A DNA stretch of 64,000 bases. Source: Owenia fusiformis (taxonomy: Eukaryota; Annelida; Polychaeta; Sabellida; Oweniidae). Below the pieces are notes generated by a model that was given only the letters and a program-made list of their open reading frames with translations, did no database searches and was not told the DNA's origin. A program made the translations under genes and the position numbers. Positions 1-64,000 of this stretch are shown here, one piece after another. The stretch lies in contig CAIIXF020000007.1 in assembly GCA_903813345.2 (NCBI GenBank), forward strand, positions 14,862,714 through 14,926,713, in the 5' to 3' direction. Within the stretch, counting starts at the first letter, position 1. Every line of letters begins with the position of its first letter.

Positions 1-260
1 AGAGCGTAATCCTCTGTGTCACTGCATGACTATTGTGTCCTTTTGTCTGATATTGATATATAATTATTGTCTTTCTGTGCTGCCCTTCTTCGTGTATAAA
101 CAAGAACGTGATGAACATTAGATGTATTGATCGCCCTGTCTACATGTCTACTCTTAGTTCTTGTTTTGTATTTTTGAATTTGATAGGGAAAGTTTGATGA
201 ATTCGTGGTCTCCAAGTATGAGAACTTTGAGAGTTGGGTGATCCTCAGTGAGCCTTGCGG

Positions 261-700
261 TCTCCATGTAACACTCATTTCATTCATAGGGAAGGGATGT
301 GGTCTTCTGAGTGTGTCTCCATGTAACACTCATTTCATTCGTGAGGAAGGGATGTGGTCTTCTGAGTGTGTCTCCATGTAACACTCATTTCATTCATAGG
401 GAAGGGATGTGGTCTTCTGAGTGTGTCTCCATGTAACACTCATTTCATTCATAGGGAAGGGATGTGGTCTTCTGAGTGTGTCTCCATGTAACACTCATTT
501 CATTCATAGGGAAGGGATGTGGTCTTCTGAGTGTGTCTCCATGTAACACTCATTTCATTCATAGGGAAGGGATGTGGTCTTCTGAGTGTGTCTCCATGTA
601 ACACTCATTTCATTCATAGGGAAGGGATGTGGTCTTCTGAGTGTGTCTCCATGTAACACTCATTTCATTCATAGGGAAGGGATGTGGTCTTCTGAGTGTG
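261..700. repeat. 55-bp minisatellite, 8 copies
   Basis: Eight head-to-tail copies of a 55-bp unit beginning TCTCCATGTAACACTC start at 261, 316, 371, 426, 481, 536, 591 and 646. The first differs at its left edge and the 316 copy carries one small block of changes (CGTGAGGAAG for CATAGGGAAG); the others look identical by eye, which indicates recent expansion or homogenisation. No coding role is seen. It probably lies in the nuclear-receptor intron upstream of the exon at 2414. Confidence 0.95.
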
Positions 701-2413
701 GCCGTTGAAGTCGTATTAGTTAATATCTCAGATGAAGATGACTTGGGAGTTAGTTAAAATCAACTTGACCTTATATATTACAATTGTTATAGTTGGCGTT
801 CATTTTGCATATTTTGTTTTATTTGTTTCACATCTTATCTTGTATGTGGCTTGCTCTATCAGTCATTATGTTAATTGGGTAATATAAGGCATTTTAGATT
901 ATCCAGAGTTATGGAATGCATTGTTAAGCTCATTAAAGAATTCTTTAGTTTTTTTAATGCTATCATGATACCTGTGATTGCTATGTAGGAGTCATAAAAT
1001 GAAAGCTTCTTGTAATGAAACCCATCCCTTAAGTCCCTGCAAAAATATTAATCTCAAAAGGTTAATTGCATATGTATCTCTGGAAGAGAGCAGAGCTCAC
1101 AAGTTCTAGATAAATCAGAATGTCAAATGCCAGTTATGTTTAGAAGGCATGTGCAACTCAGTCCCCATTGTCAAATATATTATGATTTGAATATGCCTTG
1201 GGGACCTGTTACTGTATTGTAAGTATTGTACATTAGGTTGCAATAGATGCAAGTTGAAATTTAATCTTATCAATTTAATATTTGAAATCTACATATAAAG
1301 TTATATGTAGAAACTGGTATTAAAAATTGGTTATCAACTTAAAATTTCAACTTTGGGATGATTCCATGATAATAAATTACAAAAAGTGAAATATTTTGTA
1401 TTAGACAGATGATATTTTCTTTTACTAGACATATTTTTAGTTGTATAATTATTAAATGCAAAAAGATTAAATTGATTCACTTAATCTGTGTTTGGGAGCA
1501 TTTTTTCTCTTTCTGCCATGATCTGCCATTGTTATCTGACCCAGATTAGCCACCTGGCTATAAAACCAGTAACTACCTACTGGCACATGGGTTATTGGGA
1601 AATTAGTTATTCTCTTTCATTGGTTAAATTCTGCTCATCCTAATGAAACAAGGGAATAGAAGTGACGGCTATGACGCAACAGAGCCTTCTGTAACAGAAA
1701 TTGGCCAATCAAATTATATTTCCATCAAGCATCAGTAGATATATTGACTGCCTCTTGCTCTCTTAAAAGTACTTTTTTATAATGTCACCGTGTTCTGGGT
1801 ATGTCATGTCAACATTATCATATTATAATGCTTATATTGTATTATTGTCTTAAGAAACGTACCTTGATTTCCAGTACCAGTTTCTTATTACATTATTTCT
1901 TCTGTACCAGTTTATTATACATACCGATTTATTATTCTATGTACCAGGGGGCCAGTCCATTGTTCTCTAACTCTGATGTCATTGTAGCCATGGTTACAAC
2001 AATTGCTTTGCGAATTCATAACTTTACGAAGTTTCTGTTAATGACCCCTTGGATATTATTATGAGTAGAAGTATATTATCACATCACCCGCCTTTCTGTT
2101 CCTCCATCCATCTATGTCCGGCTGGGCATTCATCCTTCCAGTGGTATATCCGTCCCATAGAACAGATATGAGCAATATAAGCTGTCATTTGTCCAAAAAT
2201 TGTCTTAACAAATTTGGAACATAATCACAGGGGTTGCACTAGAATTTCTCGGCTACATAAATGAATACAACAGGCAAAATTAATGGAAATCATGGATTTA
2301 ACATGGAAAAGTTGAAAAGTGAAAATCGCCTGTTGCTTGCTGCTTATGAAACCCCTGTAATCAGGGTAATCAGTAGAGATAGATCACTCTATAAATTCTG
2401 TGTATAATTTCAG
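701..2413. other. NR1H: Presumed intron upstream of the first visible NR1H exon
   Basis: AT-rich sequence with no exon that I can support. I searched it for the paired-cysteine pattern of a nuclear-receptor DNA-binding domain and did not find it. Because the exon at 2414 begins inside a codon, this stretch and probably all of 1-2413 is intron. Confidence 0.6.
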
Positions 2414-2658
2414 GTTTACTCTCAGAGGAACAGTGTAAAGCTAGAGATGCTCGACGGAAATCCAAAATGGCAATCGACAAACCTCAGAACAGTCCAGATA
2501 GTATTTTATCGCCTAGTGTGTCAGCGGCAAATTCCCCCCAGAGTTTTACTAAACCTCTGGATGCCCTGAATGATGAACAGAAAGAGTTGATAGAGAGGAT
2601 TGTTTACCTGCAGGATTACTATGAGCTTCCCAGTGATGAGGATATTAGAAGAATACAG
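2414..2658 (+). CDS. EcR: NR1H exon: end of DNA-binding region, hinge and LBD start
   Basis: The acceptor is TATAATTTCAG (ending at 2413) and the donor is CAG|GTGAGT at 2659. The exon opens with two bases (GT) that complete a split codon, most likely Cys, giving C-LLSEEQCKARDARRKSK. This matches the basic extension after the second zinc finger in LXR and FXR. A Ser/Pro-rich hinge follows (SPDSILSPSVSAANSPQSF), then DEQKELIERIVYLQDYYELP, the EcR/LXR helix 1 region. It ends in phase 0 after IRRIQ. The internal Met at 2467 is not a start. Confidence 0.92.
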
Positions 2659-5600
2659 GTGAGTAAAGTGTAGGACACGAGTCTATGACGGAATGTACTA
2701 AAAACCCTTCGACCTACGACCCTTCGACCCTACGACTTACTGGGTGTCAAGAATTTTTGGAATATATTTTATTGAAAAACCATTTGACCTCTGATTTCCC
2801 AGTCCAGTTTACTAAATGATTACGTATAGTTCCAACTTGAGCTCCCTGTGCACGCAAATACGCATTTTACCTGGTAATTGTCAAGCAAAAATGTTTCAGT
2901 AGAAAAATTTCTAAAAAAGATCGTCTACACAGCAAAAATACGAACGCCGAAAAAAAACGTACGCATTTCGTTCGGACTTTTCACGCGAATTACGTATATG
3001 TCACGCATTGCGTTCGAAATTTTTCGTCCCTACCCCCTAGTATGTTGATACTCAAAAGCATGGCACATTGGCCAGGTGGCCATTTTGAAAAGTGGCCTCT
3101 ACAGTATTTTAAAGTCTTATTTTACTTTTTTACTAAAACTTGAAAAGTAGTTTCAAAAGTAGAGATCAAAAGTTCGATGGGATTTGCTCCACCTCGCGTT
3201 GCTGTTATCTAGTTCTGAAATGTTTCATATCTATGTCTAATAAATATAGTTGTATAGATGTGTTTGTAATAACCTTTATGCCCTTAAAATGTATATATTC
3301 AGGGGGGGGGCATTCGTGGGTTCAAGTGGACCACTCCATTGGCCAAATATTCTCTCAAAATCAGTACAATTTTTCACGATTCTGAGCATTTTCAAGATTT
3401 CTGGGCCACTTGAAAATTGTCAAATGTTCACCCCTTGATCCTTTTGAAAAACTTAAATTGGCAAAAGCTGGTTATACGAACCTAATATGACCTAGCTTGC
3501 AAGCTTTTTCTTGAGTTTGTGTTTATTTTCCTTGTACCCTTGCATGCTTTGGATTTTGTAGGATGCAAAACAAAGAATCTACTTATTTACAAAACTTATT
3601 TACATTTTTACAAACGAAATAGAAAAGCAAATATCATGAAATAACACACATAAGAAAGGCCACCATTTTCAAAATGGTTGCTCACTAACCAAGTTGTCAT
3701 CAGAAGAAGTAATATCCTTTTTTTTACTATTCACATACAAAATATGCACAAAATCGCTTCACTACTTTTCGAGTAAAATACTTTAGAATGGTGGCCATTT
3801 TTCAAAATGGCCACCTTCTACCAAAAGTGTCATTAGACAGTGTGCCGTGCTTATAGTATTCACATACCAAATATGAACAAAATCGCTCCACCACTTTTCG
3901 AGTTACAGTAAAATACGTTAAAATGGCGGCCATTTTTTAAAATGGCCACCTTCTACCAAAAGTGTCATTAGACAGTGTGCCATGCTTATTTTATTCACAT
4001 ACCAAATATGAACAAAATCGCTCCACTACTTTTCGAGTTATAGTAAAATATCTTAATATGGTGGCCATTTTGAAAAATGGCCGCCTTCTACCGAAAGTGT
4101 CATTAGACAGTGTGCCATGCTTATAGTATTCACAAACCAAATATGAACAAAATCGCTCCACTACTTTTTGAGTTATAGTAAAATATGTTAAAATGGCCGC
4201 CATTTTTCAAAATGGCCGCCTTCTACCGAAAGTGTCATTAGACAGTGTGCCATGCTTAAAGTATTCACAAACCAGATATGAACAAAATCACTCCACTACT
4301 TTTTGAGTTATAGTAAAATATGTTAAAATGGCAGCCATTTTTCAAAATGGCGGCCATTTTTCAAAATGGCTGCCTCCTACCAAAAGTGTCATTAGACAGT
4401 GGGCCATGCTTATGGATTTCTCATACCAAATATGAAGAAAATCGCTCCACTACTTCTTGAGTTACAGCAAAAATCGTAAATAATGAGAAAAGGCCGCCAT
4501 TTTTCAAGATGGCTGCCATGTGCTTCTTTAATATCTACATTTCTAGCTTTATCAATGTCCTATATCATTATTTTACATTTAAAACATAATGCTATTACAG
4601 TTTTACATATTGCAACTAAATTACTGTAAAATCGGCACTAAAATGGCCGCCATTTTTAAATGAGCGGCCATTTTGAAAATCGGTTTTCGAGCAGAACTTC
4701 TACCCCCATAGGGTATATGTGTACAAAATATACCAACGGTATTTGAGTTATTGCCTGGACGGACGGACGGACGGACGGACGGACGGACAGACGTACGTAC
4801 AGACGGACGGACGGACGGACGGAGGCGTTCCCTATATCCCTCCGAACTTCGTTCGATGGGATAATTAGAAGACCCAGTGTTTACTATATATACAATCTAA
4901 GTAATATTTCTTTTATACGTAGTATGTATACTTTGATAAACATTAATGATATACTAAATCCCAGGGAAGTATTTCATTCCAAAATTGTGGAGAAAATGCC
5001 GTTCAATCATGTGAATTTTCTGTCAATGTTACGAACCAATGAAGTCACCACCGAACTTGCATTCTTGGAAAGTCTAAATCGCTCGATGGAACACTCGATG
5101 GAACAATCGCTCGATGGGTCTACTTTCCCTCTTATTTTTGACCGGAAGTGTTTTCCTGACCTCGTTTTTTTACTGGCTGGATTTAGCCTTTAAACCTTCT
5201 TTACAATGATCTAATGATTACCTTAAATGAATTATAAACAATTTAAATTCCTATCCTCATTAGATCAGAATTCATTAGTTTTCTTTCCATTATTTGTTTA
5301 CTTCTGGTTTGCTGTTGAATAAACATTTCTTGTAAATATTGACGTAAGCATATCATAATAGTTGTTAGTTCAAAATGCAATCTGGACAATAGCAAATGTT
5401 TATGATTATAACTATTACATACGATGCAGATCATGATTTACCCACTAGTTTCCCAGTTTATAACTGCCTGTTGTCCTGCCGATAATATGTGAAACTTTTA
5501 CAAGATAATAGTTTGCAAAATATTACACGTCACTTGACGGACATGACGGCAATTGCCGTTATTATCTATTGACATGCGCACTTAAGCTTCATAATTTCAC

Positions 5601-8600
5601 ATCAATTGTCGTGCAACATGGCAATTGCCGTATGCCATGGTTATCGTCTCCACTGTACAAAGAATGAACCAATATGCGAACAGCGATTATGACATAGCGG
5701 GCAGATATACAGGGTGTTCAAAAAAATATGCAACCCAAAGAAATCGCTATATCTTGGAAAATACTTATCCAAATATGTCCATATTTTCAGGAAAGAAAGG
5801 AGAGACTGTGTATGTATAGCCCCTGTTGTTAGTTAGTTGTAAAACATGATGTCTTGGACACTTGCTCAAAAGACAGTTATACTAGCAAAATACGAAAAAT
5901 GTGAATGGAAAATCACTATATCTTGGAAAATACTAATTCAATTATGTTCATTTTTTCAGGAAAAGAAAGAGGAGACTGTGTATGTATAGCTCCTGTTGTC
6001 AGTAAGTTGTAAAACATGATGCTTTGGACACCTGCTCAAATGACAGTTGTACGAGGAAAATATGAAAACGCTGTCAGAAGTGACTGCCACAGCAATAAAA
6101 CCGAATTACTTTCTAACCATGGTGTTTTGGCACTTCAGATTTGGCACAAATTATCCTCATTCAATGTGTGGTGAATTTGTGGAGTTTCATCAAAATCACT
6201 CCAGGGACTTTACAGTCATGGTCAAAATGCCTTCTTAAGTCTCCCTGAACCAGGGCGTTTCACTGCGATTTGAAAGCATTTCAACCATGACTGTAAAGTC
6301 CCTAAAGTGATTTTGATTTCTTTCTACAGATCTACCATACAGTGAATGAAGATGATTTGTGCCAAATTTGAAGAGCCAAAACACTATGGTTAGGAAGTTA
6401 TTTAATTTTTTTGCGGTTGCAGTCACCCCTGACTGCATTTTTCATATTTTCCAAGTACAACTGTCTTTTGAGCAGGTGTCCAAGGCATCATGTTTTACAA
6501 CTAACCATTTACAGGAGCTTTACAAACGCAGTCTCTTCTTTATTTCCTGAAAATATGAACATAATTGAACCAGTATTTCTTAAGATATAGCGATTTCTTT
6601 GGGTTGCGTTTTTTTTTTAACACCCTGTACTATATCTGCCCGCTTGGAGTGGGACGTAAAGCTATATCTGCCCGCTGATGAAAATATAAGTTTTTACAAA
6701 CTGGCTTTATGTTCCTGTAACATGTCCAAGTATAGGATAAACTTCAGTTCTACAAAGACTCCATATCATATTTGGAAATCCATATTTGGGAATATACATG
6801 TACTCCAAAAACTCCATAGTTGGGAATATACTAAAAATTTTGCATCACCCACCCACTCATACAGAATGAATCTCATAATATCGAATAAAGATCTAATGCT
6901 TCCCTAAAGATGAAATATTTATTGTTCAATGGTGCAAAGGGAAATGAAAACCTCAAAATGACACTTTCATAAATTATTACCATATTGTATTTGTATGTAT
7001 GGCTGTATTGATTAGTCACATTGTATCACGCAGTAGAAACAGAATTTTGTTAAGTATGAAGCGTCAGGCTTTAAACTCTGAAATGATTCTATTACCTTTG
7101 CAATGTGTGCATACATGTAACTCTTTATCCTTATTGATCATGCTATTTTTCAATTGTAATGTTGTAATGAGTGTCATTATATAAAGGAAGTCTAATGAAT
7201 ATAAATCAATATTCTTGTCTCCTTTCCAATGGTTTAATTTTGCTTCTTTGAAATAATATTCTCTGGGATATATCACTTGTGAAAGATGCATTTTCAACCC
7301 AATAGAATTAATTACTGTCAAGCTGTAACGACACTTAATATTGTTAAGTCATGTTTGATAAATACAATATTCAGGTTGAAACTTCCGATGATGTCTTCAA
7401 TGAGTAAAATCCACACTGAATGAAATCAATTCCTGGGAGCAGTGAATGCCGCAGTTGTCGAATTTAACAAGCATGGCCAGTAAATATCTCTTGATCGTTC
7501 ATGACATGTGACCTGGTTTTGACCAATCATACAACTGCAGGCTTGAGAGATATAAAAGTTTATTGTCATTACGATTATTATCAATAGATGTGGCCATCAA
7601 TGTCTTCCCAGTTTAAATTCTATCTAAATTAATTCTAAATTTTAAACAAGAAAAATATACATTAACTCAATTTGAATTTTCCTTGTGTTTATTCATAATG
7701 TTTGAATTCAAGAATGCAAATAGCCTGAGGTAATAGGAATGATTATATTAGATCATATAATATTTGTTAAGTTATCAGAATATATCTTATCAGACAGTGA
7801 GAAAATTGAATATATGGATTTGTATTACACAGATGTTGAATGTCTTGATTAATGTGTCAGTTTCAGCATGTAGTGAACTTGTTATTGATTATACTCATTA
7901 TTGGATGTTGTTTTTCTCGAGGCCAAATCCAGCTACTCTGATTTCTAGGTTAAAGAATGAAGCTTCATTATTATTTGCTACCCTTCAGGGTGCACACTTT
8001 ATGGACTTGAAATCAAAAGAATAATGAATGAGTCGAGAGCGGCAGCAGGTTCTGACAGTATTTTAAGGTCTATATTTAGGCAATAAAAGGTTTTCTCAGT
8101 TAAGATCAATTTGATTTGGGAATGAAATTAGGATTAGGATAAGTACTGGTTTTATTAGGTCACATAAGACATCTACTGAAGAGGAAATTTTCATGATAGA
8201 TGCTGAATTCAAAATGGCCACTATTTGTCTTGAAAAAAATATTTTTGGTAACTGAGATTACAGTCATATGGTTAGTCTATTGAGTTATGGGTAAAGAACT
8301 TCTGCTCAAGAAGGAATTTCCAATGGCCACTCATTTCAAAATGCTTGGCATTTTTGTAAAAATAAAATCCTTGATAACCCGAATGAAGTAAATCAAGTTT
8401 ATTTCTACTCACATCTAGTATATTTCTTAGTGACCATTTTGCTCTTCAATGCAATAATTATCTATGTCAGTCTTGTTATTATCCCAACGAACGAAGTTCG
8501 TTAGGGATATAGTGAAGCCCTCCGTCCGTCTGTCCGTCCGTCTGTCCGTCAGTCAGTCAGTCCGTCCGTCAGTCAGTCCGTCCGTCTGTCCGGAAGATAA

Positions 8601-11600
8601 CTCAAATACTAGTTGACAGATTTTCTTCATATTTAGTGGAAAGATGTATATTGGTAAATAGTTTTACGCCAAAAAAAAAATTTTCAAGATGGCTGCCGCT
8701 TTAAAAATGACGGGACTTTTTCGCAAAAATCATAAATTTTTCATTCTAAACCAAAGTAATTAATATTATTGTTTGAAATTTTGGTAGTGTATTCACAACA
8801 TTTATCTATTTTTTTTTTTTTAAGGTTATTTTATTTCCATATTTAAGACATATATAAACATACAATAATACAATAATACATGAATATGGAGAAACAAGCC
8901 TACGTTTGCACATTATTGGCTTGTGAAAATACATTTTATACAGCGGATATTTACACATACAATAGTAGTGTCATAATTTACATAAATGCAGTGTTCAGAT
9001 GGGATGAAGATGAGTGATGATGATATGAAATTTGGCAAGGTACAGTAGCTATGGCACTTCACAAAATTTTGTTAATAAAATCTAATGATAGATTTATAAG
9101 TGTTGAGTTAAGCTTTGGTGATAGTTCTTTATCACCAAATAAAATCATATCAACCTTGTCATATTTACGTTTACTGGAGAAAAGTTTGAGGTCAGGGTCA
9201 GCTTGCTGGGAGAGACTTAGGAGAAATGTTTGTCTTGCATCATGTGTAAGAGGGCAATCAAGCAAATAGTGTACCTTTGTCTGGTTTCGAAACCCACATG
9301 GACAACTTGGATCTTGGTAATTAACAAAGTTGTGCCGGAAAAAATCAGAGCGCAAAGACAGGTCACATCTCATTCGATTTAGTTTTATTTCCAAAGGTCT
9401 CTGGATATTTAAATGGGGTGTCAAAGCAGAGATCATTTTAGTCTTTTTGAAAAAGTGATTTGCATATGATCTTTTGAACTGTGACTTAGTTTCTTTGTTT
9501 TTGATTTGCACTGGGATAGGTATCCATATTTTAATAGGAGATATTGCAGGCGAATTTAGGAATTTTGATGATGCAGAGGCTGGGATTATATATTGACGTT
9601 GAGTTCTTAGTCCTGGTCTATAACACACTACCCTACCTCGATAGCGCATGCGCGAATTTTTTGGCTTTCAATCAGGTCGCTTTTGAGTATATCGACTGCT
9701 TAGTGAAAAGGTTAATACGTTTGGTGCTCGGAGTGAGTCAATATTGCTATTCGCTGAACTTCAGTGGTGCAATAGTGAAGTCCATGTTCCAAGTTATATG
9801 ATAGTTGAAGAAATAATGTAAATAATATCGTTTTAAATTTTAAAATATTTGATATGTCATAGTACACGGTACACAGCTGCAAAAGTTGATCAATACAGGG
9901 TACAAGGAATGTAAATTGTTCAATAGTACAGGGAGCGAGAAAGTAAGCTGATTATACAGACATACTATGTCCCGATCTCATGTATATTTACGTTGCAAAC
10001 AGTGAAAATAATACTAAAAAGGCCGCCTGTTGATGCTTTGAGGTGTCATCAATTGTTATTTAATCCAAATAAAGTAAACATTATTTAGTAGATTTAGACA
10101 CGGGCTTTCAGGTCGTAAATGCATTTTAGTCATTAAATTAACAAGAACGCTAGATTATACGTGTTACTAGGGTATCAAATTGAAATAAAATAACGAAATT
10201 AAATATAAACACGTAAGTGATAAATGACTATTGGCTATCAGGAATCTTTCTATATAACCCCTTGAATGGTCTAATTCACTACCGTTCTAAAAAACCGATC
10301 ATTTAAAATAGTTTGTTCAAAATACCATCATGCCACGACATTTTGTTCTTCACGATTTGCTGTAGAGGTGATATGACGTCGTATTTCTCTATTATTGTAA
10401 AAAAAACTAATACCAGATCGATGTAGTTTTATATGACGTGTTGAATGTCAGATGTTTTTGGATGGTATCTGCTCCAGTGATTTTGCATTTAATCATGAAA
10501 CGCTCATCACAAGACACCTCGAAACAAACATTATCCTCCTTGTGACAAGAGGAAAAATGTTTCACAATATGTTATGCCTTACGGCAAAGTAAAGATACAT
10601 TTCTGGGATGACTATTTTGCATCTTAAGATTTTAGAAAAACAATTAATTCACAAAAGTACAGTTGAATAACATACTGGAAAACGTATCCACATATAACAC
10701 GAAGACAAGCAGTTTAAATAACAGTTAACTGGGGTTTAATTACATATTAATGTAACATTTTCGAAGGGAAACTTACATGCTCCCTGTACGTTGACAGATT
10801 TACTGAAATGTATCGTGTATTGCATTAAGTTTTGCTTCACTGCGCCCACTATTATCTATCTTTGCCTATAGTGGTTTTTTGCCAACAATATTCTACAAAC
10901 TGCTTGATGAATCAATTCTATGTCTGGTAGAACACTAAAAATAAATGTAAAATGTATTTTACGTTCAGAAATATGGAATTAAACCCACGCCCTCCATTTG
11001 CAACTTAGCTGTACCCTGTTTCCCTTTTAAACGTGGTCACGTGGTAGGGTAGTGTGATAAGCTGGGTTTAAAAGAGGTGTGTATATATCTTGAACATAGG
11101 TGGGGACCATTTCTCTGTTGACTTTGAACATTAATATTGCCTTCTTTTCCTGTCTACGCTCAAGTAAGGATTTCCATCCCAAGGCTTGTAAAACTTTGTC
11201 AAAATTTGATCCGGTGATAGCACCTGAAACTATAAGTGCAGCACGATAGTGAATTCTATTGAGCTTTTCAATATGGACTCTTGAGGAGGAGTCAATAAAA
11301 GTTGAGCCTTGTTCTAAATGAGGAAGGATAAATGATGTATACATTGTCTCCAAGTGTTTTGATGAAATTTTTGACTTTAGAAACAGAAGTGGATTGAGCA
11401 TTTTGCTAGTTTTCAAAACAATGGCATTGATGTGTTCCTCAAAATTTAGATGTTCATCAAGAATGATTCCCAGGTGTTTGTGACTATGGACTCTCTGAAT
11501 TTGGTCATTATTTAAGAAAAGGGGTTGGTAATTTCTTAACTTTGCTCTTGGCTTTTTAAAGATTACCTCTCTCGTTTTACTAGGCTTAAATTTCATTTTC

Positions 11601-14600
11601 CATTTATTTGACCACAAATGTATTTTATTTAGATCAGACTGGAGTATATTGTGAGAGAGTGTAGTATTATCATTATAGGACACTTGAGCATAAATCGAAG
11701 TGTCATCAGCATAAATGAAACATGTGGAGTCTAGAATATCTGGAAGGTCATTTATGTACATTAGAAAGAAAATCGGTCCAAGAATGGATCCCTGAGGAAC
11801 TCCAGAGTTTATGTATCCTATTTGAGACCAGATAGAGAAATCTGAGTTTACTTTTGTTCGTACTCTACGTTCACTTAAGTATGAAGAAAAAAGGTTATCT
11901 ATTTCACATATATTCCGTGTTTTTCATCCTGACCCCCAGGGGCCATGTATGGGGGGACAGGAAAACAGAAATTTTCGCTAATTTTTAGATCTTTCTGAAG
12001 TATAGCTTTATTATACTCAAATGAAAGGCAATTAAGAGTAGATTGCAAATATTGTATCTTTTTTTCTGATTCGAGCCTCGTAAAATTCAAAATGGCCGTT
12101 TAATGTACGATTAAGCAATAATTTTTCGATCCCTTCAAAGTATGGCTATATTATACTCAAATTGAAGGAATTTTGGAGTAGATCACAATTATGGTATTAT
12201 TTTTCAGATTTGTACCTCAGAAAATTCAAAATGGCTGCTTTGCAGGAATTCGCAATTCTAAAATCTAATTTTTTCATTTTCAACCAAAGTAATGAGTATA
12301 ATTGATTGGAATTCGGTAATTTATATTTTGTTCGTTGGGATTTGCTACTCCGCGGAGTTGCCGTTATCTAGTTTTTTATGGAATGTGAAATGTTTTCCCC
12401 TTTTTGTTTATTTCTTTCAAAACGTCATATACAAATCTTTTCTTCTAAAAGGGCTATGATATGCTTCATACTGCTGGTAGGTTTAACACTAATTGGTGAT
12501 ATAAGAAAAAAATATAGTATTACTAATCATACATATTAACATCTTAATGCTACTCAGTTGAAATATGATGGCTTATTATATATTGGCATCATGTTATAAT
12601 TATGAGACTGGGAGTACATGTAATTAGGATCATGTCACAGTAACAGTATGTCAAAGAATAAAAGTGCATGTAAGACAAGTGCTTTATGCCTTGGTCACAT
12701 TTGCTCCGATTTTCACTACGGCGCCTGGGCGATTGAGTATTTTGTTCAAAATTGAATACAATATTGAACAAAACACTCAATCGGCCGGGCGCCGGCCGAT
12801 GGATCGGAGCAAATGTGACCCAGGCATTTGGGATGTTATTATTAACATTGTAGCACCATTTAATTGTTTTTACCTACTTACTTGTAGACTTTTGGACTTT
12901 ATTTTCGCCAAAATTTTGCAATGTTACTCTTATAAAGGTATAGTGAGCTTATTCAGTTGAACATATTCAATTATCCAATGGGTTACTAATATATAGGGAA
13001 TAGGGATACTTTTAGATTCAATGAAATTGATTACCCATTATAATTTCAAGTCGGCAGTTGAGTAAAAATATAAATACCATAGAATCAGAAGAAATGCAGG
13101 TCAAAATATCAAAAGATCAAACTTTTCAAACTTTGCAAAAAAGCTTCCTCACTAAAATCATTCTTTAAAGAGATACCAGACAAATGATTTTGTAATGTGT
13201 GAAAAGAATTTAAGCAAATCACTCATTAAATTGTGCATGATTTAGTGCACTCAAGTATTGTATCCTTGAATTGAATTTAAGCTGCTGCCCTCATTCAAAG
13301 TCTGGAAACAAGACAATAAACATGTATGTGGTTTTTATCATTGATCCAAACTAATACACTTTCTATGTTCTTAGCTTGACCTAAAATAGTGATTTATCAT
13401 TATACCTGAACGATGATTGTCCTTTAGAGGGTACTTACAGCTATTCCAGGCATTATTTTGATAAATAGAGCCAATTTCCGATTACTTAAATGCCATGACT
13501 TTCAGCAAAATTACAGTAAGTTTTATGGCAACAATGCAAATACCTCTGTAATATGAAAATCTATCTATGTCTCAACTGTGAACACCTCTGAAAAAAACAA
13601 AAACTCTTTTATGTGAACACTAGTACAATCACCTACCTAATGCAATCACCCCCCCCCCCCTAAACACTTCTCTTAAATAAACATCTCTCTTATATATTTT
13701 GTAATGTGAATTGTATCTAAAATAAACACCCATTTTATGGGAGAACACATCTAATTTAAGAATACCTCTAATGTAAACACTTCTGATATGATGTGACTCA
13801 AGTTCATATCATAAAATTGTGAACATTGTTGATAAACACCATTCATTCAGCCTTAACTTATGTGTAAGACATCTTTTGAAGCTCAGATCTTTTTACAACC
13901 CAAGGAAATGATATAAGAAAGTAAATTATTTAAGCAGTCCGTGTCCTCGATGTACCTTGGCAATAATACATTGTAATAAGATCGTATTAGTTGTAAGTTA
14001 GATAATACAAAATTAATATTCCTTCGAGACAGTGGGGTTATTAAGTCTGTAAGAGAGTTGTTTACTATTAAATTCTTTAAGGTTGGCATTTAGTGATAGT
14101 GATTTAATTATCATACTACCTGTATTGCATAATACATATACAGTATAATTAGAATTAAGTAATAAGAAAATTTATGACAACATTTTATTCCAGTATTTCA
14201 TGATTCCTTTTTCATGCAGAAAAACTTGCAGTTTTCAAAATATGAAATACTTGTTTATTTATTCAGGTTTACCTGTCCCTGTATAAACAATTAAACTTTT
14301 GTTAAACTATACATCCCAATCATCACATGTGTGATTTATGTATTGCATATAAAGTATTTGTGAAAAGTTACATCACAAAAAATAGACACCAAAATACATA
14401 TACAGTAAAACCTGTGTTTGCGGGATATTCTCTGTACTAGCCAAAATGTTCCATGTAGACAGGGTTCTTTTACATGAAAATCTTAGTTAATGGGACTCTT
14501 CTTTTGTAAACTGTCCCATGTAGTGAGTTGTTCCTTAGAGCCTCTCCATACGAGTATATTCTCTACCATCTCAAACATAATATCTTCCAAAAGATCCATG

Positions 14601-17536
14601 ATATGTTGTCAATTGTTGAAGTTATTCAAGATTTGAAGTGCTCAATTTGCCACAAATGTCTACATGCTTCTTAATAAATAGAAATATGGTAAACACATTT
14701 ATAGAGAAATAAACATGTTATTGTAAGAATCTTTAGTTTTCTTCTAATAAAGTATGCACTAGGGGGATTTTTTAATAATAATCATGACAAAGAATGATAG
14801 GAGCCTATAATATTCTAAAATTGTGCTTTTTGTCATCCAGGAGGCCAGTGAACAAAGAAGGACTGAAGACAATAACCTAACTGAAGCTGTCTATTCTGAA
14901 ATGGCTGAAATGACGATTCTCACCACCCAGCTGATTGTAGAATTTGCCAAAAGAATTCCTGGTTTCACCACGCTGGCCAAGGAAGACCAGATAATATTGC
15001 TCAAGGTATGTCTCATATATGTTGGATGCAAGGCCTATGAGTAGAGTTGAATATTTTTTAAAGTTTTTTTGAATTATGGCATCCATTTTGAATGTCATTC
15101 TGTTTCCCTTTTCATGACAAATTCAGCAAATATTGCTCATGAGAATTTACTTGAGGAATCAGAATTGATATGTTGAGGTAGTAAAAGACATAATTCATGA
15201 AATACATTTCATTTGTATGATGACCTTCTTCATTCTTGTAGATTCAGTGCAGCATTAAGCTTAGTGATATTGATTAATGAAATCAGGTTTAAAATGAGAA
15301 ACTTTTTTAGATTTAAACTTTTGCAATTGAAACTGCCAGTCTTAACATGTTGATTGTTGAGGTTCATTGAATCCAAATTCCAAGTACTTTTCAAACCAAT
15401 TTTTGAAACTTATGGTGAATGTTTTTATCCATTGGTTGTGTTTTTGTATCTCTCTGTATACATATTGTATGGTTAAACATACCTCGGGAAACAGAATGTA
15501 AAAGTAATATAATTATATTTAAGTCACGTCCAGTTTGATCTAGTACAGTGTTACAGTGCAGTATCTATTCAAGGTTAATGAAAACACAGAATGAAATTCT
15601 GTGCTAAGGGCTCATATTCCCTTTTTGTATAAAATAGCAATAACATGTCTGTTTTAAGGCCACTCTTTTATAATATACTTTTATAGTCAAAGTGAAAACA
15701 TATTTCAAATCTGCTGACATCTAGAAAGTGTTTTAAAGATTTATGTTTCTAAATAAAATTCTTAGATTTGGTAGATTTCCCATCTATAGAGCATTTTTGA
15801 TGAAATCATGAAAAGTAAAATGACTACCTATTACTACATATTACTTCCTTTTACTATTGGCGCTTGTAATTATGTCGCAAAGGGAATTTAGATATTCCAT
15901 ATCTTTGGCAATAACTTGTACAGTAATTTGATCTCATTACATCTTAATATTTTTCTCTTATATGGGATGAGACTTTCCAGATTTTCCTATCAATGTTACA
16001 TAAAAAGCGTTCGTTTGTAGACTTCCCTCTTATTTTGTTGCGGCTTCTTTAGTTTCTGCTGTTTTATTAGTTGTCTCATGTCCTTAGAAGGGTCATTATC
16101 TCATTTAGTATTCCCATAAAGCAATCTAAGTCCTTGAATGAAATACTTTGAAGTAGAAAGTCAATAGAATAAACATAGAATATGATAGAAGAAATATTCA
16201 TGTCACATTTATGTTCAAGAGACAAGTTATGATTATATTTTCTGATCTACGAGATCATTCTATGTTACACCAACTGATCTGACTACATGTATATATTTCA
16301 GGATGATACTTTTTAAGATTATCTGGCAAAAAAATTGATGTAAAATATCTCTTTTCAAAGATTTGGAGATTTCTTTGTCTTAAATCTTTTAAAAACTATT
16401 AACATTCATATATTTTATCAAATAGCTCAATATTATTTCAGAAAAAAAATCTTTTTTTAAGTTTTGCTTCTATCATTTCATACTGTTAAGTCTTTCTCCT
16501 CACTTTGAGATAATTGTATTCTACATTTGTGTTCATATTTTAGAAATTCTAATGCTTGTTTTACATTTCAGGGTTCAGCATCTGAAGTTATGGTGCTCCG
16601 GACAGGTCGACGATATGACCTTGAAACAGACACTGTCGTATTTGCCAATGGATCACCAATGACAAGAAATGCTCTGCGATATGCTGGACTTTCAAATCAT
16701 GTAGATTCTATGTATGATTTTTGCCGTAGAATGGCAATGATGAAAATTGACAATGCAGAGTACGCACTCTTGATGGGGATCTCAATATTCTCAGGTATTA
16801 TTGCCTTCTTTGTTATGTGTCACTTCAATTTATCACTTGTCTTACAACAGCCTTCCTGTATATTTGTATATGACATCTCGTATGCTACTCTTATTAGAGT
16901 AGGAAAACTGGATTTCCACAGTCCTACCATTATAGTAGCTACCCAGTTTCTCAATTTCAAATTTTTAAGCTTCAAAAATTATAGAAAAAGGGTTTGTGTC
17001 CAAATCTATTGATTGTCTATAAAGTTACATATCGTAATAAATCAAAAATATTTTAAGGTATTAAATATGAGAATTACAGCCTTCAAATAATACTCTTTGA
17101 AATTAATTGATATGAATATGGATGAGTGTTTCAATAATCTTTATATTATTATAAATATTACATTTCAGAACGTCACGGACTGAAGAATAAAAAGGCAGTA
17201 GAGGATGTTCAGGAAGTTTACTTGCGCACACTAGAACGTTACAGTAAAGTGAAGCATAAAGATATTAAGCAGATATATGCCAAACTTATTATGAAACTAA
17301 CAGATTTACGTGCGTTAAGTGTAGAACACTCCGAAGTTCTATTAGCCCTGAAGGTATCTCGTGGCTCATTCCCACCTCTATTAAATGAATATTTTGACGT
17401 TGATGAGGTTGCTAGGCAACAGGAGGAGAGTCAGGCAGAGGCAGAGGCTGCAGCTTTTGACGTCCACTCCCCAATATCAAATATCTCATCACCTTGCCCT
17501 AGTAACTCCTCTGTGTCAACCCCAAGCTCATTATAG
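2414..17536 (+). CDS. EcR: NR1H nuclear receptor (EcR/LXR/FXR group), 3' part of gene
   Basis: Four exons (2414-2658, 14841-15005, 16572-16794, 17169-17536) join in frame into 333 codons ending at a TAG. Seen: LSEEQC just after where the DNA-binding domain would end; a hinge of about 40 residues; LBD helix 1 region DEQKELIERIVYLQ; helix 3 EMTILTTQLIVEFAK; helices 4-5 EDQIILLKGSASEVMVLRTGRRYD; helix 12 PPLLNEYFDV; then a Ser-rich tail of about 45 residues. Known of the family: NR1H receptors bind sterols, bile acids or ecdysteroids, pair with RXR/USP and activate transcription in the nucleus. Inferred: this is the invertebrate NR1H orthologue usually annotated as EcR, although its helix 11 is closer to LXR. 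The DNA-binding domain is outside the window. The first intron is 12.2 kb and full of transposons. Confidence 0.93.
3056..3212 (+). mobile_element. Helitron-like 3' terminal fragment
   Basis: It ends with AGTTCGATGGGATTTGCTCC, a degraded hairpin region, and GCTGTTATCTAG, the same 3' terminus as the complete element ending at 12371. The next base is T. The GGCCATTTTGAAAAGTGGCC stretch to its left belongs to the family body. The 5' end is not found; the segment at 2930-3040, rich in CG and TACG, may be part of it. Confidence 0.55.
3290..3445 (-). repeat. Interspersed repeat, pairs with 46435-46570
   Basis: Read on the minus strand this contains GGGGTGAACATTTGACAATT and TGCTCAGAATCGTGAAAAAT. 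A diverged plus-strand copy is at 46435-46570 (GGGTTCACTTTTGACAACTT, TGCTCAGAATGGTGAAAAAC). No terminal structure was recognised. Confidence 0.45.
3640..4861 (-). mobile_element. Helitron-like element with 135-bp internal array
   Basis: The right end is the family 5' terminus: read on the minus strand, TTA|TCCCATCGAACGAAGTTCGG. Internally, GTGTCATTAGACAGTG recurs at 3827, 3962, 4097, 4232 and 4386, giving a tandem unit of 135 bp with a longer last one. Every unit carries AAAATGGC(C/G)GCCATTTT-type palindromes. A (GGAC)n run fills 4757-4822. The 3' hairpin and CTAG terminus are missing on the left, so the copy is truncated or fused there, and the left border is approximate. Confidence 0.7.
4862..5695. 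other. Intron stretch without recognised feature
   Basis: No supported gene. An open frame at 4924-5193 includes a short direct repeat (CGATGGAACACTCGATGGAA) but has no family similarity that I recognise. Confidence 0.6.
5710..6627. mobile_element. Fold-back inverted-repeat element flanked by TA
   Basis: The left end is TA|CAGGGTGTTCAAAAAAATA and the right end TTTTTTAACACCCTG|TA. Most of the element is a long imperfect palindrome: AACCCAAAGAAATCGCTATA near 5732 recurs inverted near 6590, and the CAATAAAACCGAATTACTTT region near 6090 recurs inverted near 6390. The left arm also carries an internal direct duplication (AGGAGACTGTGTATGTATAG near 5803 and 5970). AGCGGGCAGATATA just outside the left end is mirrored outside the right end, so an older palindrome may surround it. 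No transposase is seen. Confidence 0.8.
6650..8480. other. Intron stretch without gene
   Basis: AT-rich. A short block at 7495-7545 (CATGACATGTGACCTGGTTT) recurs inverted at 34485-34530. Degenerate GGCCACT-type repeat is visible around 8210-8360. No exon is supported. Confidence 0.6.
9059..9640 (-). pseudogene. LINE C-terminal zinc-knuckle region fragment
   Basis: The open frame encodes GLRTQRQYIIPASASSKF, then IKIWIPIPVQIKNKETKSQF, and near its end CPCGFRNQTKVHYLLDCPLT. That last motif is the Cys-x-Cys…His-x4-Cys knuckle typical of jockey/CR1/L2-like ORF2 C-termini, and is followed by about 60 residues to a stop. It belongs to the same element as the RT fragment at 11027-11893. About ten N-terminal residues come from junction sequence. 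Confidence 0.85.
9640..11026. mobile_element. 1.4-kb segment inserted in the LINE
   Basis: It separates the two parts of the LINE frame, which elsewhere would be nearly continuous (…AYHTTLP and then GLRTQRQYIIP). The contents are AT-rich and unrecognised. The 12-mer CACTACCCTACC at 9626-9637 is perfectly inverted at 11043-11054, one copy at each junction. TACAGGGAGC (9927) and GCTCCCTGTA (10779) are a second inverted pair. No target duplication is clear. Confidence 0.5.
11027..11893 (-). pseudogene. LINE reverse transcriptase, palm and thumb fragment
   Basis: Translation on the minus strand gives YLSERRVRTKVNSDFSIWSQ, then GVPQGSILGPIFFLMYINDL (RT block 4) and FIYADDTSIYA, the catalytic YADD box. 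Thumb motifs such as HKHLGIILDEHLNFEEHI follow. A stop codon lies between block 4 and its upstream part at about 11790, and the frame ends at 11027 where the foreign insert begins. RT blocks 1-3 are largely missing. It is a dead copy of an element that once copied itself by target-primed reverse transcription. Confidence 0.88.
12686..12827. mobile_element. Palindromic MITE, 142 bp
   Basis: A nearly perfect palindrome. The left arm reads ATGCCTTGGTCACATTTGCT through GATTGAGTATTTTGTTCAA and the right arm mirrors it through TCGGAGCAAATGTGACCCAG, with a short centre around 12750. A related, more diverged copy is at 19012-19168. Confidence 0.85.
12830..14400. other. Intron stretch without gene
   Basis: AT-rich. 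A poly-C run occurs at about 13649. Repeated TGAACAC/TAAACAC words at 13575-13790 look like a worn relative of the TACAGTAAAACCTGT MITE family. An open frame at 13883-14089 (minus) is unrecognised and probably chance. Confidence 0.55.
14401..14545 (+). mobile_element. MITE fragment, TACAGTAAAACCTGT family
   Basis: Starts TACAGTAAAACCTGTGTTTG, like the complete copies at 23695 and 49570, but the matching right end (ACAGGTTTCACTGTA) is not found. The copy is truncated or decayed and its right border is approximate. Confidence 0.55.
14841..15005 (+). CDS. EcR: NR1H exon: LBD helices 2-4
   Basis: The acceptor is CATCCAG at 14840 and the donor AAG|GTATGT at 15006; the exon is 55 codons in phase 0-0. 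It encodes EASEQRRTEDNN, then EMTILTTQLIVEFAKRIPGF and EDQIILLK, the nuclear-receptor LBD signature of helix 3 to helix 4. Both helix-3 threonines that contact ecdysteroid in insect EcR (in MTILT) are kept, as is the lysine of FAKRIPGF used for the coactivator charge clamp. Confidence 0.95.
15006..16571 (+). other. EcR: NR1H intron, no other feature seen
   Basis: An AT-rich intron bounded by GTATGT and TTTACATTTCAG. I see no repeat family, exon or RNA gene in it. Confidence 0.8.
16572..16794 (+). CDS. EcR: NR1H exon: LBD helices 5-8
   Basis: The acceptor is ACATTTCAG at 16571 and the donor TCAG|GTATTA at 16795. It has 74 codons plus one base, which is the G of a Glu codon completed by the next exon. 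It encodes SEVMVLRTGRRYD (helix 5, with the Arg used for ligand contact in EcR), VVFANGSPMTRNALRYAGL (beta-turn and helix 6) and DNAEYALLMGISIFS (helix 8). Aligned by eye to insect EcR, the helix-6 ligand tyrosine position is a leucine (RNALRYAG here for RDNYRKAG). Confidence 0.95.
16795..17168 (+). other. EcR: NR1H intron, no other feature seen
   Basis: A short AT-rich intron (374 bp) bounded by GTATTA and TTACATTTCAG. Reading through the donor continues an open frame to 17012, but that sequence has no receptor similarity. Confidence 0.85.
17169..17536 (+). CDS. EcR: NR1H last exon: LBD helices 9-12 and C-terminal tail
   Basis: The acceptor is TACATTTCAG at 17168; the first two bases complete Glu (IFS-ERHGLK). 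The exon runs through KKAVEDVQEVYLRTLERY (helix 9-10) and LTDLRALSVEHSEVLLALKV (helix 11) to SFPPLLNEYFDVDEV (helix 12), and stops at TAG 17534-17536. The AF-2 core LLNEYF keeps the pattern hydrophobic-hydrophobic-x-Glu-hydrophobic-hydrophobic. The helix-11 HSE motif is the one LXR and FXR use for the His-Trp activation switch, but the helix-12 Trp of EcR, LXR and FXR is Phe here. A tail of about 45 Gln/Glu/Ala then Ser/Pro-rich residues follows helix 12. Confidence 0.95.
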
Positions 17537-18077
17537 TCACTGGAACACTTGATGTGTGACTCTGAACGTCATCTCAGGGCTTGAATTAAGTGGGACTTAC
17601 TATGGCTTTTAAATGGCAGCTAGTCCCATGTTTCAGGCACATAAAGCCAGCTAAGTTTCTAAATGCGGGTAGGCCCTTAAAAACCACCTTTCTCCAGGCC
17701 TTTGAGGAGCTACTTAACAAGAGGCATATTGTATTCATCGATGTATGAGATTTCTGTACAACATAAGACTACATGTACATACATATGGAACTGAACTAAT
17801 TGTCTGTTAAGGATAAATAGCATAACTTTGAACACCAGCACATTGATAAATCCCCATATTCAACCATACTTTATGCTCTGTTAAACCCTTACTGGCAAAC
17901 CATATCAAGGATTACCAAGTTTATATAGCCACAACAGCTGAATGGAAGTCCCAGAAAGAACTTGAGAAATTGAGTTTTAAATAAATTTGGAAAGAAAATG
18001 AAATGAAAAGTGGAGGAAGTGTTCTCAGGTTTCTATAAGGTGGCATACTGGCATATGCGGACACCTGACATTTGTCT
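17537..18077 (+). other. EcR: Presumed 3' UTR and downstream flank of the NR1H gene
   Basis: Non-coding sequence after the stop codon. The first plausible polyadenylation hexamer is AATAAA at 17980. No other gene is seen. Confidence 0.5.
17980..17985 (+). terminator. EcR: Candidate polyadenylation signal AATAAA
   Basis: A perfect AATAAA about 445 bases after the NR1H stop codon. This hexamer is common by chance in AT-rich DNA, so the call rests only on position. Confidence 0.3.
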
Positions 18078-18266
18078 GCAATGTGACATAACATTGGCCT
18101 GTAATGTGACATAACATTGGCTTCAATGTGACATGACATTGGCCTGCAAAGTGACATAATATTGGTCTGCAATGTGACATAACATTGGCTTCAATGTGAC
18201 ATGACATTGGCCTGCAATGTGACATAACATTGGCTTCAATGTGACATGACATTGGCCTAATTTGAC
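18078..18266. repeat. 22-bp tandem repeat, about 9 copies
   Basis: Alternating variants of an approximately 22-bp unit, AATGTGACATAACATTGGC plus CTG or TTC. The two variants (ACATAACATTGG and ACATGACATTGG) alternate in part, so a 44-bp higher-order unit is visible near the right side. Confidence 0.85.
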
Positions 18267-18341
18267 ATGATACTGGCTCAGAGAGGTGAATGTATATATA
18301 ATTGTTTAACATGTTGTATATATTGTATGATACTCTTGCAC

Positions 18342-18376
18342 CTCCCCCTCCCTCCCTCCCTCCCTCCCTCCCTCCT
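18342..18376. repeat. (CCCT)n simple repeat
   Basis: A run of CCCT/CCTC tetranucleotides on the plus strand, immediately downstream of the 22-bp array. Confidence 0.9.
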
Positions 18377-19011
18377 GTACCTCACAATTGAAAGAACATC
18401 ACAGACCAGGATATACAGGCTTTGGCAACTATATAACACACTAAGCATTCTTGGTCTTTATTAAAAAGACTAAAAGGCTAAACAGTTTACTTGCCCAAGC
18501 ATAACTTACATACATGTATATAATTATAAGGATTGAGCCGGAATTAATACATGTATTACAATGGATAGAAATTGCAACATATGTTCTTTGAGGATAGACT
18601 ACATGGCTTAGCTGTCTCCATTTAAGAATTGAAGTTCTCCCTATTGATATGTGGCTGAATTTGAACAGCTGAATTGAAATTTTTTCTCTAGGGGACAAAA
18701 GCTGCATCCAGGCTGATTCAGAGTGGAATGAGATAATTAATGAAGTAGAAATCCCTCAGGGGTAATCTCCAAAATGTTACGTACTACTTCTAAACATAGA
18801 TCATTTATAAATGCCTCACTCCCCACTTGCGGTAATTTTGGAAGTGGGAAATTTATTTTGTGGGCTCTCAACAATGTTTTTTTACTTTTGAATTAACAAA
18901 TTGGCCCAACAAAATAGATTAGATGTAGAATGTTTATATACATCCACCCGGTCTTTAATAATATGATTTTATAGAGATGGATATCCTCTAAAATTAACAG
19001 TCACAACTAAT

Positions 19012-19168
19012 GCCCCGGTCACATTTGATCTGCTGCTATATGGCGGCCATAGCTTCCCAAAATTGTCAGAAACGTGCAGCTTTAAATAAAGGGATAAGCA
19101 GTATGATGTAGATTTTAAATATCGATTTTGTGAAGCAACAGCTGCTGTAGAACAAATGTAACTGAGGC
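19012..19168. mobile_element. Diverged copy of the GGTCACATTTG MITE
   Basis: Ends GCCCCGGTCACATTTG and CAAATGTAACTGAGGC form an imperfect inverted repeat that matches the ends of the palindrome at 12686-12827. The interior differs. Confidence 0.6.
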
Positions 19169-19407
19169 TTTACTGTTAAAAAAATAAAATGAATGGAATC
19201 CATCAAAAAATCACCACAAGCCCATGTCTTATTTTTATCCAGAGTTAGGTCCCAGTTGTAAATGTAAATAACTGTGATGCTCAAGTATTAGTAAGATTGT
19301 TGTACAAAATATTATGAACTGAAAACAGTTATTTTGTGATTAGCTGCAGGTTAGCTTACAAATGATGCTTAGGCGCACATGTAGTATATACCTCAGTTTA
19401 GCAAGAC

Positions 19408-19665
19408 CTTAAATACATAATGTATAGGCATCTTGCCCTAAAATATATAATGTATAGGCATCTTGACCTAAAATACATATTGTATAGGTATCTAGTCCTA
19501 ATATACATATTGTATAGGGATGTAGACCTACTATACATATTGTATAAGGATCTAGACCTTAAATACATATTGTATAGGGATCTAGACCTACTATACATAT
19601 TGTATAGCGATTTAGACCTAAAATACATATTGTATAGGGATCTAGACCTAATATACATAATATAA
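19408..19665. repeat. 30-bp tandem repeat, about 8.5 copies
   Basis: TGTATAGG(G/C)A(T) words recur at 19421, 19451, 19481, 19511, 19541, 19571, 19601 and 19631, a period of exactly 30 bp. Because 30 is divisible by three and the unit lacks stops in some frames, long open frames appear on both strands (LYRDLDLKYI and MYSRSRSLYN repeats). These are by-products of the repeat. Confidence 0.95.
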
Positions 19666-19669
19666 ATTG

Positions 19670-22600
19670 TATAGATGTCTTCAGATTTACGTTACTAATG
19701 CCAACTAACAACATTCTGCACCGGTGATAGCTTAGATTGATTCATTAAATAAATAAATTATCTTTTAACTCAAAGTGGCTCTAAAATTGGTATTCGTTCT
19801 CTATCTCTAGCAATGTGATACTGATAGTCATTGGCATTGTCTGTAAATCTCTATGCATCTTAAGCTAAGCATGTGATGTGGACCAGCAACTTGTAGTACA
19901 ATGTACGAGCACATTTTCTTTTATCGAATATTCTATCTCAGGTAGATTTAGTTGTTACCACAAAGGGTGGATTTCCCATAATGCACCAAAATGAAGGTTG
20001 CTTGGGAAATTACCTCCTTGAAAGCTCAAATACAAACTATTGAAATGTTAAATGTAAATGAATGTGACATATTATATTATATTTGTCATCATACTATCAT
20101 TATAAGCTTTTCATATGAATACTTCGGAGAAATAGAAATGCAACATTTAGTGAAACTTAGGGGAGATTGGTCTTCAAAACTCACTCAGTGTGAAAATAAA
20201 ATGGGATTAAAAAAATAATGAGATTGTACAATTATAGAATAAACAAACAATTGGTTCAGCAAAAAAGGATTTTATTCAATATTTATGTAAAATATAATTT
20301 TATTCATTTATTGCTGTCTCCAAGGCCAATGTAGCTGAACTATAAGTACAAGTCGTTTTTTAATTTTATTTTCTATATAACCTTTAATTGAATATAATTT
20401 CTCATTTTTACATCACCACCATCTGTAACAAATGGTAGGTGATGACATTTTGCTTGTTAATGCCTTGCTATAACTATCAACAACACACGCAATCTAAGTT
20501 CCTGTCTGTTGATTAAAGTGCCTCTTAGAATCAGGTTTATCAATATTTATTAATTCACTTTTGGTCACTGGAGACAATTATGCGCCTCTGTTGGGAGAAT
20601 CAGATAAGAGAAGCATTTATTGAAAATTATACTCTGCTTTCATTTTTTGTCAAAAGTGGTGACATAGTGTTATGGTCTCCAATGACGGTTAGCGTCTGAC
20701 CCTTGGTGACTGTAACAAATGGCTGGTGAAATTTTGCATGTTAATGCCTGCCTTGTTTTCCTTTCTTCCTCCTTGTCAAGACAATTTCAATATGTTTTTT
20801 TGTTATTGCCCAGATTTACTTCATTAATTTAGGTATAGATTCATAATGCACGTACGCAGTAATCCCCCTACATTGTATTCTGTGAGATTGTTGAGCTCTA
20901 TATGTGAAGTAATGCAATATCATTGAAACGCTTATAATCCTAGAGAAAAGGTCAATATATCAATGTATACCCACAAACATAATTACCTTTGGGGAATGGG
21001 CAAAACTCCAATACAATTAATTAGCCTTCATAGATTTTTAAAAAGAGGCGACTCAGTTTTAAAAGAACTATATAAATAAAAAAATTTTGGCATTTTTGTG
21101 GAGGCAGGGCAGTTGTCATAGTAATAATATATTAAATAAATAAGATAAATAAAATAGTAAATATAACAATATACTTTGTTGATAACATTGAAATATTGAC
21201 TTTGTCTCTTGTAAATATTATTGAAGTTTAAAATGTTTATATATTATTATAGATATATTATTATTATATTAATGATTATTGTGTAGTCCGTTGTTGTTCA
21301 ACAAAAATATGTGATATGCTTTCGATGTTACCATGAGCTTTTTAGTGGTATATAGTAGGTGAAATGCTTTATTGGGGAGCTTTTTCATGCAAATGTATTT
21401 ATAAATCATTTAGATGTAGATTATATGGAGGTTATTTAATAAGATGGAAGGAATATGATTTTGACTGAGGAAAATATCATATTAATTGAGAGCTTTTAAA
21501 TCTCAAGTGTCAATTTGATATTTTCTGGGGATTATGTCATATTGACCTAACAGTGATTCCATATTCCTTCCTGACCATCAATAACCATACTGATTCTAAT
21601 TCATACATGTAATTGGATACAGATTGGACATACATGACATAGGATCTTAAAGTATTGATTTTTCTGATATTTCCCAGGGAAAATGATATTCGTGGAATTG
21701 AATTATCAATTCAATAGTGTTATATCCTTATGTGGAAGGGGAAAAATGAGTCTGGAATAAAAATATTAATGAGGCGTTGTACTCCTTGATAATTTTATTT
21801 ACATCATTTTGAACTGGAATAATCCTATATTGTGAATGTGTCCAATCTGCTTGCCAGTTTGATTCAAACAGGAGTACAGATAATTGCTCAGTATGTAAAG
21901 TATTTAAAATATTAATTAGATGTATTAAGATGTTAAGATTCAGAGCCTCACAATATGCTATCCAAAAATAACTGACAGTTGTCTAAATATATCCCAGCTA
22001 ACACATGTTAAACCCACTGGAATAAAGTAATTTCCAATGCCAACTGTTGAGTATATTAATAGACTGTGAGTATGAATGAATTACTTCACTTTTGGTAACA
22101 CACATTTGATTTACAATCCAGTGATATATTTGTAAATAGAGGATGGGGTATACATGACAGGTTATGGAATCTGGGCACACATACTTCAATTGTACACCCT
22201 GCTCATAGAATTCATGTATACAGTATATTCATGTATTTCAGGAGGTGTCTGATATCACCTGGTTGATGTATTAAAGTGATGATAGTAAGCTGTTTAAAAG
22301 TTTATTTTTATGAAAAAGAATAGTGCATATTATAGATATATAGTGCAGTACCTTTATTTTTAAATTACTTAGGTGTTTGATGCCCTACATGCTTTATACA
22401 TATCTTGTTAAAGAGGCTATTTCTCCTGGGAGCATGTGTTATTATTCCACCATGTTGTATTTTGTCATGAGATGCACACGCTTATAAATCTAGAAAACAT
22501 GAATGATCAGTGAAAACATGAAATATGAACAGAGAAAATAACTTCAAAATGAAGCATAAACAATTAAACAATAGAATTTTCAAAATTTCCTGACATTTGG

Positions 22601-23480
22601 TGGAAAAAATGAAAAATATACCAGTTTACAATTTTACAGCTGAGCTTATTAGTGAGTTCATTTCCAAGATGCATAGTCTCTTTAACAAACAACATCCAGA
22701 AAGATGAACTTTCGTATCTTGTCTTTTGGAGATGAGGATAGTAAATTAAAATCATGAACTCAAATTAACCTATTATAGTCTTGCTTCAATAACATGGACC
22801 CCCCTCCTATTCACTTTACAGCAGAAGATAAGGTGGGGTATCCAGTCTTGTTGCAAAACTAAAACTATTATTGCCATGTGTTGATTACAGTGAAATGAAA
22901 TGCAGCAATAATAAGTTGTATTGTTAAGATACATTTAAATATCTTGGTAGGGGAGTTTGGGAGTGTACTGTAAACAAGTTAGTAGTTTTCATGTACTAAT
23001 ACGCAAGTTCAAGAAGTACTTATAATGAAATCTTTAACTTTTATACATATTGCATACACTATATGTCATGGTTACAGACCTGAACGATTTCATGCAGTCG
23101 AATGGCTTACTTGCCTTACCTTTCAGAAAAGATGTGTAATAATAGTCTATCAGTCCTATAAAGGACATATCCTTATAAAGGAAGAATTACTAATTTCAGA
23201 ATCAGAATAACAAAGTAAAAATTTGGTAATTTGAAATTGGAATCATAGACATGGCCCTTTTTAAACAATTGTAGTGTTAAACGAAGTTCTAAAATTGGAG
23301 ATAACACTTCTATGAATATGTAGAACAATTGGCATGTTAAGGTCCACATCTCAAGCCAAGATATGAAGCATTGGTATGTCATCATCATCATGATTATAAT
23401 GTAGTAGGTCATGTGTCACTATATGCTATACTTTACTGTGAAGTCTGTATAATGTCACAGCAATAAACTTGCTCAAAACT
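19670..23480. other. Intergenic DNA without recognised gene
   Basis: AT-rich. A degenerate direct repeat pair is visible at about 20413-20470 and 20700-20760 (CTGTAACAAATGG…GTGA…TTAATGCCT). Nothing else is supported. Confidence 0.6.
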
Positions 23481-23489
23481 ATACACTTC

Positions 23490-23528
23490 TTTTTGTTTGT
23501 TTGTTTGTTTGTTTGTTTGTTTGTTTGA
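23490..23528. repeat. (TTTG)n simple repeat
   Basis: About nine TTTG tetranucleotides. Confidence 0.95.
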
Positions 23529-23694
23529 TTGTATGTGATTATACCCTGTAAGAAAGTTTTTTATATAGCCAAAATGGCCTATTTTCATTGTGAATATTGA
23601 TTATGATATTAAATTTAATGACAAATATGTGTCACAATAAATGCAGCATTAATATGTCACCCCCTCATAATGTTACATCTTATGAAATTGACTA

Positions 23695-23878
23695 TACAGT
23701 AAAACCTGTATATAGTGAACACTTATCCTGCCACAAAAAAATTGTTCTTTGTAAGTAGGTTTTCACTACAGGGAGAGTATTTTATGCAGGAGCCAATATA
23801 AAATTTGTCTTGAAGTGGTGTTCTCTAAACACAGGTGTTCACTAGAGAGAGGTGTTAACTAAGACAGGTTTCACTGTA
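23695..23878. mobile_element. MITE, TACAGTAAAACCTGT terminal repeats
   Basis: The left end TACAGTAAAACCTGTATATA and the right end GACAGGTTTCACTGTA form an imperfect 16-bp inverted repeat beginning and ending with TA. The interior has repeated GTGTTCACTA-like words on both strands. A second complete copy is at 49570-49744. Confidence 0.8.
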
Positions 23879-23935
23879 TATGAAAGTATCATCTGTATGT
23901 GAAAGTATCATCTGTATGTGAAAGTATCATCTAGG
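23879..23935. repeat. 19-bp tandem repeat, 3 copies
   Basis: The unit TGAAAGTATCATCTGTATG is repeated about three times, directly beside the MITE at 23695. Confidence 0.85.
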
Positions 23936-24679
23936 TTCTTTGTGAGACAGCTCAGCTCATTGACAATTTGTTTACCCTGTAATCTTAAGCTTTTCTGTTG
24001 TGAGAGCACATTGATGACATTTGAAGGTCCCAGTCAGGATTACAGAGGAAAAGCACAGTACGATAGTGTTCGATATCCCCATTAATTATTCTTATATTTT
24101 GTGACAGGATGTTCACTCCCTTCTGACTTTTAATTTATCACATTCAAAATGGGTCTGTGTAAACTGCAACTAGACTCTTAACCAATACGAGTCAGGGGTC
24201 TGATTTGGCCGCAAGTCATTGTTCGTCAAAAGGTAGACAATGGTTTTCTTGGAAATGTAATTTACGATTGTACCAAAACAGACCTCAGGGTCACTCGGAG
24301 CCTGGTTGCAGTTTGCACACTTCAATTCAAAATGTCTGCAATCAATAAGTATGCCTAATAATCTCTAATGTTCAAACTCGCTTCATTTTTCAAGGACTTT
24401 TCATGACATTAGGAACATCTGACCTCTGCATATTATACACCTCCGGGAATTAGAAAGAAAGTCCCAGTTGTTGGCATTTTCAGGGAATAATATGCAGATT
24501 ATACGACAAAAACAGTTTATATTTGATGATATACGTAAAATTGCTGCTTGAATGGTAAGATATTAAAATATTGGAATAGTAAAAATTTAAAGACCCACAA
24601 GTTATTTTTGACTTTTTGGAAAAAAGTCTAAAACAATTTTTGAAGTCATGAAAAATAACATTTGGATTCTTACATGGGA

Positions 24680-25208
24680 CCTATAGACGGGTAGGAAGGA
24701 GGGGTTCCCATGCACCCGAAAGATGTATTTTTTTAATGTACATTTTTGTAATCCTAAAGGTCCATACTAAAGATTTTTGCATGTTCCCAGAATGAAATAT
24801 TGTCCCATGGTATCCATTGGCGGCCATTTTGTCGGCCATCTTGAATATTTTAAAGAGTCGATGTTAATTATCTCAAAGTACAATAACTTCCACAGTTTTG
24901 AGAATTGAAAGCTGTAAGTGGTACCAAAATGAAGCTATTATAGTATCCCATATTATAAGATGTAATAATTATGCAAATAGTCTCATTTGCATAAAATGTG
25001 ACATCATTAATCATAATTTTTGCCTCTTTACAACGGTATCGCACAATACCTTGCTGCCTGGGTAACCAGTCTTAGTCATCCAAGAACATAAACGAATTTA
25101 AATATATAGGTACATTAATTTTGAACATATTTGCAATTGAAAGTTTTGGAAAAATATTGTCAGACACTCAGTAATAACACTTCACATGAGTATGTTACTG
25201 AAAAGGGG
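24680..25208 (+). repeat. Interspersed repeat unit, left part (interrupted)
   Basis: Shares long stretches, for example CAATAACTTCCACAGTTTTG and GCACCCGAAAGATGTATTTT, with an inverted copy at 31875-32392. Its right edge (ACTGAAAAGGGG) is cut by the inverted-repeat element at 25209 and resumes at 27316. A GGCGGCCATTTTGTCGGCC block occurs inside. Confidence 0.8.
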
Positions 25209-27315
25209 CCCCAGATAGCACGTCTTTGTTGGCCCAACGTCGGCAATTTTACGTCGGTACCTTGACGTTGGGCCGACGTTGGTTCAAGGTTGTCAAGGCA
25301 CACTTCTCCGTTGGCCTGAAGTCGGCAATTCTACGGCTGTAAGCTCACGTTGTACCGACGTCGGTACAAGGTTGGCAAATGACACATCTTTTTCGGTCTG
25401 AAGTTAGCAATTTTAGGGCGGTACTTTGACGTTGGGCCGACGTTGGTACGAGGTCGTCAAGGTACACTTTTCTGTTGGCTTGAAGTCAGCAATTTTACGG
25501 CTGTACGCTGACGTTGTACCGATGTCGGTGCAAGGTTGGCAAGCAGCGTGTCTATTTCGGTCCGAAGTTAGCAATTTTAGGGCGGAACTATAACGTTGGG
25601 CCGACGTTATTTTCAGGTCGGCAAATCACACTTCTGTTAGCCCCAAATTATAGTAATTTTAGGGTGGTACACTAACGTTGGGCCAACGTTGGTACCACGT
25701 TGGTAATTGACACAATTTTAGGGTCGGTAGAACGTTGGGCCGACAATGATATCAGGTCCGAAGTTAGCAATTTTAGGGCGGAACTATAACGTTGGGCCGA
25801 CGTTATTTTCAGGTCTGCAAGTCACACTTCTGTTGGCTCCAAATTATGTGTAATTATAGTTGGACCAACGTTGGCCCGCTGGACAAAATGACGTTGGGTC
25901 AACCGCTCAAGCCGACGTTGGGCCAACAGATGCGTAGTTGTTGGCCCGAAGTTGGCCCACTGGCGGTGTGCTATCTGTGCCAACATTGGACCAACGTTGG
26001 GCCAATATAATTTTTTGCCACTGTTGGACCAACGTTGGCCCGCTGGACAAAATGACGTTGGGTCAACCGCTCAAGCCGACGTTGGGCCAACAGATGCGTA
26101 GTTGTTGGCCCGAAGTTGGCCCACTGGCGGTGTGCTATCTGTGCCAACATTGGACCAACGTTGGGCCAATATAATTTTTTGCCACTGTTGGACCAACGTT
26201 GGCCCGCTGGACAAAATGACGTTGGGTCAACCGCTCAAGCCGACGTTGGGCCAACAGATGCGTAGTTGTTGGCCCAACGTTGGCCCATTGGCGATGTGCT
26301 ATCTGGGACCTATCGATCAGTGCAAAATTGCAGTTGGCAAATTGTAGTTGGGCCAACGTTGGCCCGTTGTTGGCTGCCGCTAATACCAGGAAGCCACCTA
26401 TCGATAAATCATTGCAAATGCTTAAAAATAGAAGAAAACATACCAGCTGTCATTAAAAAAAATTAAGGTAAATTTTTGTAATATTTTCTTTCAAAATTAT
26501 CTGATAATGTTGTTCACCTCAAAAATATGGATTTTCGCCTTGTAATACAGTTGAAACCACTTATAAGGCTACCAAATATATTTAGTATGGAAAAACAAGC
26601 CACCATATTTTATTGATGAAAAACGGATATAATATGTGAACACATTTACAGTGGCAGTACTGAATGCCTAGATAGCACAAAGACGTTGGGTCAACGTCGC
26701 TATCGGTGACCATTGGTTCTCAAGGTTGCAGTTGGCAAATTATTCATGTGGCCTGTCGTTGGCTGCCCAGGGAGCCAACAATGGCTGTACAAAAAAGTAA
26801 ATTGTGTCAACAGTGGTTGGCCCAACAATGGACCAATGTAGCTTGAAATCGTGTCGGGCCAACAATGGACCAACGTTGGGCCAATGGACATAGCGACGGT
26901 GGACCAACGTTGGACCGATGGACATAGCGACGGTGGGCCAACCACGACAGCCAACGTTGGACCAACATATACGTAATCGTTGGGCCAAAGTTGGCCCAAC
27001 TGTTGACCAACGTTGGGCCAACCAGTTTTGACCGCCAATGCGCCAACATCCCTCTTAAAATTGTCGGACCAACTGTTGACCAACGTCGGGCCAACCAGTC
27101 TTCTTACTATTAGTGGGCCAACTATGGGCCAACGTAGCTTGAAATCGTGTTGGGCCAACAATGGACCAACGTTGGGCCAATGAACATAGCGACGGTGGAC
27201 CAACGTTGGACCGATGGACATAGCGACGGTGGGCCAACCACGACAGCCAACGTTGGGCCAACAGATACGTAGTTGTTGGGCCAACGTTGGCCCATCAGAG
27301 TTGTGCTATCTGGGG
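25209..27315. mobile_element. 2.1-kb inverted-repeat element of GTTGGGCCAACG satellite
   Basis: Perfect 13-bp terminal inverted repeats CCCCAGATAGCAC (25209-25221) and GTGCTATCTGGGG (27303-27315). The interior is packed with short palindromic words such as CAACGTTGG and TTGGGCCAACGTTGG, so both strands translate to WPNVGP-like peptides that are satellite artefacts, not proteins. The empty site (CTGAAAAGGGGCGTGGCAC) exists in the inverted paralogue near 31865-31890, which fixes both borders. GTGCTATCTGGGA at about 26297 and CCTAGATAGCAC at about 26668 are internal copies of the ends, so two elements may be fused. No transposase is present. Confidence 0.88.
25855..26300. repeat. 164-bp tandem repeat, about 2.7 copies
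   Basis: TGGACCAACGTTGGCCCGCT starts at 25861, 26025 and 26189, a period of exactly 164 bp, with the copies nearly identical. Each unit ends near GTGCTATCTG, a version of the element's terminal repeat. Confidence 0.95.
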
Positions 27316-27690
27316 CGTGGCACTTCTTGAGAAAGAGTTGATTTTAATCATTTCAAAGTACAATAACTTTCAAAGTTTTGAGAATTGAAAGCTGTAAGTG
27401 GTACCAAAATGGAGCTAATATAATATACTAATAAAAAATGCAATAATTATGCAAATTTTCCCATTTGCATAATATATGACAACCGCTATCATTTTTGACT
27501 TTTTTCAATGGTAACGACCAATATCTCTCCCTCTGGGTAACAGTCTTGGTTATTCATGAGCATTTATGATTTTGAATATATAGGTACATTAATTTGCAAA
27601 TATATTTGCAAATGAAATTTTGGAAAAACTTTGTAAGAAATTAAGTCTTGACACTTCACACGATTATGAAACTGAAAAGGGGGGAGGTTG
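27316..27690 (+). repeat. Interspersed repeat unit, right part after the insertion
   Basis: Resumes at CGTGGCACTT and repeats the CAATAACTT…AGCTGTAAGTGGTACCAAAA core of 24680-25208. It matches, inverted, the partial unit at 31483-31870. Source and paralogue are therefore both head-to-tail dimers. Confidence 0.75.
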
Positions 27691-28058
27691 GCACTTATTG
27701 TTCAAATTGTTCTAAACACTAATGTCAACTTCAGAGGCTGAAACTGCTCTAGCAGAGTCATGTAGATAGAGCCCAATGTTGCTTATTGGTGAACTGTTGG
27801 CCAAATTTAGAAGCTTGTGTGCACTGCTTACAAGTACATGAAGTGTTCATTATGATAGTGTAATTCCAATATGACAGCACAATACAAGTCAGGCTATTTT
27901 ATTGTCACATATGCAAAAGCCGATCTGATGAGACATGTTAGAAGTGGTAGCGGTTAATAATGCCCAGATCAAAGAAACGCAAGATAGATATTGAAGATAG
28001 GCCCAGATCAAAGTATGGGCATCCTCAGCTTCAATCATGACGCCATCTGTATTGTCCA

Positions 28059-30092
28059 TCAGTGGGAGCTGTAATCCAAATACTGAGTATATGATTTAAT
28101 GTATGTGTCATTCAGTTGCCATGTACTTGGGGCAGTTGGCGGTTCTTCCTTGCCCCAAAGTCTGAGGTTTGATGGAGTTGAGACCAGGTCAGGGAAAGCT
28201 CTTAATAAGAAATTGAGCTCCCCTTGGTTCATGGACCAAAGGTCATTCCATTTCAAGAAGTGCTGAGAAGTGAGGGTTCCCAGGTAATGTCATAAATCTG
28301 GAAAGGTCACTGATATATGACTTGAGTCAATGACTTTAAGCCACTTGTCCCTTGAGACTTCCATCTGTATTGTTCAAACCACGCAAGGTTTTGTCATATT
28401 TCTTCTCTAGACATTTAATTATTTTATCTTGCACTGTTGGTATTTGCTTGCCCTTTATTTTGAACTGCATTGGAGAAAGCTTGCCATCAACCAAAACCAT
28501 GCTTCTTGACCTGGTTGTTTTTTTAACTTCATGCAAGTCCAGTTTGCCATTCTTTCCATGGCTAATAGAACCCATCTGGTACCCACTACTGAACTGGTCA
28601 TAACTGTGATGTCATCCATGAAAGCTCTGTATGGTAGGTGTTTCGCACCTTCATTTGCTTGTGGAACCTTACACTGCATCATCCCTGCCTTGAGCAGTAG
28701 GTTCATGGATGTTACGAAGAGAACTACTGGTACAGTGGAGTCTGCCACTATTACTTTCTCTGAACTCTGCTAATTAGTGGTATAATTGCCAAATGTATTG
28801 TGCAACTTCAAGGAGTCTGTGTTCCATTGTCAGATTGACTACAGAACTAGTATCTACAACTATTTTTGATGTTATGAGTATTGGCTATCAATATTTTCAA
28901 TTTTTCTTCAACATGTATTGTAATGACTTCAGTATGAATGAAATGTCCCTTGGTGTTCTGGTCCTAGATTGTTATATTGGTTCTCGATTGGAGGGGGGAG
29001 GGGGATGTTAGACATTGTTTCTTTTCACATTAGATCATGGTTTTGGGATATATAGGGTCTACTTTTCTTATGACAGATTTATACTTACAGTTTGCTTTTC
29101 TTGTTGAGTTTCTTTAAAGTTTTTAGTCACTCTTCCCTTTGGCATTTGTGCTTATATATTCTGTTGGTTTTGGTATGTGCAAGTGTACTTGTACCTCTAA
29201 TATCAGTTGGTAAGGGACACTAGGTAGTCCTTAGGTCCAGCCAAACTAACTGATTCTCTTTCTTGGCTTCCTTCACAAGTTGGCTTATTGCTGCTATATA
29301 CACCCTTGATGTCTTGGGATACCACTTTTCTGAATGCTTGGCAGGCCAGTAGGAAATAACTGCGAGGCTGGACCACAATGGCCCAGAAGATCTTTCCCTC
29401 AGCATCCAATAATGATGTCTACCTGAACTGGTTCAGTCCCTCAAATTTTAGCTACTTTGGAATGAAGCACCTCTCCGCCGAAGCCCAAGTCCTTGCTAGA
29501 ATGTTCTTGTTCTGGATGCTTGTTAGCAATTGCCATAGATGTATTAACAGCTTACCGCAGTTCTTGTACACCCTGTATGTCACACCTGTTGGACCTGGGG
29601 CTGAGCCTTCCTGATGATTGTTCTTACCTCCTCAAGCTTGAAATTTGACTAGTCAAACGGTTTTGATGATGAATCTGGTGGGATGTCAATTGGAAAATTA
29701 TCCAATGGCATCTCTCGATATGGGTCACTCTGTGCTGCCAAAGTATTTGCTTCTGCTTGATCCTGTGTACATGCCATATGGGCACTCTTTGGTTTCCTAA
29801 CAAGTTTGATGTGAGCCTATAGTGATTTTCAAAGAATTTCTTTCTGGTCCTACGCGTCTCTTTTCCTGAGTGTTTCTATCTTTGGAAGAAGAATCAGAAT
29901 CTTTGGATGACTAAGACAAAGTACTCTCTTAAGAAGCATCTGTTGGAGCTCTCTGATCTTTTTACTAGATAATTCCTCCACTCCTTGTCCTCGCATCTGG
30001 GATGGAAATTGTTCTAACTTGGACAAGAGGTAGCATAGTGAAGAGGCTGGGCTCTGCCTCCCACTTCTATTTGGTGCATAACTGCATACCAC
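28059..30092 (-). pseudogene. Decayed LINE reverse transcriptase
   Basis: Read on the minus strand, pieces follow the order of a non-LTR RT: a coiled Glu/Arg-rich piece near 30000; DAEGKIFW…V near 29400; ISQLVKEAKKENQLVWLDL near 29280 (RT block 3); LPYRAFMDDITVMTSS near 28620 (a catalytic box with FMDD in the place of YxDD); SRSMVLVDGKL near 28480; and WNDLWSMNQGELNFLLRAFP…SNLRLWG near 28200 (C-terminal region). Several frame changes and stops separate them. The style is that of the large invertebrate R2-like group often seen in marine genomes; the subgroup call is tentative. Confidence 0.7.
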
Positions 30093-30129
30093 CCTCTTGT
30101 CTTGATAGGTCTTGGATTTTTAAGCTGAT

Positions 30130-30900
30130 GATATATTTTAGTTGGTCTTCAGGGTTCTCACTAGGCTTTTAGACTCCGGAGATGTCTTAAAACCCTCTTG
30201 CTCCAGAGTCTAATAGCTTTTCCGGAGTCTTAAGTGTTTTTTCCGGAGACTAATCTTACATTTTTGTCACATTATTTGTGGTAAAACTCGTGAGAAAATT
30301 CATAAAACTGGATACAAACAAGGAATGGGAAGTCAGAAACCTTTTAGAAATAAATATTGAGATTAACATAGCAAGATAATCTTAAGAAATATGTTGAAAA
30401 GTATACTTATAGGATATTTCTGATCTCCCATGGGGGAGAAGTAGTCGCAATACTGCAAAAAAAGTAGTCACAATACCGCTTAAAATCAGGGTCTAAAAAT
30501 TTCCTGGTGAGAACCCTGGTCTTCTGAAGGTACTGTGAGCTCATTGAAGATGAGGTCCTACTGTGTTTTGACATCAGCACTGAGTTTCTGGAAGAGGTCA
30601 GTTGAGAGTCCAGTCGGATGTCTTGGATAAAACATTGGACTGAGGTAGAGGCTTAATGCATATTGAGTTAATTATATAGCTTTAACAACTAAATACTGTG
30701 GGTACCCATTTCAGTTCATTGCCTATCCTAAAATGATATGGGGATATGTGGTCATTCGTATCTGTATAGTACTTAGTCCAAAAGCGATAGATTATAATAT
30801 CTTTGGCTGAAATTTAAATGTCTGCCAAACAGACAAACAAGAATATCTGAACAAGCTAGGAATAAGGGACATCACTGGGCTACTTTCTAAAAGTTAAAAG
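30130..30900. other. Intergenic DNA, possible repeat fragment
   Basis: TCCGGAG words recur at 30176, 30220 and 30242 with GGTTCTCACTAGG on the left and GGTGAGAACCCTGG (about 30512) on the right, so 30152-30525 may be a worn inverted-repeat element. No gene is seen. Confidence 0.4.
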
Positions 30901-30912
30901 CTATATTTTACA

Positions 30913-31430
30913 CCCGGGGGGTTCACTGTATATAAACCTTGACAGGGGTCCCTCTTTTAACACTTGGTATGGCAATGGATCCAAATTTTAGGATCTGGAA
31001 TGAGAATGTCCCAAAACTATGACTTTTGAGGTATGACAATGGTCGCATTTTTCTACTTCATGGTACAAGAATGGTTATGGAGAATATGTTACCATTTGTA
31101 GTACGGGATTGGTCTAGTTTTTACAAATGTCCTTAATTTGAGGTTGTTTTTGGATCATTTTCCTAAAAGTTCTGCCTTCTTCTAGGGGCTTTAGACATTT
31201 TGCATTCTCTTGGTCTTATATTTTTGGGATATTTGGAATGGCATTAGTCCTATATTTGGACATTTGGTATAGCATTGGTCTTATATTTTGATATTTGGTA
31301 TGGCTTTTGGGCGTTATTTTGGTTGGTATGGGAACACATTGAAATTCGACAGATTGGTATGGGAACATAATGATATCTGAGGGCTCTGCCTAGGACCCCT
31401 ACAGAATTGTGTATTCAGTGAACCCCTGGG
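30913..31430. mobile_element. Inverted-repeat element, about 518 bp
   Basis: The left end CCCGGGGGGTTCACTGTATA and the right end GTATTCAGTGAACCCCTGGG form an imperfect inverted repeat. The interior contains repeated GGTATGG/TTGGTATGG words. No coding region is seen. Confidence 0.65.
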
Positions 31431-31482
31431 AATTTTACAGATGATACATTGACTATATAATAACATTACAGATTTTCAACAA

Positions 31483-32392
31483 GATCCACGCCCCTTTTCA
31501 GAACAATAATCATTTGAAAGGTCATACCTTAATTTCTGACAATGTTTTTCTGAAACTTTCAATGCAAATATGTTCAAAAATTCAATTGCAAATATGTTCA
31601 AAATGAATGTATACATTTAATATCTTTTATATATTCATGAGAGACCAAGACTGGTCACTCAGAGGAAAAGGCAATATGCATTACCGTTGAAAAAGGGCAA
31701 AAATAATGATTGATGATATCATATTTTATGCAAATATGGTAATTTACATAATTATCGTATCTTATAATGTAGGATATTGTGATACCTTCAGTTTGGTACC
31801 ATTAACAGCTTTCAACTCTCAAAACTTGGAAGTTATTGTACTTTGAAATGATTAACATCAATTCTCTCACAAGTGCCACGCCCCTTTTCAGTAACATAAT
31901 CATGAGTCTGACAATGTTTTTTCAAAACTTTCGATTGCATATATGTTCAAAATTAATGTATCTATATATTTAAATTCATTTATGTTCATGAATGATTAAG
32001 ACTGATCACTCATGCAAAAAGGTATAATGCGATACCGGTGTGAAGAGGCAAGAATTATGATTGATGATGTCACATTTTATTCAAATGAGAGAATTTGCAT
32101 AATTATTGCATCTGATAATATAGGATACTATAATAGCTTCATTTTGGTACCACTTACAGCTTTCAATTCTCAAAACGGTGGAAGTTATTGTACTTTGAGA
32201 TAATTAACATCAACTTTTTCAAAAATTCAAGATGGCCGACAAGATGGCCGCCAATGAATACCATGGGACAATATTTCATTCTGGGAACATGCAAAAATCT
32301 TTAGTATGGACCTTTGGGATTACAAAAATGTACATTAAAAAAATACATCTTTCGGGTGCACGGGGACCATACCTTCCTACTAGACTACTATG
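31483..32392 (-). repeat. Interspersed repeat dimer, uninterrupted copy
   Basis: An inverted copy of 24680-25208 plus 27316-27690, joined without the satellite element: GTGCCACGCCCCTTTTCAGT at about 31869. It therefore shows the pre-insertion state of the 25209-27315 element. Confidence 0.8.
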
Positions 32393-32583
32393 AGTTGATT
32401 TAAAAAATTGAAAAATTCAACAAATAGATTCTAGTTTATTGGAATGGCATTCATAATATAAACATGACCTATATACATGTATACTGTATATGTTGACTAG
32501 ATAAATGATGTGTCTATTCACTTATTTAGATAACATAAAACATAATACTTCATACAAATTAAAACTCCTCTTAGTGTTTGGAA

Positions 32584-33316
32584 CTAGAAAAACAGCAACT
32601 CCACGGAGTAGCAAATCCCACCGAACAAAACATATTATGCTTATTATAGCTAGAGTAAATGTTGAAATGTTTGTGCACTTTGTGATAGAAGCATGAAATT
32701 TGGCACAAAGTTGGTTTATAGTACCATTGTGAACTAGGCATCATCATAAAAAATTTGAACCAAATCCGTTCACTGGTATATGAGTTATCAAAGATTACGT
32801 TTTTTACGAAAATTGGCCGCCATCTTGAAATTCAGCCGCCATCTTGAGAATTATTTCTTGAACAGAGCTACTGTGTCCCTAGGCATAATCATATAAAATT
32901 TGAACCAAATCCGTTCAGTGGTATTTGATTTATCAAAGATTACATATTTTTACAAAAAATGGCCGCCATTTTGAAATTAAGCGGCCATCTTGAAAATCTC
33001 TTTTTGTGTGAAACTCCTTTGTCCCTAGGTATCAGCATATAAAATTTGAACCAAATCCCTCAACTTGTATTTGAGTTATCAACGATTACATTTTTTACGA
33101 AAAATGGCAGCCATTTTGAATTGAGCGGCCATATTGAAAATTCCTTCTCGAGCAGAGGTCCTACACTCATAAGGCATAAGCCTATAAAATTTGAACCAAA
33201 TCCGTCAACCGGTATTGGAGTTATCGCCCAGACACACGGACAAAAGAACGGATGGACGGACAGACGGACGGACGGCTTCTCTATATCCCCCTCCCCTCGA
33301 ACTTTGTTCGGTGGGA
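32584..33316 (-). mobile_element. Helitron/HINE-like element, complete short copy
   Basis: Read on the minus strand it starts A|TCCCACCGAACAAAGTTCG and ends with the hairpin ACTCCGTGGAGT (32598-32609), GCTGTTTTTCTAG and then T. Inside are about four units with AAAATGGCCGCCATTTT-like palindromes and AAATTTGAACCAAATCCGT, and a (GGAC)n run at 33240-33275. Confidence 0.8.
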
Positions 33317-34740
33317 TAATTATTGTATGCAGATCATACAAAACAGTTTATTTGATTACCAATGAGCCGTAATGGGAGGATTACAGAATGCCAAAAATGA
33401 AATAATAATGATTTCAATGTTTCAATTGAATGACATAGTTCATTAACACTTATTTTAATCAGCCTTTTCTTTTATTCATAAGATATTTTACATGAATCAT
33501 TCACTCTTTCACAGAGCAATGTTCTAATAAGTCTTTTTTAACTAAATAGATCAAGCCCATTTGACTATTCTTAAGAGTTGAACAATATGTCTTCATAGTT
33601 TTTGAGTTCTTTGGAAAATATGATTTCAATATCAAACTATGAATTGATTAGCTGTGTTAATTTGACATTGTTGCCAAAAGTTGTTATCAAATTGTGGGAT
33701 TGTTTTTTTAGTTCCATCTACAAACATAAAGGTTCTCTTCAAGTGGAACAATATATTGAGAATCATGTCTATTAAATTTAGATGAGCAAAACACAAAGCG
33801 AGGAAAGGATCACATTGATGTGGTGGCTTGGATTGAAATCAATAAGTTAGAAATACTATACTAGGAGCGAAATTAATAAATTGTGACAGGCCATTTAGTT
33901 CTTTCATTGAACTAAATCTGTAAAACTTTCCACATATCATCAGAATATCATTCTCTATGATTTAAGAGCCAGAGTAAATTTTTGGTCCATGGAGGGATGT
34001 ACACATTGCAATAACATGCACTTGAGAATATAAGCTTTCCAATGGTATTACTATATGACTTATCCATAGGGTATTTTGGATATTAAATTGCTCTTTTTAA
34101 GTGACTTTTGGCAATTCATTTAATGTTTTTAGTTTTAACTCAACATTAATACACAGGGGATTTTCAAGATTTGTGTTTTTCTGCTTATTCTTTTTATTTC
34201 AGATCTTATTCAGAGTTTATGTTTTCATCATGCTTTAAGAAAATCACTGTTAAATAACAAATGTTTCACTATAAACAAGATATTTAGAGAAACAACCTTT
34301 ATCAAATATCCTGTATCTAATATACTGATGCTAATGCATCTCCGCATAGTATGTCTTCCCTACATTTAGACCAACGGGAGCCGACTGAATGAAGATGGTG
34401 CTAATGACTAACTTTAATTGCTGGGTACAGATCAAAATATTTATCACTGTTATATCACTGTCAAGCAAACAAGTGTATGATTGGTCAAAACTGGGTCACA
34501 TGTCATGAAAGATCAGACATGCACTGCATGTCAGGTCTGATTGAGCTTTATGTAATCCAAGTTGCTCAAACTTTTATTCTGCAAGCAATAAGTAAAATCA
34601 TTTTGTCTCCATTTAAACAAGCAAAAGAGAAAATATATACTTTCATTTAGGGTGAATTTATAATCATAGTTCAATAACCCAGCCTATAATTAGTTAAGAT
34701 ATCCTGGGTCTATTTTAGGTCTACTCAGCAGGTGCCATTC
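33317..34740. other. Intergenic DNA without recognised gene
   Basis: AT-rich. The block at 34485-34530 matches 7495-7545 in inverted orientation (ATTGGTCAAAACTGGGTCAC). Nothing else is supported. Confidence 0.5.
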
Positions 34741-34752
34741 AGGTCGGTAACA

Positions 34753-34907
34753 GGACAAGTCATCCCTAAGACAACTCATCCCAAGACAAGTCATCCCCAA
34801 GACATCTCATCCCAATTCATCTCATCGTAAGACATTTCATCCCAAGACATCTCATCCCAAGAAATCTCATCCCAGGACATCTCATCCCAAGACAACTCTT
34901 CCCAACT
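34753..34907. repeat. 15-bp tandem repeat, about 10 copies
   Basis: Units of AAGACATCTCATCCC with scattered substitutions. The period is divisible by three, so the minus strand reads as repeated SWDEM pentapeptides at the end of an otherwise unrecognised frame. A repeat artefact is the simplest reading. Confidence 0.9.
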
Positions 34908-34909
34908 TG

Positions 34910-36300
34910 AAATACGAGTATAACATAATTTTATACTATTAATTTCAAATTTTAAAAGAATATTTAGAGATTTTACATTTTTAGCAGTTACCACACTGTG
35001 TTTGGCCATGGAATATCTTTTTTTATTATATACATGTTCATGCTGTATTTCAAACTGACACATTTTATATTTTGTTATGCTGTATTTACTTAATATTTTT
35101 GCATTTTGTAGTTTAGTTTAGTCTTGTTTTCGTTAATTTTTGTTGATTGATTAGGATAAAGATAAACATGTTCAAACTATATACTTTGATTATTAAATCA
35201 AAGATCATCAAAGGTGTCAGATTAGGATTAACTCAGTAAGAATGTATTATCCGGGGTAATATCAGAATAATTCTCCAAGATTAATTCAGTCCTTGCTTAA
35301 TTCCAATAAGTCACATTTGGCTTAATCCTCAATAAGATTTCCAATTTCAAACTTTCAGATTTATGATGATTAAAATCGGAAATTATGCCAATTTATGACT
35401 TTATGCTCAATTCTATATTCTCAAATATATTGAGAGAATAACATAGAATTAATCAAAATGCTGATACTTAAAAGTAAAAAGACTGGTCCTTAACTTTTTT
35501 TGAGGAGTGTATGATAAATCTTTGTAAACCAAATTGCCTGCCTGTTGATATGTCACACTTTATAAAAGCATCAACCCTAAAATGCAATTTTCAAGATACA
35601 AGATGCCAACAACATACATGCTCAATAGATATAAATGCCAATACAAATGGTCTCAATCTGTCTCAATACTAGGCTACTCAGCTGTGATATAGGGTAATAA
35701 GGTAGCTGCCATGATAGATCAGTATCGTTGAAACAGCTCAAGCCTGCCAAGCTCAAAACATTTCCGCAATTATAGGTCAATGTCAAATTCATCATTTCGC
35801 TGTATGTCATTAGTTAATTTTTATTTGAATATTTGTACTGAAATGGACTGTAGTTTTTGTAGATGTTTATGTCTTTAGTGTTTACTAAGATATTTTCTGT
35901 CTTTCTTTTGGAATAATGTTGAATTGACTACTTGACAGGAAAAGGGGCCCCTGGAGTTTAATTTCTGAAGTACATTGGACAAAAATTCCAAACTGAAATT
36001 TGACGGATTTTTAATTTGGCAGATTACCTAAATCCGCCAATCCGTCAAATTAAAACTGGAGCCAAATTAAGTGTATCTACAGTAATTGGATCAAGGATTG
36101 GAATCTCAGATGGGAGCGACCTAAAAATTTGGCAGCTGATGAAGCCATCTCATTAGAATCATATTTATTTTCCCTCCATTTTTGGAAATACAGTAGACAG
36201 TATACAAACATAATACTTAGTTATAAGTGCAGTAAAGAGGAGACAAGTAAAGAGACCATACACACTATTTCAACCCATTGTGTAATATAGGAATATCTTA
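34910..36300. other. Intergenic DNA with one small inverted repeat
   Basis: AATTTGACGGATT near 35998 and AATCCGTCAAATT near 36039 form a small imperfect hairpin. No gene is seen. Confidence 0.5.
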
Positions 36301-36303
36301 TGG

Positions 36304-36419
36304 CTTTGAAAAAATATCACTTATATCCATGAGTGGATATTGATATCTTTGCGAGTGAGCGCAGCAAATGACTGAAGATACTGATATCCATGAGTGGATA
36401 TAAGTGATATTTTTGAAAG
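36304..36419. repeat. Palindrome, 116 bp
   Basis: Arms CTTTGAAAAAATATCACTTA… and …TAAGTGATATTTTTGAAAG face each other around a loop containing GCGAGTGAGCGCAGC. Each arm also holds its own small palindrome, ATATCCATGAGTGGATAT. Confidence 0.85.
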
Positions 36420-36784
36420 ACCATAGGATTGTCCGTTTATCCCATAGGGAATTATTATCCAGCGAACATTGAATAGTCAGATAAATTTCATCAAGATTTA
36501 TTTTAAGGGATTTTTCATCCCTTTCATAAACTCGTCCACATCTTCATTTGCAAATCTACCTCCTTGATTGTCTTCATCCAGCTCTTCTTCGGAATGGATT
36601 ATGTTGTTTTTTTCAAGGAAGTTCCATTTCGTCTGACATTTTGATTGCAATAATTCAACGATTCATAAACGTGACGTAACAGGGTGGTTTGTATTCAATG
36701 CGAATGCCGTAAAAACTCGATCCAAAAAAAATAAAAATATAAAGAATCGTTTTGCTGAATTAATAAAAAAAACACTGAAAAATC

Positions 36785-36873
36785 AAAACCATCGAATATC
36801 ACTTTTAAAACCATCGAATATCACCTTTCAAAAAGTGATATTCGATGGTTTCAAAAGTGATATTCGATGGTTT
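36785..36873. repeat. Doubled palindrome of CCATCGAATATCACTTT
   Basis: ACCATCGAATATCACTTT occurs twice on the plus strand, directly followed by two copies of its reverse complement (AAAGTGATATTCGATGGT). The result is an 89-base stem with almost no loop. With 36304-36419 and the flanking CCCATAGGG / CCATGGGAT words it is probably part of one fold-back element at about 36280-36960. Confidence 0.85.
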
Positions 36874-37144
36874 GGGAATTGTTTGATATCTTCATCCACG
36901 TATCAATTATATCTTCACATGATATTCGATCTATATAACCATGGGATAATCAGTGATATACTGTAACTACACCCGCTGCTTGTGAACTTGCAATACAAAT
37001 GCAAGGTACCCAGGTTACTCCAAGCCTCTATATACTTGCAATACAAATTGACAACCTGTGTCTCAGTGTGTAGCAACCTAATACATCACAACTTAATCAT
37101 GACCTGCTAATCATCTTAAGATGAAGCCTCCCCTGAAAATGCCA

Positions 37145-38019
37145 ACAGTGTGTTAAAGACAGTAACTTAATTTCCATATACAACTCTCCAAGGAGTTTTG
37201 TTGAATTACCAAGACCTCTTTTTACTAGATTACTGTTTTATATGAATCAGACAACTATCAACATATCCTGGATACGTTAATCCACAGAAAGGTTTACAAA
37301 ACCATTTATTGTAACATTAGTCAAAGGAACCTGCTATATATAGATAAATAATGTATATATTATCACTAACATATGCGTTAATTGTCTTTTAACAATTTTT
37401 TTTTGAGGAGGGTCATTTAGTTTATAGGTTGTTTAGTATAGTATTCTCAGATCTCATGTTTTACACTGAACATCAATTATGAATGATGGTGATATGAGTT
37501 TTTAAAGCACAATCTATTCTAGTCTCATTTTTGGTGCAAACAGGGTACTTGTAATTACAAAGGTCAATAGATGCAGAATTCAACTGACACACATTGACAA
37601 TTAGACCAGTTACTGCATATTACCAGGTTAATTTATATGCATTAGCCAAACAAATCAATGAGTTCAGGTTACCTCCAAGCTTCTACATAAGTAACTAAAT
37701 TAAAACACAATGTACATACAATACATATCAATATTCTGTACAATATGTACAATGCAACTATTTTCTCATTTCAAGATAATTTCACAATATTTGCCTTAAT
37801 CTCTTAAGAAATTCTGAGGGCAACATGCTCCACATAACCTTATAAATGTCATGGGATATTTCGCTAAAGGCTTAGAGGACTGTTGAACTTTTCTGATTAA
37901 TATACATGTACATTCAATTAACATAGAATAGACGAGTTCAAAATGTAAAACCTCTTATTAATGAGACCATGTTGACATATGTAAAAGCTGAGAAATTCTT
38001 GATCAAATATAATCATCAA
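37145..38019. repeat. Tandem duplication, copy 1
   Basis: Begins ACAGTGTGTTAAAGACAGTA and ends CTTGATCAAATATAATCATC. It carries about 165 bp (37166-37330) that is absent from copy 2. No gene inside. Confidence 0.9.
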
Positions 38020-38803
38020 ACAGTGTGTTAAAGACAGTAACTGCTATATATACATAAATAATGTATATATTATCACTAACATATGCGTTAATTGTCTTTT
38101 AACAGAACTTTTTTTGAGGAGGGTCATTTAATTTATAGGTTGACGTGAAAATCTTATTTTATAGGTTGTTTTGTATAGTATTCTCAGATCTCATGTTTTA
38201 CACTGAACATCAATTATGAATGATGGTGAAATGAGTTTTTAAAGCACAATCTATTCTAGTCTCATTTTTGGTGCAAACAGGGTACTTGTAATTACAAAGG
38301 TCAATAGATGCAGAATTCAACTGACACACATTGACAATTAGACCAGTTACTGCGTATTTCCAGGTTAATTTATATGCATTAGCCAAACAATTCAATGAAT
38401 TCAGGTTACTCCAAACCTCTACATAAGTAACTAAATTAAAACACAATGTACATACAATACATATCAATATTCTGTACAATATGTAACTAAATTAAAACAC
38501 AATGTACATACAATACATATCAATGTTCTGTACAATGCAACTATTTTCTCATTTCAAGATAATTTTACAATATTTGCTTAATTCTCTTAACAAATTCTGA
38601 GGGCAACATGCTCCACATAACCTTATAAATGTCATGGGATATTTCACTAAAGGCTTAGAAGTCTGTTGAACTTTTCTGATTAATATACATGTACATTCAA
38701 TTTACATAGAAGAAATAGACCAGTGCAAAATGTAAAACCTCTTATTAATGAAACCACGTTGACATGTAAAAGCTGAGAAATTCTTGATCAAATATAATCA
38801 TCA
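38020..38803. repeat. Tandem duplication, copy 2
   Basis: Starts and ends with the same words as copy 1 and is highly similar through most of its length. It has a short insertion near 38143 (GACGTGAAAATCTTATTTTA) and an internal duplication of the ACATACAATACATATCAAT block. Confidence 0.9.
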
Positions 38804-39015
38804 TCAATTTACGGTTTTGTCAAAGTTGATATCCATTTTTTATACAAATGGAGGTGTATGTAGTTTGGTTTGTGTGGTAGTTGAGCTCATTCATTGAACA
38901 TTACATTCTAATGAACCGCCTTGCACGACAGATGACTTTCTATGCATTTTTATTCAGAAAAATGTTAAAGAGACTATTAAGACAAAGACTACGGATATGT
39001 TAGTAGTACTTTTGT

Positions 39016-39046
<31 letters not shown>

Positions 39047-39057
39047 AAACAACAACA
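39016..39057. repeat. (CAA)n simple repeat
   Basis: A run of CAA trinucleotides with one interruption. Confidence 0.9.
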
Positions 39058-39319
39058 TATCTACCTCTTATGAAACATCCATCCGTTTAACTTTATCATA
39101 ATGCTGAGATTTTTAAGGTTATTGGTTTCCATTGATCTTGAAAAAGTGGACGACTTTTTGGTTAATAAAATTGGAATTGTAAGGAAACATGCTTGGCATA
39201 CTTTTTGAAAAGATTGCCCCCAACATTTTGCACTCTCGATCAACTGCTGCCACTTTATTTAGAAGTACTATACTTAGAGCTAGAATTGTACAAGTAAAAT
39301 TCTCCTGTTTAATTTTGCT

Positions 39320-40034
39320 TTAAAGGATTGGTATCGATATGTTGAACCTTTTGAACACACGTTTCTCTTAAACCAGTTATCAAAAAATTCTGAAATTTTA
39401 AACATTGTCAATTTAATGATCATCTTTTGGATCAGGTCTTGGATGGTAACATTATAATTTGTATATACTTTTCTCCATATTGTTTTAGAAAACACATCAG
39501 GCACTTCTTTTGTTCTTGGTATCATATGTTCGGAATGAAATGAAACATCTATCCAAACCTCATTGGAACAAAACGACATAAACACAACGTGTTTAGGTCT
39601 CTCAATATTGTAATTGTACAAAGGAAAGTTTGATTTTAAAAAAGTCTCTTGTTAATGAAATAAAAGGTTTATCTCAATTTTTATCTATTTTGGGTGGTTT
39701 TGTTTAATTTTTTTGCATACTTTTTGTTAAATCAACCAAAATTTCCTTTGTATAACTATAATATTGAGAGATCTAGAAATTTTGTATATGCTATTTTGTT
39801 CCAACAAGATTCGGAAAGACATTTTATTTCATTCTCAAAAATTGGTAGAAAGGAACAAAAAACAAATTTTTTTAAGAAAAACAGTTATATAAAATATATA
39901 TAAATGATTTTCGCATTAAATTGTTGTCAATCAGTCAACATTGCATAAAGGACTGTGTATTTTTACATAATGTTTTCAATAATTGGTAGAAACATTGTTG
40001 AATTCAGTTCACCATATCGATACCTATCCTTTTG
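39320..40034. repeat. Large diverged inverted repeat with unrecognised frames
   Basis: GGATTGGTATCGATATGTTG (39325) is mirrored at 40007-40029, and TTTCCTTTGTA…AATATTGAGAGA (minus strand, about 39625-39595) is mirrored at 39742-39771. The arms of about 320 bp face across a spacer of about 60 bp. Both arms translate to related peptides (PLYNYNIER…), in a 113-codon minus frame at 39280-39621 and a 69-codon plus frame at 39694-39903. I do not recognise the protein. It may be a fold-back transposon or an inverted duplication of an old element. Confidence 0.65.
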
Positions 40035-42065
40035 CAATATGTTTAGATAAGACATAAATAAGGTGTACTGTATACTTTAATACAAAAATCACGAACATGA
40101 TATATTCTAAATGGGTTATCTATGATACATGTTTTAATCTCTTTTATCACAAGAAAGGAAAAGATGTACAAAAAGATGAAGTGGTTACTACGGCACATTA
40201 GATAGAATCTCATGAAAGCAACAATGCTACTCAGTTGCTATGGCAACACAGGAAGACAATGATGACGTCTAAAAAGTCTGATCTAATGAACTTGTGCTAT
40301 ATATCAAAGTAAGCACTGGGACAAGGAGGATAGAAGTGCAATACTATTAACAGGAGGCAATGTGAAGCTAGAGCTAGAAAATAATCCTATTTCAAAAATT
40401 CGCTCCAGCTCCTACCCTGAGAGCAAGGCTATTTACAAAGCCCCATTTTATGAAACGAAGTCAAACAAATGCAAAGGGTAATTAGGCTTATTATTTTTGT
40501 GATCATAAAAACCTTATCTAGGGAGGAAATCTATTAAATGGAATTGCTTGCTGTTATTTTCAATTCTCCGCTTACTGTACTCATTCGTAACTAAATTTGA
40601 TGACCTTGATCTTGCAACTTCTTCTGTAGATCTGTAAATGCAGATTTCGAAAATATATCAATTTGGAGCCATTATACATGTACATATTTCATCTGTATTA
40701 GATTCAAGGCAAAATATATATGGAAGTGTTATAGTGTCAGCCTCTGAGAAACTAAGAAAACTTTGATTTGATCTAGATTTTGACCTTGACCTAAATAAAA
40801 AGTAGTTTCCCGGCAAGTCCAACCCAGATCCTTCCCTAGTGGGAGCATAGTAGATATGAAACCTAGCTGGAAGCAGAAGAAAGAGTGGGGAATGATAAAT
40901 AAATATCACTACCTAATTTGAGGCCTCCTTCTGATTAGCCCATAATATTAGTGGTGCAAGTCATGGAGAAAACTATGAGTTGACATGATTATGAAAGACG
41001 CTGATTGTGTCAATAACGCAACTAGGGACCATGTTTAAATAGCTCCATTTCATGTTATTAACTGTAGTTCCAGAGACAGATACTGTGACGTGCTTCCCCT
41101 GCAGACTTGTGAAATCAGAGAACAATGTTACACAACAAAGCAATTCACATTGTATTACGAGAATGTAAACACATCAAGAGCACGGTGAAATGCAATATAA
41201 AAAGACAAAATGAAGAACAAAGAAATGAAGCACTCATACATGTTTGTAAATAGCTATTCCAAAGACAGAAAAATCTCCTACAAGCCAATTATTTTGGACC
41301 CTCATAAGGTCAATCCAAAGATTTATTTTGAATTTTTCAAAGGAAGATATCTAGAAATTGAAAATAATGATTTTGCATGGTTTTTCAAATCAACATATGT
41401 AAAATAGGAACATGTACACTAATGTATCTTTTGGAAAGATTATTACTGCATGAAATACCAGTGCCATCTCACCAAACTTCATCGGGATAAGTGCTACCCA
41501 GGTACTATTAGTATTACATATGGAGCCCTAGATTAGCATTTTTCCAAACGGAAGCTCACTATACACAATTTCTCTACTCAGGAACTACATATACCGGCTC
41601 AATAAAGTTACTTAAGAATTGCAAGTGCACATAGGGTATTAAGTACAAATATCCAATTGGAGAATAACTTAAGCATTTACAATGTGCAAGATGAGTAAAA
41701 GATTCCAAACCCTCAAGTTGAGGAGTCCAAATCAAATCTTTTGGGAGGTTAAGATACACGTTTTTAAGTGAACCTGCACGTTAGCATGTATTATTTCGAC
41801 TCCTGGCGATTACTGTCCTGCTCTCAATTCACTTTCCAAGGGACCTAATTACAATTATTTTCTGTATAGGCCTACCTCTGTACTCAATCGGCCAAGTAAA
41901 TGGTAATCCACGGAGAACTATTATTCTAGACATCCACATACAAGTTTTTAAAAAAATGTGTATCTTAACCTTCCTATTATTGGTATTTTGGGAGACTAAT
42001 TCATGCAAGATAAGAATCCTAAATGGTTTTAGAGTTCAAAAGTTCCAGATTTTGACAGATAATAA
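40035..42065. other. Intergenic DNA without recognised gene
   Basis: AT-rich and mostly non-repetitive. GTTGCTATGGCAAC at 40234 matches the RFX X-box pattern but stands alone. Short open frames show no family similarity. Confidence 0.5.
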
Positions 42066-43161
42066 CTAGAAAAACAGCAACTCCACGGAGTAGCAAATCC
42101 CACCGAACGGCAGTTGAGTTACCAAAGATTACGAAAATGAAAATGAAAAATGGCAGCCATTCTGAAGATCAGCCGCCATCTTAAAATTTTTTTCTCGAAC
42201 AGAGCTACTGTGTTTCTAGGCATCAGCATATAAAATTTGAACCAAATCTGTTCACTTGTATTAAGTTTTTTCTTATGAAAAATGGCTACCATTTTGAAAT
42301 TCAGCCGCCATCTTGAAAATGAGCCAAATCTGCTCACTGGTATTTGAGTTATCAAAGATTACGTTTTTTACGAAAAATGGCGTCCATTTTGAAATTCAGC
42401 CGCCATCTTGAAAATTCTTTCTCGAACAGATCTCCTTTGTCCCTAGGCATCATCATATAAAATTTGAGCCAAATCCGTTCACTGGTATTTGAGTTATCAA
42501 AGATTACCTTTTTTTTATGAAAAATGGCCGCCATTTTGAATATCAAGCCGCCATCTTGAAAATTCTTTCTTGAACAGATCTATTGTGTCCCTAGGCATTA
42601 TCATATAAAATTTGAGCCAAATCCGTTCACTGGTATTTGAGTTATCAAAGATTACCTTTTTTTTACGAAAAATGGCCGCTATTTTGAATATCAAGCCGCC
42701 ATCTTGGAAATTCTTTCTTGAACAGATCTATTGTGTCCCTAGGCATTATCATATAAAATTTGAGCCAAATCCGTTCACTGGTATTTGAGTTATCAAAGAT
42801 TAAGTTTTTTACGAAAAATGGCCGCCATTTTGAAATCTAGCCGCCATCTTGAAAATTTTTACTCGAACATATCTACTGTGTCCCTAGGCATCAGCATATA
42901 AAATTTGAATCAAATCCGCAAACTAGTATTTGAGTTATTAAAGATTACATTTTTTACGAAAAATGGCGGCCATTTTGAATTCAGTGGCCATATTGAAAAT
43001 TCCTTATCGAGCAGAGGTCCTATCTCATAAGGCATAAGTCTATAAGATTTGAATCAAATCCGTGAAACGGTATTTGAGTTATCGCCCGGACAAACAGACG
43101 GACGGACGGACGAACGGACGGACGGCTTTCCTATATCCCTCACGAACTTCGTTCGGTGGGA
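42066..43161 (-). mobile_element. Helitron/HINE-like element with 147-bp internal array
   Basis: Read on the minus strand: A|TCCCACCGAACGAAGTTCG at the start, and hairpin ACTCCGTGGAGT (42080-42091), GCTGTTTTTCTAG|T at the end. TATTTGAGTTAT(C/T) recurs at 42341, 42486, 42633, 42782 and 42927, a period of 145-149 bp. Each unit carries AAAATGGCCGCCATTTTGAA. A (GGAC)n run is at 43095-43125. This is the best-preserved copy in the window. Confidence 0.85.
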
Positions 43162-43234
43162 TAATAATATTTATGATCTTCTTTGAAATACTTTGAGGTT
43201 ATAACAATTTATAAACCAAAGATTTATCAATTTG

Positions 43235-43334
43235 GTACAATGGTATTTAGGTTATGGCCTGGACAAATGGATTGACTGACTAACTCTAAGGCTTCACTTA
43301 AAATGACCATGCAAACTTCCTTCATTGGGACAAT
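43235..43334 (-). mobile_element. Old relic of the Helitron-like 5' end
   Basis: GGTATTTAGGTTATGGCCTG…GACTGACTAACT…CTTCCTTCATTGGGACAATA is a heavily mutated version of the end at 43070-43161 (GGTATTTGAGTTATCGCCCG…CTTCGTTCGGTGGGATAATA). It lies just beside the younger copy in the same orientation. Confidence 0.55.
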
Positions 43335-46300
43335 AATGCATATCATGCATGCACCTCAGCAAGAAATAAAAAAGTGAAATTAAGTTAAATTAGCTTTTAA
43401 AGAATGTCAGACACATCAATAATTACCACTTTTAAGAGTGACTTGTTAGTCTCAAACATCATATCACATTTCTAGGCCTCACTAACCCAATTGAGCCAGA
43501 TTCTAATGATTTATAGTGTAGATTTACTAACAGTGCAACACAAAGTCTTGATAACCTGAGTAATTAAAGCCTGATCAATGGTTAAGTTGAACGTAAAACC
43601 TTATTTACATTGGCGCAGAATTATCGTTTTACCCAGCATTTGGTACTTATGAAACTCGAAATGAGCCATCAATATGCCAGGAGTATTAATAGTAAATTAT
43701 ATATTAATAGCTATTCAGATGGACCTTATATGGATATCCAGAGTGACGAGAAAATCTGTCACAAAATATTTCACTTAAATTGCTCTTATTTGAACAATTT
43801 TCATCCAATTTACACAAAATTTGTTTTAAAATGTGTAGAAATGATCTGCTGTCTAATTTTACTAAGTTGAGCATCTGAAGTTGGATAAGTATGTAGTGTA
43901 ATGTCAAAAGGTGGCAAAAATGAAAAATCTCTGGTTTCAACCGATTTTAGAGCCTGGGATTCAAGAGGTTAACAAGCCTCAAAGGGTTTAAATTGTTGGA
44001 ACACTCAAAGACCTGTATCAGAATGGTTAGAACTAGGTCAAAATTTCCTTCTCTCCCAAAAACAGGTAAAAAGTTGTACCTGCTTCCACTGTAATTGGAT
44101 ATTTTTATGGATCGATGTACCCTTATAGAGCTTTACCATAATGGATGGAGACATTGATCCTCTCTGTAAAAAATATTCATGGGTGCTCATCAATTTATTG
44201 ATCTTGCCACTCATATTTTAAGGGACCTAATATTAAATCTAGATCTTGAGAGACCTAGTTTTAATCTTGATTCATTCATTTTTCTTTTAACATGCTGACT
44301 TATATACTAGTACTGAATAATTAATTTGACTTTGTATAAATCTTCATAAAAGGTGATTTAGTGTCTGTTATTATGTAAATAAAGATATTAATAACTGAAT
44401 CAAGATCTTGATGGGAGACCTAATATTAAGCAACTGAACGGAAGTATTCGATCAAATCAAAGTATTTGGTATTAATTCTGAAATGAAGATAATCACTAAA
44501 TTATCTAAAGAGAAGCTTGAGTTAAACGTAGGCCTAACTATTTCCTATGAATAATAGTGTTTAATACGTGTGTACTTTTATTCGATTGGCATGAAGCAAT
44601 TTTGGAAATGATCCCATTTCACAAAAAATTATGTAAATGTTCAAGTTAAACAGAGATGCATAACAAACTCAAAGTGCAAAATGGCCACCTTGTAATATCA
44701 AATAACCAGATCTTCCTACTATTCTGATTTTGCATCTGTATAATTTTTCAATGGATAGACAATTTTCTTGCTATCATCTTTCATGATGACATGATTTCTT
44801 GCTCAATACCACTTATCACAAGACAATTATGATAAAGTACAAGTGTAGCAAAAGAGCAACACCAATATATTAGCATAAACACAAGCAAATGTCACCATTT
44901 GAATGCAGTAATAATTTCAAATCCACCAGAAAACTTACTGCTATATTTCAACAAATGATGAGATATGTCCATACTAACAGATATTGCCTAAAATGAAGAT
45001 TTCAATTATAGCATATGCAATAGGTGCAAATGGTTCACTTTATTACTTGAAAGTCTACCTGACCACTTGGCACTTGGTGATGCAATTGTGAATTGTCATA
45101 AAAAATATTTTCCCTCTTGTCGTTGTAAAGATCTAGCATTCATTTCAAGACAGCAAGAAGCTTTAGATATTACCATAATTCTTATTGAACCCCATTTATA
45201 AATAGAAATCTCCCAACTCAAAGATTATCCTTAAACGGTGTTCACTAGATGGAGGTGTTCACCAAGGCAGGTTTTGTTGTAGTGAAATTAGGTCATTACT
45301 GCATATATTAATAATTAAGATCTTGCCAGTACCCATTTATTGATTCTAAGAGTTGACCACCTAAATGTGATACTACTGACAATTATAAACCATGGAGTAT
45401 GATTTACTCTAATCCGAGGTGACCAAAAATATAGTACCGAGTGTATGGTGTAATAGTGAAAGAACAGTATATTATCTAAGTGGTATTATGAACACTGTTT
45501 ATATCATCCGATTATCTGGCTGGGATAAATTATAGTATCCATGAAAACAGTGTATCATTGATCTAAAATATTGTTTAGTTCTTCCAAGACATAGACATGA
45601 TTAATTGCACCATTACACAATTTTAGATCTTAGATACAGCATCTAAATCATATTTTATCACTAGATCTAATAATAAAACATAATAAAAAAATAGGTTGAA
45701 TAGAAATGCAATATGCTCCCTGAGGAGGATTGAAATATATAGCCTAGTTAGAAATTGAATGCTTTGATTTCCATTTGCAGCCTTGCCATAGGGCTTGAAA
45801 AATAAATGTCATTTCTGGAAACTGTATATTGTAACAATTAGGGACACTGACATCAAATGATAAGTAAACATCTGGTCATGAAAAGTGGCTATAACAACAG
45901 GGAGCCGATTCTTAATGGTGGCATTATGTTGTATCAAATAGTCAATTTAACTCATACAATTTCTTTTTTTCTACACCTTGTTCAGAAAATGCAAATATAT
46001 GATAACATTCAAATGTTCATTTTTTCCATAGATGTGGTCATCCACATTTATTGTTTTGAATAATATATACATTTATACCAGTATATCATACATCTTAAAT
46101 AATTCACCATTGGTTCACATATCATGAAGTTTAGACATTTTGAGAGGTGTAGAAAATAATGGTCAGTAATTATAAAGGACCAGGTAGGATATTGCAGCCT
46201 TCTTTTCAGCAAGATTCCTTGTATCTACAGACCATATCTGCACTCTGAAATCATGGTACCCTACGGTACATTGAGAGTATTGTACATTCTCTACAAGGAA

Positions 46301-46434
46301 AGAAATAATTGCAAGAAAAATGTATTTTACCCAAAATTTTGAAAAATCTGTTAAACCATTTTATAATTAATGATACAAATTGTATGATATGCTATGGCAC
46401 CATTGCAGTACAGTGTTTATGGTACTGTTGTGTC
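43335..46434. other. Intergenic DNA without recognised gene
   Basis: AT-rich. A fragment at 45235-45285 (GTGTTCACTAGATGGAGGTG…GCAGGTTTTGTTGTA) resembles the right part of the TACAGTAAAACCTGT MITE. Nothing else is supported. Confidence 0.5.
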
Positions 46435-46570
46435 TCCAGGTCCGTAGTCAGGTTTACCAAGGGGGGTTCACTTTTTGAAAAATATTAGGTGGGTTCACTT
46501 TTGACAACTTTGGCCCAAAAATGGCCAAAATCACTTGAAGTGCTCAGAATGGTGAAAAACTGCATTACTT
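46435..46570 (+). repeat. Interspersed repeat, pairs with 3290-3445
   Basis: A diverged inverted relative of the segment at 3290-3445, sharing GGGGTTCAC-, TTTGACAA- and TGCTCAGAAT-type words in the same order. Confidence 0.45.
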
Positions 46571-48986
46571 TAAAATAATTTTTGGATGGCAATAGACACA
46601 AGTATGATGATTCCTGTTGGACCAACGTGAAATTCGGAATTTCTCATTCTAAATATGAAACACTTAAGCTGAATGGGTATATGAAGTAGACTAATTAGCA
46701 TATGTGCTATACATTGCTATATTGATTCATGTGCTTTCTGTTCACGTTTGCATTGTGAAAAACATTGCTTGCTTAAACTCTCCATTTGCTACAAAAATGT
46801 ATCATCATAATTCCAAATGACATAAATGTCTTAAATCTTGAAAATATATTTGCCATTGAAATATCATCATAATAAAACATAACCCAGTTGTAAATGTAGA
46901 ATTATAGGCACTAGAATAGAAACTCCTTGCCATAAAGAAGGCTGTAAAAGTCAACCTAGTTACCTAGTAACCAAGATAACCTAGTACATGTTTACACAAA
47001 ATTTCACAACTGTATGAAATAAGTTGTCACTCCAAGGCAGATTATATGATCTTTCAAGAGATTAGATACTTCGCCATTAATATTAAAGGGTTCACATTAC
47101 TATAGTAACTTTGACATGTTTTCTCTTTGGAGTTGCCTGTTAGGCATTTCTGCTTATTTTCTACTTTGGTACTGGAAAGAGAACACCTAGTGGTGAATAC
47201 TTGAACTAAAAGCAATGATTTCTATACAATTACCATACAGTTCTATATTACAGTACAAATCATTATTGTTATAATACATAGCTCAATATAAAAATTTCAT
47301 CCGTTAAATTACATAATATATAACAGTAAATGTACATAGATTACACGAAATGGAAGATAAATATCAAGACCTAGATGCCGAACATAAACATAAATTGGCA
47401 AAACTAATTTAGGAGTTTGTAAAACTAATTTTCCTTCTAACTATTTTGAATCTGTTACCAGGCAACAAGAGATTGCCTGAATCTAGATGGTTTAAGATCT
47501 AAACAAGATAAAGATATCTTGAATAAATCAATAGTTCACAAATAAGTAGGCTCTAAGATAATGATATTTGATCAACCATGCATATATTTATATATATAAT
47601 AAAACATAACACAGTGTCAAGGTCCCTTTGGGTGGCCTGTTCAAAACACGTCATAAAGGTCATGGGTTTTCATAAGTGTGCATAACAGGAGATCGAAATT
47701 GCTATGAGCATTGAAATAAGTGGGCGTTGCACCCACTTGAGATTTTGAGGAAATGCTGTGTGGAGCTTGTTTATCGAGAAGCTTAAAATGACCATGCGGG
47801 GTATGCTCATCATTGCCTGTAATTACCCTGGCCTTAAACACACATTAGGTACTGTAACCAATTTTACGAAAAACAACATAATCATGACCTAAATGAAATA
47901 TTTTATACAAGGATTAATATACTAATGCGTATTGCCTAACCATGCACATGTAGCTCTGCCTTACAAGCATCATTGTATACAAAAATGAATATATACACAA
48001 TACACATGTACACATATTACAAAAGTTTGAAACTTTCCCTATTAACACATGTTTCATACACAATGTTATCAACTACAGTTATCTGGTAATATCTAAGTTC
48101 AATATCCATGTAAGCAATATGTTTGGGCATTTGTAATTGAAATGAAACAGAAATCATGTTTTCAAAATTGCAATTTTCAGAATAGAATCACACAAGGAAT
48201 TGTCAATTTATTACCTCTCATTTATCGGATTCAAAAATGATGAAATATGTTTGACTTCATTTTCAAGTTCATTTCAAAAATGACAAATGTCCAAAGTTTT
48301 TATTTTGGTGTTATATGTGACCTGAACTAAAGAACATCGTCTTTTCCTGATAACTCAGGTATTACTAAAATAACATTATAAACTGAATAAGTGGCATATC
48401 ATAGCCTCAAACAGAATCTAAATATAAAAAAAAAGAATAACAAATGAATCTAATTGGTTTAAATCGCGCTAGACAATGGTGACATCTAGCGGCATAAACC
48501 ACAAAATTGGTGGTAAAAATTGACTATAATGATAAATGTTGTTGTGACCATTTAAATTGTTTGTATGTAATATATCAAGAAAACTAATGGAGTCCATGGA
48601 ATTATCTCTCAGATGTTAAGGCAAGCATGTATCATGGCCTTATCAAAATCTATAGAGATGATGATATGAAGATATAAGAGACTGGGATTAGATGCAATCG
48701 TAATAACTTGGCTCTGTTACATCAAAAATTAATCTAAATAAAAACCATCCAAATCTAGGCCTTGTAAATCAAAGCAAAGATGGTGCAATAAATTACAAAA
48801 GATCTTTAGTTGAGCTTAGAAGATATTATACGTGAAACTGAAAATGTCAAAAGTTAACGCCTCTCTTTAGTAATACAGTAACTCAGAATTGATTCATTAT
48901 GGTGTTCCACAGACATTCATCAAAAGGAACTACAAAAATGTATCCTTGGGATTAAATAAGTATCAAGATACAAGCGATGTATATAG
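46571..48986. other. Intergenic DNA without recognised gene
   Basis: AT-rich, with no repeat family or gene supported. Confidence 0.5.
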
Positions 48987-49133
48987 AGGTTATTTAATGG
49001 GAGGTTTTTGATACAGGGTATATCTGAGGGAAATACTATATATCTACCCGAGGGACCATAGGGACCGAGGGTTGATATATTGTATTTACAGAGGGATATA
49101 CGCTGTATAAAAAATCGAGCATTCAATAACTGG
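48987..49133. mobile_element. Fold-back MITE, 147 bp
   Basis: GTTATTTAATGGGAGGTTTT…ATACAGGGTATATC…GGGAAATAC is mirrored by GTATTTACAGAGGGATATAC…CGAGCATTCAATAAC, with CCGAGGGACCATAGGGACCG at the centre. Confidence 0.75.
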
Positions 49134-49569
49134 TTTATCCTAAATTTAAAAGATTATGAGAATAGTTACCCGCTCACCTCAGATATCGATTTTATTCCCG
49201 CATGTTATTTACCTATAACACTACTAAGTATGGGATAAAATGATATATGTGCTATTGCATGTAATAAAAAATAACAATAAAATATGAGACCATGCGGTAC
49301 TGTCTGATATTACTACAAGTACTACTATGCAAATGAGTGGGAAGACCACATAGACACATTTTCATAACCACAAAACTGAACACAAATACATCACAATAAT
49401 TATTATATTACATTAGCACCATTTCAACTAAAATAACTTAATTTTCACATATTTTCAGCATTTGTAAAAAATTCACTACATACATTTGGCAGTACAGTAT
49501 TTATCATACTAAGTCACTATTTAAAGCAAAAAGCTTCTTTGGTGCATTTTCTCAGTTCAATGATTAGTG

Positions 49570-49744
49570 TACAGTAAAACCTGTCTAAGAGGAACAACTT
49601 TGGTACTTCTAACAAAAAGTGTTCCACCTAGGTGTTCCACTTATAGAGGTTCATGTGACATTAAGTCAGTCTTGGGACTCAAAGTGTGTCATTAACAGAG
49701 GTGTTCCACTTCTAGAGGTGTTCCACTTTACAGGTTTCACTGTA
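49570..49744. mobile_element. MITE, TACAGTAAAACCTGT terminal repeats
   Basis: Ends TACAGTAAAACCTGTCTAAG and TACAGGTTTCACTGTA form a 16-bp inverted repeat including TA. The interior is built of AGGTGTTCCACTT words on one side and AAGAGGAACA on the other. Same family as 23695-23878. Confidence 0.85.
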
Positions 49745-50270
49745 GTTACCTAAGAAAATGTCTTTAACAATGTTTCTCTACATTTCATTCGTGAAATATA
49801 TACACATGATGAGTTTTCATATTGAACACATAATTTTGCCAATATGGTTTAACACGATGGGATTTAGTTGCACCAATCAAGGTGAAACAACCAGTTACTA
49901 CAGCAATAGGCACATTTCTGCACAATATGCACATTATTTTACAATACAATCACATATTTTTACAACAGCTGTGAAAGACTTAAGTCATGTGACCAAATAC
50001 AATATGCAAATGATCTTATTTTACAATTGGCATATGTCGTAAACTGTAAATCAAATATTGATTCATCCTTCAAATGTTCATGAAATGTTTCAGTAAAAAA
50101 TGCATCAGAAATCTAACGAAAACAGTGATGCTTGATTATATAAAATCATGATGATAAGTATGTGCTAGTTGTACAATAAAATTGATGTTGGATGAGATGT
50201 GTGATTGACGTGCATCAGATATAATGAAATGTAATGACTATATAAATATGACTCCAAATTAAAGAAATGA
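49745..50270 (-). other. Presumed 3' UTR of the integrin gene and flank
   Basis: Downstream of the integrin stop codon on the minus strand. No clear AATAAA lies in the first 500 bases; the nearest minus-strand hexamer I noticed is at 49191-49196, too uncertain to call. An open plus-strand frame at 49758-50042 is probably chance. Confidence 0.4.
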
Positions 50271-50372
50271 CTACATATCATCGTCATCATATGCACCCTT
50301 TCCTTTTCGCTTTTTGAAATCTGCTTGTATCATGTCCATATCTTCAGGTCGTTTACGTTTGAAGAATCCAAG
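50271..50372 (-). CDS. ITGA: Integrin last exon: GFFKR cytoplasmic tail and stop
   Basis: The acceptor is GTATTTTTCAG|CTT, then 33 codons and TAG at 50271-50273. It encodes LGFFKRKRPEDMDMIQADFK then KRKGKGAYDDDDM. GFFKR is the hallmark of integrin alpha tails: it clasps the beta tail at the inner membrane face and binds cytosolic regulators. The tail is short, with basic KKRKGKG followed by four Asp and a terminal Met. Confidence 0.97.
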   Translation of the reverse strand, partial: LGFFKRKRPEDMDMIQADFKKRKGKGAYDDDDM

Positions 50373-53300
50373 CTGAAAAATACAGAAATATCATATAAGT
50401 TTTAATAAACCAATCAGTAAACCATGGTACCTTATTGATTATGATGTCATTCTTACAGATTAAAGACAGATATAAGAGGAACTAACTGCTAAATTGCCTA
50501 CAAAGTGTAACATCATAAATAATAATTAAAGCAAATATACCCTAGTTTCCTTGATCTAGCAAAAAGATGTCAGGGACAAGGTCAATATATTTACAAATGC
50601 CGAAAAGTGTATAAAATTATATTTGCTTCATTGAAGGGGTAATACTCGTATATCTTGCTTAGGGGAGTTATGAAATGATGAAAATAATGAACTTGGTAAT
50701 GTCAACACACGAGGTAACTATGTGTTGACTGTAATAACTGGAGTATTTCATGATACTTAAAGCCTTGAAACTATAACACAGAGATTAACAAGGACAAAGA
50801 GCATTGACTGAACGTCTATAACTCATTTTCTCATTGCCCTAAGGGTCCTATCTCTATTAGACTTGGAAATTGGGATTTTCTTGACAATGTCCTTCTTAAG
50901 GACAAAATGTAATAAACAAGTGCAAATCAAGGGATCCGGATGAAAAAGTAATCCTTGGCCTTCGGGTCTTGAAATGCAATTTGTAAAAATGGTTTAATAT
51001 GTAATGTAAAGCAAGAGCATTGGTACATATTTGCTATAGGCTATGTAACAGTAATCTTTCCTTTGAGATGCAGGGTGGTTAAATTGACCCTTTTCCATAT
51101 AAATGGAAAATAGATGGCATCATGGGTATTGGTAGGGTGCAATAATGGTGCAAATCAATGTTGTTTTGATAGAAAATTACACACAAAATTCAAATATGCC
51201 ATCAAATAGAAGGAAACGTTAGTCTTTAATGGTTAAAAATGCAGATCTCCTAAAATCTCATTAAAAACGAGACTTTAACGAGATTTTAAAGCTATATGGA
51301 AAAAGGACCATTGAAAAATGTTTATTTTTAGTAATGCATATGTGGCTAACAAGACAATATTTTTGCAGTAGATATCTTAAAAAGTATTGTTGCAGTAGCC
51401 ATTTTCATTCAACTCTTCTGGGATGTTCTGTTGAAATAATTTCAGAAATGTCATATTTGTAACTCCAAAGAAGATGATTAAGACATGCAACATATATGAC
51501 TATTTTGTAATGAATGGGTTTGGATATTGGCAACATCCTTGTGGAAATCAATTCCATTGTGCATCTTCAGTTTTACAGACTTCATGGAGATATAATCTCC
51601 CCTGGGGTATCTACAACATCTTTAATATCTAATTAAAGCCTCATTGTACAAGAAAAACATGATAATGTACCAAGCACAGTGAATATATGAGCTAAAGTAG
51701 AGACAGGTTTATGGGAACTATTTAAAAATGTATTTCTAAGGGACAAAGAAGAAACAACTTTATTAAAAAGATGCGCAACAAACATCTCATAGGGAAATTT
51801 TCTCTATTTGTTTATTATGTTCTGAACTTTTAACACTCAATGGGGAAAAACAAATTCCAAATATTGTCAAACATAGTGGCACAACTTTCTTGATATTGAC
51901 AGAAATAATGAAGAATGGTTGGGTATGAGTAATAAGTGCTTGAAGTGAAAAAAGGTATGATTTACACAAAACATAAAATTGTAAAATATTCTTAAAAACC
52001 TGGGAAAATAGATTCAAGAAGTTTAATACTTGATCAACATTCCTGTAATCCTGAAAACATAAACAAGAACATAATAACATTGGAATCACAGGATGAGTGT
52101 GATTTGCATGTGACTGTAAGAGTAATGGTATGATTTTCAAATAAAGAATTACTATATAAGTAACTGAAGTTTAGGCCACTAGTGAAGACTTTTTCTTTCA
52201 TTAAAAGAAAGATGTTATGTTGACAATCCACTTATGTCTTTCAAAGCAATATAATTATCTTGAGCATTATTGTATTATTCTAGCTCTTTATTATTGCCAT
52301 TGTAAAATGTTATTTACATAATATCTTCGTTCAACATGACACTATCAGTCTGTCCTTTGTTCAACTTATAAGGTTTAGCAAACCGTCTATTTAGTCAATG
52401 ATGTTAATTAATTACATACATGTATATGTGAATGATGCATGTTGTAAACAACGCAATATGCGTGATGAGCATTTTCTACATCCTTCTTCAAAGGACTTCA
52501 TATATGCTTAAATTCACTATATACTTGTAAAATACCATTGCAGCAAGGATGATTTTCTGTACAATGAAAGCTTCTTATTTATTGTAATAGCATTTCTGAT
52601 TTGTATAGGATAGAGCCTGGGGATTTCATGTAGATTACAGTACTTTCTTACCAATTGTGTTTCATTTCAAGATAATGTAATACTGACCTACTTTTTAAAT
52701 CAGTATTTTTTAAAAAAAAAGATTGCTCCCAGCTGCCATTTAATAAGGTTTGTTATTGCCAAGTCTTGAGAATAGGCCTATTGAATTACTTCTCCAATGT
52801 AATTCTGAATGGCATTTACTGAGTGTGAAGAGTATCTGAGTAATATAAAATGTAAGCCAAGGAAAAGCCATCTTTCTAATAGCCAAACTCATGACAGAAT
52901 CATTGTGAAATTTTGAAAATACTTATTAATCCTACATTTGCATATAGGGACTGAAAGCCTGGTGACAGATATATGCACTTTTCCTTAGCCATTGTAAATA
53001 TTAGAACAAGCCTTACCTTCCACAAAACAATGACTAAAATGACGAGAAGTAAGACGCCACCTATTGCAGCTACTATGATGATCCAAAGTGGGATACCAGG
53101 GGGCTCTGCTATCTTTATATCAGGCTGGGCAGTTGTAATTGCCTAAAATATCAAACAAAATATCTGTATTATAGGTAGGTATTAGAGCATTTGCATATTT
53201 AGAATTAACAATTGTTGTATTTCATTTGAATTTCTTACAGAAGTACAAGTAGGTAGAGAACTTTTAAAGGCCTACTGGTACTAAGGTTTTGGTTTAATTA

Positions 53301-56300
53301 ACTTAATTAACTGACTACAGCTTTGATTCCCTTCAAGGGGATGATTAAAACCTGTTCATTGTGATAGTGTATAATATAATATGAGAAGATAGATTTAGCA
53401 ATCTTAAAGCTATTCTATTTATACCCTATATGTAGAGTTGTTGGATTAATAGAAGGCTGGAGGTACAGACACTCAACTCAATATTTTATTAGGTATTATT
53501 TAATTTGGTGAATTTTCCTTTTCAATTTGGTGGATTTTGGTTAAATTTAATTTCTGCAATCAATCTTGTATTTTTCTCAGCCATGTTAAACCTTTCAATC
53601 TAGTCAATTTACAACAGACATAACATGATTATTTCCTTAGATTGCTTCAATGGGAAATGAGTTAGCTCTATGTGAATGCACAATATGATAAAAACAGTGA
53701 TAAAAAGTCCTTGGGATTATATCAAGAAGACAAAATTAGTTTCCTCCTAAGCAGGTGTTCAGAGTCCGTACCTCCTTCTTCCCCCTGCTACAACCAATTT
53801 GGAAGCGCCCGTTTAAACTGAGTCACTTGATCTAATCATGCGACGATGACGTATTCATGTGTTATCAGTGATATCATTTTTGACCAATCATCTTTGCTTT
53901 TCCTTAAAACAATTACTTATTGAATATAAGGTCAACAATTTTGAAGTGGTGCATGAATTCCTAATGCATGTAATTTATACTGATAGTTTATTGTACAATA
54001 CACTGTATTGTAGTTCATAATCGGGGAAATGCTAACTGCTTATTGCAGGGGGAACGAGAAAGAAGATATTCTGGATATTGATACCCTGTGATCAGAGGAT
54101 GGTTTCCAACTAAACAGATTTATGATATTTTGACAAACTGATCTTAAATCCATAGCTAAAGCCCTGAATACATTCATGTGACAATAACACCAAGATATGT
54201 ACATGTAGGCCTTCTTCCATTTTTAACCAAGGGAGCTTTTGATTGAAACTTCTGTACAAAGTTACATCAAATAAACATTAAATGTTGATTTTCAACCAAG
54301 TTCAATATTCCAAGAGGTGAATGAACGAGATTTTCATTAAAACAACAGAAGAGTGAAATGATGACAAAGCACATGGTGATCAGACTGTGTGGGAACAGAG
54401 ATTAGGACATTGTGACACAGCTGGAGAAATGATGTCTTAGTCTTAGCAGTCAAATCAGAGTTAATAACCTTAACTGTTACAATTCTTAAGTTGCCTAAGA
54501 GTATTATTAGCAAGTTGTAAAAATATAACAAAAAAAGATCAAGTCAATATTCTGTGAGTAGTATGATTTAATCCGAAATAGCATGTCAAAAATTCCCATA
54601 CCAGAGCTCTGATATGAGACTTCTATAGAGTTTGTATCAGCTTTCATCTTCGCACACTCGGTTTTCATCACGTTCGATGGGAGCTGAGTGACGTCTGATT
54701 AATTCTTTTTGTTCATCCCAAATATCCAAAATCCAATTCTTCTCAAATTCATTGGAGGTGATATTGTTAGAATAAATAGGGAAAAGTATTTCTGCTTGGA
54801 AATGGATTAATAAGTGACTTTTATATTGATATTGTTTATTTTGACATACTGTCTTTAATTCTAAAATACACACATAATATGAGACCAATCTCAGACATAT
54901 TCATGGCACTAGCAGAAGATACCCTAAAGTGCCTCAGGTAAAATTTTCAAAGAATTTGGCTTATCTAATGCTGAAAAATGACTTGGCTGAAAAATGACTT
55001 GTCAAATTGCTTCTCCAACATACTTTGTATTTAATTTACTCCATCTTGGGAATATACACAAATCCTAATGTCAACCACTCATTGTATATGTATATTGTAT
55101 GTGTTTTGTGACATAAACAAATTGAAATTGAACAGTTCCTATTTTTTGTTAGAAACGCTATAAAGTTCTCATTGTGTTTCTCCTGTATGGGCTATTATGA
55201 CATGCTATCTTGAATTTCTTAGTACCCACATCACATTTACTTGATCTTTTTCATATTTCTATATATACCTTGCTTCCGATACTCTTGGGCTACTTTGTAC
55301 AAATATTCACTGAATTTGGTTCATCAGTTGCCGAGATGATACTTGTCAAATTTTTTTTTGGGACACCCGATATATCTGGCAATATTTTCACCATAACAGT
55401 ATATAAATTGCAACATATTCACCCTTATATGTAAGTGGCAATATTTTCGTCATAACAGTATATAAGTGGCAACATATTCACCCTAATAGTACGTGCATGG
55501 CAATATTATATTTATCACAAAAGTATCATAATGATTTACTTACATCAGCCATGTCATCATCTGTTTTATCTTGTTCTATGTTTAATGCTGGGTCTATAAA
55601 TAGGGTACCTCTGGAGCGTATTAATACTTGATCAACATTCCTGTAATCCTGAAAACATAAACAATAACATGGGAATCACGGGAGGAGTGTGAAAGAAATT
55701 TTAGTCCCATGTGGATCATTGACACCCTTGTCTGGCCCTGATTGGCTGACTTGGTCACGGTTCTCATGGAAAGATTTGTCCAGCTTGAAGAAAAAGCTAT
55801 TTTTTTCATAAAAACACTAAGAAAACTTCATGAATTATTTTTTAACTGTTTTGTTATACCAAAGAAAATTAACTTCTCTATGCAATGGATATATCATTTG
55901 CAGATAACCTTCACTTTGTCCAATGATGCTAGGAGTAAAAGCTATTGGAAACGGCGACAGAGTATCAAACTCTAAAATGTACTATTTCTTTTTTAACTTT
56001 TTAAGGACACATTACAGTGACATGATAATATTTATATATGTTTACAGCTCAAGTTTGAATGTATTAATGAGATCTAGATGTATTGAGTCTTTTTAATTTT
56101 TTAATAAAATCCTTAAATGTGCTATTCCACTATAAATCTTACCTCTACAAAGGTGCTATTCCACAATAAATCTTACCTCTAAAAAGGTGCTATTCCACTA
56201 TAAATCTTACCTCTAAAAAGGTGCTATTCCACAATAAATCTTACCTCTACAAAGGTGCTATTCCACAATAAATCTTACCTCTAAAAAGGTGCTATTCCAC

Positions 56301-59300
56301 TATAAATCTTACCTCTAAAAAGGTGCTATTCCACAATAAATCTTACCTCTACAAAGGTGCTATTCCACAATAAATCTTACCTCTACAAAGGTGCTATTCC
56401 ACAATAAATCTTACCTCTACAAAGGTGCTATTCCACAATAAATCTTACCTCTACAAAGGTGCTATTCCACAATAAATCTTACCTCTACAAAGGTGCTATT
56501 CCACAATAAATCTTACCTCTACAAAGGTGCTATTCCACTATAAATCTTACCTCTACAAAGGTGCTATTCCACAATAAATCTTACCTCTACAAAGGTGCTA
56601 TTCCACAATAAATCTTACCTCTACAAAGGTGCTATTCCACAATAAATCTTACCTCTACAAAGGTGCTATTCCACAATAAATCTTACCTCTACAAAGGTGC
56701 TATTCCACAATAAATCTTACCTCTACAAAGGTGCTATTCCACTATAAATCTTACCTCTACAAAGGTGCTATTCCACAATAAATCTTACCTCTACAAAGGT
56801 GCTATTCCACAATAAATCTTACCTCTACAAAGATGCTATTCCACTATAAATCTTACCTCTACAAAGGTGCTATTCCACAATAAATCTTACCTCTACAAAG
56901 GTGCTATTCCACTATAAATCTTACCTCTACAAAGGTGCTATTCCACTATAAATCTTACCTCTACAAAGGTGCTATTCCACTATAAATCTTACCTCTACAA
57001 AGGTGCTATTCCACAATAAATCTTACCTCTACAAAGGTGCTATTCCACAATAAATCTTACCTCTACAAAGGTGCTATTCCACAATCTAGCACGTATACGT
57101 ATAACAGCTGAATCCTGAGCCCTGAGAAGGTTTAGATCACAGAAAATCTTGAAACACTTAGCGGTACTGTTGCAAACCTGAAAGAACCAAAACAGTTCAA
57201 TGTATATCAATAAGTAAAATAAAAAATGCAACACAATTTGGGATTCTGTATCCAATTATACGTAAATATATGTACTTTATTCAAACAGTGCATCATTGTT
57301 CATCACACACCTATTGACGACATATTAGCAAATTTCATATTTTCTGTCAACGCATAAGCAACAATAATAATTGTAAATAGTTTGTGATAAAGTGATGTAA
57401 GGCTTTGACACAAGTGTTTTTAAAGTGGCTGAAACAGGCAACTGTGACATTGCAACATGTACAAAGTGTATGGAGTGCAAGTTGATCAACTGGGGATGTA
57501 GATTGATTGCCATGACTGTGTGGTATAAGTATTTTCATTTGATTGCCAGAACTATTCATTTTATCAACAGCTTTATTTTGAGCAGTGTTAATTTAATCAA
57601 CACTCTTAATATGAAATGCAGACTCTAAAGGAAATTGTTAATAAACCCCTTTTCTCATGACTTAAGCTCAATTTTGGTTTAGCCTTTTACTCTATGAGTA
57701 ATATCTTTGCCATGACATACCATATCAACACGTCGAATTTTCTGCTGTCCAACTGATATTTCCTTTGCCTTAACTACTGTTTCATATTTTGCCTCACGTT
57801 TTTTACGTCGTAAATTTTGTGCCTCTGTTGTATCCACTTCATACGGAGCTTCAGTAGCTCCATCTACCTCCACCGTAGTACCAGGATTCGACCCAACCTA
57901 TAAAAACATACAAATAATACAACTTCCAAATAAATTCATGTTCATCATGTGAATGGCATTCATGCTTTACCAATCCTGAACAAGATTAAAACCATGTCTC
58001 ACAATCCCAAGATTATATCTGATTTAATTGCCAACACAGACAAAGTCATGAATCAAGCCATGTGAGTTATTATTACATTTTTTAAATGACAAATATTGCC
58101 TTTTATTAAGCATGTGTTATCTTTAATTACAGATCAGCCTTAAAGCTCTACTTCGTTATATCACATGCTAATCGATTCCAATATGGTAAGTGAGCTTGCT
58201 CTAGAATTATTCAAGGATTTAATACACAATTTATGAAGCAGCAGATGTTTATTGCGTCATTCAAAATGATGCATTTATGATAATAATGTTTAATATGACA
58301 GTATTTTGCAGGAGATAAGTAGCAATGGTTTATATCAGAGATATAGACGTAACTATAGAAACTATATTATCACTATCAATTTTATCTAAAACATATCTAC
58401 AAGAAAAGAGATATCTACAAAACTACAGTACCCATAAATATTAGTAACTAAAACACATTATTTTACAGATAACAAAAATACAGAAATATGATTCAACATT
58501 AGAGAGATTTCGCACATAAGTAAAAGTACAACTTATACGTATACGTATACTTTAAAGGGTCATGTCGAACTATTATATTTACTAAAATCAATTTTAAATT
58601 GTACTTAATCGAACATAGCTATTCCCGGTATAGAAAAGCTCCATCAACCAGAGACTGTGAATGCACTGTCATCTGCACGTGTAGATTATGCACATTATAA
58701 TTAAATGCTTGCTTCCGTGTCCTAGTAGTTGTAGTGTATTATAAACACGATCCTTTAAAGTGAGTCATGGTCCTTTAAAGTTAGTCATTACATAAACAAG
58801 TTGATTATTTCAAAGTTTTCATGATCATTATAAGTTCAATGAACTTACAAAACCGTATATTTACGTAGATGATAAACGTATACAGTTGGATCTCCGTATA
58901 AAGCTTTACCTGCATGTGTGTGGAACAATTGACCGCAAGCATTTTTTAAAATTAATTGGCTGAGTAGGAACAGTATCCAATCAAATATTTAACCATCAAT
59001 TTGAAACACCAATCAAACCAGTAGGTTCTAGCGATTCCTGGAAACGACCCATTCAGTAGCTCAACAAATGGCATACAGGGTGTTTCATAACGAGCATCTC
59101 CAAAAAGTCAATTTGAGAAGAGATGGGTCTATAACATATGTACTATATTTGAGCCTATTTTATTCTAGACAAATACATTTGGATCAACTAAACATGCTAC
59201 AATTCAAGAAAGTACAAATGGCATCCCTTTGACCTTGATTTATTACAGTCCGAGAAGATCTTTCCTGACTAAAAGCCTACATTATGAAACACCTTGTACG

Positions 59301-62300
59301 TTTACTTATAAGTATAAGTATACGTTATAAGTTGTACTTTTCGTATGTGCGAAATCTCTCTATTATCCAGGCATTCAGACTTATAACACCAAATACATGC
59401 AAGAGAAGCAAAACAAACTAATTCACACTACAATGTGCTCTATATTCTAGACATGAATATGTCCTTGAATCTGGGGATATGTACATGAGCAATCCAGAAT
59501 AAAAATCTGCCTTGGGTTTTTCTATTACTTATCAAATACTTGATTTTCAAACAATTTTAGATATCAAAACCTCAAATTTTGCAGGTATAAGGACATGTTC
59601 ATGTCTACTACAATCAGGATGAAACTACACACTACTCTAAAATGCAAAAGTTAATGTAATCCATGCATATTCCCTTTGACAGTGCCACCTATTGAAAGTT
59701 TCAATTTAACAGTATATGAGTTATGATGTTATAGATATGAGAACAATGTTTAACTATGTATTAATACCTCAAAATGGATATTTGATTTCTCAAGCTCATA
59801 TTTATTAGCTCTACATTTAATTCATAAACATACACAAAAGGAGGCAAATCTTGTTGTTTCAATGTTTTGTAGGACTTATATATTTGTAAGAAATACATGA
59901 AACATTAGATTTATTGCCTTATTGTGACAACAATTCTTGGAAATAGAACAAATGAGAATTGGCTGTACTATTTTTTAAAGTTGTCAGAAATGTAGTCGTG
60001 AGCCTGGCTCTGAGCAAATGGTGTATATCCAAATATTCAATGAACTACTGAAAATAAGGAAATCATTATCTGTTGACAATGATATAAAATAAAAACATCT
60101 ACGAGAGAAAACCTGATCATAAAACAACATGTCATTGTTTCTCTCCTGCAGGAAACTGTGTTTTTGGTTTGCAGTCTCTTGGACCTCAGAGTTCTTTCGA
60201 GGTAAAACCAGGGCTTCTGTTAATAATCCAACAACTTATCTTTTCTTGATCATATATTATATTATTGAAAATCTAGAAGGGAGACATGTTCCTACCCAAT
60301 CACCCAGCAGTCATTCTTATGGGTTTAACTAATACAAGAATCACTGCAAATTGTGTCTGATTATTACAAACTGTGGAAGCATGTCAGAAAAGAAGATTGA
60401 TGGATTAGAAAAGTTTAATGACCTCAAACGAGTTCATAATTTTGAGTAATAATTTAAAAGTTTTCATTATGCCATGGGGTTTTTGGAGAATAAAAACACA
60501 TGTCTTTTACAGGAGTAGAAACGTGACCACATTACAACACAACCTGAAATATAGATGTCATCACTTACTGGTGATACCTGTGTTTTATTGTCTATATGTT
60601 TCAAGGGGTCTTCCTGTGAAATATGATATGGTAAATATAATGTGATATTTTAAAGTATGACAAATATGATTTGACAAACAAGATGGTCTATAAAAGTCAA
60701 GGGGTTTTCTTGTCATTAGTTGTGATTATATATGTGAGATTACGTATATGTTTCAAGGGGCCTTGTAAGATATAATGAATACAATGAATGATCGGATAAC
60801 CAAGACTAAAAAAAACTGTTAATGAGGCACTTGAACCTTCTCTTATCAAGTATTTCACCTCCATGCTCATGCTACAGTGCTAGAAGATGCCGATCTCAAG
60901 TACCAAAAAAAAAGTTAGAATTTACTCTTCATTTCACTGTGACTTCAAGCATTTCAAATATTATGTATGTTTTCTAGTTTATACTGTCAAAAATGAGAAG
61001 AAACTGGAATGTTGCCAAAATCATTTATTCAAAACATATGTTCAATTATAAACAATTTTCTGAAATTCTACAATTGTATATGCTAATTTACTTGGGTTTA
61101 TCAAAGCAAGATAGTATTAAAGGAGTAGGATATGGGGAGCAAATTCAACCTGTAAAAACCTGTTGAATATCAGCATTAGAGATATTGAGCCTTAATTAGT
61201 CACTTCTGTTAGTGCACTATGGTGTATGTGTCCTTATAACTCCATCATAGTACAAAATCTTTCATGGAAGATTTATTCTTACATATGGCCTTTATCCATT
61301 CAATAACTTGGTGTCTGATAGGTGTCAAACACACCATTTTGTTTCAATAATGGATGTTATGGTAACACATAAGCCACAGTTTATTTAAAGCTTTGGGACT
61401 TCTCTTGAAAATATCATCAATTATGATTCATGAGATTCAGCAAACGAAACTTCAATAACAGCCTCATTTTGAGATACAATTGAATTTCAGGAACCAGAAT
61501 TGATGAAACATTTGCGAAACAGCCCCCTGGTTAGTTATGGTTATAGAGAGAGATAACAGTGGTGGATATGACTATTATATACCTCATTTACATTTCTATC
61601 AACCCTCAGCTACAATTACACATATATACAGTAGAAAATACACATTATGCTGTCAGATAAGTCATAGCATACAATTCAATACAGTACAGAGTTAAGAGTA
61701 ATATATATATTCTAGAACATTAATTATTATAATTAGTACATAGTTAATGAGTAATTATTCCTATTATTGATTGATACTCTGACCAATGGCCAACATTATT
61801 CAGCAATTATTTGTTATAATAAAGGCAATATTAAAGAGGGTTGTCTCTATTTGATATCACTGCAGTGGACAATCAGTAAGCCACCAAGAACCCATAGTAA
61901 GCTGGAAGCCTAAAGCTACCATAGCCAAACTAGAACGTGTCTAAGAACAGGTCATATAGATGTCTTTAAATTTGAAATGAAAGATGATCATGTGAAATAA
62001 TTTACATTGTTTGGAATCACTACATATATGTAGTTAATCACGAGATAATATTTGCTGTGGTGGGGTATTTACTGTGAGGAATATCTACTGTACATACCTC
62101 AATGCCAAGAGGATTGACATACTTAGGGTCAATGGTACATTTTGCGTTGGTTACCTATAAATATAACATTTCAATATGAATAATCCGGAACACATGAGTA
62201 CATAAAACAAATGTCTTTATATAAACTATTCAAAATCTGATATAAGATATATTATAAAAGTGTTTATTCATACAAATGCCAGATCCTGAATGACAGTCAA

Positions 62301-63673
62301 ATAAAGAAAAATGGTGGCTAAAATGGTCTCAACATTTCCTGGTGATTTATAACAAAGGTATATAATAGTAGTTACTCACTGAAGGTTCCTGCATGATGTA
62401 GAGCAGATGTTTGCCCTGGGGGAAGTGGGTGTTGTACACTTCATATGGCCACTCTATGACCAGCTTAGATCTTGGCACTGTTCCTGAACCTTTGTTCAAT
62501 ACCTACATTAACATGTGTATCAAAAAGCTATGTTAACTTAGCTCTGGATGCTCACAAAATTGTATAAACCAGATTGGATAACGCTGCTTATATAAAGACA
62601 AAAACATAAATATGGGCCACAATTGCTCATTAAGAGTAATTTGAGATATGAATGCAAAAATGGTAAAACAAAATGAAAATGTTTAAATAAGAGCTTACCT
62701 GGAATGTATGTGTGACAGGTTGGCCAATCTCATCCTCATATCGAATTGCACTTTCCCCTACCACCTCTCCCCCATAGAGTACCTGCTCAGGGTCAGATGA
62801 ACTGAAATGTGAATGACAGTGACATTTTAATCGATCTGGTTGGCCCATGTAACATAATACATGTGTATCCTGCAATTTCACACAATGGGATACTTACTTG
62901 GGCACAATATTTTTGGTTTGAATAAGTATTAAGTATTATCATTGCTTTTGAGCAAAATGCATTTAAAATAAGACTTATAGATATTGAAAGTCACATGTCA
63001 TAATAAATAGTCTGTTTTTATGGGGGCATTTTCTCTTGAGACTTATGTCTTACAGGTTTTTATTTGTGATTATGTATTTGGATTGTTTTACTCCATAACT
63101 TACGCAGTCACTTCCATTTCAGCTTTCACAATGGCCCTCAGTTTAAGTATCACACTGTTATCAGAGACATCTATCTCTTTACTTGTCCTGTAATGTAAAC
63201 ATAGAGAGGGAATGTAGTATTGATAAAATGATACTTTGAGGGTACTTGCATAAAGAGGATATTTGTGTACAGAGAACAATTATCTACAGACAGGTTCTTG
63301 TATTGAAGTGCAATAATGCACAGACAATATATTTTCAGGATTTATGTAATTACATGTAATGATGGTGCACAACATTAGTTTTATAAACATTAAATCAAAT
63401 CCTTATTTTAAGCACCATTCAAAGGGGGGAGTAATATGGTGGATTTCTTCACTTCCCAGACACTGTACCTTAATATTTCACTAAATTTGATTATATTAAT
63501 ATAACTTACGTATTGACTTGAACATGTATTTCTAATGGTTCTGGAGTAGGGGTCAATGCCAAGGGGTTAAACCTCAAGGTCAAAGCCTCTTCAACTCCAT
63601 TCTTCAGAGGATTACCCATATTTTCACACACAACGGTTGTCATTTCTACTCTGTCACAGCCATATTTTTTGCC
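50271..63673 (-). CDS. ITGA: Integrin alpha chain (laminin-binding alpha3/6/7 type), 3' part
   Basis: Ten exons join in frame into 385 codons plus stop. In order: calf region with QVLYGGEVVGESAIRYEDE and LVIEWPYEV…GKHLLYIM; a furin-type site LRRKKR|EAKY that would split heavy and light chains; the C-terminal calf cysteines VCNSTAKCFKIFC; RARLWNSTFVEDYRNVDQVL, a stretch that marks the alpha3/6/7 (PS1) class; an acidic stalk; a transmembrane helix; GFFKRKRPED; and a short tail ending in YDDDDM. Known: such chains pair with a beta subunit at the plasma membrane, bind laminin and signal through the GFFKR region. The N-terminal beta-propeller and thigh lie right of the window. Exons from 62502 onward are all phase 0-0. 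Confidence 0.95.
50373..52022 (-). other. ITGA: Integrin intron, near part
   Basis: Part of the 2.6-kb last intron (donor GTAAGG at 53016, acceptor GTATTTTTCAG at 50373). No other feature was recognised apart from the copied acceptor region. Confidence 0.7.
51787..52050 (-). other. ITGA: Candidate alternative terminal exon from the copied acceptor
   Basis: From the copied acceptor, phase 0, a frame stays open for 87 codons (DYRNVDQVLNFLNLFSQVFK …) to a TGA or equivalent stop at 51787. Joined to the transmembrane exon it would replace GFFKR by this hydrophobic tail; joined to the NSTFVE exon it would remove the transmembrane helix. Nothing in sequence shows that it is used. Confidence 0.25.
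52023..52101 (-). pseudogene. ITGA: Duplicated partial exon with its acceptor site
   Basis: TTAATACTTGATCAACATTC and the following CTGTAATCCTGAAAACATAA match 55621-55660 base for base. The block is 28 coding bases of the stalk exon (DYRNVDQVL) plus its acceptor TTATGTTTTCAG and about 45 bases of upstream intron. It sits 3.6 kb downstream in gene order, inside the intron between the transmembrane and tail exons. The acceptor is intact (splice point after 52051), but the exon's own donor was not copied. Confidence 0.9.
53017..53142 (-). CDS. ITGA: Integrin exon: transmembrane helix
   Basis: The acceptor is GATATTTTAG|GCA and the donor TGGAAG|GTAAGG; 42 codons, phase 0-0. It encodes a short stalk, AITTAQPDIKIAEPPG, then IPLWIIIVAAIGGVLLLVIL and VIVLWK, a single hydrophobic helix bounded by Trp on both sides, as in vertebrate integrin alpha chains. 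Confidence 0.96.
53143..55376 (-). other. ITGA: Integrin intron, no gene inside
   Basis: An AT-rich intron. An imperfect inverted pair, CTTCTTCCCCCTGC (about 53775) and GCAGGGGGAACGAGAAAGAAG (about 54046), may mark a worn small transposon. An open frame at 54637-54888 (minus) has no recognisable similarity. Confidence 0.55.
55377..55505. repeat. About 58-bp tandem repeat, 2.3 copies
   Basis: GGCAATATTTTC…CATAACAGTATATAA…GGCAACATATTCACCCT is repeated, then begins a third time with GGCAATATTA. Intronic, just downstream (in gene order) of the stalk exon. Confidence 0.8.
55544..55648 (-). CDS. ITGA: Integrin exon: DYRNVDQVL segment, acidic stalk
   Basis: The acceptor is TTATGTTTTCAG|GAT and the donor GCTGAT|GTAAGT; 35 codons, phase 0-0. 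It encodes DYRNVDQVLIRSRGTLFIDP and NIEQDKTDDDMAD, the last calf strands and an acidic membrane-proximal stalk. The first 28 bases and about 45 bases of upstream intron are duplicated at 52023-52101. Confidence 0.95.
56119..57060 (-). repeat. ITGA: 34-bp minisatellite of duplicated splice donors
   Basis: On the minus strand the unit is TTGTGGAATAGCACCTTTGT + AGAG|GTAAGATTTA: 24 bases identical to the end of the exon at 57061-57177, then 10 bases of its intron. GTGCTATTCC (plus strand) recurs every 34 bp from 56119 to 57071, 29 times including the exonic one. GTAAG donors therefore recur 28 times including the real one. Variants are few: A/T after CCAC, and AAAAAGG for CAAAGG in some left-hand copies, which turns TTTGTAGAG into TTTTTAGAG. 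The array fills about two thirds of the 1.4-kb intron. Confidence 0.97.
57061..57177 (-). CDS. ITGA: Integrin exon: C-terminal calf cysteines, NSTFVE edge
   Basis: The acceptor is GTTCTTTCAG|GTT and the donor GTAGAG|GTAAGA; 39 codons, phase 0-0. It encodes VCNSTAKCFKIFCDLNLL and SAVIRIRARLWNSTFVE, with two N-glycosylation sequons (NST twice). Its last 24 bases plus the first 10 intron bases form the unit of the 34-bp array that directly follows, so the true donor at 57060 is the first of about 28 identical ones. Reading past it gives VRFIVE and a TAG. Confidence 0.96.
57721..57897 (-). CDS. ITGA: Integrin exon: furin-type cleavage loop
   Basis: The acceptor is TTTTTATAG|GTT and the donor GATATG|GTATGT; 59 codons, phase 0-0. 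An acidic, probably disordered loop (VEVDGATEAPYEVDTTEAQN) leads to LRRKKR|EAKYETVVKAKEI, a good furin/proprotein-convertase site at the place where alpha3/6/7 chains are cut into heavy and light chains. The open frame runs 14 codons into the intron, but GTATGT is the donor because the next exon restores VCNSTAKC. Confidence 0.93.
58500..59362. mobile_element. Inverted-repeat element, TA-flanked, with nested insertion
   Basis: Left TA|GAGAGATTTCGCACATA and right TATGTGCGAAATCTCTC|TA are perfect inverted repeats. The similarity continues inward (AAGTACAACTTATACGTATA against TATACGTTATAAGTTGTACT), so the full repeat is about 45 bp. The size without the nested element is about 640 bp. The TA flank fits a Tc1/mariner-type target; no transposase is present. 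Confidence 0.88.
59076..59296. mobile_element. Nested 221-bp MITE, TA-flanked
   Basis: TA|CAGGGTGTTTCATAA at the left and TTATGAAACACCTTG|TA at the right form 15-bp terminal inverted repeats with one mismatch, lying inside the 58500-59362 element. The CAGGGTGTT start is shared with the fold-back element at 5710. Confidence 0.85.
62098..62154 (-). CDS. ITGA: Integrin exon: short 19-codon segment
   Basis: The acceptor is ATTTATAG|GTA and the donor ATTGAG|GTATGT; 57 bp, phase 0-0. It encodes VTNAKCTIDPKYVNPLGIE. The single Cys corresponds to the heavy-chain cysteine that ties to the light chain after cleavage in related chains (inference by position). Confidence 0.88.
62380..62502 (-). CDS. ITGA: Integrin exon: IEWPYEV…LLYIM segment
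   Basis: The acceptor is TTAATGTAG|GTA and the donor CCTTCA|GTGAGT; 41 codons, phase 0-0. It encodes VLNKGSGTVPRSKLVIEWPY then GKHLLYIMQEPS, the W-P-x-E…G-K-x-L-L-Y-x-M pattern found before the cleavage site in integrin alpha chains. Confidence 0.95.
62699..62801 (-). CDS. ITGA: Integrin exon: QVLYGGEVVGE segment
   Basis: The acceptor is CACATTTCAG|T and the donor TTCCAG|GTAAGC. It encodes SSDPEQVLYGGEVVGESAIR and YEDEIGQPVTHTFQ. This motif closely resembles the calf-2 strand of vertebrate alpha6 and alpha7 and is a main reason for placing the gene in the laminin-binding class. Confidence 0.95.
63104..63187 (-). CDS. ITGA: Integrin exon: calf beta strands
   Basis: The acceptor is ACATTACAG|G and the donor ACTGC|GTAAGT. 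It completes Thr, then reads TSKEIDVSDNSVILKLRAIV and KAEMEVT, ending two bases into an Ala codon. The alternating hydrophobic pattern suits calf beta strands. Confidence 0.9.
63510..63673 (-). CDS. ITGA: Integrin exon (first in window): calf region
   Basis: The acceptor is TTTCTTCAG|GGC and the donor AATAC|GTAAGT. It encodes GKKYGCDRVEMTTVVCENMG NP…LTLRFNPLAL…EPLEIHVQVN and ends two bases into a Thr codon. The paired cysteines and the CENMGNP motif match the calf-1/calf-2 part of alpha6-like chains. The preceding exon is beyond the right edge. Confidence 0.92.
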
Positions 63674-63962
63674 CTGAAGAAACAGAAAATGTTTGATAAT
63701 CATGAGCAACGGAGAAATATCAGAAAGATTTGTTGAATGTAGCCAGGGTTAATCACAGGTTCTCACCAGAAACTCATGATACTGTGAGTTTGTTCTGCAG
63801 TATTATAACTAAAGGGCAGGGCTATGTCTTAATGGACTGGGCAGTATGATTAGCTCGATGTGGATTCTAAAATGACCATGGTATGTTGAGGTCTGGTTAA
63901 CAGACCAGTCACTTCATTGAGATAAATGTTCCAAAATAGAGGAAGAAAGAACAAACAGATAA

Positions 63963-64000
63963 AGGGTGTCTCAAAAACATGTCCCAAAAAGTATTTCAAC
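63963..64000 (+). mobile_element. Possible start of a GGGTGTCTC-type MITE, cut by window end
   Basis: AAGGGTGTCTCAAAAACATG resembles the terminal repeats CAGGGTGTT(T/C)CA… of the two elements at 59076 and 5710. The other end would be outside the window. Confidence 0.3.

Follow-up and report, generated by a model that had tools for sequence, protein, structure and literature searches.

The integrin alpha gene and its repeated 5′ splice site

The window, i.e. the whole 64,000-nucleotide stretch of Owenia fusiformis DNA that was analysed (contig CAIIXF020000007.1, positions 14,862,714 to 14,926,713; GC content 34%), contains exons of an integrin alpha gene on its minus strand. The gene was identified by Ig-like (thigh/calf) domains together with the GFFKR cytoplasmic motif (PF20806, PF20805 and PF00357); the assignment is based on these Ig-like and tail exons. 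The exon at 57061–57177 comprises 39 codons (VCNST...WNSTFVE) and closes in phase 0; its border is marked by TTCTTTCAG ahead of 57177. It is preceded by an exon at 57721–57897 (VGSNPG...RRVDM) and followed by one at 55544–55648 (DYRNVDQ...DDDMAD) that has the acceptor TTATGTTTTCAG before 55648. The introns on its two sides are 543 and 1412 nt in length. When 57061–57177 is joined to 55648–55544 the translation makes one match to PF20806, residues 2–74 being aligned with positions 141–214 of the profile (3e-17), and the gene has a match to PF20805 (1.6e-5). Matches of this stretch to solved structures are weak (best 0.013), and end at the junction or up to three residues beyond it. By the match to PF20806 across the junction and that to PF00357 in the tail, the boundary bearing the array belongs to a genuine coding exon, and the gene is a conserved one.

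The transmembrane exon (AITTAQPD...VLWK) lies at 53017–53142. The coding sequence finishes in the exon at 50271–50372, which carries the GFFKR tail and the stop codon (PF00357, 8.2e-6). Within the intron that follows the transmembrane exon there is an 80-bp near copy (52023–52102, minus strand) of the acceptor region of the array-bearing intron, aligned by blastn in two pieces, one of 50 bp with 98% identity and one of 30 bp with 90%.

The array is a 34-bp minisatellite that runs across the 5′ splice site of the exon at 57061–57177 into the intron. Tandem Repeats Finder (TRF) places it at 56115–57085 with a period of 34, 28.6 copies, 97% matches and a score of 1837, the highest of 45 rows for the window. 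Direct counting on the minus strand finds GTAAGATTTA 28 times, and every step is exactly 34 bp. The first, beginning at 57060 (57051–57060), is the exon's own donor, and it is joining here that restores the domain; the remaining 27 are decoys (56133–57026), the first beginning at 57026 and the last at 56142. All 28 are preceded directly by AGAG. The head-to-tail amplification of an integrin donor into its intron, in about 27 copies, that was proposed in a first-pass annotation of the DNA is thus borne out by reading and counting. There are five variants of the unit (18, 5, 2, 2 and 1 of the 28 copies), which differ at three of the 34 positions, and the 14-mer AGAGGTAAGATTTA is identical in every copy. 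The array is present once in the assembly, and the stretch that holds it is single-copy.

The unit can be written as TTGTGGAATAGCACCTTTGTAGAG followed by GTAAGATTTA, i.e. 24 bases of exon and 10 of intron. This composition had been called exact; it fits as a description, but the match covers 25 bases of the exon and continues for 28 bases beyond the last donor, so the phase of the unit is not unique and 24 + 10 is one of several equivalent descriptions. An apparent bias of units toward exon sequence, strong at first sight, was rejected on the same ground, as the unit can be phased in more than one way wherever the left and right matches overlap.

It might be asked whether the assembler created or collapsed the array or the number of its copies, since near-identical tandem units are hard to assemble and the figure of 28 is that of one assembly. 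We consider this scarcely credible, because the five variants occur in irregular order, the window contains no N, and other genes exhibit the same architecture with different units.

Splicing from any of the distal donors would have a simple consequence. Reading on through 1 to 27 added units gives WNSTFVE-VRFIVE-stop in every case, in agreement with the earlier prediction of VRFIVE and a stop. The stop falls within the first added unit, and therefore no longer protein isoform is possible. The soluble receptor that had been envisaged as the product fares less well, as the WNSTFVE-VRFIVE protein would end inside the calf-2 (Ig_3) domain.

Similar arrays at other genes

The assembly comprises 498 Mb with 12 chromosome-size scaffolds, and AGGTAAG array loci were taken from one chromosome, C1, up to 50.8 Mb. 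Seventeen distinct loci were listed; five of these belong to one dispersed purine-rich repeat and were left out, and the other 12 were examined. Ten of the 12 (hence ten of the 17 listed) start at the donor of a coding exon and run into the intron, as judged by eye, and six of the ten have homology support. By the same judgement three of five AGGTGAG arrays start at the donor of a coding exon. Similar arrays are also present at acceptors; here the first 50.8 Mb gave a list of 11 TTTGCAG loci, nine of which were examined (L004 and one irregular match being left out). The integrin array is thus one of an unexpectedly large class in the Owenia fusiformis genome, and no singular accident.

Joining at the exon-proximal donor gives a gapless junction in six genes, encoding tetraspanin (L002), Muted (BLOC1S5, L003), a carboxylesterase, an NIF phosphatase, UreG (L007) and ADAM17 (L005). 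Across genes the number of donors per array ranges from about 4 to 33. In UreG it is the copies that come closer to consensus: the exon-proximal donor reads GTAGGA, and GTAAGA is located 40 bp downstream. The repeat units of some arrays are open in frame, and those of others contain stop codons.

Raw counts of triple matches exceed those of the reversed heptamers for AGGTAAG (1535 against 517), AGGTGAG (1282 against 319) and TTTGCAG (677 against 122, where the reversed acceptor contains CpG and so is not a fair control). Enrichment was not accepted on this basis because long arrays dominate the counts. When each locus in the same part of C1 is counted once, the 17 noted above for AGGTAAG compare with 11 for the control GAATGGA (about nine of them regular), the corresponding single sites numbering 62,839 and 79,990. 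Single sites were sampled as 20 regions chosen at rough intervals from 100 listed sites, with omission of L036, whose site sits in another tandem array. A Fisher comparison of homology-supported cases (5/12 against 0/19) was set aside because it was computed before the single sites had been searched.

Pooled over eight arrays, the donors have 1.9% mismatches and the remaining positions 3.5%. Despite this difference, selection that keeps the decoy donors was rejected, since in six arrays the donors showed no excess conservation when set against the unit's remaining 8-bp windows (combined p 0.65). This bears on the idea that a row of U1-binding donors is itself selected, either to block premature polyadenylation in the intron or to strengthen recognition of the exon. 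Arrays with up to about 33 donors, and the overrepresentation of donor arrays at coding donors in a small comparison, would be in keeping with such a role. Yet the excess conservation is absent, acceptors carry similar arrays, and older arrays have lost many donors (for GTAAG, 8 of 13 in ADAM17, 2 of 6 in UreG and 8 of 14 in L011), and we think this explanation very unlikely.

Comparison with known systems

Tandem amplification of a splice site is a known structure, found in the mirages of lancelets and in the donor minisatellite of human IFI6, and the integrin array adds a member. The published passages on mirages describe minisatellite-like tandem duplications of an exon-intron boundary, 5′ or 3′, that include the AG/GT signals, in the Branchiostoma genes for Adh3, the globins BflGb6 and BflGb9, troponin C and PGBD5, and report that splicing is not disturbed (PMC3087553, PMC3902484); variation in length is also reported there (PMC3087553). 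Like these, the integrin unit spans the exon-intron boundary, and its 34 bp falls within the 10–72 bp given for Adh3. It differs from the globin mirages, for which 3 and 6 units in two haplotypes are described, in having 28 copies with a strict period, and from all of them in its gene and its host, an annelid. No array was found at the seven matched exons of the class III ADH gene here, the gene for which mirages were named in lancelets.

Human IFI6 (6-16, G1P3) reportedly has a splice-donor minisatellite (Turri 1995). Its unit is 12 bp long. As there, a row of consensus donors stands at one exon end of the integrin gene, where all 28 are identical. In the IFI6 account two downstream repeat units serve as donors (PMC4526556), with three mRNA species, whereas the first extra unit of integrin carries a stop. 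This use of downstream units counts against complete tolerance in every case.

Passages of PMC2812944 describe human segmental-duplication genes whose exon-intron boundaries hold internal tandem repeats, minisatellites with a unit of about 30 bp. The position and unit size are similar to those of the integrin array; the difference is that those repeats can give rise to new introns and splice variants in recent paralogs, whereas the integrin repeat has lengthened an existing intron from its donor side, in DNA that is single-copy. In the Rogers model, as cited in PMC3087553, introns are gained when AG/GT proto-splice sites are duplicated in tandem. The integrin array likewise involves duplication of a segment containing AG/GT; unlike that model, it makes no new intron and leaves the acceptor side untouched. 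No donor-spanning case appears in the literature passages on minisatellites of C. elegans and earthworms.

Probable origin and tolerance of the array

We consider it probable that the integrin array is a mirage-type minisatellite that is tolerated through use of the exon-proximal donor. It would have been born by duplication of about 34 bp straddling the 5′ splice site of the exon, and grown to 28 copies by ordinary minisatellite turnover. The exon, with its introns of 543 and 1412 nt, would be recognized across itself (exon definition), whereupon the donor nearest the exon may be committed and the other 27 removed with the intron. According to PMC9225289, where an exon lies between large introns, the splice sites nearest to each other across it are preferred. 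Tolerance of the array is most likely due to exon definition committing the nearest donor, and the gene most likely still works by splicing at that copy; the use of this donor is inferred from protein conservation, as joining there restores the conserved protein. Points against this account are the downstream donors used in IFI6, the array-free ADH exons and the solved-structure matches that stop at the junction or shortly beyond it.

Alternatively distal donors could be used in some tissues, generating truncated or decay-targeted integrin transcripts, so that the array would tune the level of receptor. The early stop from any distal donor, the intactness of 28/28 donors and the use of downstream units in IFI6 are all compatible with this. 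By contrast, the lack of any extra conservation of the decoy donors within the unit speaks against a regulated switch, including the switch to soluble receptor proposed in the first-pass annotation, as do the presence of the same architecture in unrelated genes and the lancelet mirages reported to be without effect on splicing. On balance a switch seems improbable.

Significance

Choice among equal donors is usually studied in two-site constructs. The endogenous genes here offer rows of about 4 to 33 donors, including one exon-proximal donor that is less consensus-like, for the study of donor choice. The proposal that the integrin gene is a natural test of exon-proximal donor choice is supported, and is strengthened by the other genes with this architecture. 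The class also exhibits growth of introns from the donor end with no harm apparent, and suggests that mirages, described in lancelets, are not confined to them. It is possible, although we put this forward tentatively, that 5′ splice sites in this genome are preferred sites for the birth or persistence of minisatellites, that something of the order of 100 genes carry rows of near-identical donors for AGGTAAG alone, and that the spliceosome passes over them even where, as in UreG, the copies are nearer to consensus than the exon-proximal donor. If true, exon definition would be put to a natural test on the scale of a whole genome, and donors would be a mutational hotspot, outside the lancelets.

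An integrin alpha gene with an array of splice donors

Five exons on the minus strand of the window (GC content 0.34), each starting in phase 0, form the 3′ portion of an integrin alpha gene. These are 57897-57721, 57177-57061, 55648-55544, 53142-53017 (the transmembrane exon) and 50372-50271 (containing the GFFKR tail and stop codon). The first three exons joined together match the Pfam family Integrin_A_Ig_3 at 8.4e-21, while the last four match Ig_3 (3e-17) and also the cytoplasmic region of integrin alpha (8.2e-6); exons further upstream in the gene match Ig_2 (1.6e-5) and Ig_3 (4e-7). A search of solved structures with the joined stretch gave weak integrin matches only. The best (0.013) was to integrin alpha-5 and stops at residue 39, i.e. 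at the junction; the alpha-V matches stop at 42. With two of the integrin exons as the query, this gene was the sole match in the genome.

The donor of exon 57177-57061 is the first of 28 donors GTAAGATTTA, located at 57060, 57026 and onward to 56142. Every step is exactly 34 bp, bearing out the proposal of the first-pass annotation that a donor had been amplified from the end of this exon into the intron. There are five variants of the unit, with the donor 14-mer unchanged throughout. The array occupies 946 of the 1412 bases of the intron, and has one match in the 498-Mb assembly.

Further repeats were observed in the window. The acceptor region of the array-bearing intron has a near copy of 80 bp (52023-52102, minus strand), which comprises the intron end and the codons DYRNVDQVL that open the exon. 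This copy is situated in a later intron, downstream of the transmembrane exon; a splice from 57061 to it would leave out the transmembrane exon. Three arrays with units of 135-148 bp and AAAATGG(C)CGCCATTTT-like palindromes (3728-4351, 32734-33225 and 42320-43083) are apparently one repeat family.

Consequences of donor choice for the integrin

With no extra unit the junction reads WNSTFVE-DYRNVDQ, and the joined exons match the calf-2 profile unbroken (2-74 against 141-214), the profile positions exceeding the residues by one. It had been noted earlier that the first added unit would give VRFIVE and a stop. This holds generally, as the reading is WNSTFVE-VRFIVE-stop with any number of extra units from 1 to 27. 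By the general rule, distal-donor transcripts would be expected to undergo decay, because the stop would precede at least two exon junctions.

Donor arrays in the genome

The genome was searched for three AGGTAAG donor heptamers spaced by 17-47 bp, giving 1535 matches against 517 for the reversed heptamer. The matches listed cover the chromosome-size contig C1 up to 50.8 Mb and contain 17 loci, of which five are one dispersed purine-rich repeat and were left out; the remaining 12 (L002-L013) were fetched. On visual judgement of open frames and acceptors, 10 of the 12 arrays start where a coding exon ends and extend on the intron side. L009 looks non-coding, and at L012 the first array donor is 54 bp within an intron. 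Homology backs six of the ten: Muted (5.9e-15), carboxylesterase (3.5e-13), NIF phosphatase (4.3e-6), UreG (5.4e-7), DHX36 (0.003) and ADAM17 (1.9e-15 after joining). L002 is likely a tetraspanin (1.5e-5 after joining, under the Pfam cut-off). Exon status at L004, L008 and L013 comes from frames alone, the Pfam matches of L008 being weak (0.055 and 0.085, under cut-off). Ten arrays in 50.8 of 498 Mb extrapolate to about 98 for AGGTAAG (Poisson range 47-180). The integrin array is on C7, outside the stretch counted. For AGGTGAG there are five loci among the matches listed in the first 12 Mb of C1, three of which were judged by eye to adjoin the end of a coding exon; of these, one has Rieske homology (3.4e-8) and the other two have no Pfam match. 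The integrin array thus belongs to a class, and is no singular accident.

Coding donors are clear at four of 19 single AGGTAAG sites, compared with 10 of the 12 arrays (Fisher p 0.001, with non-blind judging by eye and a small sample); granting seven of the 19, p becomes 0.024. None of the four single-site peptides is above the Pfam cut-off, their status coming from frames only. Distinct donor-heptamer arrays are little commoner than those of the control heptamer: 12 of the 17 donor loci were fetched, and the control has 11 listed loci, about nine of them regular. Minisatellites are therefore frequent in the genome generally, and those with a donor heptamer are mostly on real donors.

Acceptors are affected too. 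By eye, three of nine fetched TTTGCAG arrays end at the start of a coding exon (L016, 52 bp x 15; L020, 25 bp x 4; L022, 54 bp x 9), all in the same stretch of C1. These 3′ splice site arrays mirror the donor arrays in that their exon-proximal copy comes last. The two exons tested gave matches under cut-off, L016 a weak one to 2OG-oxygenase (0.0026) and L022 at 0.049. There are 92,478 single TTTGCAG sites; from the unnormalised acceptor rates we claim no donor-acceptor asymmetry.

The exon-proximal donor

The next exon past the array was located, in the correct phase, in six genes. When joined at the exon-proximal donor their proteins align with their own families, gap-free at the junction: tetraspanin (1-40 with 185-224), Muted (1-71 with 3-73), carboxylesterase (4-107 with 103-206), NIF (1-72 with 89-160), ADAM17 (1-61 with 425-485) and UreG (1-82 with 41-123, with one 1-residue gap 13 residues beyond the junction). 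At UreG (L007, G000:C1:26073700-26078800) TRF counts about 18 units of 40 bp. The donor next to the UreG exon reads GAG|GTAGGA, and a copy that is nearer consensus, GAG|GTAAGA, lies 40 bp further on.

Each unit shifts the frame or introduces a stop at L003, L005, L007, L008, L010, L011, L065 and the integrin; units are open and frame-keeping at L002, L004, L013 and L064, and irregular or unassessed at L006 and L063. The conserved protein therefore requires the exon-proximal donor in most of the arrays assessed. At L002, L004 and L064 (units of 54, 54 and 33 bp) use of distal donors would append amino-acid repeats to the protein.

Probable origin and tolerance of the arrays

Short direct matches were probably the starting points of the duplications. 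At array closure the match between the exon and intron ends is 10 bp long in L002 and 12 bp long in L008; L004 consists of 17 units of 43 exon and 11 intron bases. Expansion then presumably proceeded by slippage or unequal exchange. According to PMC9225289, where flanking introns are large the preferred splice sites are those nearest to each other across the exon, and where introns are short those nearest across the intron; the introns flanking the array-bearing integrin exon are 543 and 1412 nt. The arrays are most likely tolerated through exon definition. Comparison of mismatches within units revealed no special conservation of the decoy donors, which favours tolerance rather than use.

It is a tentative possibility, somewhat short of an even chance, that 5′ splice sites are favoured for the birth or persistence of minisatellites, with around 100 genes affected through AGGTAAG donors alone, and with the spliceosome skipping the copies even where the exon-proximal donor is further from consensus. 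Our confidence in this reading is slightly lowered because exon status was a visual judgement and there are 11 control loci rather than 9.

Relation to known systems

Tandem repeats across exon-intron boundaries have been named mirages in lancelet Adh, and are described also in globins, troponin C and PGBD5, whereas here the host is an integrin alpha gene of Owenia fusiformis; those accounts state that splicing is undisturbed, and report length and somatic instability (PMC3087553, PMC3902484). Human segmental duplications, too, are reported to have repeats at such boundaries (PMC2812944). Human IFI6 has a donor minisatellite of which two downstream units are reported to serve as donors (PMC4526556). 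In the Owenia class III ADH gene (G000:C9 33409334-33416382; L045, L043) one series of small tandem repeats occurs twice in one intron, 4973 bp apart, so that some 5 kb are directly duplicated.

Neither a genome-wide count of donor arrays nor an integrin case was found in the literature searched, which excluded most subscription papers. The integrin locus joins an already known kind, and the regional array count and the UreG case go beyond it.
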